A stretch of 45,098 nucleotides of DNA from Ignavibacteriota bacterium (lineage in GTDB: Bacteria; Bacteroidota; Ignavibacteria; Kapaibacteriales; UBA2268), in NCBI GenBank assembly GCA_024636855.1, contig JAGXGG010000093.1:1-45098 (forward strand). Reading direction: 5' to 3'. Under the pieces are notes generated by a model. The model had not been told where the DNA came from, ran no database searches, and saw only the letters and a list, made by a program, of their open reading frames with translations. Positions 1 to 45,098 of the stretch are shown here, in pieces. Every line of letters begins with the position of its first letter. Positions within the stretch are counted from its first letter, which is position 1. Position numbers and translations under genes: made by a program.

Positions 1-27
1 AGGGACTAGCATTCTGAACGGTCTTCT

Positions 28-400
28 ATGACAAATGACATCCTACAGTCTTACTCTTTCTCCTTTCTTTTCTTCGTTTATAAAGTTCTCAAGTTAATTA
101 TTATTTCTAATATTATTGGACTTTACAAACATAGGATGACAATAAAAAAAACCTTCGATAAGAGGCAATTGAATAAAACTAATGAGTAAGTAGTACACGC
201 AAGTAGTCGCCAGACGCCGCACGGTAAAGCTAGCCGACATAGACTACCTCCACTACGAATCGAACAGAATATTACTAGAAACAAAAGCCGGTAAGAGATT
301 TGAGATAGGGCTCTCAAGCTTCAGCTGTGATGAGATACAAGAGATAAAAGCAGAAATTGAAAAATTGAGAACAAAGTTGTCTCTTGAAGGAATGAATTAG
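28..400 (+). pseudogene. probable broken small membrane/PH-like protein gene
   Basis: No intact gene covers this stretch, but two adjacent frames look coding. ATG at 28 opens 53 codons ending TAA at 187-189: a hydrophobic N-terminal segment followed by a basic stretch. One frame over, 194-400 is open for 68 codons without any usual start and ends in TAG at 398-400. That piece (core ADIDYLHYESNRILLETKAG, then a charged helix EIKAEIEKLRTK) reads like the C-terminal half of a small PH-type domain protein. In the second frame a TAG at 191-193 separates an ATG at 182 from the rest. I infer one gene broken by a frameshift and/or nonsense change. Family assignment is weak; it could also be chance open frames. 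Confidence 0.35.
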
Positions 401-479
401 AAATCCCAATTAAGCTTGTTTCATTTAACAAAGACACACTTAACTCTCTTCGGATGACGTTTCGTAGATAGACAATAAC

Positions 480-2300
480 CTACCTACTTAACTGAATTTT
501 TGTGCTTCCAGATATACCGTCCTTGCTATATTTAAGAAAGTACACACCACTAGTATAACTGCTCATATCTATTTGAGTACTTCCTACAATTGGGTCTATA
601 TTAAGTAGAGTTTTACCATTAATATCTACTACTGAGATTGAATCATAATCTTTATAAAGTACTACTTGCACTAGACCAGTAGTTGGGTTTGGGGATAGAT
701 TTACTACATCTTCACTTGGCTGATTTTCAATGTTAGATTTGGTAGATATTATATCGCGGATTGCTTGCATTTTATAATTTCTATCGGGATTAGTGTAATC
801 ATCTGTTAAGCCCCAACAGCCGTAACGGTTATAAGATGAAGCCAAGGTAAAGTGCATAGCCAATCCTCCGCCTATATTCTCCCAGCCTTCTTGATAATTG
901 TATTTTATTATATTACCCATTTCTTTCGTTCTATGCGAATTGATTAAATTACCGAGATTGTCGGTACCGCCACCAGCTGGTACGTGTGGCCCACCCTCGT
1001 ATGATGTACACCCACCAACTAAGCCCCAATCATTAGCCTTGTTTATATGATTCAACCTATAAGTCGAGGATTGCGCATTTACTACTTGATTGCTAATATC
1101 ATCTATCATTCCATCATTTATAGTCTTCAAATATTCAGAACTCGGGGAATCCGTCTGGAAATAAAGAGCCGTACTAGTGGCATATATATAGTCCTTCGGC
1201 TCTCCAATTTTATTATTTATATAATTCAACTGTATATCACTTCGCCCATTATAAGCGTGTTGTCCTGCTAATATCACACGGATCCTATTGTTGATAGCGC
1301 CAATTCCAAATACATTCCCAAACCAATTAGATAATTCCACAGTTCTTCGTGCATAATTTTGGTCAAATGTAATTCCATAGTAATCGGCCTCTGCTTTATT
1401 GTAAGGACCATGAGTCGCTTGAGTTGGGCTCCATACTTCATTGCTATTTTCTACATATATATTGATATTCTCGTTGAGATTCTCTTGTAGGAATTTGGCA
1501 AGTTCAGCTACATAATTGGAGTCACAAGACATGTGAATATTAATCCAAATATCTTTATCAAGTATGTTCGACAATTCGACTATGTATTCCCAACACCAAG
1601 CATCCCTTTTACCATTAGTCTCTCTCATGCTTTGTTGAGCAGCATCTAGTGGAGTTTTTCTATTCTCCCAAGTCGTTTTAGCGGGATAAACCGGCTCACC
1701 ATTCCATATATTCTGTACATTGTAGTAACGATAGCAAGCAAAATCAGCCGCTTTGCACAGTGCTATATACTCATCTGTAAATGTCTTTTTAGTATCTAAT
1801 TCATAGCCCTGTCTCATTACTCTCAACATAGAAATACCAGAATTGTTCATAGCCTTCGGGCTAATTCTTGTGTTTTTGAAACTCAAGAAAACCAGTGCAT
1901 GATTGGGTTCATCATGCCCACCAACTATTAGTTCAAAGTAAGTAGTGTTAGTCAGATTATCGTATCTTAGATTCTCCAAAGTCACGCTAGTACCTGATAC
2001 CGTCACCTCTGCTAGACCTTGGAAAGATGCCTTGTAAGTACCACTATAATCTACTCTATATTGTTCGGGGTCGTCTATATTGCCTGTCCATTCCGTAGCA
2101 GGTCTACCGTCCATCAGCACTAGGTCAAAATCACTTGTCGGCCATCCGAATTTATTATACCCAGTGGCATTACTATACCTAACAGTGTGATTTATAATAT
2201 TAGTAAATGCACCGTCGTCAACAAGATTAACCCCCATCTCGAATTTGGCATCAAGTTGATTTAGACAAACGAGGAATAATAGCAGGTAGATATACTTCAT
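480..2300 (-). CDS. secreted glycoside-hydrolase-like protein with T9SS sorting domain
   Basis: The 606-residue product starts with a signal peptide (residues 1-18, ending LDA) and ends with a type A T9SS C-terminal sorting domain (about 530-606, starting LSPNPTTG and containing the GVYFLKYS strand). The middle looks like a TIM-barrel glycosidase. The segment ENSNEVWSP near residue 286 resembles the strand-4 Asn-Glu acid/base motif of clan GH-A enzymes, and the protein resembles cellulose-binding-domain proteins of polysaccharide degraders. No second catalytic Glu could be assigned by eye, so the activity and substrate are unknown. Expected location is the cell surface or outside the cell after T9SS export. 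It stands alone, facing away from the next gene at 2472. Sorting domain is confident; glycosidase call is moderate. Confidence 0.75.
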   Translation of the reverse strand: MKYIYLLLFLVCLNQLDAKFEMGVNLVDDGAFTNIINHTVRYSNATGYNKFGWPTSDFDLVLMDGRPATEWTGNIDDPEQYRVDYSGTYKASFQGLAEVTVSGTSVTLENLRYDNLTNTTYFELIVGGHDEPNHALVFLSFKNTRISPKAMNNSGISMLRVMRQGYELDTKKTFTDEYIALCKAADFACYRYYNVQNIWNGEPVYPAKTTWENRKTPLDAAQQSMRETNGKRDAWCWEYIVELSNILDKDIWINIHMSCDSNYVAELAKFLQENLNENINIYVENSNEVWSPTQATHGPYNKAEADYYGITFDQNYARRTVELSNWFGNVFGIGAINNRIRVILAGQHAYNGRSDIQLNYINNKIGEPKDYIYATSTALYFQTDSPSSEYLKTINDGMIDDISNQVVNAQSSTYRLNHINKANDWGLVGGCTSYEGGPHVPAGGGTDNLGNLINSHRTKEMGNIIKYNYQEGWENIGGGLAMHFTLASSYNRYGCWGLTDDYTNPDRNYKMQAIRDIISTKSNIENQPSEDVVNLSPNPTTGLVQVVLYKDYDSISVVDINGKTLLNIDPIVGSTQIDMSSYTSGVYFLKYSKDGISGSTKIQLSR

Positions 2301-2471
2301 GATATTTCTTTATTTTAATAATTGTTAGTTAGTCAATATAAACAACAAAGTAATTAGATAATAATTACAAATAATTTATCTGTTGGACTAATTTAGCATA
2401 AATTCGTAATTTGAGAGGAATTCAAATATTATTTATTTGAAATCAAGCATAAAACTAAACTGAAATAAGAA

Positions 2472-3245
2472 ATGAAATATTTTATACTAACTCTCATTAT
2501 TCTATCCATAAAAATTTCTGCCGCGGAACATTGCTACAAAGTAATAGACTATAAAGTAGAATTTACCAAAGTGTATGACTTATTACAGCTCAAGAAAAAT
2601 GATGAACATTATGTAGTTCTACTAGATAGATTTAAACTAAAACAATCCAATTCTAAAGAATATTTCAAAATTGATAGTTGCTATAACATGCTATTAATAT
2701 TTAAGGATAATATAAAGTTTTGGGAATCAAATAATGAAGATGGTAATTCTTTAAGTGGGTATTCATATATAACTACAAATACATTAGACTCATTAGATAT
2801 CACGAATATTGGATATAGATCTGACTTAACTAATCTAGACAAAAATGAAATAGTCCTCTTTGATATATATGATTATAATATAGCCTATCCACTTCATAAA
2901 TCCGTAAAAGTTGCAAAAGTAGAAACGTATGCAGGACGAGATACTACCTTAGAAGAACAAATTTACAATCTCATAAGAAATTTAGACAAAGTTCAAGCAC
3001 TAGAAAAGAGTAGCGAATACCCTGTAGTTCTAATAAAAAAAGAAGAAACGAATCGCGAATCAATGATAATTAGGATCCAAGTTGCAGTCGATAGTTTATT
3101 AAGACTTGAGCCAGTTTATAATTTTGAATATCAAATTGAAACCAAGTGTTTAAGTTACTACGACCCAGTTGAAGATAAATTAATTAGCGCATCTGATTGG
3201 GATAAGAAACATTATTCCCCAGAAAGTAAAGAAAAAATAAAATGA
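2472..3245 (+). CDS. hypothetical secreted/periplasmic protein
   Basis: The 257-residue protein has a signal peptide (residues 1-18, ISAA end) and no later membrane segment, so it is probably exported. The mature part is rich in Lys, Asp, Asn and Tyr with no motif I recognise. There is a Cys shortly after the cleavage site (EHCYK), but it does not sit in a lipobox. Its last codons overlap the next gene by 4 nt (stop codon overlapping an ATG), so the two are almost certainly co-translated. Local composition is more AT-rich than the flagellar block, typical of accessory genes. Function unknown. Confidence 0.75.
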   Translation: MKYFILTLIILSIKISAAEHCYKVIDYKVEFTKVYDLLQLKKNDEHYVVLLDRFKLKQSNSKEYFKIDSCYNMLLIFKDNIKFWESNNEDGNSLSGYSYITTNTLDSLDITNIGYRSDLTNLDKNEIVLFDIYDYNIAYPLHKSVKVAKVETYAGRDTTLEEQIYNLIRNLDKVQALEKSSEYPVVLIKKEETNRESMIIRIQVAVDSLLRLEPVYNFEYQIETKCLSYYDPVEDKLISASDWDKKHYSPESKEKIK

Positions 3246-3805
3246 ATGAAATAATCATTATAGCAATAATATCAGGACTTGCATTTTTGCTTTTCGTTGT
3301 CACAATAACTTTAGGCTGGACTAAGAAGAATAAGCAATTAAAACTTACTTCATTATTAATATTCTTTATTTTTTGTGGCTTGGCAGGTTGGACGGGATAT
3401 TTGGTTATCAACAAGACCTATAATAAAGTAGCTGATAGCTTTAGAATGAGATCAGGTGAAGAAATTTATAAAGCTCTATTTGATAATAGGAAAGCTGACT
3501 GTGTTAGAATATTGAACTATCAAGACCAAGTTGTTCCTAAGATTGATTATGCAATTTGGTTACATTTTGAGACCTGTCCAAGCGAACTAAATAGAATATT
3601 AAATCCTCAGAATTTTAGATCAAATATAGTCTCTACAAAAGGTTGGAACAGCGAAGGACCCCTTGCACATGAAAATTGGTTTAAACCAGAAACACTTGGA
3701 GATAGTATCATGGTTAATATCAATATAGATGAAAACGGCAATGGTCAATACATATACATTAATCTAGACAGTACTGAAGTTTTTGTTAAAGATATAATAG
3801 ACTAA
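3242..3805 (+). CDS. hypothetical membrane protein, two N-terminal TM segments
   Basis: The 187-residue product has two hydrophobic segments (about residues 4-25 and 37-57) separated by a short KKNKQ loop, followed by a roughly 125-residue soluble domain. In that domain a stretch of aromatic residues (GWNSEGPLAHENWFKPE) precedes a C-terminal beta-rich segment with alternating polar and Ile residues. It starts inside the stop codon region of the secreted protein upstream (4-nt overlap), so it is likely a membrane partner of that protein. No family recognised. Confidence 0.7.
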   Translation: MNEIIIIAIISGLAFLLFVVTITLGWTKKNKQLKLTSLLIFFIFCGLAGWTGYLVINKTYNKVADSFRMRSGEEIYKALFDNRKADCVRILNYQDQVVPKIDYAIWLHFETCPSELNRILNPQNFRSNIVSTKGWNSEGPLAHENWFKPETLGDSIMVNINIDENGNGQYIYINLDSTEVFVKDIID

Positions 3806-3937
3806 TTATATACAATATTCTTAAATTCTTCATAGATAATTCGAACGCTTTGCTCCCTCTCAAGCGACGTTATCAGACATTATGAATATCTTAAAATTCT
3901 TGCAATCCTGTTCAGAATATTAAGACGATTATTAACC

Positions 3938-4933
3938 CTAACTCAAGAACTGAAACAGATTCAGTTGGTTGATTCGGCTACCTACTTGTAGTGCAAATTG
4001 GAGGATATTTTCTTCTCTCTTTAGGTTCATAGCTGACTCAGCTATGTCGGTGTCTTCTTTGATAGAGCGGTATTCGTCTAATCTTAGGTTCTCATCCAGA
4101 AGGAAATTTTTTGTGCTTTCTAATCGGTTTATTTTACTACCGTTCACTGCTGCTAATATGTTCATCTCGTCATACTTGTCAGCAATATCTTTTTGTAGAG
4201 TGTTTAGCTCAGCTAACTCATCTGAATTTAGCAAAGTCCGTGCTGGTCTTTGTGCGCCTGATTGATCGAACGCTACTACATTGTATATATCTATGATTTT
4301 CTGAAGGGCTTCTGTACCACCTGCACCGAATAGCTCTTCAGCTTTGGTGTTGACTCTTTCTTGCGATTTGTCAGTTATATTGACGTTTATATCTTCGTTA
4401 TTTCCTTTGTAAACTATCGACAATCCCGATGGGTTGGTCGGTGTAGCCGTGACTTGTATTATCTCGAAAGGCATCTCGTTCAGTGTAGGGTTTGCGTTCT
4501 TTATATCTTTTGGTGAGGTCATATTCCCTGAAAATAAATACGCACCATTATTATCAGAATTCGATAATGTTACTATGTCTTCCAATGCTCCTTTTATGGA
4601 TTGAGCTATTGCAAAGTGGTTGTAGCCAGTACTAGTTTTCGATACATCTACTACATAGTTTCTAATCTCTTGCATTTTGTCAGAGATTTCTCGGATTGTT
4701 GTGTCTGTTTGTTGTAATCTATCTAGGTTAGATCCGATATTATTGAGAAATGCCTCATTGCGGCTTATCTTATTTCGGAATAAATCTGCATCTACTACAT
4801 CAGCAGTATTTTCAGCTATACTATGATTCTTTTTCCCAGACGAAATACGTATATTCTCGCTATTAACTTTGAACTGCGAATCATTCAGATTTCTTTGGTA
4901 ATCTCTATATATAGAATTAGTACTTACTCTCAT
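3938..4933 (-). CDS. flgL: flagellar hook-associated protein 3 FlgL
   Basis: FlgL (HAP3) forms the second hook-filament junction ring, placed after FlgK and before flagellin. The 331-residue protein has the flagellin-like N-terminal helix (MRVSTNSIYRDYQRNL, then ISSGKKNHS) and the matching C-terminal coiled-coil helix (about residues 280-331, ending in the family-typical Ala/Leu/Asn pattern). Length is normal for FlgL. Its ATG overlaps the flgK stop by one base (TAATG arrangement), so translation is probably coupled. It is the last gene of the flagellar operon read leftwards from 11846. Flagellin itself is not in this window. Identity is supported by both sequence and position after flgK. Confidence 0.92.
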   Translation of the reverse strand: MRVSTNSIYRDYQRNLNDSQFKVNSENIRISSGKKNHSIAENTADVVDADLFRNKISRNEAFLNNIGSNLDRLQQTDTTIREISDKMQEIRNYVVDVSKTSTGYNHFAIAQSIKGALEDIVTLSNSDNNGAYLFSGNMTSPKDIKNANPTLNEMPFEIIQVTATPTNPSGLSIVYKGNNEDINVNITDKSQERVNTKAEELFGAGGTEALQKIIDIYNVVAFDQSGAQRPARTLLNSDELAELNTLQKDIADKYDEMNILAAVNGSKINRLESTKNFLLDENLRLDEYRSIKEDTDIAESAMNLKREENILQFALQVGSRINQLNLFQFLS

Positions 4934-6372
4934 TATCTACCTAGATTTACAATTGTTCCTAATACTTCATCAGCCATATTCACGACTCTCGATGCTGCTT
5001 CGAAGCTACGTTGGAATTTGATTAGATTTACAGCTTCTTCGTCCAGATTCACACCGATTATAGTATCACGTTGATTTTTCATTTGGTCCAATACCATAGT
5101 GCTATTTTTTAATCCAGTTTGCGAATCACTAAGCATATTACCAGCTTTGGAGAGCAAGTCAGAATAGTATTCACCCGGAGTTCTATTATTGATGAAGTTA
5201 ATATCATCTGCTAAAGAAGCTATTTGCAATCCGATTTGGTTATTACCACTTTCTCCAGCTACTGACGATAGGGGAATATTGTCCGTATCGTTCAGTATAA
5301 CGGCATTCACCTGTATCGAAAGTGCATCTGCATCAGTCGGATAAGGCACGAAGAACGAACGCCCCGGAGGTACAGCACCAGTGTCATTCAATCCAAATCC
5401 ACCAACACTAGCCATATTCACGTTAGCAGCTATTTCTTTTGCAAGTTCATTTATTGACTTAGCTATTGAGAAATTACCACTCGTGTCATCTTTGTCTAAA
5501 GTTTCGTTATAGTGCTTCATTTGGGCTTCTATTTTACCCGCACCTGGATTAATCTTATTTAGTACATTTCCTTGTTTATCAGTTGTATATAGACCGATTG
5601 TTCTCTCGTTAGTTGTACCATTAGTAGTCTCTACTAATTTCAATTCATTGAGACTTTTACCAGTTACTAAGTTGATACCATTCATATATACATTGACAGT
5701 ACCGTCGTCATTTTGGCTTACGTTCATCTTACCGTATTCAGCCAATTTCTCAATCAATACTTCACGCTCATCGGCCATATTTAAATCGCTATCTAAAGCA
5801 GAACTGTGATTGTCAGAAATTCTCGAATTTATACCTGCTATTCTTTTTGCAAGGCTATTAACATCTTCTACATTATCTCTTAGCTTAGAAAGTACATCTA
5901 TCCGGGTTTCTTCGAAACCTTCAGCTAGTTGATGAAACTTGTCTGTCATACTTCTAGCACTGGAAATTACTTTTTGTCGATATGCAGATTTATCTGGGTT
6001 TGACGAAAGCTCATCCCAACTAATAAAAAAGTCAGAAATTAGATTATTAAGCCCTGTTTCAGATGGTTCTCCCAAGACACCTTCTATTCTTTTTAGAACT
6101 TCTTGGTCAGCTTCGTATCCAGCATTTCTAGTTATTGAGTTTCTTATTTCTTTATCGAAAAACTCTTCTCTGAATGATTTTAGTTGATCAGCTATAACTC
6201 CAGTCCCAACGAAGTTTCCAGCTTCATATTTAGAATTTGCAGTTGTCAAATCTGCTCTTTTACGAGAATAACCTTCAGTATTAGCATTGGATATATTGTT
6301 AGATACAACTTCCAATCCATATCTCTGAGCTAGTAGTGCTGACTTACCTATTTCTAATGTTGAGAAACCCAT
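4933..6372 (-). CDS. flgK: flagellar hook-associated protein 1 FlgK
   Basis: FlgK (HAP1) is the first junction protein on the hook. The 479-residue protein shows the flagellar rod/hook N-terminal signature (about residues 22-36: VVSNNISNANTEGYSRK) and the C-terminal axial motif (EAVNLIKFQRSFEAASRVVN near 445-465). The central region carries the long coiled segment with SRISDNHSS that is usual before the variable domain. It is short for the family, implying a reduced surface domain. The start lies 2 nt after the stop of the FlgN-like chaperone, which is the usual pairing because FlgN delivers FlgK and FlgL to the export gate. Confidence 0.95.
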   Translation of the reverse strand: MGFSTLEIGKSALLAQRYGLEVVSNNISNANTEGYSRKRADLTTANSKYEAGNFVGTGVIADQLKSFREEFFDKEIRNSITRNAGYEADQEVLKRIEGVLGEPSETGLNNLISDFFISWDELSSNPDKSAYRQKVISSARSMTDKFHQLAEGFEETRIDVLSKLRDNVEDVNSLAKRIAGINSRISDNHSSALDSDLNMADEREVLIEKLAEYGKMNVSQNDDGTVNVYMNGINLVTGKSLNELKLVETTNGTTNERTIGLYTTDKQGNVLNKINPGAGKIEAQMKHYNETLDKDDTSGNFSIAKSINELAKEIAANVNMASVGGFGLNDTGAVPPGRSFFVPYPTDADALSIQVNAVILNDTDNIPLSSVAGESGNNQIGLQIASLADDINFINNRTPGEYYSDLLSKAGNMLSDSQTGLKNSTMVLDQMKNQRDTIIGVNLDEEAVNLIKFQRSFEAASRVVNMADEVLGTIVNLGR

Positions 6373-6374
6373 AA

Positions 6375-6815
6375 TTATACCTTCACATCACAAACTTTGC
6401 GACCATTTCTGCTATTCAGAGTCGATATTATATTACTAACACTATTTTTTGCTCTATTAGAGAGTAGTCTATTAGTCGTGTTAACTTCTTGTAATTCGGC
6501 AACTATTTTTTTCATTGCTATTCTTATTCTTCGAAGTTCTATTTTGTTTTCACCTTCTACTGTTTTTTCTATTTCTGAAAGACGTAGTTGTGATGCCTCT
6601 ACTCTGCTAATAGACAGTTTGGAGACCATATATCTCAATCGTCTTTCTTCCATTTCTTTCAGCTTGGCCGTTATTATGTGCTGATCTTGGGAGATTTTCT
6701 CTACCAAATCTTGTCTTTGTGACATCAGCGCTTCACGCAATCTATTCGAAAGCATCAGCAATTTCTCAGTCAACTCTTTTTCTCTTTTCAGAAAATCTAC
6801 AAACTTCTCATCCAT
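6375..6815 (-). CDS. flgN: FlgN-like flagellar export chaperone
   Basis: The 146-residue protein is almost entirely helical and charged, with heptad-like Leu spacing from the N-terminal FLKREKELTEKLLMLSNRLR onward. That N-terminal pattern and the small size fit FlgN, the cytosolic chaperone that keeps FlgK and FlgL monomeric and brings them to the flagellar type III export apparatus. FlgN is poorly conserved, so much of the support comes from position: it lies directly upstream of flgK (2 nt) and directly downstream of flgJ (1 nt). Confidence 0.8.
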   Translation of the reverse strand: MDEKFVDFLKREKELTEKLLMLSNRLREALMSQRQDLVEKISQDQHIITAKLKEMEERRLRYMVSKLSISRVEASQLRLSEIEKTVEGENKIELRRIRIAMKKIVAELQEVNTTNRLLSNRAKNSVSNIISTLNSRNGRKVCDVKV

Positions 6816-6816
6816 A

Positions 6817-7632
6817 TTATTCTTCTCCTAGTGCCGAATTGTACGACAATACTCTGCTTACATATTTTCTTGTTTCATCAAATGGAGGTATTCCATTATG
6901 CTTTTCTACATTACCCGGACCAGCGTTATATGCTGCTAAAGCTAGCTCCAAAGAGCCATCGAATTTGTTGAGCATTTTGTTTAAGTAGTTCGTTCCACCA
7001 AAAATATTCTCTTCTGGATTGAACGAGTTTTGCACTCCCAAACTTGATGCTGTTCCGTCCATTAGCTGCATCAATCCTTTGGCTCCAGCCGGTGAAACTG
7101 CGGTATGATTACCAGCAGATTCTGCTGCTATTACTGATTTAATCAGATTCTTAGGGATACCGTATTCCTTAGATGCTTTGTCAATTATATCATCATATTT
7201 TGAGATTTTCTCGGCAGCAGTATTTGAAATACTTATTGGTCTTAATTGTTGAGGGGGTACAGAATATGAATTTCTATTAGGGATATTCTCGCCAGTCATT
7301 TGTTTATACATCATCTGTGCTATACCCATTCCTCTACCTTGCTTAGAGACATTATCAGCCAAACTCAGCTGAGCCATCTCTTGCATAGTATTCCCACCAA
7401 AACCTTCATCATCTTTTTCTTCTAATTGAGCACTTTTCATTTCTTTCAGCATCATATTCACGAATATAGATTCGAATCCACGAGATGCTTGTTCTATTTT
7501 TGATTTTTCCGCTTCGCTCATTCTTGACTTTGGAGTTTTACTCACATTGTCGAAAGCACTCATCTTACGAGCAAGTTGTGCTTGCTGAGCCATATTGCGG
7601 CTTTGCCCAGTATCTAAGTTTTCTATGCTCAT
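6817..7632 (-). CDS. flgJ: FlgJ-type rod assembly protein with lytic transglycosylase domain
   Basis: The 271-residue protein is bipartite. Residues about 35-110 are the FlgJ rod-binding domain (FESIFVNMMLKEMKSA, then the MAQLSLADNVSKQGRGMGIAQ segment), which caps the growing rod. Residues about 140-260 are a family 1 soluble lytic transglycosylase (SLT) domain: catalytic Glu in AAESAGN, then GAKGLMQLM, then ALAAYNAGPG. It would cut peptidoglycan so the rod can pass. In enterobacteria the second FlgJ domain is a glucosaminidase instead; SLT-fused versions are known elsewhere. It has no signal peptide, as expected for export through the flagellar system. It overlaps flgI by 4 nt. Confidence 0.9.
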   Translation of the reverse strand: MSIENLDTGQSRNMAQQAQLARKMSAFDNVSKTPKSRMSEAEKSKIEQASRGFESIFVNMMLKEMKSAQLEEKDDEGFGGNTMQEMAQLSLADNVSKQGRGMGIAQMMYKQMTGENIPNRNSYSVPPQQLRPISISNTAAEKISKYDDIIDKASKEYGIPKNLIKSVIAAESAGNHTAVSPAGAKGLMQLMDGTASSLGVQNSFNPEENIFGGTNYLNKMLNKFDGSLELALAAYNAGPGNVEKHNGIPPFDETRKYVSRVLSYNSALGEE

Positions 7633-8732
7633 TGTATTATCAACTCCCCTTGTAGCGAGCCAGCTTCCTTGAGTGCTTGGAATATAGCAATCAGATCTCT
7701 TGGCTTTACTTGAAGTAAATTTAATGATTCAGCAATACCAGCGACAGTAGGATTTTGTACTGTTAGCGCTCTTGCTTGGTTTATTTCTTCTTCAGTTTCT
7801 ATAATAGCAGTTTCAGCATACCTAGGAGGGAAGATAGTGAAAGGTGCCGGTTGTGGTACTATAACTTGTCTTTGGATAGTTATGTCTAACCCACCGTGAG
7901 CTATCACAGATGGTAGTAATTCTACATTACCACCTATTACTATTGTTCCAGTTCTCTCGTTTATCACTACTTTCGAAGTAGCTTCTAAGTTAACTGCTAG
8001 AGCTTCTATTTGTGCGATTTTAACTAGCTGCTCACTTCTATCAGCAAAAGTGGACAAATCTACTTTTATGGTAGCACCATCTTCTAGTGTTGCTTTTCCA
8101 TCCATATCTGCAGATGCGTTTATCACTGTCATTACCGAATTAGCTACTGTGAAATCTGGGTTACGAAGTATAATTCGCATACTAGAAGCATCGGCTAAAC
8201 TTTGTTCTATTTCTTTCTGAAGTATTAGACCGTTAGGTACTCTACCACTCGTTACGAAGTTTTTAGAAACACGACTACCGAATGCACGTACATCATATCC
8301 ACCTACCGAAAGAGGACCTTGTGCATTACCTATTATGCTACCATCGGCTCTCGAAAGTGGAGTCATTAGTAATGTACCTCCTTGTAAGGAAGTTGCATCA
8401 CCCATTGCTGAAACGACTACATCTATCTGAGAACCTTTCTTCATAAAAGGGGGAATAGTGGCAGTTACCATTACGGCTGCAACATTTCTTGTCCAGTTAT
8501 TTCTTCTATCTACTGTTAGACCGAATCGTTTTAGCATATTTATTACAGATTGATTCGTGTAAGAAACCATTCTGTTGTCGCCTGTCTGATTAAGACCAAC
8601 TACTAATCCATAACCAATTACCTGTATCCCACTCACACCCTCGATATTTGCTATATCTTTGATACGAGCGGCATCTAGGTTCATCAGTGGTAGTGTCAAT
8701 ACTATCAATATGTATATTATTATCTTTTTCAT
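7629..8732 (-). CDS. flgI: flagellar P-ring protein FlgI
   Basis: FlgI forms the peptidoglycan-level bushing around the rod. The 367-residue protein has a Sec signal peptide (residues 1-21, ending LDA), then the highly conserved FlgI start (RIKDIANIEGVSG followed by GYGLVVGLNQTGD) and the GSQIDVVVSAMGDATSLQGG block. Conservation continues to the C-terminal LNLLQVKPRDLIAIFQAL helix. Length is typical. It overlaps flgJ by 4 nt downstream and lies 1 nt after flgH. Its chaperone FlgA is encoded two genes upstream, consistent with periplasmic assembly. Confidence 0.97.
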   Translation of the reverse strand: MKKIIIYILIVLTLPLMNLDAARIKDIANIEGVSGIQVIGYGLVVGLNQTGDNRMVSYTNQSVINMLKRFGLTVDRRNNWTRNVAAVMVTATIPPFMKKGSQIDVVVSAMGDATSLQGGTLLMTPLSRADGSIIGNAQGPLSVGGYDVRAFGSRVSKNFVTSGRVPNGLILQKEIEQSLADASSMRIILRNPDFTVANSVMTVINASADMDGKATLEDGATIKVDLSTFADRSEQLVKIAQIEALAVNLEATSKVVINERTGTIVIGGNVELLPSVIAHGGLDITIQRQVIVPQPAPFTIFPPRYAETAIIETEEEINQARALTVQNPTVAGIAESLNLLQVKPRDLIAIFQALKEAGSLQGELIIQ

Positions 8733-8733
8733 A

Positions 8734-9300
8734 TTAGAATAGCATCCTTAAAAACTTCGTGATTAATCCCGGCTCTTGGTATTCCGAAACGGTACCGTCA
8801 CCATCAATAAGTAAAGTCAAATCTAATATACTGTAAGAGTAAACCGAGTTATCTGGTCTGACGTCCACAGGTCTCACTACACCTTTGATAGTAACATATT
8901 GAGTTTCGCCGTTGACTTTCGTTGTACGTTTACCTTCTATTATCAGGTTGCCATTATCTTCCAAATCAACAACTCTAGCACTAAGTTTAGAGCGTATAGA
9001 TTCGTTTCTAGAAGTAGAACCATCACCATTAAAATCTGTTGATGTTCCTAGTGAAACATCACCAGAAGAAGAACCCGAACCAGCAGATACTCCAAAACCA
9101 GCACCGACAGATGATTCACGTCCATTTTTAGTAGTAGCCGAATTTCCCGCTTTTGTATCCTCTACTATCAGTACAGTCAAGGCATCTCCTTTACGGAATG
9201 CTTTGAAATCTGAGAATAGCGAATTGGAGCTATTTTGCACGAATTGTGCCTCTAACCCAAAAGCCGAAAGGAATACTATTGCTAAAATTATTGATTTCAT
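8734..9300 (-). CDS. flgH: flagellar L-ring protein FlgH, without lipobox
   Basis: FlgH forms the outer-membrane ring of the basal body. I place the start at ATG 9300, one base after the flgA stop; the four extra in-frame codons upstream begin with TTG and overlap flgA. The protein has a signal peptide (MKSIILAIVFLSAFGLEA), the FlgH phrase SLFSDFKAFRKGDALTVLIVEDTKAGNSA, a Gly/Ser-rich region, and the conserved C-terminal GVVRPVDVRPDNSVYS segment. Most FlgH proteins are lipoproteins, but no Cys is present at or after the cleavage site here, so this one should be secreted without a lipid anchor. Confidence 0.93.
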   Translation of the reverse strand: MKSIILAIVFLSAFGLEAQFVQNSSNSLFSDFKAFRKGDALTVLIVEDTKAGNSATTKNGRESSVGAGFGVSAGSGSSSGDVSLGTSTDFNGDGSTSRNESIRSKLSARVVDLEDNGNLIIEGKRTTKVNGETQYVTIKGVVRPVDVRPDNSVYSYSILDLTLLIDGDGTVSEYQEPGLITKFLRMLF

Positions 9301-9301
9301 A

Positions 9302-9967
9302 TTATTCACCAAGAATCAGTTCACCTGACTCATTTATTTTTCCAGTTAATATTTTCTTGCTATCACCACGCTTCACTTTTATCGACTCACCAACTCTGCC
9401 ATCTTGCAGTGCTGTACCCAATCCACGAATAGTAACAGCTCCATTAGAAGCAACTACTACTATTTCTTCGCCTCTCTTTACTGTGATATCAGGTAATGTA
9501 TTAATAGAAGTAAATATTTCGCCTTGGTATATTGATTTATTTGCAACTCTACCAACTGGATTTATATATTCTTCTAATTTATCTAATTCAACAAATTCAT
9601 TTGATTTGATTAGCATAGAACTAGTTATATCAGTATTTGCTGGTATATAAGATTTTGATTTGAATACGCTGATTTGTTTCTTCACTGTATAGTGGAATGT
9701 CTGGCTTTTCAGCACTTCTTCATTAACTACAAATTTTAGTTTCACACCATTATTATAAGCCGTGTATTGCTCATCGAAAACAGCTTTTACGTCGTTGTCT
9801 TCTAGTGTTATATCACTGAACTTTGTCATAAAATCTATCTGATAATCATTACCATATTTTTGAATCAAGAAAGTACGACACGCTTCCTCTATCCTATCAG
9901 CAGAAAAAGTCGCTGCATTTATTTGCATCGACATCGCTATTATTAATATGGTTAGTATTGTATTCAT
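9302..9967 (-). CDS. flgA: P-ring assembly chaperone FlgA
   Basis: FlgA is the periplasmic chaperone for FlgI polymerisation. The 221-residue protein has a signal peptide (about 1-19, ending INAA) and, from about residue 90 to the end, an SAF/ChapFlgA domain. Recognisable pieces are SYIPANTDITSSML, NPVGRVANKSIYQGEIF and the C-terminal VASNGAVTIRGLGTALQDG, RVGESIKVK and KILTGKI stretches. Sequence outside the SAF domain is divergent, as usual for FlgA. It lies between flgG and flgH with 1-nt spacers on both sides, inside the same transcription unit. Confidence 0.93.
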   Translation of the reverse strand: MNTILTILIIAMSMQINAATFSADRIEEACRTFLIQKYGNDYQIDFMTKFSDITLEDNDVKAVFDEQYTAYNNGVKLKFVVNEEVLKSQTFHYTVKKQISVFKSKSYIPANTDITSSMLIKSNEFVELDKLEEYINPVGRVANKSIYQGEIFTSINTLPDITVKRGEEIVVVASNGAVTIRGLGTALQDGRVGESIKVKRGDSKKILTGKINESGELILGE

Positions 9968-9968
9968 A

Positions 9969-10757
9969 TTATCGTTTTAGGTTAACCGCAGTATTTAGTA
10001 TTTCATCAGCTGTTCTCACAGATTTAGAGTTAAGCTCATAAGCTCTTTGTGCTGTTATCATATCCACCATTTCCTCTACTACATCTACATTAGAGCTCTC
10101 CAAATGACTTTGGTATATCTCGCCAGTATTATTGCTACCCGGTTGATAGAATATAGGGTCTCCCGAAGCTGGAGATTCTTCGAATAGATTATCACCAATA
10201 GCACGTAATCCTGATGGATTAACGAAACGAGCTAGTTCTATTTGTCCGAGTGTGTCTAGTTCTGTACTACCTTCGGCATATACACCTACTATACCATCAC
10301 GGCTTATTTGTACTTCTACAGCGTCTGAAGGGATTTGGAACCCTGGGTCAAGGAAGTAACCTTGATTATTAACTAGACTACCATTTCTATCCATTCTGAA
10401 GCTACCATCTCTAGTATATGCTTGAGTGTTATCTGGTTTTTGAATTACGAAGAAACCATCGCCGACAATGGCCATATCTAGCTTATTACCCGTTGCAGTT
10501 ATATCACCTTGGGTGAATTGCTTTTTCGTTGCAGAAAGCTGAGTACCACTCCCGATTTGTACTTCGTTTAGTGGTTCTACACCTATTCTTGCGCTATTAC
10601 CAGCTGGTTTTAGAGTTTCATAAAGCAAATCTTGGAACTCTGGTCTAGTTTTCTTGTAACCAGTAGTATTCACATTCGCTATATTATTCGAAATAATCTC
10701 AACAAATCTTTGTTGAGCTGATAGCCCTGTGGCTGCGGTTCTGAGAGTCTTGTCCAT
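9969..10757 (-). CDS. flgG: flagellar distal rod protein FlgG
   Basis: FlgG builds the distal rod that crosses the P and L rings. The 262-residue length is standard. The N-terminal axial motif (TAATGLSAQQRFVEIISNN, then NVNTTGYKK) and the C-terminal motif (SNVDVVEEMVDMITAQRAYE, then NSKSVRTADEIL) are both textbook. The internal GDITATGNKLDMAIVGDGFF and YTRDGSF segments match the FlgG/FlgE fold. It follows the FlgF-like paralogue with a 43-nt spacer, the largest gap within the operon, where an internal start or a processing site could lie. Confidence 0.97.
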   Translation of the reverse strand: MDKTLRTAATGLSAQQRFVEIISNNIANVNTTGYKKTRPEFQDLLYETLKPAGNSARIGVEPLNEVQIGSGTQLSATKKQFTQGDITATGNKLDMAIVGDGFFVIQKPDNTQAYTRDGSFRMDRNGSLVNNQGYFLDPGFQIPSDAVEVQISRDGIVGVYAEGSTELDTLGQIELARFVNPSGLRAIGDNLFEESPASGDPIFYQPGSNNTGEIYQSHLESSNVDVVEEMVDMITAQRAYELNSKSVRTADEILNTAVNLKR

Positions 10758-10800
10758 TTGATACTTCCTGTATTTTGGATCAATTTAATTTTCTTAGTTA

Positions 10801-11577
10801 TTAATAGTATTTACCTAATCCGATAGATTGCTCTAGAGTGTTCTCATTAGTGGTAATTACTTTACTCCCTGCTTCGAATTGACGTTGTAGATTTATCATT
10901 TCTACCATCTCGTCAATTACGTTTACGTTGGAGTTTTCTAGCCATCCTTGGCGTATGTTTACTTTGTCATTTGTCAATTTTTGGTACTGATTGTCATCTG
11001 TTAATATGAAATCAGATGATGATACTTTCTCAAGTACAGCATAGCTATTTGTATCTACTATGTCTAAATTACCTTGGCTTAGATTATTGATGAATATTTC
11101 ACCTGAATTATCTATTCTGACTTCAGCTTTTCGTGTATCAGAATTGAAGTTATCACCTTGCAAAGTACCGAATACGTTGATCCTACCACCACTAGCCATT
11201 AGATATTTGCCGTTAGCTGATATAATATCGCCTTCTTGATTTATCTTGAAATTACCTGCTCTCGTTAGGAATTCTTTCCCTTGCTCATCATTAAGCAAGA
11301 AAAAGCCACTACCATCAATAGCTACATCAAAGTCATTTCCCGTTTGGTCGTAACTTCCTTTGTTGAAATCAATGTATGAGCCGATTGGGGGGTCATTTTG
11401 TTCAGCGCTTCCTGCTATGTTATATAGGTTAGCTTTCGAGTCAATCAGATTACGCTCGAACACAGAATCACGCTTGAAACCCACAGTAGATGCGTTGGCA
11501 ATATTGTTAGATATTACTTCTAGTCGTGTCTGCTGGGACATCATACCCATAGCAGCTGTATATAATTCTTTGATCAT
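10801..11577 (-). CDS. flgF: flagellar proximal rod protein FlgF
   Basis: This is a second FlgG-family axial protein of 258 residues. It has the same N- and C-terminal rod motifs (VISNNIANASTVGFKRD; SNVNVIDEMVEMINLQRQFE) but diverges in the middle (GSYDQTGNDFDVAIDGSGFF, FLTRAGNFKINQEG). The order FlgF then FlgG is the standard pairing, and the divergent copy at this position is FlgF, a proximal rod component. The start is the ATG that gives the conserved MIKELYTAAMGMMSQQ opening, 11 nt after the stop of the small gene upstream. Confidence 0.92.
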   Translation of the reverse strand: MIKELYTAAMGMMSQQTRLEVISNNIANASTVGFKRDSVFERNLIDSKANLYNIAGSAEQNDPPIGSYIDFNKGSYDQTGNDFDVAIDGSGFFLLNDEQGKEFLTRAGNFKINQEGDIISANGKYLMASGGRINVFGTLQGDNFNSDTRKAEVRIDNSGEIFINNLSQGNLDIVDTNSYAVLEKVSSSDFILTDDNQYQKLTNDKVNIRQGWLENSNVNVIDEMVEMINLQRQFEAGSKVITTNENTLEQSIGLGKYY

Positions 11578-11588
11578 GGGAATCCTTC

Positions 11589-11846
11589 CTAATCAATTTC
11601 TTCTATTATTTTCATTATTAAAGCCAAATCGTCTTCCTCTGATTTTAACTTTGTGGATAGAGTTTTAACTAATTTCATCAACTCTTCTTTAGAACTTTCG
11701 TCCTTATTGCCTATTTGGACTAAGAGTTTTTCGATTATACTCTTTTTATCGATGCTACTTTCTGCACCATAAGCCCTTAAGAAATTGTTAATCTTTTTAT
11801 CCATTTGATTGTTCTGCAATGTATATGCCAAATCTTTTTGGGGCAT
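11589..11846 (-). CDS. unknown 85-aa protein, first gene of the flagellar operon
   Basis: The small, charged, mostly helical protein (Lys, Glu and Leu rich, ending LALIMKIIEEID) has no signal peptide or membrane segment. It lies 11 nt ahead of flgF on the same strand and is the first reading frame of the flagellar operon. The start is uncertain: ATG at 11846 gives 85 residues, while the internal ATG at 11804 (MDKKINNFL) gives 71; neither has a strong Shine-Dalgarno. I recognise no family. Its size and helicity would suit a small export chaperone, anti-sigma factor or regulator, but no FlgM signature is visible, so function is left open. Confidence 0.65.
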   Translation of the reverse strand: MPQKDLAYTLQNNQMDKKINNFLRAYGAESSIDKKSIIEKLLVQIGNKDESSKEELMKLVKTLSTKLKSEEDDLALIMKIIEEID

Positions 11847-11968
11847 ATATCTATTGTATGTAATTATTAATATAGTGTAAGTTAGATAAATTTCAACTTA
11901 TTTACAAAAGGAATATTTATAGAATTAATTTTGTACAATATAAGCCAATAAGTTCGAAAATTAGCCAC

Positions 11969-13183
11969 TTATGAAAATCGTAAAACTTTAACTGGTCTTA
12001 TCTTGGAGGAAACTATAGATGGTATAAGCACTACAATCGCTGAGATTACCACAGCATTGAAAATAACTATGAGATAATGCCATGGATTGATGCTTATCGG
12101 TACAGTATCTAAGAAATAAACGCTACTATCAAGAGAGATAAATCCAAATTGCTGTTGGAGTATAGAAAGAATTAAGGCCACAATACCACCTGTAAGTGCA
12201 GCTTTCAAAGCCAATCGAACTCCAATGAAAACGAAAATCTTGATTATATCTTTAGAGGGCATTCCTAGCACTTTCATTATTCCGATTTGTCGCGTCTTTT
12301 CTACAATCAATATAAGTAGCATGGTCACTACATTGAGTACTGCAACTATAGTTATAATTCCTAGTACCAATGGGATTGGTTCTTTTTGTACTTGTATCCA
12401 TATAAGCGCCATTCGCTGGTAATCGAATACATTTTTTGACATATAGGGGAACTGCAATTTATTAGCAAGTTCATCAGTTGTAGAAGCTATATTATTTTTC
12501 TCCTTGACTGATAGTTCTAACCGAGTTGCATTCCCAGATTCTATATCGAAGAAGCTTTGGGTAGTTAGTAGTGGGGCTATTATAATTGAATTATCATATT
12601 CGCCCAACCCTGTATCATAAAGGGCAACTATTTTGAACTTAGATATCTTAGTTTTGGGAATAGATTGTTCTTCAGCATCAATAGAATAGATAACTACATT
12701 GTCACCTACATTATAGCCCATTTTCTTAGCAACTTTTTCGCTAATTATTACTTCTTTCGCACTATCAGAAGTAAAACCAAATTTCCCATTTTCGATATTC
12801 TGTTTAAAATTATTGATGTCATTTCTGTAATCTATTCCTCTGAGAATAAAACCATCTATGTCATTCTTTTTTCTAACTATTACTGGTTTCTCAATTACTT
12901 CTGAAACCCCAGCAATTGCTAAACCTGAAAAATCAATACTATCGCGGCTCACGAACCCACCTTTCATATTCACAATAGAGATATCGGATGTGAATTTGGC
13001 AGTCGTCTCAGTCAGCATATCCTCAAATCCATCGAGTATAGACAAAGACATAATCAACGCAAAACTACCGATGAATACGGAGAAAAATGCAGCCCGAGTG
13101 GTAAATTTGATAATCTTACCACTTCCACGAGTATCGTGAAATTTGTCTATAAAGTATTTGATTTGTGTGAATTTCATATTCAT
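11969..13183 (-). CDS. LolC/LolE-type ABC transporter permease
   Basis: The 404-residue inner-membrane protein has one N-terminal TM segment (about 30-52, AAFFSVFIGSFALIMSLSIL), a large periplasmic MacB/PCD-like domain (about 55-260), and a C-terminal FtsX-type three-TM block (from about 270, with VVTMLLILIVEKTRQIGIMK). This topology is that of LolC/LolE, which extract lipoproteins from the inner membrane for transfer to LolA. The signature ILDGFEDML after TM1 is typical of the family. No ATPase gene (LolD) is adjacent, so the partner must be elsewhere. Two ATG codons (13183, 13177) could start it. MacB-like transport cannot be excluded. Confidence 0.85.
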   Translation of the reverse strand: MNMKFTQIKYFIDKFHDTRGSGKIIKFTTRAAFFSVFIGSFALIMSLSILDGFEDMLTETTAKFTSDISIVNMKGGFVSRDSIDFSGLAIAGVSEVIEKPVIVRKKNDIDGFILRGIDYRNDINNFKQNIENGKFGFTSDSAKEVIISEKVAKKMGYNVGDNVVIYSIDAEEQSIPKTKISKFKIVALYDTGLGEYDNSIIIAPLLTTQSFFDIESGNATRLELSVKEKNNIASTTDELANKLQFPYMSKNVFDYQRMALIWIQVQKEPIPLVLGIITIVAVLNVVTMLLILIVEKTRQIGIMKVLGMPSKDIIKIFVFIGVRLALKAALTGGIVALILSILQQQFGFISLDSSVYFLDTVPISINPWHYLIVIFNAVVISAIVVLIPSIVSSKIRPVKVLRFS

Positions 13184-13270
13184 TAATTTACAGAATAAAT
13201 ATTATCTACGAAGAAAAGGTGTAAGCAATTTTTCAACGTGAGTAATACAAAGTGAAATAAAGGAGCTATC

Positions 13271-13552
13271 TCAAAACTTATAAGTTCTAACGCTAAATTC
13301 TGTACCTGGGATTGGCTTTGTATTCAAATCGAATTCTACTATTTTATATTCAAATGGTCTGAATTCGGAAAATATACGAAGTACCCATTTATTCTTCTTG
13401 AACATTTTCTTAGGTAATCTCTCGACCTCAAATATTGGGTTTTTTATTTTTTCGCTCTTACTTTCATTTATCAATTTCACCTTGATAACTACACTATCAT
13501 TAACATGATATGTATCTAGTATTATTATCTTCAGATTGTTTGTGATGCTCAT
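13271..13552 (-). CDS. hypothetical 93-aa protein, beta-rich
   Basis: The short Lys-rich protein has no signal peptide or membrane segment. The alternating hydrophobic pattern (DSVVIKVKLINESKSEKIKNP, then KIVEFDLNTKPIPGTEFSVRTYKF) suggests a small beta-sandwich of the Ig/DUF type, as often found in domains with two sheets of conserved strands. It lies 87 nt upstream of the permease on the same strand and 198 nt downstream of the DUF2490 gene. No family recognised, and coding status rests on the clean open frame and sensible composition. Confidence 0.55.
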   Translation of the reverse strand: MSITNNLKIIILDTYHVNDSVVIKVKLINESKSEKIKNPIFEVERLPKKMFKKNKWVLRIFSEFRPFEYKIVEFDLNTKPIPGTEFSVRTYKF

Positions 13553-13641
13553 TGCTATAAAAGAAGTTGCGATTATATCAGATTATTTCACACCAATTTA
13601 ATCAATATATCCTACTAAATCAGTATATCTGAATAATTAAA

Positions 13642-13673
13642 AAAGAGCGCTAGGAAGTAACCGTGCACTCTTT
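13642..13673 (-). terminator. probable intrinsic terminator downstream of DUF2490 gene
   Basis: A 9-bp inverted repeat with one mismatch (AAAGAGCGC at 13642-13650, GCACTCTTT at 13665-13673) can extend by two G-C pairs towards the loop. Read on the minus strand, the hairpin runs straight into a T-rich stretch (complement of the A run at 13638-13644). It lies about 80 nt after the stop of the DUF2490 gene at 13751. Confidence 0.55.
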
Positions 13674-13702
13674 ATAATATTCTTTTTTTTCGCTTCAGTG
13701 AC

Positions 13703-13718
13703 TTTTCGGAGTGAGTTT
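13703..13718 (+). repeat. intergenic repeat, copy 1
   Basis: The 16 bases TTTTCGGAGTGAGTTT are repeated exactly at 14546-14561. In both places they are preceded by a T-run and a half-conserved 11-12 bp stretch (from about 13684 here). Both copies lie just downstream of a minus-strand stop codon. A related, gapped version (TTCGAGTTGAGCGTTATTTTCATT) is at 18354-18377. A 16-bp match in AT-rich DNA of this size could arise by chance, so the element call is tentative. Confidence 0.35.
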
Positions 13719-13750
13719 TATTTTTATTGGACAGATTAATATATTCCGAC

Positions 13751-14407
13751 TCAAAAACTAATAAAAGAAATTATATTTATCTGGTCTCTATTTTCACTAC
13801 CCAAAAATTGATTCATATATCCTAGCTCAAAACGCATATTGCTATTCACTTTGTAGCCAATGCCTCCGTAGAACCTGTTACGGTCGAATACATTCCCTTC
13901 TGAATTGATGAATAGCTCATTGTAAAAAGATAGATAGGTTGTATTATCAACTAGTTCTGCATTATTCAAGGGTATATTAAACGCTAGAAAATAACGGAAT
14001 CTAAGCTTGAAATCATCTTCTACGAAACGCTGCTCGAAACGATACCTATGCTGCAAATTTATAATTCCTATTGATTGTTTGGTTATGAATTGTTGGTAGA
14101 TTCTATGCTCGTTAATGTCTATTTTATCATCAGAAAGTTCTAAGTAATTCTGACTAAGTATATAGCCGTAGCCCAGCAATATGTTATTATTCCCCTCTGT
14201 CAAATTATAGCCAAGACCTGTACGGAGGAGCAATTGTTCCAAATCTCCGATAGCGTTATAGTTCCTGTATTGTACTTCGTGATGCCAATTGAACTCCTTA
14301 TCGATTTCCTTATTGCCGAAGTATATCATCCAATTACCCAGATCACTATCCTGAGAAAAGGAAGCAAAAGGTACCAGAAAGAGTAAAAGTAAATAAATAT
14401 TTTTCAT
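13751..14407 (-). CDS. DUF2490 outer-membrane beta-barrel protein
   Basis: The protein (218 residues from ATG 14407) has a signal peptide ending at about residue 18 (PFASFSQ) and then a barrel-like pattern of alternating residues. The opening DSDLGNWMIYFGNKEIDKEF and the following EVQYRNY, QLLLRTGLGYNL, NNILLGYGYI and EHRIYQQF strands match the DUF2490 family of small outer-membrane barrels in Bacteroidota. It ends in an aromatic-rich strand (ISFISF), as barrels do. I choose ATG 14407, which begins the signal peptide, over a GTG 12 nt upstream. Role unknown. Confidence 0.85.
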   Translation of the reverse strand: MKNIYLLLLFLVPFASFSQDSDLGNWMIYFGNKEIDKEFNWHHEVQYRNYNAIGDLEQLLLRTGLGYNLTEGNNNILLGYGYILSQNYLELSDDKIDINEHRIYQQFITKQSIGIINLQHRYRFEQRFVEDDFKLRFRYFLAFNIPLNNAELVDNTTYLSFYNELFINSEGNVFDRNRFYGGIGYKVNSNMRFELGYMNQFLGSENRDQINIISFISF

Positions 14408-14545
14408 TTCATAAGCCACGTAATAATAATATAGACTTTTCGTAACGAATAGAAAGCAGGTGTATTTAATAAGGGGCTAATTTTATTTAGGGCTAGCATG
14501 GTCTATTGCTGCACTTAGTTCAGAATACTTTTTTGCCTCGGTTAG

Positions 14546-14561
14546 TTTTCGGAGTGAGTTT
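14546..14561 (+). repeat. intergenic repeat, copy 2
   Basis: Exact second copy of the 16-mer at 13703-13718, again preceded by a T-run and GCCTCGGTTAG. It begins 11 nt beyond the stop codon of the restriction-modification gene. Copies 1 and 2 are direct repeats flanking the DUF2490 gene; copy 2 and the related sequence at 18354 bracket the restriction-modification gene. Confidence 0.35.
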
Positions 14562-14571
14562 AGTGTAATCT

Positions 14572-17500
14572 CTACAAATACTTCTTAAGTATTGCTTCTT
14601 TTTGAGCTGGTATATCTGCTATTTGCTCTTCTAACTTTGCGATTTCAGATTCAATAATCTCTATCTCAGCTACTATTTTCTCTTGTTCCGAAAGTGGAGG
14701 AAGTGGGATTTTGATGCCTTGTATTCTATCAATTGAAGCTCTTTTTGTTCTAGAGAATTCAATCGATTTACCTTCTTGTAATAAAGCATAAGCAAGATAC
14801 TTTTCTTTTATTATTGGCTTCTTTATTCTCAATATACCGCAATGGTCAGTAGGATAGAAAGGTTGCTCCGCAGGGATAATATTAACCATCCAATCGCCAT
14901 CTATACCCCAAACAATAGAATCAACACTAAAATCTTCTAATTGCTTTTTATCAATAAAACCAAATGGTAAAAAAACATTGGCACTATAAACTGGATATTT
15001 ACCATCTATTTTAATCTCACTTTTTAATACGCGTTTTCCAATTCCTGTTTCAAATACAGAATTATCACTTAATCTAATAGTCTTTTTAGTTTGTTGAAAT
15101 AAAATTTCTAAAAAATTTGAAATTTCCAGATTTTTCTGTTTTATTTCGTCAACTGCTTTTTGTTCTTTACTTTCCAAAACCTCTATTTCAGCAACTATTT
15201 TTTCCTGAATGTCGAGAGGTGGGATAGGGATTTTTATGTTAGATAAATATTTAAAATGTCTTTCATATTTATCTTTATTATAAATTAAGTTTTTACCCAA
15301 AATATCAAGAAACAAATAGAAATATTTTATATTAAATTTATTGTTTGGTTTTAACAATACTGTACCATCTGCCCCCCTTAAAAATGGAAATTCAATAAAT
15401 TTAAAAGTACAAGAATGGTCTCCAAATAGTATTATTGGCAAGTCTAAAATCGTTTTACTATTTTCTGAATATCCAGAAACTAATTTATCTTTTTCTTGCG
15501 TTATGACAGGTGTAGAACCGCTCTCTAGGATTTTTGATTTTGGAATTTTGGTGGTGTTTCCAACTATATTTACGAGGGCATTTTCCAAGTAGACTTGCTC
15601 CCACTTACTTTCTATCTTTACTTTTTTTTTAATTGATAGTGAAATGCTCTTCTCGAAATCTGAACGGTCGTAAGTTAGCATATCTACTAAGTTTTGGTAA
15701 CTTATATTCTTTTTTAACTTCTCTGGTATCGTTAAATCATATTCATTGTTGAATGCTTTGTAAATATAAGTACTCGCTTTCTCTGGGTTGACAAAGTCAT
15801 CTGCATCATATAGATGAGTGCATTCGTCTATTGATTTGCTACGTTGTATTGGGTGTATTCCTTCGTTACCACGGCGATTACTAAATTCATATCCTAAAAA
15901 TCGTTTTTCTTCGCTTTTTTGACCAGTCTTAACTAATACTAATTTCTGTGAGTAAGTTAATATAAAGTAAAGTAATTTATCTTGTTCAATTGCAATTATC
16001 TTATTTGATAATTCTTTTTCTTTCTTTACTTTTATATTCTTTTTGTACTCTTGATATATCTCGTGCTGTAATACTTTTTCGTTCGGTTTACTTTGCATTA
16101 GAGTTTTATAATCATCGAATGATATTGTATCCCAGACTTGAGCCAAATATTTGGTAATAGGGTTTTCTATTCCATTGATTGTTACATCTTGCAGATTGAC
16201 AAAACTCTTTTTGGTTGCTTCTTCTATATTATAAGCATCAGCATTGTTTCTACGTCTCAAAAATAGAGTAACCGTATTAGTGCCAGTAGCCATAAAAGTA
16301 TTAGAGCCAAGCTCTGCAATTCCAACTATCTCGAAATACTTCAGCAGAATTTCTCTTGTTTGCGAATATATACCCGTATTGCTCAGAATACTACTTGGTA
16401 GTATAATCCCAGCAACACCACCATCTTTTAAAAGTTGCTTAGTTCTTTCTATGAACAGACATTCTATTTCAGAACTTTGGTCGGTTAGTCTGTTATATAG
16501 ATCAAATCCAACTTTTGATTTCTCTTCATCCATTTGAGATTTGAAAGAAGAAACAGAATAAGGAGGATTAGATATAATAATATCAAATTGCTTATTGTCT
16601 TGCGGATATGTTCTATCCGTTTCAGTAAGTAAATCTTTGTATTCATTAGCTGTAGCAAAGTCAGCAAGCCCATCACCGTGAATTACTTTAGCTAGTCCAT
16701 CACCATGCAAATAGCAACTAACTTTAGCAGTTTTTACTAATCTATAATCTTTTTCTATTCCATATATATATTTTTCTGCCCAATCGAATTGAACTCTTTG
16801 GAAACCGTCTATTTGCTTTCTTGTTTCTGGCTTGTAATCATCAAGAGAAAGTATATCAATATACTTCTGTATTTCTTCCATCGATTCAGTAATAAAGTGA
16901 CCACTACCCGCTGCGTAATCAATTATGTTAGGAAGTAAATCATTTTTATTTCCTTGCACTATCTTCTGTGCTGTTATCTCACGAATTGGTAAACTTTTTA
17001 TAATAAATCGAGCTAATGGGACAGGTGTAAAGAACTGACCCGACTCTTGTTTTAGTCCTGTAGTCAGTAGCATTTCAAAAAAATCACTAAGGAATTGTTG
17101 ACGGTAATTATATCGAATTTTGAAGCCCTGTAGTAGTTGAACTACTTCTTTAACTACTTTAGCGTTTTCTTGAAATGACGCATCATCGTAAACTTCTTTT
17201 ATGGCAAATTCATTATTCTTTTTTAGTCTTATTTCAGTTAGAATATCTTTTATTTCATCTCTATATTTTTCTTCTACTTGTTGGAATCTATTATCAAACT
17301 CACTGTCGCTCACATCAGATACTTTCTTTTCTAACAGTTCTTTCATTCCTCTTCTGTATAAATCAGTTAACCTCTTTTGAAATGAGATATGATCATCTTC
17401 ACCTTCTCTCCACTGGAAATGTAACTGTTCATCAGGATTTCTATTTTCATCTACTATCTTACAAAGAAAAAGAGTAAATATTTTATTGAAGGCATTTGGC

Positions 17501-18225
17501 TTATCAGAGACTACGTTGTGTCTTAATATTTCCAAAAACCTATTGAATATAAAGCTACTGTCTTCTTGTTTAATTTCAATTAGGTCATTCTTTGTTAGTG
17601 CTTTACTCTGAAATTCATAAGGTGTAACCCAACTGTCGAAAACACCATTCGATTTTGGTAGTTTATTCCATCTTTCAAAAAAATCTTTTACATTACCTGT
17701 TTGGCGGTAATCTTCTTCTATTTTTATTATCTCATTTCTGTATTTAATACTCTTACCGTCTAATGATGAGGCATACAGCATTAGAATGTCTGCATCCTTA
17801 TCTTGTTGGAAGTAAGTGAAAAGCTGACCACCATTTCGTTCCAAGTTTTTAAATTCTTTGTCGAATTCAGTTCCCCAAGTCTTACATTCTATCATTAGAT
17901 AAGCTGACCCATTATCATGACTAACTAGAATGTCTAATCTACCACTAGTTCCATGTCCAGTTTTCCAAGTTTTTTCTAATGTGATATTCTGAGGTTGGTA
18001 TCCTTTTTCGAGTAATCTATCAACGCATTCGAGCACAACCCAATTTTCAGGTTGAGAGAAGTTTAGTGTGGTGCTACTTTCTAAGTTTATTCTATTGCCA
18101 TAATTGAACTTTTGATTTTTTAAATCTATTTCAATACAGTAATCCTGATACTTTTTATAAAAGATATCAGACGTATTTTCTTTAGGCAAAAAGCCTAGAG
18201 CCTTTATTAACTCTTTTTCTTTCAT
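14572..18225 (-). CDS. single-chain restriction-modification-specificity enzyme (Type IIG/IIB-like)
   Basis: The 1217-residue protein joins three functions. Residues about 90-120 carry a PD-(D/E)xK-type nuclease core (GRLDILVSHD, then IECKTWG). Residues about 220-700 are an HsdM-type N6-adenine methyltransferase: SAM motif I AAGSGHF near 436 and catalytic NPPY near 552. Residues about 880-1217 hold two HsdS-like target-recognition domains, each closed by the conserved helix entry (IPPLDIQEKIVAEIE near 1000; PLPPLSEQEKIVAEIE near 1175). This R-M-S order with two recognition domains matches single-polypeptide Type IIB enzymes such as AloI, which recognise a bipartite site. No controller, separate hsdR or helicase gene is adjacent. 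It appears intact. Confidence 0.9.
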   Translation of the reverse strand: MKEKELIKALGFLPKENTSDIFYKKYQDYCIEIDLKNQKFNYGNRINLESSTTLNFSQPENWVVLECVDRLLEKGYQPQNITLEKTWKTGHGTSGRLDILVSHDNGSAYLMIECKTWGTEFDKEFKNLERNGGQLFTYFQQDKDADILMLYASSLDGKSIKYRNEIIKIEEDYRQTGNVKDFFERWNKLPKSNGVFDSWVTPYEFQSKALTKNDLIEIKQEDSSFIFNRFLEILRHNVVSDKPNAFNKIFTLFLCKIVDENRNPDEQLHFQWREGEDDHISFQKRLTDLYRRGMKELLEKKVSDVSDSEFDNRFQQVEEKYRDEIKDILTEIRLKKNNEFAIKEVYDDASFQENAKVVKEVVQLLQGFKIRYNYRQQFLSDFFEMLLTTGLKQESGQFFTPVPLARFIIKSLPIREITAQKIVQGNKNDLLPNIIDYAAGSGHFITESMEEIQKYIDILSLDDYKPETRKQIDGFQRVQFDWAEKYIYGIEKDYRLVKTAKVSCYLHGDGLAKVIHGDGLADFATANEYKDLLTETDRTYPQDNKQFDIIISNPPYSVSSFKSQMDEEKSKVGFDLYNRLTDQSSEIECLFIERTKQLLKDGGVAGIILPSSILSNTGIYSQTREILLKYFEIVGIAELGSNTFMATGTNTVTLFLRRRNNADAYNIEEATKKSFVNLQDVTINGIENPITKYLAQVWDTISFDDYKTLMQSKPNEKVLQHEIYQEYKKNIKVKKEKELSNKIIAIEQDKLLYFILTYSQKLVLVKTGQKSEEKRFLGYEFSNRRGNEGIHPIQRSKSIDECTHLYDADDFVNPEKASTYIYKAFNNEYDLTIPEKLKKNISYQNLVDMLTYDRSDFEKSISLSIKKKVKIESKWEQVYLENALVNIVGNTTKIPKSKILESGSTPVITQEKDKLVSGYSENSKTILDLPIILFGDHSCTFKFIEFPFLRGADGTVLLKPNNKFNIKYFYLFLDILGKNLIYNKDKYERHFKYLSNIKIPIPPLDIQEKIVAEIEVLESKEQKAVDEIKQKNLEISNFLEILFQQTKKTIRLSDNSVFETGIGKRVLKSEIKIDGKYPVYSANVFLPFGFIDKKQLEDFSVDSIVWGIDGDWMVNIIPAEQPFYPTDHCGILRIKKPIIKEKYLAYALLQEGKSIEFSRTKRASIDRIQGIKIPLPPLSEQEKIVAEIEIIESEIAKLEEQIADIPAQKEAILKKYL

Positions 18226-18276
18226 TATTGGAACAAAATTAATTTAAGTAGTAGAAAGTTAACAAATATAACAAAA

Positions 18277-18293
18277 TGTAAACTTTATTTACA
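18277..18293. promoter_or_regulatory. inverted repeat upstream of the restriction-modification gene
   Basis: TGTAAA, 5 nt, TTTACA: a perfect 6-bp inverted repeat 52-68 nt upstream of the restriction-modification start at 18225, within the spacer to divergent rsmI. Symmetric spacing suits a dimeric repressor or activator, but AT-rich palindromes are common by chance. Confidence 0.25.
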
Positions 18294-18413
18294 ATATGTT
18301 ATAAAATTTAGCATATCGCAAACCCCACCCCATCCCCCTATTCTAAAAGAATACTTCGAGTTGAGCGTTATTTTCATTAATTTGTAATCTGTAAACTAAC
18401 TAGAAATACGAAA

Positions 18414-19829
18414 TTGAGTAAATTAACACCAAAAGAAGGTAGGTTGTACGTAGTATCAACTCCTATCGGTAACTATAATGATATTACGATTCGTGCCCTT
18501 AACGTTCTGCGTGAGGCCGATTTAATACTTTGCGAGAATTTCAAAGAAGCTGCTGCTTTGCTGAAATACTTCAGTTTAGACAAAGAGCTAGACAGCATAA
18601 CTGTGAAAAGTGAAGATGAGCGTTACCCAGAGTTCATCATGATGATAGAGGAAGGCAAAACTATTGCCTTAATATCTGATTGTGGAACTCCTGCATTCGC
18701 TGATCCGGGCAATCAGCTTATCAATACCGCTGTAAGTCGTAATCTGGATGTGCAAGTTCTACCCGGTGCTACTAGCATTATGACTGCATTAGTTCGCTGT
18801 GGATTCGATATAGAGCGATTCTACTTTGCAGGATTTTTGTCTCGTACATCACCTGAGAGAGTAGCCGAGCTTCGAAAACTATCGATGAATGATGATACAT
18901 TCTGTTTGCTCGAAACTCCATATAGACTTATGCCTTTGCTAGAAGATGCCGTTCAGGTTATCCCATCTAGGAGAGCATATCTTGCTTGCAACCTGACTAT
19001 GAAAAACGAAACTCATCACTATGGCACTATCCAAGAACTTCATGATAAATTCTTAGACAAGAAAGTGAAAATGGAATTTGTCCTAGTAATACAAGGTAAT
19101 ACTTCTGGACTTCCTTTGGACAAAATAAAATATATAGAACGTAGCACTGAGCCAAGCTATGAGTATAGCGATAGAGGCGAAGAGCGTCGTGACGATCGTG
19201 CTCCTAGACACGACGATAGAAGAGACGATAGAAGTGGCAACCGTGACGGTTTTAGACATAAAGAAAAACGTGCAGACCGTCCTCGTTTCCCTCGTGCATC
19301 TAGCCCTAGACGTAATGAAGGTCGTGGCCAAAACCCTGAAGGGGAAGGTGGAACTAGCGACACACCACAGAGAAGAGATGCTGGTGGTAGACCTCCTAGA
19401 AGAGAAAGCGGCGGAGGTGATAAACCTCGATTCAATCGTGAAGCTAGACCATTCAGCGAAGACCGAATAGGCAGACGTAGAAAAGAGGAAGGTGCAGACA
19501 GACCTCGCAGGGATGATGATAGACCTCGTAGAGACGACCGCGATGACGAAAGACTAAAATTCAACCGTGATGATAGAGGTGGAGATAGACCTCCTAGAAG
19601 AGAAAGCAGAGATGGTGATAAACCTAGATTCGATAAAGAGTCTAGACCTAGACGTGATGATATAAAAAAATTACCTAGAAGAAAAGACGAGTTAGGTAGA
19701 TCGCAAGTCCAACGTAGAAGTCGCGACGCAGGTGATAACACCGAGAAAGAAGTTCGTAATTTCGCTGGTTGGAGAAAAGATGATATTGTAGATAAGAAAC
19801 CAAAAAATGATAATGAAAGTAAAGATTAG
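18414..19829 (+). CDS. rsmI: 16S rRNA C1402 2'-O-methyltransferase RsmI with long Arg/Asp-rich tail
   Basis: RsmI methylates the ribose of C1402 in the ribosomal P site. Residues about 8-232 are a complete tetrapyrrole-methylase-fold domain with the RsmI hallmarks LYVVSTPIGNYNDIT, LISDCGTPAFADPG, VLPGATSIMTAL and FLSRTS. The start is TTG at 18414; no ATG fits ahead of the conserved motif. RsmI normally ends near residue 280, but here about 235 further residues are extremely rich in Arg, Asp and Gly (RDD, RPRR, GGDRPPRRES), surely disordered, with an internal duplication. The last 23 nt overlap dut. Catalytic call is firm; the tail's role, perhaps RNA or ribosome contact, is inference. Confidence 0.93.
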   Translation: MSKLTPKEGRLYVVSTPIGNYNDITIRALNVLREADLILCENFKEAAALLKYFSLDKELDSITVKSEDERYPEFIMMIEEGKTIALISDCGTPAFADPGNQLINTAVSRNLDVQVLPGATSIMTALVRCGFDIERFYFAGFLSRTSPERVAELRKLSMNDDTFCLLETPYRLMPLLEDAVQVIPSRRAYLACNLTMKNETHHYGTIQELHDKFLDKKVKMEFVLVIQGNTSGLPLDKIKYIERSTEPSYEYSDRGEERRDDRAPRHDDRRDDRSGNRDGFRHKEKRADRPRFPRASSPRRNEGRGQNPEGEGGTSDTPQRRDAGGRPPRRESGGGDKPRFNREARPFSEDRIGRRRKEEGADRPRRDDDRPRRDDRDDERLKFNRDDRGGDRPPRRESRDGDKPRFDKESRPRRDDIKKLPRRKDELGRSQVQRRSRDAGDNTEKEVRNFAGWRKDDIVDKKPKNDNESKD

Positions 19830-20367
19830 AAGAATAGACGAAAAGTATAATGATTTGCCATTACCTAGCTATGCTACTGGTGGTTCGGCAGGTATGGATG
19901 TATATGCAACTACTGATGAGCCGATAACTATAAAGCATGGCGAAGTAAAGATGATACCTACTAATCTGGCTATTGCGCTGGAAAGTGGTTACGAATGTCA
20001 GGTACGTTCGCGTAGTGGATTAGCTGCTAAAAATGGCGTTTTTGCACTGAATGCACCCGGCACTGTTGATAGCGATTATCGTGGTGAGATAAAGATAATA
20101 CTTGCTAATTTTGGCGAAGCAGATTTCACTATCGAACGTGGAGATAGGATCGCTCAGTTAGTAATAGCACAGTACGAACATATTGGTTGGAACGAAGTCG
20201 AGTCTCTTGATGAGACTGACAGAGGAGAAGGCGGCTTCGGTAGTACGGGAGTGAAGAATGAGTCGTCCGAGAATAGTATTTATGGGAACTCCAGAGTTTT
20301 CTGTACCAACTTTGAAAGCGCTCCACGAGCATTTCGAGATACCAGCTGTGGTTACTGTTCCCGATAA
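19807..20367 (+). CDS. dut: dUTPase with C-terminal extension running into fmt
   Basis: Dut hydrolyses dUTP to dUMP and PPi, keeping uracil out of DNA and feeding dTMP synthesis. The conserved trimeric dUTPase motifs are all present: AGMDVYA (motif 1), RSRSGLA (2), GTVDSDYRGEI (3), RGDRIAQLVI (4) and the closing Gly-rich RGEGGFGSTG (5, near residues 139-148). The family normally stops within a few residues of motif 5. Here the frame stays open for about 37 more codons, overlapping fmt by 110 nt in a different frame; the added peptide is Ser/Cys/Arg-rich and resembles no domain. Start is ATG 19807, or ATG 19813 two codons later, inside the rsmI end. Confidence 0.93.
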   Translation: MIMKVKIRRIDEKYNDLPLPSYATGGSAGMDVYATTDEPITIKHGEVKMIPTNLAIALESGYECQVRSRSGLAAKNGVFALNAPGTVDSDYRGEIKIILANFGEADFTIERGDRIAQLVIAQYEHIGWNEVESLDETDRGEGGFGSTGVKNESSENSIYGNSRVFCTNFESAPRAFRDTSCGYCSR

Positions 20368-21184
20368 GCCAAAAGGTAGAGGACAGAAGATGATGCCCTC
20401 TCCTGTTAAAGCTGTAGCAGAAGAATTAGGATTGCGAGTATTGCAACCAGTATCGCTGAAAGATGAAGATTTCATAAATGAGTTGAAAGAAATTAATGCA
20501 GATATATTCTGCATAGTGGCATTCAGAATATTGCCAACGGTAGTATTCACTCTTCCACAAATAGCTTCGTTCAACGTGCATACGAGTTTGTTGCCAAAGT
20601 TTAGAGGTGCTGCCCCTATTAATTGGGCAATAATCAAAGGCGAAAAGAAAAGTGGAGTTACATCTTTCATATTAGATGAGAACATAGACACTGGTAATAT
20701 AGTCGGCACAAGAGAAGTAGCTATCGGTGAATCAATGACTGCAGGCGAGTTACATGATGAACTAATGCCATTGGCAGCAGAACTAGCTGTCGAAACTTGT
20801 GAGCAATTGTTATCTGGTGACTATAAGCGATTAGCTCAAGATGATAGCTTAGCCACTCCAGCCCCGAAAATATTCAGAGAAGATTGCCGTATTGATTTTA
20901 GTTTAGGTGCAGAAGACTTGAAGAATTTTATAAATGGGATGTCTCCTATACCAGGAGCATGGACAGAGTTAGAAGGAAAGAAAGTGAAATTGCTAAAAAG
21001 TGAAATTTCATCAGAAATTAACACAAAACCGAAGCATTATTTAATAAAAAATGATAATTTTCTGTTACAAACTGCGTCTGGAACTGTTAAAGTATTAGTA
21101 ATCCAACCTGAAGGAAAAAAAGTTATGCAAATACGCGATTTTCTTGCAGGATATAGAGGTAATAAAGAAGGTATATTAGAATGA
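20258..21184 (+). CDS. fmt: methionyl-tRNA formyltransferase
   Basis: Fmt formylates Met-tRNAfMet with 10-formyl-tetrahydrofolate before initiation. The 308-residue protein begins with the standard RIVFMGTPEFSVPTL Rossmann strand, carries the catalytic signature VHTSLLPKFRGAAPINWA, the downstream DENIDTGNI aspartate region, and the C-terminal OB-like domain (from about 205). Start ATG 20258 is preceded by GGGAG with a 6-nt spacer and sits inside the dut frame. The end overlaps pfkA by 4 nt (ATGA). Length and motifs are complete; nothing in the protein itself looks altered by the overlap. A def gene is not adjacent. Confidence 0.96.
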   Translation: MSRPRIVFMGTPEFSVPTLKALHEHFEIPAVVTVPDKPKGRGQKMMPSPVKAVAEELGLRVLQPVSLKDEDFINELKEINADIFCIVAFRILPTVVFTLPQIASFNVHTSLLPKFRGAAPINWAIIKGEKKSGVTSFILDENIDTGNIVGTREVAIGESMTAGELHDELMPLAAELAVETCEQLLSGDYKRLAQDDSLATPAPKIFREDCRIDFSLGAEDLKNFINGMSPIPGAWTELEGKKVKLLKSEISSEINTKPKHYLIKNDNFLLQTASGTVKVLVIQPEGKKVMQIRDFLAGYRGNKEGILE

Positions 21185-22143
21185 AAAGAATTGCGATATT
21201 GACCAGTGGTGGCGATGCACCAGGTATGAACGCCCACATTAGAGCTGTAGTACGTACAGGACTAGCTCGAGGATTAGAAGTAGTTGGAATAGTTGGCGGA
21301 TATGAAGGATTGATGGAGGGAAACTTCAGAAACTTGGAAAGAAAAGATACTGTGAACATAGTCTCGCAAGGTGGGACTATACTAAAGACAAGTCGCTCAG
21401 AAGTTTTCCTATCTAAAGAAGGAAGAATAAAAGGGGCTCAACAGTTAAGAGACAATAAGATTGATGGTTTGATAACTTGCGGTGGTGATGGAACTCTCAA
21501 AGGAGCACACGCATTATTCAAAGAACATGGTATTCGAGTAGTAGGTACACCTGGTACAATCGACAATGATTTGTACGGTACTTATTACACTATTGGATTT
21601 GACACTGCTTGTAATACTGCAGCAGAAGCAATTGACAGAATTCGGGATACGGCCGATTCGCATGGTCGAGTATTCATAGTCGAAGTAATGGGTCGTCACG
21701 AAGGTCATATAGCAATGGAAGTTGGTATATCTTGCGGGGCTGAGTATATCTCAGTACCAGAAGCCGTTACTAACCTTGAAATACTATATGATAAATACAC
21801 TCAGCTTGGATTCCACAACCGTACTATCATAGTAATCGGAGAAGGTGGTGGTAAGTACAAAGGTGCTTATGAACTAGCCGAAGCGTTAAAAGCAGAATAT
21901 AATATAGACGCAAAATGTGCTGTTCTTGGTCACATCCAACGTGGTGGATCGCCGACAGTTCGTGATAGAACATTAGCAAGTCACTTGGGACTATCAGCTG
22001 TAGATGCTCTATTAGCTGGTAAGACCAACGTACTAGTTGGACGAGTTCATCACAACATTACTTATACTCCATTCCCTGAGACATGGACTAAGAGAAAAGA
22101 ATTACAACCATATATGTTTGATTTAGCAGAGTTGCTAGCTTAA
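21181..22143 (+). CDS. pfkA: ATP-dependent 6-phosphofructokinase
   Basis: PfkA phosphorylates fructose 6-phosphate to fructose 1,6-bisphosphate. The 320-residue length matches the bacterial ATP enzyme. Motifs in order: ILTSGGDAPGMNA (nucleotide loop), GGDGT near 100-104, PGTIDNDLYGT near 121-131 with the catalytic Asp, EVMGRHEGHIA, and GHIQRGGSP. Gly in GGDG and in PGTIDND, rather than Asp and Lys, are the residues linked with ATP rather than pyrophosphate use. It is co-translated with fmt (4-nt overlap) and 3 nt ahead of nadK. Pairing glycolysis with translation enzymes looks like operon packing rather than a shared pathway. Confidence 0.96.
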   Translation: MKRIAILTSGGDAPGMNAHIRAVVRTGLARGLEVVGIVGGYEGLMEGNFRNLERKDTVNIVSQGGTILKTSRSEVFLSKEGRIKGAQQLRDNKIDGLITCGGDGTLKGAHALFKEHGIRVVGTPGTIDNDLYGTYYTIGFDTACNTAAEAIDRIRDTADSHGRVFIVEVMGRHEGHIAMEVGISCGAEYISVPEAVTNLEILYDKYTQLGFHNRTIIVIGEGGGKYKGAYELAEALKAEYNIDAKCAVLGHIQRGGSPTVRDRTLASHLGLSAVDALLAGKTNVLVGRVHHNITYTPFPETWTKRKELQPYMFDLAELLA

Positions 22144-22146
22144 TAT

Positions 22147-23019
22147 ATGAGAACTTATGCCATATTCGAAGCAATAGACAGACCCGAAGCTGAAGAGCTT
22201 GCCATTAAGGCAATTGAGATACTTCAGAGACTGGGAGCAAATGTCTGTGTTTCTGAGACATTGGTAAAAAAGTATGGCGATAGCATGCCTGATATTAGAG
22301 TATGCAATCGTTCGAGCTATGACGATATAGCTGATGTGATTATCACATTCGGCGGTGATGGTACTATACTATCAGCTGTCCAATCTTATATTACTTCCGA
22401 TGTTCCTATTATGGGATTCAATGTTGGGAAACTTGGTTTTCTAGCAGAGTTTATTGTAAACGGATTGGAAAGCACCCTCAAAGACTTGATGAATGGTAAT
22501 TATAAGGTTATCACTCGTTCGGCAATTGAAACTACTATAGATGGTGAGACTATCTATGCCCTCAATGATATGGTAATAGAGAAAAGTGAGACTTCGCACA
22601 TGGTGGAAATCAAAGCGTATTCTAACAAACACTTTATAGGTGAATACTTCGCTGATGGATTGATTATCTCTACTCCAACTGGCTCGACTGCATATAGTCT
22701 TTCTGCTGGAGGTCCAGTTATATTCCCAACTTCGCCAGTATTGTGTATCACACCAGTTTCACCTCACTCACTTACACATAGACCGCTAGTAGTACCAGAC
22801 AATCAGCAATTGGAATTCGAAGTTTATAGCAGAACAGGTGAGTTGAAATTAGTAGCTGATGGAAAAGTAAGAACAAAAATTAAAAATGGTGATATAATCC
22901 AGATAAGAAAATCGGACGAAACCGTTAAACTTGTAGAACCTGAGAATAGCACTTTCTTTGATGTACTTAGGGATAAATTTCTTTGGGCAGAACACAGAAC
23001 GAATAAGGAGATTAGATAA
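22147..23019 (+). CDS. nadK: NAD kinase
   Basis: NadK makes NADP from NAD and ATP (or polyphosphate). The 290-residue protein has the family signatures: FGGDGTILSAV (near 66-76), GFNVGKLGFLAEF, NDMVIEK, and the long SAM-like TPTGSTAYSLSAGGPV block, then ITPVSPHSLTHRPLVVPD. All catalytic elements (GGDG, NE/D, TPTGST) are intact. It lies 3 nt after pfkA, with which it shares the GGDG fold relationship, and its TAA stop overlaps the inferred AUC start of lgt by one base. Confidence 0.96.
   Translation: MRTYAIFEAIDRPEAEELAIKAIEILQRLGANVCVSETLVKKYGDSMPDIRVCNRSSYDDIADVIITFGGDGTILSAVQSYITSDVPIMGFNVGKLGFLAEFIVNGLESTLKDLMNGNYKVITRSAIETTIDGETIYALNDMVIEKSETSHMVEIKAYSNKHFIGEYFADGLIISTPTGSTAYSLSAGGPVIFPTSPVLCITPVSPHSLTHRPLVVPDNQQLEFEVYSRTGELKLVADGKVRTKIKNGDIIQIRKSDETVKLVEPENSTFFDVLRDKFLWAEHRTNKEIR
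23005..23010 (+). promoter_or_regulatory. Shine-Dalgarno that sets the lgt start
   Basis: AAGGAG lies inside the end of nadK, 8 nt before ATC at 23019. The spacing is ideal for initiation there. No ATG, GTG or TTG exists in the lgt frame until 23103, which would delete the conserved N-terminus, so this site argues for AUC initiation. Confidence 0.6.
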
Positions 23020-23816
23020 TCGAACATTTTATTGCATACATAGATTGGGCTGTTAGCCCTGATATAGTCGATTTTGGAATAATAAAAATACGTTGGTATG
23101 GGTTGTTGTTTGCGCTCTCTTTCGTTTTAGGTTATCAGATAATACATAAGATATTCAAACACGAAGGACACACTCAAAAGCAACTTGATTCATTAACAGT
23201 ATATATGATATTAGGGACCGTAATTGGTGCTCGGTTAGGGCATTGCTTCTTCTATGAGCCATCATATTACTTATCTAATCCTATAGAAATATTCAAAGTA
23301 TGGAACGGTGGGCTAGCAAGTCACGGTGCAGCAATAGGTATCCTAACTTCGCTCTATATATTCGCTCAAAAGAACAAAGAAATTTCGTATGCATGGATAG
23401 TTGATAGAATCGTTATAGTAGTTGCCTCAGCGGGTTTTTTCATTCGTTTGGGTAATTTCTTCAATTCAGAAATACTCGGATTACCTTCAGATTTGCCTTG
23501 GGCAGTCGTATTTCATAGAATAGATGAGATTGCACGTCATCCATCTCAAATGTACGAGGCAATAGCTTATTTGGGTATTTTCGCAGTACTTTGGGCACAC
23601 TATAGCAAATGGAAAGAGAAAACCGCTGATTACGCTTTATTCTCCAGATTCCTGATTATGATATTTAGTGCTCGATTTATCATCGAATTCACAAAAGAAA
23701 ACCAAACAGCATTCGAAAATGGCATGTTTCTGAACATGGGTCAGCTTCTTAGTATACCACTAATCATTTTAGGTGTAGTACTCCTGGTCAAATCAGCAGG
23801 CAAACAGAAAGCTTAG
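23019..23816 (+). CDS. lgt: prolipoprotein diacylglyceryl transferase, non-canonical start
   Basis: Lgt transfers diacylglycerol from phosphatidylglycerol to the lipobox Cys, the first step of lipoprotein maturation in the inner membrane. The conserved Lgt start (YIDWAVSPDI, then IRWYGLLFALSF) is encoded from 23037, so translation must begin upstream of the TTG at 23103. In frame after a TAG at 23013-23015 come ATA, ATC (23019), then ATT (23031). The ATC overlaps the nadK stop (TAATC) 8 nt after AAGGAG and is my choice. Essential residues are present: His in LASHGAAIG and Arg in FIRLGNFFNSE, plus RHPSQMYEA. About seven TM segments. Last gene of the rsmI operon. Confidence 0.92.
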   Translation: MEHFIAYIDWAVSPDIVDFGIIKIRWYGLLFALSFVLGYQIIHKIFKHEGHTQKQLDSLTVYMILGTVIGARLGHCFFYEPSYYLSNPIEIFKVWNGGLASHGAAIGILTSLYIFAQKNKEISYAWIVDRIVIVVASAGFFIRLGNFFNSEILGLPSDLPWAVVFHRIDEIARHPSQMYEAIAYLGIFAVLWAHYSKWKEKTADYALFSRFLIMIFSARFIIEFTKENQTAFENGMFLNMGQLLSIPLIILGVVLLVKSAGKQKA

Positions 23817-23817
23817 A

Positions 23818-23840
23818 GATAAGTTATTAAAAACTCTATC
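23818..23840 (+). terminator. possible weak terminator after lgt
   Basis: GATAAGTT (23818-23825) can pair with AACTCTATC (23832-23840) with one bulged base, followed by TTTGATATT. The stem is AT-rich and weak, and the T-tract is short. Its position immediately after the lgt stop is the main support. The rest of the spacer to nhaA (to 24060) shows no gene or RNA. Confidence 0.25.
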
Positions 23841-24060
23841 TTTGATATTCAGAGCAGACTAAGCTAGTTAGCTAAGTTGAAAAAGCAGAAGTAGAGTTAA
23901 AAATAAGTTTCTAAGTTCTAATAACTCATAATAAAAGCTTCATATTTTTGTTCTAATTTAGTACAACAAAAGGATATAAATCTCTATTTTTAATAAAATA
24001 AATATGCCTTTTATCTATCTTTAAAAATATTAGTATGACAGGAATTAAAAAAACTACATA

Positions 24061-25422
24061 ATGAAAAAGAAAATTGATCTCGCCAAGAGCGAATTCCCCA
24101 TAGCAAGAACTTACCAAGAATTTACTTCCAACGCATCTGCCAGTGGCATAGTGTTGATTATCTGTACATTAATAGCTATGATCTGGGCAAATTCACCATG
24201 GTGGGAATCTTACTTTGATTTATGGAAAACACATTTTATTATTGGTATAGGTGATTTTTCACTTGACAAATCACTTCACCATTGGATAAACGACCTACTT
24301 ATGGTTGTGTTCTTCTTCCTAGTAGGATTGGAGATAAAAAGAGAAATATTAATAGGTGAACTTTCATCTATTCGGAAAGCTATGCTTCCTATTATGGGTG
24401 CATTAGGTGGTATTATAATACCAGCTTCAATATATACATTATTTAATCTAGGTACAGACAATCTACATGGTTGGGCTATACCAATGGCTACAGATATAGC
24501 CTTTGCATTAGGAGTGTTATATCTTCTGGGTGACAGAGTGCCTCAAACCCTAAAAATATTTTTAGCGGCATTAGCAATAGTTGATGATATAGCTGCAGTA
24601 GTGGTAATTGCAGTCTTCTATACTTCTACTATCAGTCTATATTATTTACTACTCAGCTTCCTATTCTTATTCATAATGATAGTAGGGAATAGACTAAAAG
24701 TAATTAGCCCTATTTTCTATCTCGCAGTTGGTGGACTCGTTTGGTTTACTATGTTAAAGTCAGGTGTCCATGCTACTATTGCTGGAGTACTAACGGCATT
24801 TACTATTCCATCTTATGCTCTAATTGACAAACAAAAATTCGTGGATAATACTGAAGGACTATGGCGTAAATTCAGTTCAAAATTATTCCAAACTAAAACA
24901 GATTTTCTTACGGAATACGAAGCTGATGCACTTTATAATATGGATTTACTTTCAGACAAAGTTCAACCATTATTACTAAGATTAGAGAGAGGAATAGACG
25001 AGTATGTCGCATTCTTGATAATGCCGCTTTTCGCACTTTCCAATGCAGGGATTCACTTTGAAAATTTCTATTTAGGTGCTCTTATTAATCCAGTCACTAC
25101 TGGTGTATTTGCAGGTCTATTCATAGGTAAGCAAATAGGTGTTGCATCATTCGTATGGCTTGCAAATAGATTCAATATAGCTAATTTGCAACCCGGAATT
25201 CCATTCAAACAATACTATTATGTGGCTATACTAACAGGTATTGGATTTACTATGTCGCTATTCATATCAGCACTTTCTTTCGGACCAGATGCTCCACAAG
25301 AGATGTACTCAAAAACAGGTATCCTGTTAGGGTCAATATTTGCAGGTACTTTCGGTTACATCCTAATGCGTAGATCTCTGAACAAGCAAGAGAAACTCAA
25401 TAATGAACAAGTTAAATCTTAA
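24061..25422 (+). CDS. nhaA: Na+/H+ antiporter NhaA
   Basis: NhaA exchanges internal Na+ for two external protons at the inner membrane, for pH and salt homeostasis. The 453-residue protein has the family start region (SGIVLIICTLIAMIWANSP), the HHWINDLLMVVFFFLVGLEIK segment, the TDIAFALGVL helix, and the paired ion-binding Asp residues in AIVDDIAAVVVIA near 175-176. The last TM region (AILTGIGFTMSLFISAL) is also typical. It is longer than E. coli NhaA, with an extra loop near residues 270-300 (KFSSKLFQTKTDFLTEYEAD). It stands alone; its stop shares the TTAA at 25419-25422 with the convergent gene. Confidence 0.96.
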   Translation: MKKKIDLAKSEFPIARTYQEFTSNASASGIVLIICTLIAMIWANSPWWESYFDLWKTHFIIGIGDFSLDKSLHHWINDLLMVVFFFLVGLEIKREILIGELSSIRKAMLPIMGALGGIIIPASIYTLFNLGTDNLHGWAIPMATDIAFALGVLYLLGDRVPQTLKIFLAALAIVDDIAAVVVIAVFYTSTISLYYLLLSFLFLFIMIVGNRLKVISPIFYLAVGGLVWFTMLKSGVHATIAGVLTAFTIPSYALIDKQKFVDNTEGLWRKFSSKLFQTKTDFLTEYEADALYNMDLLSDKVQPLLLRLERGIDEYVAFLIMPLFALSNAGIHFENFYLGALINPVTTGVFAGLFIGKQIGVASFVWLANRFNIANLQPGIPFKQYYYVAILTGIGFTMSLFISALSFGPDAPQEMYSKTGILLGSIFAGTFGYILMRRSLNKQEKLNNEQVKS

Positions 25423-27269
25423 ACCATTCGTTTAGGAGATAGCATACGATCTAACTCTGCTTTGGACATTAATTCTTTGTCTAAAGTTAGTTGATATACA
25501 CTTGCACCAGTAGCTAATGCTTCCTTAGCTAGTTTAGAACATACTTCATATCCGAGTTTAGGTACTAGTGCAGTTACTAGACCTATACTATTTTGTACCA
25601 TCTCACGAAGATGATCTTCATTAGCCGTTATACCATCTATACAGCGAGTAGCTAGAGTTGTGATTCCATTTTTTAGGTGTTGCAAACTCTCGAATAAACT
25701 ACGAGCAATTACTGGCTCCATTACATTTAGTTGTAATTGACCAGCTTCCGCTGCCATTGTAATAGTTAAGTCATTACCGATTACATTGTAGGCAATTTGA
25801 TTCACAACTTCTGGTATTACTGGATTCACTTTACCAGGCATAATAGATGACCCCGGTTGCATAGCAGGAAGATTAATTTCCCAAAGCCCCGCTCTTGGTC
25901 CTGAACTTAGTAATCTCAAATCGCTACTAATTTTTGAAAGCTTTACAGCTAATCTTTTCAGAGCAGAAGAATACATAACAAATGAGCCTGTGTCTTGAGT
26001 AGCTTCTACTAAGTCTTTAGCCGATTTAACTGGATAATTGCATATCTCTCTTAGATATTTCACAGCTAGTTTCTTATATTTTGGATTTGCGTTTAGTCCT
26101 GTTCCAATCGCAGTACCACCTAGATTAATCTCATTGAACAGTTTCGCATTTTCATTGAGCCTGTCTATCTCTTCTCGTAATGTATTGGAAAAAGTAGCAA
26201 ACTCTTGCCCTAAGGTCATAGGGACAGCATCTTGCAATTGAGTACGACCAACTTTAAGTATATGAGCGAACTCTTTAGATTTTTTATCAAATGATTCAAT
26301 CAACTGTTTCAAAGCTATAACTAATTTATCATTGAAGTATAATATTGTTATTTTTAGTGCAGTTGGGTAAACATCATTAGTTGATTGCGCGTAATTAACA
26401 TGATTATTAGGATGACAATACTGGTAATCTCCTAATTCTTTTCCCATAAGCATCAATGCTCTATTTGCGATTACTTCATTAGCATTCATATTAGTAGAAG
26501 TTCCTGCTCCACCTTGGAACATATCAACTATAAAGTGAGTATGATACCTTCCATTTATTAACTCCTCACTTGCCTCTACTATTGCATCTGCAATTTTCGG
26601 ATCTAATTCACCAAGATCTTTGTTTGCTTTGGCGGCAGCTATTTTGACCATAGCAAGAGATTTTATAAAACGTGGATATAATCTCAAAGTTATACCACTT
26701 ATATTGAAATTCTCTGCCGCTCTTAAAGTCTGAATACCATATAAAGCATCTGCAGGTACATCTTTCTCACCAATCATATCAGATTCAGTCCTAGTAGCCC
26801 CAGTTGCATAGCGCATAGCTATATTGCTCATCTGGTATGATGAACTACGCATACGTCTAGAGATAATCCTAGAAGCTGCAGCTATTAACTTTACAACTAC
26901 TCCAGTACTATTCTCCATCATTTTTGAGAATTCAGCTCTATGAAGTACAAATAACCTACTATCAGTAGCTGCTTTGGCGGACATAGCATAAGGATAATTA
27001 TCCATTAACGCTCCTTCCCCAAATACTTCACATGCCTTGTAGTGATTGAGTATTGTACGTTTACTATTACTTTTGTCTATATATTCGTGTATTGACCCTT
27101 TCTGTATAATAAATAATGTGTCTCTATTTGATCCTTGCTTTATGAGTACAGTACCTTTCTTGACTTCTAGTACTTTCATATTATTAGCACATTCTAGTCT
27201 TTGTTCGTCATTTAATTCGTTGAATAGTTCTATACCGATTAGGAATTTGGAGATTTCTTTAGGAGACAT
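25419..27269 (-). CDS. aspA: cyclic-nucleotide-binding domain fused to aspartate ammonia-lyase
   Basis: Aspartase reversibly converts L-aspartate to fumarate and ammonia. Residues about 155-616 are a full-length aspartase: opening ESDMIGEKDVPADALYGIQT, GGAGTSTNMNANEV, STNDVYPTA, and the superfamily signature GSSIMPGKVNP near 472-482. GTSTNMN matches aspartase rather than fumarase (GTQSNMN). Residues 1-125 are a separate CRP-like cNMP-binding domain (LFNELNDEQR; GTVLIKQG; DTLFIIQKG; FGEGALMDNYP). In the phosphate-binding cassette the usual Pro-Arg is Pro-Tyr, so ligand identity is uncertain. A basic helix (about 125-150) links the two. The ORF is continuous, so this is a true fusion, suggesting allosteric control of aspartate use. 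Confidence 0.9.
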   Translation of the reverse strand: MSPKEISKFLIGIELFNELNDEQRLECANNMKVLEVKKGTVLIKQGSNRDTLFIIQKGSIHEYIDKSNSKRTILNHYKACEVFGEGALMDNYPYAMSAKAATDSRLFVLHRAEFSKMMENSTGVVVKLIAAASRIISRRMRSSSYQMSNIAMRYATGATRTESDMIGEKDVPADALYGIQTLRAAENFNISGITLRLYPRFIKSLAMVKIAAAKANKDLGELDPKIADAIVEASEELINGRYHTHFIVDMFQGGAGTSTNMNANEVIANRALMLMGKELGDYQYCHPNNHVNYAQSTNDVYPTALKITILYFNDKLVIALKQLIESFDKKSKEFAHILKVGRTQLQDAVPMTLGQEFATFSNTLREEIDRLNENAKLFNEINLGGTAIGTGLNANPKYKKLAVKYLREICNYPVKSAKDLVEATQDTGSFVMYSSALKRLAVKLSKISSDLRLLSSGPRAGLWEINLPAMQPGSSIMPGKVNPVIPEVVNQIAYNVIGNDLTITMAAEAGQLQLNVMEPVIARSLFESLQHLKNGITTLATRCIDGITANEDHLREMVQNSIGLVTALVPKLGYEVCSKLAKEALATGASVYQLTLDKELMSKAELDRMLSPKRMV

Positions 27270-27356
27270 AATTGCAGCTATTAGTTTATTATAATAATAT
27301 CACGATTGAATTATCGCAAAATAATCATATTTCGGATATAAACGAATTTTCTTTGG

Positions 27357-28019
27357 TTAGAACCTAAGCAAATTGTGATTGTCTTTAAGCCATTTCTTAT
27401 ATGTTTTGTAGCTAGGTTGCAATTCTCCTACAGTCTGCCAGAAATTTGTAGAGTGATCCATAAACTTCAGATGCGCTACCTCGTGAGCGACTACATATTC
27501 TAGAACTTGTAACGGGGCAAGTACTAAACGCCAGTTGATATTTATATTCTTCTGGCTACTACAAGAACCCCAACGGGTTTTAGCAGATGTGATTTTTACA
27601 TTTCTGTGCTTTATCCCGAGTTTGTCGGTATATTTATCGGTGAGGAATGAAGAGATTTTTAGAGCTTTATCTTTATACCAAGCCGTCATAATGTCTTGTA
27701 GCTTGTCTCGGTACTTTTCGCTGATTAAGAACTTCTCTCCATCAAACTTTATTTTTACTTTTTCTGTATGAAATAGTACAGAATATCTTTTACCCAAAAA
27801 GAAGAATTCTTCTGTACCATCAAAGCTATAGTCTTTGGGTCTTTTCTTCTTAGCAGATTGCTGTTTCGTGAGTATCCAACGCTGCTTTTCTACGATTACC
27901 TGCTGGATTTCTTTCTCCGTAGCCTTCTTAGGAGCGCGGATAGTCAGCTTACCCCACTCGTCTATCTCAAGACCGAATGTTTGCCTGTTTGAATATATTA
28001 TGTTGTCAGGAGTAATCAA
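27357..28019 (-). CDS. YgjP/DUF45-type zinc metalloprotease
   Basis: The 220-residue cytosolic protein carries the WLM/YgjP signature VVAHEVAHLKFMDHS near residues 174-188, with the HExxH zinc site and a third His shortly after (typical HExxHxxxxxH spacing), preceded by the RWGSCSSQ motif and LVLAPLQVLEYVV. This family is widespread but its substrate is unknown; E. coli YgjP is the best-known relative. Length is normal. It is the upstream gene on the same strand as the aspartase fusion (87 nt gap), and divergent from the MORN-repeat gene across 117 nt, where both promoters must lie. Confidence 0.88.
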   Translation of the reverse strand: MITPDNIIYSNRQTFGLEIDEWGKLTIRAPKKATEKEIQQVIVEKQRWILTKQQSAKKKRPKDYSFDGTEEFFFLGKRYSVLFHTEKVKIKFDGEKFLISEKYRDKLQDIMTAWYKDKALKISSFLTDKYTDKLGIKHRNVKITSAKTRWGSCSSQKNININWRLVLAPLQVLEYVVAHEVAHLKFMDHSTNFWQTVGELQPSYKTYKKWLKDNHNLLRF

Positions 28020-28136
28020 ATTTTATGCTAGTAGTATGTGAGTTGCAAAATTAATAAAAAAGTAGTAGTTTTAGAGTAAATAGAAAGTTTCAATAGTATT
28101 ATAATTGTATTAAATACCAATCTTCAGGAGGATAAT

Positions 28137-29879
28137 ATGTTTAATAGAAAGGATGAGAATACAGAAAAAGTTGTGTTTGAAGACTTATCACTTGATTTCC
28201 AGAACCGATTTAATAGTTATCAAAATTTCTCCTATGCTGTGATAGGTGGTTTATTCCTATCAGTATTATGTTCCGTTATCTGGGCAGTAATTACTGTTGC
28301 TACAGAGATGCAGATTGGGTTTATGGCGATTGGAGTTGGAATAATAGTTGGTCATGGAGTCAAATTCTTTGGAGCTGGGTTTGAAACTAGATTTGGAGTA
28401 CTTGGTGCTAGTTTAGCATTTCTGGGTTGTTTTTTAGGAAATTTCTTAAGTCAGATTGGCTTTTTTATAAATGAAAGTGGAATGACTTTTATAGAAGTAT
28501 TAGCATATCTTGATTTTAGTACTATTGACTTAATTATGAGAGACTCTTTTTCAGGAATGGATATATTCTTCTATATTTTTGCTATTTACGAAGGGTACAA
28601 ATTTTCATTCAGACCAATACCAGAGGACTACAATGAATCCCTAGATTTATCTCCACTTTATAATCAAATGCGTTTACCAACAGTAGGTATTACTTTTTTT
28701 GTTTTAGCAACACTTGCGATTTATTTATCAAGTAATGCAAAGGGTGAAATAGTACATTATTATCCTGACGGTAACGTGGAATATACCGGTAAAATAGAGA
28801 ACGGATTAGAAACAGGGAGATGGGATTTTCTAAACACAGACGGCAGTTTAAGATATTCAGGCAATTATAAAAATGGTAAAGAAGAAGGTGTTTGGAAATT
28901 AAATTATGAGAATGGTAGTATAAATGCAATTTCAAATTACAGAAATGGGTTATTGGATGGTCTCCGTATTAGTTATTATGAAAGTGGCTCTGTTTATGAC
29001 TCTAGTTATTATATTATGGGACGTTTAAACGGTTCTTATAGCTCTTATTTCGAGTCAGGGAAACTAATGACGACGGGTAATTATACTCGGGACTTGCAAA
29101 CTGGAGAATGGAAATCATATTATGAGAATGGAGTGATTAGTTTTGTAGGTAACTTTGAAGATGGTGTAATGAATGGGGAAAGTACTTTTTACGATTCTCT
29201 AGGTACATTAACTGAGAAATTTTTATATAAAGCCGGTATAGCTCAATTTTTATATCAAAAGGACAGTAAAGGAAATATAAATGTAGTTGAAGGTAATGGC
29301 TTTTATAAAACTTATTATAGTAATGGACAATTAAAGCAAATTGGTAGAGTAAAGTCTGGAGAAAGAGTTGATGATTGGAAAGTATATCATCCAAATGGAG
29401 AATTATTCGAATTAGCTTCAATCCAAGAAGAACAATATATTTTAAAAGAAGCATGGTATAGGAACAAAGATACTATGATATCCAATGGAAGTGGGGATTA
29501 CCTAACCTTTATGGATACAACTGATATTATATTAGAAAAAGGTACATACAAGAATGGATTGAAACATGGACTTTGGAAATTATTCTACCCGGATAATGGT
29601 CAAGTTCAGATTGAGTATAATTATAGTGATGGTCTAGAAGATGGTGATTATTATAATTACAGTACAGAAGGGGATGTAATAACCGAAGGAAAATTTGTAA
29701 AAGGTAAAAGAACTGGAACATGGATTTGGTATAACTCAAATGGAACTACATCATCAATAGTGGAATTTAAAGATGATAAGAAAATAGGGAAACAAATTTT
29801 CTATTCAGAACTTGGCTATGAAGCAAAAGAAGAGGTATATGAAAATGGGAAACTGGTATCAGAGAAGTATCTAGAATAA
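28137..29879 (+). CDS. membrane-anchored MORN/YwqK-repeat protein
   Basis: The 580-residue protein has an N-terminal membrane region (about residues 37-160, three to four segments, then one at about 185-201) followed by a repeat array from about 205 to 575. Each unit of roughly 20-23 residues follows the pattern G.Y.NG...G.W..Y..NG (for example NGKEEGVWKLNYENGSI), the MORN-variant repeat of YwqK-family proteins. About 12-14 units can be counted. MORN-like repeats form beta-hairpin stacks for protein or lipid contacts. AGGAGG lies just upstream of the ATG (28127-28132). It is 4 nt ahead of the next gene and probably translated with it. Function unknown. Confidence 0.85.
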   Translation: MFNRKDENTEKVVFEDLSLDFQNRFNSYQNFSYAVIGGLFLSVLCSVIWAVITVATEMQIGFMAIGVGIIVGHGVKFFGAGFETRFGVLGASLAFLGCFLGNFLSQIGFFINESGMTFIEVLAYLDFSTIDLIMRDSFSGMDIFFYIFAIYEGYKFSFRPIPEDYNESLDLSPLYNQMRLPTVGITFFVLATLAIYLSSNAKGEIVHYYPDGNVEYTGKIENGLETGRWDFLNTDGSLRYSGNYKNGKEEGVWKLNYENGSINAISNYRNGLLDGLRISYYESGSVYDSSYYIMGRLNGSYSSYFESGKLMTTGNYTRDLQTGEWKSYYENGVISFVGNFEDGVMNGESTFYDSLGTLTEKFLYKAGIAQFLYQKDSKGNINVVEGNGFYKTYYSNGQLKQIGRVKSGERVDDWKVYHPNGELFELASIQEEQYILKEAWYRNKDTMISNGSGDYLTFMDTTDIILEKGTYKNGLKHGLWKLFYPDNGQVQIEYNYSDGLEDGDYYNYSTEGDVITEGKFVKGKRTGTWIWYNSNGTTSSIVEFKDDKKIGKQIFYSELGYEAKEEVYENGKLVSEKYLE

Positions 29880-29883
29880 GTAA

Positions 29884-30579
29884 ATGATGAAGAATAAAAC
29901 ATACATATTAACTTTACTTATAATTTGTACAAACATTGTATTGGGGCAAAAAAGAGAGATTCATATACCTACTTATGAAGATGGCAGAATTATTTCTACT
30001 TATAGGTCAAATATTGAACTTTCAGAGAATATCGGCTTAAGTCCAGTACAGGAATCTAACAAAACTTTTCACTTTAGGCTTTGGACTATCGGACAAGTAA
30101 TTGAAGTATGGGAAGAACCAAATAGTAACCTATCAGGTATGATCACTTCATGGACACAGGAATATGACCCCGAAAAAGAAGAAATGACAGGAATGTACTT
30201 CTATATATCATTAAATCTAGATAACTTTCAGATATCAAGCATTCTTAGTTTGTATGATTCTTTAAATATAAAGGAAATACCTGACGATTCTTTTATTAGA
30301 GGATGGCCAATGGGTTTCGACGGACAAACATATATATTTGAAACTGCAGACCAAACTGATTATTTCTTTAGAACATATTGGTCTCCCTCAGTTACTGATA
30401 CGACGCAAGAAGCTGCTATTATTAGCAATTTTATTGAAGAAGCATCTAGATTAGCAAATGCAACAAAAACTTGGGAAGAGTTTATAAGATTAGTTCCTTA
30501 TAAATGTTATTCGAATGGTAGTGTTATAGCTTGTGTTTATACTGAAGAAGAATATAAAAAAATGCAAAAGGAAGAGTAA
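29884..30579 (+). CDS. hypothetical secreted protein
   Basis: The 231-residue protein has a signal peptide (residues 1-22, ending VLGQ) and a mature part without TM segments, rich in Tyr, Glu, Thr and Ser. Two Cys residues near the C-terminus (PYKCYSNGSVIACVYTEEE) could form a disulfide, as expected for a periplasmic protein. It follows the MORN-repeat gene with a 4-nt spacer and is likely its exported partner. I recognise no family. The spacer after it contains only a 30-codon open frame (30592-30684) that I do not call a gene. Confidence 0.75.
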   Translation: MMKNKTYILTLLIICTNIVLGQKREIHIPTYEDGRIISTYRSNIELSENIGLSPVQESNKTFHFRLWTIGQVIEVWEEPNSNLSGMITSWTQEYDPEKEEMTGMYFYISLNLDNFQISSILSLYDSLNIKEIPDDSFIRGWPMGFDGQTYIFETADQTDYFFRTYWSPSVTDTTQEAAIISNFIEEASRLANATKTWEEFIRLVPYKCYSNGSVIACVYTEEEYKKMQKEE

Positions 30580-30743
30580 TAAGTAGTTGTTATGACTTCA
30601 ATCCCTAATACACAAGGAAAATACCAAGTAGAGGCTGATGAGGCTCTTCAAATAGTGGATAGAATAGTTAACGCTTCTTTCTAGGCATATAAACCCCTAT
30701 TAAACTTAATAACGATTGAAATTATTAGTGAATAATAAAAATA

Positions 30744-30774
30744 AAAAAGGCTGACTTATGTAGTCAGCCTTTTT
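30744..30774. terminator. strong bidirectional intrinsic terminator
   Basis: A perfect 13-bp stem (AAAAAGGCTGACT at 30744-30756, AGTCAGCCTTTTT at 30762-30774) with a 5-nt loop TATGT, carrying A and T runs on both sides. It lies between the convergent genes ending at 30579 (+) and 30801 (-) and serves both. Confidence 0.9.
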
Positions 30775-30800
30775 ATTTTATCAATTGTTTATACTATCAC

Positions 30801-32867
30801 TTATTTAGCAGGTTCGAATTTAGAATCCGGGAAAGTAATAGAATTTACTTTATATTCGTATGTAGTTTCCATATTGAACATCGGAGTTTCAGTTTTAGAA
30901 ACTGTAGGGAGTTTCTTACCATCTATGTCCTTGTAATCGGAGTAGCTAACGACTACTAGTAAACTACCTCTAGGTGTTTCTTGTATCATTTCTACCTTCT
31001 CCAATAAATAGTTTTCTTTATTAAAATATAAAGTCTCTATAACTTCATCACCATCTCTCATCTCAGCAACTACTTGATTCCCTTTCGCACCTATAACATG
31101 CAATTTATAACCATGCTTAGCCACATTAGCATATTTGAAAGGGTCTGCATCGAATTTCATTGATTTCAAATCATTCCCTTCTTTCTTTATAGTACCAGAA
31201 GATGAGATTTCCCAACCATTAGTACCATTATAAAGCTCTTCTGATTTGTAAACATTAAGGTCAACTAGACGGTACCATTTACCCGAATTAGTAAAGACCA
31301 TCTCCGTTTTACCAGGTAGCCTTTGTTCACCAGAAATCATAGTAATAGATCCATTTGCTTGTATTATATGGTAGTCTTTTATTTCATCTTCACCACCAAG
31401 TGCTTCAGTATAATTTTCTAATAGATCTTCTCCATCAATACTTGCCTCAGTTAGCCCAGTTGCTGGTTTGTAGTCTGTATCATAAGTGAAGACAGTTCCA
31501 AACTTTTCTAATTGCTCTTTTACAGAAGGGTCACCTACAACTACCACATATCCGTTAGCTGGATTTAAGTACTTAGTCACAGCTTTTTGAACGTCTAATG
31601 CTGACACTTTCTCATAAAGGTTAGGGTACTCTTTTATCATTCTGATAGGTACACCTTTGAAATCATAAGATTGGATCATTGAACCAAGAAATCCAGATGA
31701 CTCGAAACTTAGGTAAAATTGACCAATTCTGAATTGTTTGATTGTCTCCATTTCTTCCTTAGTTGGACCATTCTTATACAAATCGCCTAGTATTTCATCG
31801 TTTATAGATATAATAGTAGAATCCGTAACATCGTTTCTAACATCTGACCCAAATATAGAGTAGTTGTAAAATCTATTAGAAGAATGTCCACCTGTAGGTG
31901 AATAAGTATATGAGTGTTTTTCTCTTATTATTTTGAACATACGTCCAGCAAAGCTAGAGTTGATAACGTGGCTTGCTACGTTGATGTTCATATAATCAGG
32001 ATCGTTGAATGGAACAGTCATATTAGCATATCTAACAGCAGACTGTACAGAACCTTTTCTCTCTATAAAATATATACCTTTAGGCATTGGTTTAGGAGCA
32101 GGTATGTCTAGTTTTACCATATCGCCTTTTTTCCATGCTGCTAATTTTGAGTTCAATTCTTTTATTATATCATCTGTTTTGAAATCTCCAACTATGACCA
32201 TACTAGAAGAATTGGGCAAATAGAAATCTTTATAATATTTCTTAACATCATTAACTGTAATAGCATCTATTGTTTCTTCAGTTGAAACTGAAGCATAAGG
32301 GTGATCTAACCCAAATAGAGCTTTTTTAGCCATATTAGCAGCCAATGAACCAGGGTTAGATTTTTCAGATTTTATCCCAGCTTTTGCTTGGATTTTGATT
32401 TTATCTAGCTCTTCTTTGGGGAAAGTCGGATTAGTAATTACATCTACTAACATATTAAAAAGAACTTCTTTATGCTTGTTAATTGATGAACCCGAAACGC
32501 TTGTAAATTCAGTAGAATTAGAAACTGACAAATCAGCTCCTAAGCCATCTAGAATTTTAGAAATATCCAAAGCTGATTTAGTCTTAGTTCCTTTCATTAT
32601 TAATGCGGCTGTGAAGCCAGCAGCATCTTTCTTTGCTTCTAAGGCGTCGCCACCCGGCATTAGTATATTGAAACTAAGCATTGGTTGTTCGTGGTCTTCT
32701 ATTACGAATACTCTCAATCCATTGTCCAAAGTCGCTTCTTTGTAAGAAGGGAATTCAAATTTTTTGGATTCTAGTGGCTCTGGTTTCTCGCCTAATTTAT
32801 AATCTTGCGCAATTGCAAACTGTGAGAAGATAATAGCTACTACTAATAGTTTAATCATTTTATTCAT
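30801..32867 (-). CDS. M16-family peptidase homologue, inactive subunit, with LolA-like C-terminal domain
   Basis: The 688-residue protein has a signal peptide (about 1-20, ending FAIAQ). Residues about 40-460 have the M16 (insulinase/MPP-like) fold: NGLRVFVIEDHEQP, then AGFTAALIMKGT where the active site HxxEH would be. The zinc residues are absent, so this is the non-catalytic partner, as in MPP-alpha-like subunits. A second M16 repeat includes the SSMVIVGDF stretch and the RMFKIIREKHSYTYSP motif. The last 200 or so residues (from about 475, YTEALGGEDEIKDYH) resemble a LolA/outer-membrane-lipoprotein-sorting fold, an unusual fusion. It is 13 nt downstream of the active M16 gene. Confidence 0.88.
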   Translation of the reverse strand: MNKMIKLLVVAIIFSQFAIAQDYKLGEKPEPLESKKFEFPSYKEATLDNGLRVFVIEDHEQPMLSFNILMPGGDALEAKKDAAGFTAALIMKGTKTKSALDISKILDGLGADLSVSNSTEFTSVSGSSINKHKEVLFNMLVDVITNPTFPKEELDKIKIQAKAGIKSEKSNPGSLAANMAKKALFGLDHPYASVSTEETIDAITVNDVKKYYKDFYLPNSSSMVIVGDFKTDDIIKELNSKLAAWKKGDMVKLDIPAPKPMPKGIYFIERKGSVQSAVRYANMTVPFNDPDYMNINVASHVINSSFAGRMFKIIREKHSYTYSPTGGHSSNRFYNYSIFGSDVRNDVTDSTIISINDEILGDLYKNGPTKEEMETIKQFRIGQFYLSFESSGFLGSMIQSYDFKGVPIRMIKEYPNLYEKVSALDVQKAVTKYLNPANGYVVVVGDPSVKEQLEKFGTVFTYDTDYKPATGLTEASIDGEDLLENYTEALGGEDEIKDYHIIQANGSITMISGEQRLPGKTEMVFTNSGKWYRLVDLNVYKSEELYNGTNGWEISSSGTIKKEGNDLKSMKFDADPFKYANVAKHGYKLHVIGAKGNQVVAEMRDGDEVIETLYFNKENYLLEKVEMIQETPRGSLLVVVSYSDYKDIDGKKLPTVSKTETPMFNMETTYEYKVNSITFPDSKFEPAK

Positions 32868-32880
32868 ATTCGTCTCCTTT

Positions 32881-34209
32881 TTACTTCTCAGCCGTCGCAG
32901 GCAGATAAGTTAATATAATTTTGTTATCTGTATCTAAATACTTCTTAGCTACTCTCTTTATATCATCTAGAGTTACTTCTAGATATTTGTCTATTTCTGT
33001 ATTAATCATTCCCGGCTCATCGTAGTATGCCCAATAGCGAGCTATTGACATTGCTTTGCTTAGAGTATTTTTGTTGGACATAACCGAACCAGCTTCTACT
33101 ATGTTTTTTGCTTTAGTTAGTTCTTCTTGTGTTACGCCATTTTTGACAACTTTTGCTAATTCCTCATTCAATGCTTTTTTAGTAGCTTCTACATTATCTA
33201 CAGAATTAGGGATGTTAACAAATATCAATGCTCCTGAGTATTGTAATGAAAATGGAATCATTTGGCTAGCAACAGCAAGTTGTTTCTCATTTACCAAAGA
33301 TTGGTATAGTCTAGAGCTCTCACCAGAAGCCATAATGCTAGATAGTAAAGACATAGCATAGTAATCATCTTCACCTAGTTTAGGACCACGGAAGCCCTCA
33401 AATACACCAGGTAATTGGGCTTTCTCATCTTCAACTACTACATCAACTTTCCCTTTCAAATCTGAAAAACTCTGTTTGTTTCTGTTGATTTCTTTACCTT
33501 TTGGTATAGACCCAAAATACTCTTTCACATAATTTTTAGCTTCATCTACATTGAAATCACCAGAGATAACTAAACAAGCATTATTCGGTTGGTAAAATTC
33601 ATTATAGAAATTTTGGAAATCTTCGATAGTTGCTTTGTTCAAATGCTCGTGGTAACCAATAGTAGGCCATTCGTAACCACTACCTGCCCATAGTTTTTTA
33701 GCCATTCTCTCTATCAGATCGCCATAAGGTTGATTGTCAACTCTTACATTTCTTTCCTCTTTTACTACACCTCTTTGTGTCTCTACTCCATCAGACCGAA
33801 CGTTCAGCTTTCTCATACGAGAAGCTTCTATCCATAGTGGGAGTTTGATTTGATTTGCGGGTACTGTGAATTTGTAAACCGTCTCATCCATAGAAGTGTG
33901 TGCATTTAGAGTACCACCGGCTTGGTTTATGTACTTATCTATGCTTGACTTAGGTATTTCGGTAGTCGATTCGAACATAAGATGTTCGAAAAAGTGAGCG
34001 AAGCCTGTTTTTTCTGGGTTCTCATCTTTGGAACCCACTTTGTAGTGCACTACAGTAGATACTACTGGTGCCGATCTATCTAGATTGTAGATTACTACAA
34101 GTCCATTATCTAATGTCTCTTGTTCGAATTTTATTTCGTTAGCTTGAGCAAATAACCCAAATGTAGAAAGAAATACTAGAAGAGCAGATATACTTAAAAT
34201 CTTAGTCAT
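32881..34209 (-). CDS. M16-family zinc metallopeptidase, catalytic subunit
   Basis: The 442-residue secreted protein has a signal peptide (about 1-22, ending LFAQ) and a complete M16 active site: HFFEH (the inverted HxxEH zinc motif) near residues 67-71, with the distal Glu in the RGVVKEERNVRVDNQP stretch. Further M16 landmarks are LNAHTSMDETVYKFTVP, CLVISGDFNVDEA and SGESSRLYQSLV. Size fits a single-chain half that pairs with another M16 protein, and the non-catalytic partner is encoded directly downstream. It is expected in the periplasm, degrading peptides or processing envelope proteins. Substrate unknown. Confidence 0.93.
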   Translation of the reverse strand: MTKILSISALLVFLSTFGLFAQANEIKFEQETLDNGLVVIYNLDRSAPVVSTVVHYKVGSKDENPEKTGFAHFFEHLMFESTTEIPKSSIDKYINQAGGTLNAHTSMDETVYKFTVPANQIKLPLWIEASRMRKLNVRSDGVETQRGVVKEERNVRVDNQPYGDLIERMAKKLWAGSGYEWPTIGYHEHLNKATIEDFQNFYNEFYQPNNACLVISGDFNVDEAKNYVKEYFGSIPKGKEINRNKQSFSDLKGKVDVVVEDEKAQLPGVFEGFRGPKLGEDDYYAMSLLSSIMASGESSRLYQSLVNEKQLAVASQMIPFSLQYSGALIFVNIPNSVDNVEATKKALNEELAKVVKNGVTQEELTKAKNIVEAGSVMSNKNTLSKAMSIARYWAYYDEPGMINTEIDKYLEVTLDDIKRVAKKYLDTDNKIILTYLPATAEK

Positions 34210-34279
34210 AATTCTCCAAATAATTTGTATTTAGTATAGCATAATGAATACGAAATTACAAGAGAATTTGTTGCAAAAA

Positions 34280-34305
34280 AAATCCCACTTTAATTAGTGG
34301 GATTT
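34280..34305 (-). terminator. intrinsic terminator of the tandem FG-GAP genes
   Basis: A perfect 10-bp stem (AAATCCCACT at 34280-34289, AGTGGGATTT at 34296-34305) with a 6-nt loop. On the minus strand it is followed by an unbroken T run (complement of the A run at 34275-34282). It sits 8 nt after the stop of the 859-residue protein. Confidence 0.85.
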
Positions 34306-34312
34306 ATTAGAT

Positions 34313-36892
34313 TTATTTTATGATTACTTTTTCGGTTATAAACTTCTCTTTATCGACCATCCGCAGCATATATACTCCCGGTGGTATATTCTTGTTATCA
34401 AATTTCCATGTTAGTTTATTGTTACCTTCATTGGAAATCCCATTATATATTGTAGCCATTTTCTGACCAACTACGCTATATAATTCAATCGTAACTAACG
34501 TCGCAGAAGATTGATTATAATTAATGTCTATGTAGCTTTCTGCAGGATTAGGATATATTCTCAATCCGAAACTATTGGAGTAGTCAAAACCTACAGAAGA
34601 CTTAGTTACATTAATCATTATCGCTATCAAACTATCGCATCCATTAGCAGATTTGACCCCTAAATCTTTGTATAAAGTAGTATCTGAATCATAGAATTTT
34701 CCTTCGTACATTTCATCGCTATATATATTAACCACAGAATCTCTTATACCTGAAGGTAACATAACTACTCTCTCTTCATATATACTATCACATCCTGACG
34801 TTGTTTTGAAAGAATTGAATAAAGTAGTATCGCTTATCACTAGTACGCTTTTATATATCTGACCCTGACAAACTTCAAACGATTCACTAAACTTAGGCCC
34901 ATCATTTACTATTATATTAAATACTAAAATACTATCACAACCGTTTGGATTTGAGATTTCTTTTTTTATTGTTCTATCTCTAGTTATACGCAAATTGTCA
35001 AATAATCCTCCATAACAAACAGCTGTATCTATAATTATTTCCTCGGCTGGTAATACAACAATATTATAGACTATATTACTATCACAGCCCAAGTATGAAC
35101 GTTTTACTTCTTTTGTCTCACCACTGTTTTTCCATGTTATACCATTGAATTCATCACCGTAACATAGTTCTGTGGTCTCTTTAACAACTATTTCATCATA
35201 TACATTGATATTAACTGTAACAATACTATCAACATCATCTATAGTTTTATATTCTTCTGTAACTACCGTGTCTCCAAAAACATTGAATTTGTTATTGTAC
35301 CTATCTCCGTAGCACATGTCAATGTTTGTAGTAGTTCTGAAAGGTTGGGTTATATTATATCTATTGTCAGCGACAAATCCATTTTTAATAACTTTTTCCC
35401 CATTTGGGAAAGTTACTTCTACTCTATCAATTGAAGTAGCCTGTCCTAGACCAAAGTGAATAATGCCTGTTCTTTGTGACATATAACTTGAACCACCAGA
35501 TGAAGATTCTGCAATTAATTTTCTACCGTTAAAGAAGATAGCGATCTTGCTACCGATGGCATCTCTATTGTCAACTGTTCCTCTTAGGTGGAACTGTATC
35601 CAATGATTTCCATTCTCGGAAGCATTACTTTTGAAAAAATTAACTCTATCATCATCTGTCTCAGATCTAGCTCCATAATCACCTGTTACTACAGATTGAA
35701 TTATATCCATATCACCGTCATTATCAAAATCGATTAATCCAATACCTCTTCCTTTTTTAATGTCTGCTATACCTTCTTCCTCACCAACTTCAGTAAATGT
35801 CTTATCCCCATTATTTCTGTATAATAGATTCGGATCCATATACGACATTAGTGAGTCGGTTAGTATTACATTTCCATTACTCACAAACAAATCTAAGTAC
35901 GAATCATGATTATAATCAAACCACTGAATACCCCAACTAGTAGCTAGTGAATCAGTACCTTTTTTATATTTATTATCTAAACCATAGGCAACACCTCTTT
36001 CGGTCATTGTCTTATTACCATTATTAACATAGAACTTATTAGCCCCAATATTAGTTGTGTAATAATCCATATCACCATCTTCGTCAAAATCTCCACCTTC
36101 TATACCCATACCAAATATACGGGCATTAAAACCGGAAGTCTCAGATACATCTTTAAACTTTTTTTCTGGATACAAATTTTCAAATATTTTGTTTGATTGT
36201 ACAGTAAGTCCAAAATCATTAGCAACGAGTAAATCGAAATCGCCATCATTGTCATAGTCCGAAAATGTAGAAGCAAGTGAACAACCCATATCAGCTACTC
36301 CCAGTTCCTCCCCAATTTCTTTAAATTTCATATTACCGAGGTTCTCATAGAATAAATTTCGGTCACACCCACCATTACCTCCTACGTAACTAGACATATA
36401 AATATCTAAATCACCATCTAGGTCAAAGTCAATGAATGATACTGCTGTATTCCATATTTTACCTTCTAAACCGGCTGGTATGCTGATATCATAAAATTTA
36501 CCGTTTCTATTCTCAAACAAATATGGGTCTGCACGTTCATTTGTAGTTATTATTAAATCCTTATCACCATCGTTATCCAAATCAGCGGCAGCTGCTCCAA
36601 CTGTCTGTTCATGTACAGAGATTACTATTCCAGATGATGAATATACATTTTGGAAAGTGCCATTCTTCATGTTTTGAAATAACGCAGAATTCTTAAGTAG
36701 CCCACCAGATACAAATACATCTTCGTAACCATCATTATTGAAATCAAAAACGACTAGTCCTCCAGTCATCTCTCTAGTATCAAGAGCAAAATGCTCACCT
36801 ACTCCTATTTGCTTTGCTACTTCCTCGTATGTCTGACTAATAGATAGTTGTACGAGTGATAGAGTAATTATTATATGTAATATCAGCTTCAT
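34313..36892 (-). CDS. giant secreted FG-GAP/ASPIC-UnbV protein with Cys-Gly repeats and T9SS sorting domain
   Basis: The 859-residue protein has a signal peptide (about 1-19, ending SISQ), then FG-GAP/VCBS repeats (about 30-430; many DxDxDGD calcium-type loops such as DNDGDKD and DFDNDGDMDI), an ASPIC/UnbV domain (about 430-515, DAIGSKI..., SQRTGIIHFGLG), and five repeats of about 45-50 residues (about 525-765). Four of those repeats open with Cys-x-Gly (CYGDEFNG), and four of the five close with GCDS. It ends with a T9SS type A sorting domain (about 780-859, IYPNPAESYID...). It is a cell-surface or secreted structural or adhesive protein; no enzymatic motif is visible. It follows its paralogue by 4 nt. 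Confidence 0.9.
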   Translation of the reverse strand: MKLILHIIITLSLVQLSISQTYEEVAKQIGVGEHFALDTREMTGGLVVFDFNNDGYEDVFVSGGLLKNSALFQNMKNGTFQNVYSSSGIVISVHEQTVGAAAADLDNDGDKDLIITTNERADPYLFENRNGKFYDISIPAGLEGKIWNTAVSFIDFDLDGDLDIYMSSYVGGNGGCDRNLFYENLGNMKFKEIGEELGVADMGCSLASTFSDYDNDGDFDLLVANDFGLTVQSNKIFENLYPEKKFKDVSETSGFNARIFGMGIEGGDFDEDGDMDYYTTNIGANKFYVNNGNKTMTERGVAYGLDNKYKKGTDSLATSWGIQWFDYNHDSYLDLFVSNGNVILTDSLMSYMDPNLLYRNNGDKTFTEVGEEEGIADIKKGRGIGLIDFDNDGDMDIIQSVVTGDYGARSETDDDRVNFFKSNASENGNHWIQFHLRGTVDNRDAIGSKIAIFFNGRKLIAESSSGGSSYMSQRTGIIHFGLGQATSIDRVEVTFPNGEKVIKNGFVADNRYNITQPFRTTTNIDMCYGDRYNNKFNVFGDTVVTEEYKTIDDVDSIVTVNINVYDEIVVKETTELCYGDEFNGITWKNSGETKEVKRSYLGCDSNIVYNIVVLPAEEIIIDTAVCYGGLFDNLRITRDRTIKKEISNPNGCDSILVFNIIVNDGPKFSESFEVCQGQIYKSVLVISDTTLFNSFKTTSGCDSIYEERVVMLPSGIRDSVVNIYSDEMYEGKFYDSDTTLYKDLGVKSANGCDSLIAIMINVTKSSVGFDYSNSFGLRIYPNPAESYIDINYNQSSATLVTIELYSVVGQKMATIYNGISNEGNNKLTWKFDNKNIPPGVYMLRMVDKEKFITEKVIIK

Positions 36893-36896
36893 TTTA

Positions 36897-39533
36897 TTAG
36901 TTTCCTTTTACAATCTTAGTTATATATGAGTTTCCATTTGTGCTTATTTTCAAGAAATAGACACCTGGTGAAAGTCCATACTCATCTGAATTCAAGTTAA
37001 TTCTATTACGTCCTATAGTAAGGGTTTTATTAATAGGTATGGATTGTCCAATTTGATTTATTAATTCGACTGAAGAAGATAATGGTGTATCCAAATCAAA
37101 TTCTATAGTAGTTGTATGGGAGAATGGATTTGGTATAATCTCGATATTCAATTTATTATCGTTAATTGTATTGAAAATACCAGATTTAGTTACGAAAACA
37201 TCAGCTATATAAAGGCTATCACAGCCGTTATAAGCCCCTCCTTTTATTTTGTTTATGTATATTCCATCTTCAAAGTACTGTTTTCCTTTGTATTCTTCTC
37301 CTTCCGATATATAAACACTATCCCTTCTTCTACTTTCTGGTAGTGGGTCAACTATAATAGTATGAACACTATCACAGTTTGCAGTACTTTTGAAATTCTC
37401 AGTGAATAATTCTCTTTTTATAATTATTTTCCCTCTAAATATATCGCCATAACAGACATCAAACTTTTCAGTGAAGTTAGGAGCTTCCAATACAGTTATA
37501 TTATATGTTATGATGCTATCACAGCCATTAATTGCTTCGAATTCTCTTACAAAAGTATTGTCCTCAATGTATTCTTTACCTTGGAAGTATGAGCCATAAC
37601 ATATAGAAGTATCTACAGTGCTAGCGTAAGGTTGTAAAATGTCAACATTGTATGTGACTATACTATCACAACCATTTGTGTTTAGATAATTCATTACTTT
37701 CACACCAGGCTGTTCCCATATTTGCCCATTGAATTCTTCTCCCTTACAAACATCAATATTTACATTCATTTCATCTTTTTTATTGACATAGATTCGGTAA
37801 ACTAGATTACTATCAGCACCATTCTGAGCAGTTACGGTATCCCTATACTCACCATAAGCTAACCATTTCTTTCCAAATAATTCTTCACCTTCACAAATCT
37901 CAACTCTTACAGTATCTAAATAAGGTTGTACTATTTTCAAAGTTTGATTAACTGCTACGTTTCTCAGTTTAGACTTGATCCCTTTACCAGTCCATAATAC
38001 TTCTAATGAATCAATTGTTACATTATTCATCAAACCAAAATGAAGCACTCGAGTACTTTGTGATAAATAGCCTCCACCACCAGAAGTTACTTCTCTTGTT
38101 TGCGTTGTAGTCCCTGTATATACTTTAACACGGCTTCCCATAGCTAATCTATCAGTAGTAGAGCCTTCTAGTTTTACTTTTAGCCAATTTCTACCCGTGT
38201 TTTGTTTATTCTCGAAAAGTTTGAAAAAATCTTTATCATTGTATGGAGTAGTTGTCTTATCAGGTCTAACGGCAGTAGTTAATAGATCAACATCGCCATC
38301 ATTATCAAAATCTATTTGTGCAGCTCCTCTATCTATACCAGGAGATAATAATCCCTCTGCAGCACTTATTTCGGTGAAGGCTACTCCACCACCATTGTTT
38401 TTGAACATTCTATTATTATCAGCATATTCAGTATTGATACCAGGAATTGGTGCCAAGTAACCATTTGTTACATGCAAATCTACATCCATATCTAAATCAA
38501 AGTCAAACCAATTCACACTCCAACTAACTGTCAAACCAGATTGCTCACTACTAGGGTTTGCTTTTGTGTTATCTACCTTAAGCTCTTTACCTCTTTCGAT
38601 AAAAGTTTGCCCATTGGCACTTTCGAAGAAATAATTTTGACCAATATTAGTCGCATAATAATCAAACCAACCATCATTATTATAATCTCCTCCGTCTACG
38701 CCCATACCTAAAATAGCATTGTTGAAGCCATAGTTATCTTTTACATTTGTGAATCTTGCATCTGGATAATTATTACGATATAATGCGTTTGAAGAAAAAT
38801 TTTGACCAAAGTCATTTGCTACAAATAAGTCCATGTCTCCATCATTGTCAACATCGGAAAAAGTATTGGCTAATCCACATCCATTATCATTTACACCATA
38901 TTTTACACTTTCTTCTGTAAAGAACTCCCCTCCATGATTTATGTATAGATTATTCGGTAAACAAACTTGATTTGTATTGTCCTCGAAGTAATTAGCTACA
39001 TATACATCTATCCAACCATCTAGGTTTACGTCAGCAAATGAAACACTTGTAGATTGGAATTTTTCTCTGAAGCCAAGATTATAGCCTGCTTCTTCGAACT
39101 TACCATTTACATTTCGATATACCAAACTCATCTGACCTTTATCTGTAGTCAGGAAAATATCTTCCCATCCATCATTGTCATAATCAAAAGTACCACCACC
39201 TATTACAAAATATTGAGAGGGTATATCAATAATATTATCAGTAACATCTGTAAACATATTAGCATAGTCATATGGCTTATTCTGATATGCTGCAGGATTA
39301 TTCCTATATATTTTAGTTTTTTCTTCATCTCCACCTATTAGAAGAATGTCATCATATCCGTCTCTATTATAGTCAAGCACTACTACTCCTCCAGCCATAA
39401 GAGTTCCATCATGTGTGAAATGATTGATACCAGCTTTTGGGAAAATGTTCTCGAAAGTTTGTGAATTTGCAACATTAAAGTCGCTAAAAGTTGATAGAAT
39501 AACTATCAATAAACAAGTAAATATAATCTTCAT
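36897..39533 (-). CDS. paralogous FG-GAP/ASPIC-UnbV protein with Cys-Gly repeats and T9SS sorting domain
   Basis: The 878-residue protein has the same plan as the gene downstream: signal peptide (about 1-24), FG-GAP calcium-loop repeats (about 40-450; DYDNDGWEDIF, DVDNDGDMDLF), ASPIC/UnbV domain (about 455-535, SQSTRVLHFGLM), five repeats of about 45-50 residues (about 540-790; units opening CKGEEFNG, CYGSYFQG, CYGDIFRG; the fifth lacks the first Cys), and a T9SS sorting domain (about 805-878, IPNPFSHTTTIEFD). The two genes arose by tandem duplication yet have diverged throughout, so the event is old. First gene of a two-gene unit ending at the terminator at 34280-34305. Confidence 0.9.
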   Translation of the reverse strand: MKIIFTCLLIVILSTFSDFNVANSQTFENIFPKAGINHFTHDGTLMAGGVVVLDYNRDGYDDILLIGGDEEKTKIYRNNPAAYQNKPYDYANMFTDVTDNIIDIPSQYFVIGGGTFDYDNDGWEDIFLTTDKGQMSLVYRNVNGKFEEAGYNLGFREKFQSTSVSFADVNLDGWIDVYVANYFEDNTNQVCLPNNLYINHGGEFFTEESVKYGVNDNGCGLANTFSDVDNDGDMDLFVANDFGQNFSSNALYRNNYPDARFTNVKDNYGFNNAILGMGVDGGDYNNDGWFDYYATNIGQNYFFESANGQTFIERGKELKVDNTKANPSSEQSGLTVSWSVNWFDFDLDMDVDLHVTNGYLAPIPGINTEYADNNRMFKNNGGGVAFTEISAAEGLLSPGIDRGAAQIDFDNDGDVDLLTTAVRPDKTTTPYNDKDFFKLFENKQNTGRNWLKVKLEGSTTDRLAMGSRVKVYTGTTTQTREVTSGGGGYLSQSTRVLHFGLMNNVTIDSLEVLWTGKGIKSKLRNVAVNQTLKIVQPYLDTVRVEICEGEELFGKKWLAYGEYRDTVTAQNGADSNLVYRIYVNKKDEMNVNIDVCKGEEFNGQIWEQPGVKVMNYLNTNGCDSIVTYNVDILQPYASTVDTSICYGSYFQGKEYIEDNTFVREFEAINGCDSIITYNITVLEAPNFTEKFDVCYGDIFRGKIIIKRELFTENFKSTANCDSVHTIIVDPLPESRRRDSVYISEGEEYKGKQYFEDGIYINKIKGGAYNGCDSLYIADVFVTKSGIFNTINDNKLNIEIIPNPFSHTTTIEFDLDTPLSSSVELINQIGQSIPINKTLTIGRNRINLNSDEYGLSPGVYFLKISTNGNSYITKIVKGN

Positions 39534-39624
39534 ATTGAACCTTACAATTATAATAATAATTTTTCTAAATTTAACAATATATTACATATATAACAAATGA
39601 GAAGATAAAAAGTAACACAATTCC

Positions 39625-41217
39625 TCACTTTTTTTTGAAAATAGAATAAAAGAGGAAGAAGATGGAAGTTAAAATACAAAAATACGAGAGCCATTCACCG
39701 TAAATAGAGTAGAATGTTCTACTTTCTATAGTAGGTAAAGTCATAGCAATAGATGCTTGTTTGTATTGTTCAGTTCTATGTAGTATCTGCCCAGTGGGAG
39801 ATATAAAGCAAGTAACCCCTGAGTTAGCAGCTCTTGCTACGTATCTTTTATTCTCAATCGCTCGGAATGCAGAGATTAGTGCATGTTGCTCTGGGCCAGG
39901 GGTGAAATCGTACCATGCATCATTTGTAATAACTGTATATAGATTGGCACCCTCTCTGCTGAATTTTCTTACAAATTGTGGGTGTATAGACTCTATACAT
40001 ATTATGGATGCTATCTTGATGTTACTATTAGGTAATTGCAAGCTTTTTTGTTCTGTGCCCTTACCCCAAAATGATATCCCTACTCCCCAATTTATAAACT
40101 CGGTGAGGAAGGTCAATACCTCAACATGTGGTACTCTCTCTCCGAAAGGAGTCAGTTTCATTTTATGATATATCTCATAATCATTTGAATCAAGTAGCAA
40201 TGCACTATTGAAATTATCATATTTGACTTTTTCCCCTCGGAAGTTCATTTCCTTTGTTATACTCGGCGCATCACCGTCATATACTACTATATCGACGAAT
40301 CCAGTTAGTAAGGAAATATTATTAGTATCTACCCAATTTTCAAGAAATCCAAAGTTATGATCTAAATTGAAGTCATTATTCAAGTATAATATACTTGTTT
40401 CAGGCCATATTATAACATCCAAACTCGGAATGGAATCCAAAAGAATATTTGAGTAATCAATTAGTGTTCTTACCTGATCTGCTGGGCCCGCACTCCATTT
40501 GTCCCAAGGGTCTATATTCGGTTGGATTAGCCCTATATTCACAGTCTCATTCGATTTCAGTAAAGATTCATGATTATATTTTGTAATCTGTATATTAGAA
40601 TAAATAATAGGTAATACAATTAGCATAAAGAGTGATGTATATTGCCATTTGTTCACTTTGAAACTAGATTCACCATTTTTATAATTAATTATCAAATCAT
40701 AGATTATGACATTGATGAATACGATGACGAAAGAAGTACCAAATACGCCGAATAAGTCAGCTATTTGTACCCAATTCGTATTATAAACTTGTGTGTAACC
40801 GATTGATATCCATGGGAAGGAGAACTCAGTAAGTGTACGAGACCACTCAAATGTAGCCCATATAAATGGGAATAAATAGAGAGATAGTCGGCGAGGCATC
40901 CTAATACGAATAACTAACCAAAGTATAATTGGTATCATAAAGTAAAATGGATGGAACACATCAAGCACAAACCCAGAAGCCATTAGAAAAGGATCTGTTT
41001 TCTCTTGGAAACTACTAATCCACCATAGAGTACCTATCTGGTAAATGAAGAAAGTAGCATAAGTATTCCAAAAGTAGAACTTTTTAGTATGATCAAGTAA
41101 ATACAAAATAGGTATAAATGATATAAATCCTAAAAAGTAAAATGGCATAGGAGGGAAAGCCAATACTAGCAATAATCCACTTGCTATGGAAAGTAATATT
41201 CTTGTGTTCTTTTTCAT
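39625..41217 (-). CDS. lnt: apolipoprotein N-acyltransferase
   Basis: Lnt adds the third acyl chain to the N-terminus of lipoproteins in the inner membrane. The 530-residue protein has about six N-terminal TM segments (first: ILLSIASGLLLVLAFPPMP), a nitrilase-type periplasmic domain (about 225-500), and a final TM segment (about 505-525). The nitrilase triad is visible as Glu in IIWPETS (about 272), Lys in MKLTPFGERVPH (about 354), and Cys in IICIESIHP (about 406). With lgt in the same window, two of the three lipoprotein-maturation genes are represented; lspA is not present here. Stands alone, divergent from the fliW unit. Confidence 0.95.
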   Translation of the reverse strand: MKKNTRILLSIASGLLLVLAFPPMPFYFLGFISFIPILYLLDHTKKFYFWNTYATFFIYQIGTLWWISSFQEKTDPFLMASGFVLDVFHPFYFMIPIILWLVIRIRMPRRLSLYLFPFIWATFEWSRTLTEFSFPWISIGYTQVYNTNWVQIADLFGVFGTSFVIVFINVIIYDLIINYKNGESSFKVNKWQYTSLFMLIVLPIIYSNIQITKYNHESLLKSNETVNIGLIQPNIDPWDKWSAGPADQVRTLIDYSNILLDSIPSLDVIIWPETSILYLNNDFNLDHNFGFLENWVDTNNISLLTGFVDIVVYDGDAPSITKEMNFRGEKVKYDNFNSALLLDSNDYEIYHKMKLTPFGERVPHVEVLTFLTEFINWGVGISFWGKGTEQKSLQLPNSNIKIASIICIESIHPQFVRKFSREGANLYTVITNDAWYDFTPGPEQHALISAFRAIENKRYVARAANSGVTCFISPTGQILHRTEQYKQASIAMTLPTIESRTFYSIYGEWLSYFCILTSIFFLFYSIFKKK

Positions 41218-41326
41218 AACACAATTTATTGAATTTGTGCTTAATTCGAATAAATTATCTAAATTGCCTTTAGAAATAGCAACCTCTATCCGATAAGAAA
41301 GAGAAATGAATAAAAAGTAATAAATT

Positions 41327-41341
41327 TGGCAAGATAATTGC
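41327..41341 (+). promoter_or_regulatory. candidate sigma-54 promoter for fliW-csrA-response regulator
   Basis: TGGCAAGATAATTGC matches the sigma-54 consensus (TGGCACG-N4-TTGC) at all but one of its fixed positions: GG and GC at the -24 and -12 positions with exact spacing. It would start transcription near 41353, giving a leader of about 60 nt before the fliW ATG at 41413. It lies in the intergenic region and is the only such match I found ahead of a gene here. No upstream enhancer site was identified. Confidence 0.6.
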
Positions 41342-41412
41342 CCCTGTATTTATAAAAAAGCTTTAATTACCTATTATTTATTGGGTTGCTAAATATCAAA
41401 AAGGATTTTGTG

Positions 41413-41850
41413 ATGGAAAAACAGGAAGTTATTAAATTAAAAATCAAGACTCTTCATTTCGGAGAGATAGAAATCGAAAATGATAAGATTTTCAATTTTC
41501 CGGATGGTCTATTAGGTTTCGAAAACTATAATAATTATGTCTTGATAAATCATGAGGAAACTGCACCCCTCAGATGGCTAATTTCAATAGACGATCCTAC
41601 AATCGGATTCCCACTTATTAATCCTTGGATGGTTGACATAAAGTACAACCCAGGTAAAAATATAGATTTGGAAACTGAAGCTGCTTTTGTAGTTATAACT
41701 TTGGGTAACAAAGAACGAGTAATGACTGCCAATATGAAAGCTCCACTAGTACTAGGAGTAGAGACCCGAGAAGGAAGACAAATTGTTATGTCTTCGGACA
41801 AGTATTCTACTAAGCAACCAGTGATTCACACTACAAGCGAAGAGGTCTAG
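41413..41850 (+). CDS. fliW: flagellar assembly factor FliW
   Basis: FliW binds CsrA and flagellin; in Bacillus, free flagellin titrates FliW away so that CsrA can repress flagellin (hag) mRNA. The protein (145 residues from ATG 41413; an upstream TTG at 41386 would add nine) shows the FliW core: TLHFGEIEIENDKIFNFPDGLLGFE, then LRWLISIDDPTIGFPLINPW, with the C-terminal MTANMKAPLVLG motif. AAGGA precedes the ATG at a good distance (41400-41404). It is 1 nt ahead of csrA, the standard pairing. The gene lies outside the flg operon, so its promoter matters for timing. Confidence 0.96.
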   Translation: MEKQEVIKLKIKTLHFGEIEIENDKIFNFPDGLLGFENYNNYVLINHEETAPLRWLISIDDPTIGFPLINPWMVDIKYNPGKNIDLETEAAFVVITLGNKERVMTANMKAPLVLGVETREGRQIVMSSDKYSTKQPVIHTTSEEV

Positions 41851-41851
41851 T

Positions 41852-42142
41852 ATGCTAGTACTTTCAAGAAAAGTTGGTGAAGTAGTCACGATAGGAAACT
41901 CAATAGAAATAACAGTAATCAGTTATGACAGAGGTGTAGTTAGACTTGGGATAAACGCACCTAAGAGTATAGCCGTCCACAGAAAAGAAATCTATGATAA
42001 AATAGCAGAGACTAATAAAGAATCTTCTAACGTAGAATTTGATATGTTAAAAGACTTGCTGAAAAACACAGCAATAAGCTCAATAGGTTCAGAAAAAAAT
42101 AAACTAGAACATTTGGCAATACATAATACTAAAAAAGACTAG
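41852..42142 (+). CDS. csrA: carbon storage regulator CsrA, with C-terminal extension
   Basis: CsrA is a dimeric RNA-binding repressor that recognises GGA motifs in loops near ribosome-binding sites. Residues 1-58 are a clean CsrA: MLVLSRKVGE, then the RNA-contact segment GINAPKSIAVHRKEIYDKI with the key Arg in VHR. The protein then continues for about 38 more residues (Lys, Glu and Asn rich, helix then flexible), giving 96 in total against about 60-75 usually. The ATG lies 1 nt after the fliW stop. The stop meets the response regulator ATG without any gap. The extension could affect FliW binding; that is inference. Confidence 0.95.
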   Translation: MLVLSRKVGEVVTIGNSIEITVISYDRGVVRLGINAPKSIAVHRKEIYDKIAETNKESSNVEFDMLKDLLKNTAISSIGSEKNKLEHLAIHNTKKD

Positions 42143-42733
42143 ATGCATACAGCTCTTATAATAGACGATGATATTTGGATGCAAAGGATAATGCTCAAAA
42201 ACCTAAAACAGTATGGTTTTGATGACATATTTACAGCTTCAGATGGATTCAACGGTATTGCACTTGCAGTAGAACATATCCCGTCACTAATAGTATTGGA
42301 TATTTTAATGCGAGAGCTAGACGGGGTTTCTGTGCTTAAAATTCTAAAAGCAATAAAAACAACTCACGATATACCTGTATTAGTCGGCTCAGGAGTAACA
42401 GATGTAGATATAATAGCTAGAGTAGTCAGAGCTGGTTCCAACCATTTTATATCAAAGCCATATTCGAAAGCAACTCTAGAAGAAAAATTAACAGATGTAT
42501 TTGGTATTGAGAAATTAGAATTGCTCAAAGCCCATAAACCATTCTCTGATAAAGAACTCGGCTATATACCCGAAGAAAAGTACAAACGTACCGAAGCCGA
42601 AAAAAGCACTCCCAAAATCAATATAAAAGATAAGATTTCTGGAATGAGTGGCTATGCAGCTAAACATTATTCAGAAGATGAGAAAAAGAATATAAACGCC
42701 CTGAAAAATCTGCTACTCAAAGGCGATAAATAA
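42143..42733 (+). CDS. response regulator (receiver domain plus charged C-terminal tail)
   Basis: Residues 1-122 form a CheY-like receiver: acidic pair in IIDDDIW (8-10), phosphoacceptor Asp in LIVLDILM (about 53), Ser/Thr position in VLVGSG, Lys in ISKPYS, and the LEEKLTDVFG closing helix. The remaining 75 residues are charged and Lys/Glu-rich (SDKELGYIPEEKYKR, then ISGMSGYAAKHYSEDEKKN) without a DNA-binding or enzymatic domain. It begins directly at the csrA stop, so it belongs to the fliW-csrA unit; the candidate sigma-54 promoter would make all three respond to flagellar control. The cognate kinase is not in this window. Confidence 0.9.
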   Translation: MHTALIIDDDIWMQRIMLKNLKQYGFDDIFTASDGFNGIALAVEHIPSLIVLDILMRELDGVSVLKILKAIKTTHDIPVLVGSGVTDVDIIARVVRAGSNHFISKPYSKATLEEKLTDVFGIEKLELLKAHKPFSDKELGYIPEEKYKRTEAEKSTPKINIKDKISGMSGYAAKHYSEDEKKNINALKNLLLKGDK

Positions 42734-42962
42734 TAATCAATTCGGATAGATACAAAAATAAAATCTAAAAATTCTTACTTGTTGTTCCTCAATAAGGGAT
42801 TAGTTGAATATATGTCTCCTGCCTAATCTCACATTATCCAAAGTAAACATGTTTTCCATGATATTTCGAACTCAAAAAAGTATTATTCAAAAAATCAACT
42901 TAGTTTTTATCTTTTAATTTTGTAGCTTTATTCTTTATAATTTTAATTATTTGAAATAATTT

Positions 42963-45098
42963 ATGGCTAAGAAGACAAATCAATCTGCAATCAAGGGTTT
43001 GAGCACAAAGACGAAGGATATTATATTCATTACCTTAATCTTTGCGTGTGTGTATATATTTCTCGGAAAAGCTATTAGCGGTGGTGGTTTCAACGCATCG
43101 GATAATCTAGCTTCTTATTCTTTTGAAAAGTATCTAGAAAAAGCACAGGAAGATGGGGAATTCCCACTGTGGATACCACATATATTTAGTGGTATGCCCT
43201 CTTATTCTGCTATGTTAACTACTGGCGATAGATGGTGGGATTTCGCTTATAAGATTATATTCGGATTCGCACTAATATTCAAAGGTTTATTTAACAGTGA
43301 TACAGCAAGAATAGCATTTTGGTTTGCACTATACGGCTCGGGTATTTATTGGCTACTTCGCTCTAAACACAAAGAGCCCGCCATTGCATTTTTCTCAGCC
43401 TTTGCAGCAGTTTTCTCTACTGCTGTCATTACATGGATTATGATTGGTCACAACACTAAACCTATTGTAATGGCATGTCTGCCTTTTACCTTTATATTTA
43501 TAGAAAAACTCCGGGAGAAATTCTCACTAATCTACGGGCTATTGCTTATACTCTCGCTTCACACTATGCTCGAGGCAGGTCACGTACAGATGATATTTTA
43601 CTCTGCATTGGCCATAGGTATTTACTTAATCTTTGAGCTAATAAGTAGATTAATTAGCAAAAAAGACCCTATTGGCATAGTAAAAGTTGCTGGATATTTG
43701 CTTGCAGCAGGTATATTAGCATTCCTAATGTCTTCTGATAGATATTATTCTACTTTGGATTACACTAATCACTCTACCCGTGGCTCTGCACCGTTAGTAC
43801 AAGACAGCAAAGACGCTCGAGATGCTTCAGGTGGTAATTCGTATGATTATGCTACAATGTGGTCATTTAGCCCAGGTGAAATGATGGGATTTTTAGTACC
43901 AAATTATTATGGCTTTGGTAAACTAGAATATGATGTAGAAAAAAATAGTGGCACCATACTATCCCAATTAGCAAGACAAGACTCTGATAATAAAGTTCCG
44001 ACATATTGGGGACAAAAACCAATAGAAGATTCGGCTCCTTATATGGGGATTCTGATTTTCTTCCTCGCACTTTTTGGTATTTTCACAAATAGGAAGAATG
44101 TGTTTGTGCAGTTTCTAGCTTTTCTCTCGCTATTCGCACTTATACTGTCCTTTGGCTATACTTTGCCTATTTTATACGATTTCTTCTTCTACAATGTGCC
44201 CATGTTCAATAAATTTAGGGCGCCTTCTATGATATTGGCATTAGTTCATTTTGCGTTCCCTATACTCGCTGGATATGGTCTATCCTCTATCGTTGATTGG
44301 TCTAAAGATGGGATTAGCAAAGAGAATAAGAAGAAAGTAACCTATTTCGCAATTGCAGCAGTTGCGTTTTTTGCAATTGGTATTATATATAACCTAGGTT
44401 TCGAAGCTAATTACAAATCATCAGTTGAGAATTCGAATTTTGTAACTCAACGAATGATTCCACAATTACCTGAGCAATATCATACACAATTCAAAAGTGA
44501 ATTTTCTGATTTCGTATGGTCAGAGATGATGAGTGATTGGATGACAAATGGGGTTCTTATGCTGTTAGCAGCTGGACTTATTTATCTATTTGCTATTCGT
44601 AAAATAAAACAACCAATATTATTATCAGGTTTGATTCTAATACTAGTTTTTGACTTATGGCGAGTGGATACTAGACCTATGGATATAGTCGAAACATCAT
44701 TGACCGAAAAGGTATTCCATAGGAAAGATTGGGTCGAATTCATAAAGCAAGACAAACAAGAAAAATTCAGAATAGCCGACTTCGTATCGCCTACACCTAA
44801 CGCTAGTGCATATTGGTTACTAGAGAATGTGGGTGGATATCACTCTGCGAAGTTAAGAGTTTACCAAGATATGCTAGATGTAACTTCAGGCGGTAGCACT
44901 TCTGGTGTGAGTAATCCATTCGTATGGACTCTATTGAACGTTAAATATATAATAGATGGTAGACAAATACCGGGAATGCAACCTGTCTTTCAATCACAAC
45001 AAGAACAAGCTTATGTATATCTTAATCCAACTTATTTACCAAGAGCTTGGTTCGTGAATAGTGTGGAAGTGGATAAACCACTTTCTATATTGAAAAGG
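42963..45098 (+). CDS. YfhO-family polytopic membrane protein, truncated by window edge
   Basis: The frame is open for 712 codons from ATG 42963 to the last base of the window, so the C-terminus is missing. The product begins with a basic segment and a TM helix (IIFITLIFACVYIFLG), followed by many TM segments (about 95-115, 120-150, 180-205, 225-245, 365-385 and further), and short soluble loops. The segment GEFPLWIPHIFSGMPSY near residue 64 and the later NYYGFG and NKFRAPSMILAL stretches are typical of the YfhO-like membrane glycosyltransferase-related family found in Bacteroidota. No catalytic residue is assigned. 229 nt separate it from the response regulator; nothing else is seen there. 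Confidence 0.8.
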   Translation, partial: MAKKTNQSAIKGLSTKTKDIIFITLIFACVYIFLGKAISGGGFNASDNLASYSFEKYLEKAQEDGEFPLWIPHIFSGMPSYSAMLTTGDRWWDFAYKIIFGFALIFKGLFNSDTARIAFWFALYGSGIYWLLRSKHKEPAIAFFSAFAAVFSTAVITWIMIGHNTKPIVMACLPFTFIFIEKLREKFSLIYGLLLILSLHTMLEAGHVQMIFYSALAIGIYLIFELISRLISKKDPIGIVKVAGYLLAAGILAFLMSSDRYYSTLDYTNHSTRGSAPLVQDSKDARDASGGNSYDYATMWSFSPGEMMGFLVPNYYGFGKLEYDVEKNSGTILSQLARQDSDNKVPTYWGQKPIEDSAPYMGILIFFLALFGIFTNRKNVFVQFLAFLSLFALILSFGYTLPILYDFFFYNVPMFNKFRAPSMILALVHFAFPILAGYGLSSIVDWSKDGISKENKKKVTYFAIAAVAFFAIGIIYNLGFEANYKSSVENSNFVTQRMIPQLPEQYHTQFKSEFSDFVWSEMMSDWMTNGVLMLLAAGLIYLFAIRKIKQPILLSGLILILVFDLWRVDTRPMDIVETSLTEKVFHRKDWVEFIKQDKQEKFRIADFVSPTPNASAYWLLENVGGYHSAKLRVYQDMLDVTSGGSTSGVSNPFVWTLLNVKYIIDGRQIPGMQPVFQSQQEQAYVYLNPTYLPRAWFVNSVEVDKPLSILKR

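Follow-up and report, generated by a model that had tools for sequence, protein, structure and literature searches.

The window analysed here is a 45,098-nucleotide stretch of DNA from an Ignavibacteriota bacterium (GCA_024636855.1, contig JAGXGG010000093.1), in which lgt, coding for prolipoprotein diacylglyceryl transferase, is the last gene of a tightly packed operon with the order dut-fmt-pfkA-nadK-lgt. The nadK ORF (nt 22147–23019, + strand), whose product matched the Pfam families NAD_kinase and NAD_kinase_C and the NCBIfam NAD kinase model, ends with a TAA stop codon (nt 23017–23019, + strand), and is followed by an intact lgt ORF of 265 codons plus stop (nt 23019–23816, + strand). In profile searches, the Lgt product scored 147.1 bits against TIGR00544 (cut-off 118.9), with nearly the whole protein covered, and 236.7 bits against PF01790 (cut-off 24.9). 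Alignment with the E. coli Lgt structure (5AZB) placed the RWYG, SHG and RLGNFFNSE motifs in register, and aligned counterparts were present for E. coli Y26, the HG motif, R143, N146 and E151. The gene occurs as one copy per genome in all four species of the genus, a search of these four genomes for a second intact copy having found none, and its pN/pS of 0.07–0.13 across the four species indicates that it is under purifying selection. Moreover, the adjacency of nadK and lgt is an ancestral trait of the family, and in other genera an ATG lies near or overlaps the nadK stop; some of the records at the family level bear the labels Candidatus Kapaibacterium and Ignavibacteria.

The lgt frame is closed by a TAG at nt 23013–23015 (+ strand; TAA in two congeners), and scanning it from this stop to the TTG at nt 23103–23105, the first standard start codon, did not retrieve any ATG, GTG or TTG. 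Re-reading of the coordinates is therefore in accordance with the original prediction that a standard start is absent back to the in-frame stop at nt 23013. Two near-cognate codons are found in this interval. The first, ATC (nt 23019–23021, + strand), invariant in the four species, overlaps the nadK stop by one nucleotide (UAAUC) and lies 8 nt past an AAGGAG motif (nt 23005–23010), at the positions previously reported; it is followed in frame by GAA CAT TTT ATT GCA TAC ATA GAT TGG, the last of these codons (nt 23046–23048) coding for Trp10. The second, ATA (nt 23016–23018, + strand), was absent from the original prediction; likewise conserved in the four species, it lies in the same frame 5 nt past AAGGAG, with a four-nucleotide overlap with the nadK stop (AUAA).

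The genus was sampled by four species-level genomes, namely the window's own and those of three congeners, with DNA identities to the window of 92, 86 and 84% at the nadK-lgt junction. All three congeners carry the window's AAGGAGATTA[A/G]ATAATCGAA at the junction, and a longer string, AAGGAGATTA[A/G]ATAATCGAACATTT, is common to all four species with the exception of the last T in G002, diverging one base later. Hence ATAATC is present in 4/4 species, in none of which (0/4) a standard start precedes Trp10, and the alignment of lgt starts from close relatives, which had been proposed as a check, retrieved ATC with its bases unchanged in each congener. The same check disposes of the alternative raised at the outset, that a base-call or assembly error turned ATG into ATC: apparent lesions do occur elsewhere in the window's assembly, but an error recurring as ATAATC in four genomes at this level of divergence is virtually inconceivable, and this reading was excluded.

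The lesions themselves are of several kinds. In the window, the dut frame is extended by about 37 codons and runs into fmt (nt 20250–20367); in the three congeners the dut stop overlaps the fmt ATG (ATGA), from which the window differs by one base, and the extension therefore reflects either a fault of the assembly or a lesion of recent origin. Elsewhere in the genome (G000), contig C92 carries an in-frame TAA within the conserved carA coding region (L168:3732–4700), intact in two congeners, as well as a D-Ala-D-Ala ligase gene with an in-frame TAG near the N-terminus, while a CorA gene (L160:15245) and a response regulator gene (L175:15369–16020) are apparently split by single-base frameshifts.

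As the original prediction had it, the conserved Lgt N-terminus is encoded upstream of the TTG at nt 23103. Across the four species, codons 2–28 of the lgt frame gave a pN of 0.063 and a pS of 0.473 (ratio 0.13), whereas the ratio was 1.53 in the +1 frame and the +2 frame was devoid of any synonymous change, thus indicating that these codons evolve as coding sequence. Trp10 is conserved in 24/24 family loci examined, which argues that translation begins upstream of it. When ATC is taken as residue 1, the window Lgt and E. coli Lgt (5AZB) share the same numbering at aligned position 13, the two N-termini being of equal length. A start further downstream, giving a shortened Lgt, could be envisaged at codon 12 (nt 23052–23054, + strand), where G002 has ATG and G001 has GTG, or at the TTG (nt 23103–23105, + strand). 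Codon 12, however, is GTT in the window and GTC in the remaining congener, and it stands behind the conserved Trp10 and N-terminus, while the TTG, located behind SP...RWYG, would remove this stretch together with the counterpart of E. coli Y26, a residue contacting the substrate lipid (PMC4728403). Furthermore, E. coli Lgt deprived of nine N-terminal residues is inactive (PMC4728403). Given the N-terminal conservation and these truncation data, downstream starts were ruled out as very improbable. A survey of start codons in 104 distinct lgt loci, drawn from public genomes as well as from the order, points in the same direction: all 100 loci outside the genus carry ATG (94), TTG (4) or GTG (2) 12 codons or more upstream of the tryptophan of RWYG. 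None of these 100 loci thus depends on a start downstream of the conserved WYG motif, the finding that had been named as capable of overturning the prediction.

We also considered whether nadK and lgt might be expressed as one product, by frameshifting or readthrough at the nadK stop, as the one-nucleotide gene overlap and the conservation of this layout in the genus might suggest. Nevertheless, the lgt frame is shut directly upstream by the TAG/TAA at nt 23013–23015, no slippery sequence is found between this stop and that of nadK, readthrough in the nadK frame soon reaches another stop, and relatives carry two separate ORFs. A fusion is thus extremely improbable, and it was ruled out on the closure of the lgt frame immediately upstream.

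On the aligned sequences, therefore, lgt lacks a standard start in all four species, and its translation would have to begin where nadK stops, at a near-cognate AUH codon. The proposal of an lgt start at AUC is supported, in that a start other than AUG, GUG or UUG is the only one fitting the conserved N-terminus; AUC over AUA is favoured but unproven. We consider it probable that ribosomes begin lgt, the last gene of its operon, at a near-cognate codon of this junction, and most likely at the AUC at nt 23019. The ATA consists wholly of nadK bases (the third base of the last codon and the TA of the stop), so that its conservation does not represent independent evidence; on the contrary, the TC of ATC is unconstrained by nadK and still invariant in the four species. 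Indeed, nadK and lgt together have 51 columns with conserved Ile, and an invariant ATC was found at one only, the candidate lgt start; of the Ile codons, ATC is the one least used by this genome. The spacing to Trp10 likewise favours ATC in this comparison: in the 24 family loci the ATG nearest to the conserved Trp lies 5 (4 loci), 8 (18 loci) or 9 (2 loci) codons before it, and never 10, whereas ATC lies 9 and ATA 10 codons before.

A start at AUA 23016, one residue longer and with a four-base overlap corresponding to the common AUGA, is possible although clearly less favoured. Natural AUA starts are known from S. aureus infC and ccpN, and the published natural near-cognate starts in bacteria consulted here are AUU or AUA (PMC13009471), which is a point against AUC, as is the equal conservation of ATA in the four species. 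In addition, relative L026 carries ATGATGGAA, with nadK ending in a TGA that overlaps the first ATG, in the same layout as ATAATCGAA. From this comparison, an ATGATGGAA-like arrangement may have become ATAATCGAA; under an AUA start, the G-to-A change converting the nadK TGA into TAA would also have converted AUG into AUA.

The AAGGAG motif (+ strand), formed by the codons AAG GAG of the nadK tail, is invariant in the four species, in each of which it is the sole copy in nadK and lgt and always lies at −14 from ATC. Its predicted duplex with the 16S tail (−8.2 kcal/mol) ranks in the top 4% of 254 ATG genes. In the 400 kb sampled from G000 (L157–L176 and the window), SD-like motifs were uncommon and sharply peaked at one register: a 6-mer SD was present at 4.7% of ATG genes, versus 1.3% in shuffles, and in SD-bearing ATG genes the first G of GGAGG was mostly at −10 (14 of about 37 matches). 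This sharp register suggests that SDs are genuinely used in this part of the Bacteroidota group, and SD pairing is thus probably used to some degree in this genome. The AAGGAG of lgt, originally described as a perfect Shine-Dalgarno, is good as a motif but not ideally placed, being 1–2 nt away from the preferred register, at −12 for ATC and at −9 for ATA. The latter, one off the genome peak, lends AUA some support; overall, the register does not separate the two codons.

The conserved AAGGAG probably helps the candidate lgt start. An intact anti-SD was found in the congener 16S tail. Since Bacteroidia sequester the anti-SD (PMC9976891), the help given to lgt may be weak. As a separate observation, rpsU (L182, L183, L184) has an apparent GTG start preceded by a long SD-like stretch, which in two species reads AGAGGTGATATC, a layout resembling that of Bacteroidota lineages with bS21 autoregulation (PMC9976891). 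As such a stretch is expected for bS21 autoregulation, this layout, together with the sequestration in Bacteroidia, renders the accessibility of the anti-SD uncertain. No special RNA structure was predicted at the nadK-lgt junction, with minimum free energies from −2.9 to −5.4 kcal/mol, ordinary for the genome.

A further explanation is that the whole genus tolerates non-standard starts through an altered initiation machinery, in line with a repeat family of exported-protein genes that also seems to be without an in-frame standard start. However, a search for a variant initiator tRNA or an odd infC start did not find either: the initiator tRNA that was found has a normal CAU anticodon and a normal GGG/CCC stem, and infC has an ATG start and a product of normal length. 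Junctions were scanned over about 400 kb of the window's genome plus congener contigs, about 500 kb together. In this sample, 34 stop-start junctions have ATG without a competing standard start, whereas ATC with no standard start nearby did not genuinely recur at any other junction, the only match, in corA, being a frameshift artefact. Altered machinery is accordingly regarded as highly unlikely. A genome-wide habit of non-standard starts was rejected on a coding-potential scan of about 400 kb of this genome: besides lgt it retrieved a single repeat family and false positives, together with a few genes that are interrupted in this assembly by frameshifts or in-frame stops. Considering the normal initiator tRNA, infC start and anti-SD, and the lack of any similar junction in the sampled ~500 kb, the cause of the non-standard lgt start is probably local.

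The repeat family consists of tandem repeats of small signal-peptide proteins (L171:11628–15300, on G000 contig C13; L186, L187 and L188 in congeners), with no Pfam match and with a shared conserved leader (L171:11632–11701) that includes a promoter of sigma-70-like type. ATG is absent from the signal-peptide frame. In another frame, an ATG begins a mini-ORF of three codons, and a single base separates its TAA from a conserved ATC AAA, so that either an AUC start following the mini-ORF or, at the second codon, a +1 frameshift would account for the arrangement. That the lineage has a dedicated mode of starting at AUC (or AUA) by reinitiation at stop codons, serving both lgt and this family (in which the shared promoter leader sets the mini-ORF AUG-GAU/GAA-UUA-UAA one base ahead of AUC-AAA, where the signal peptide begins), appears unlikely.

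For lgt itself, a ribosome finishing nadK at UAA would stay close to the junction, where the AAGGAG of the nadK tail would be available for pairing with its 16S tail, and fMet-tRNA (CAU) would pair with the first two bases of AUC, giving MEHFIAYIDW... We infer that the same ribosome reinitiates, and that SD pairing takes place in vivo, at lgt. Termination-reinitiation coupling at overlapping stop and start codons has been demonstrated elsewhere (PMC6728339). AUC, AUA and AUU are listed among bacterial start codons under IF3 discrimination (PMC4611024); because IF3 disfavours start codons without a 3' G, a low lgt output dependent on nadK translation would be expected. In S. aureus, reporters with near-cognate starts reached about 10–30% of AUG, i.e., a loss of roughly 70–90% (PMC13009471). 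It is a reasonable inference that the near-cognate start limits Lgt expression, with synthesis likely to be low and coupled to nadK.

Conserved near-cognate starts are few in number and invisible to gene finders, which would begin Lgt inside the first membrane helix, dropping residues needed for activity, or label lgt as broken. The lgt case suggests that some lineages may use a weak, nadK-coupled start to adjust how much of the first lipoprotein-processing enzyme is made. With a conserved AUC/AUA start joined directly to a stop codon, it also provides a clean system for asking whether ribosomes become less strict about start codons when they terminate.

Among known systems, E. coli infC and pcnB start at AUU. 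In S. aureus, near-cognate starts are used by infC (AUA), ccpN (AUA) and cvfC1 (AUU) (PMC13009471). As in these genes, the putative AUH start of lgt is kept across related species with an SD-like motif upstream; unlike them, lgt would use AUC (or AUA), belongs to the lipoprotein pathway, overlaps the stop codon of the preceding gene and comes from a lineage with few SD motifs. The 1-nt UAAUC or 4-nt AUAA overlap within an operon, with the SD inside the upstream gene, recalls termination-reinitiation pairs (AUGA, UGAUG/UAAUG; PMC6728339, PMC12548453), from which the putatively coupled nadK-lgt pair differs in that the overlapping codon is not AUG, GUG or UUG. An essential gene without a standard start, with its ATC inferred by alignment, has also been reported for L12ae of Staphylothermus marinus (PMC2678158), which unlike our case concerns an archaeon and a single species, the portion of that report used here describing no stop/start overlap. 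Near-cognate starts behind strong SDs are therefore already known, and the lgt case is unusual in its gene, its codon and its overlap geometry.
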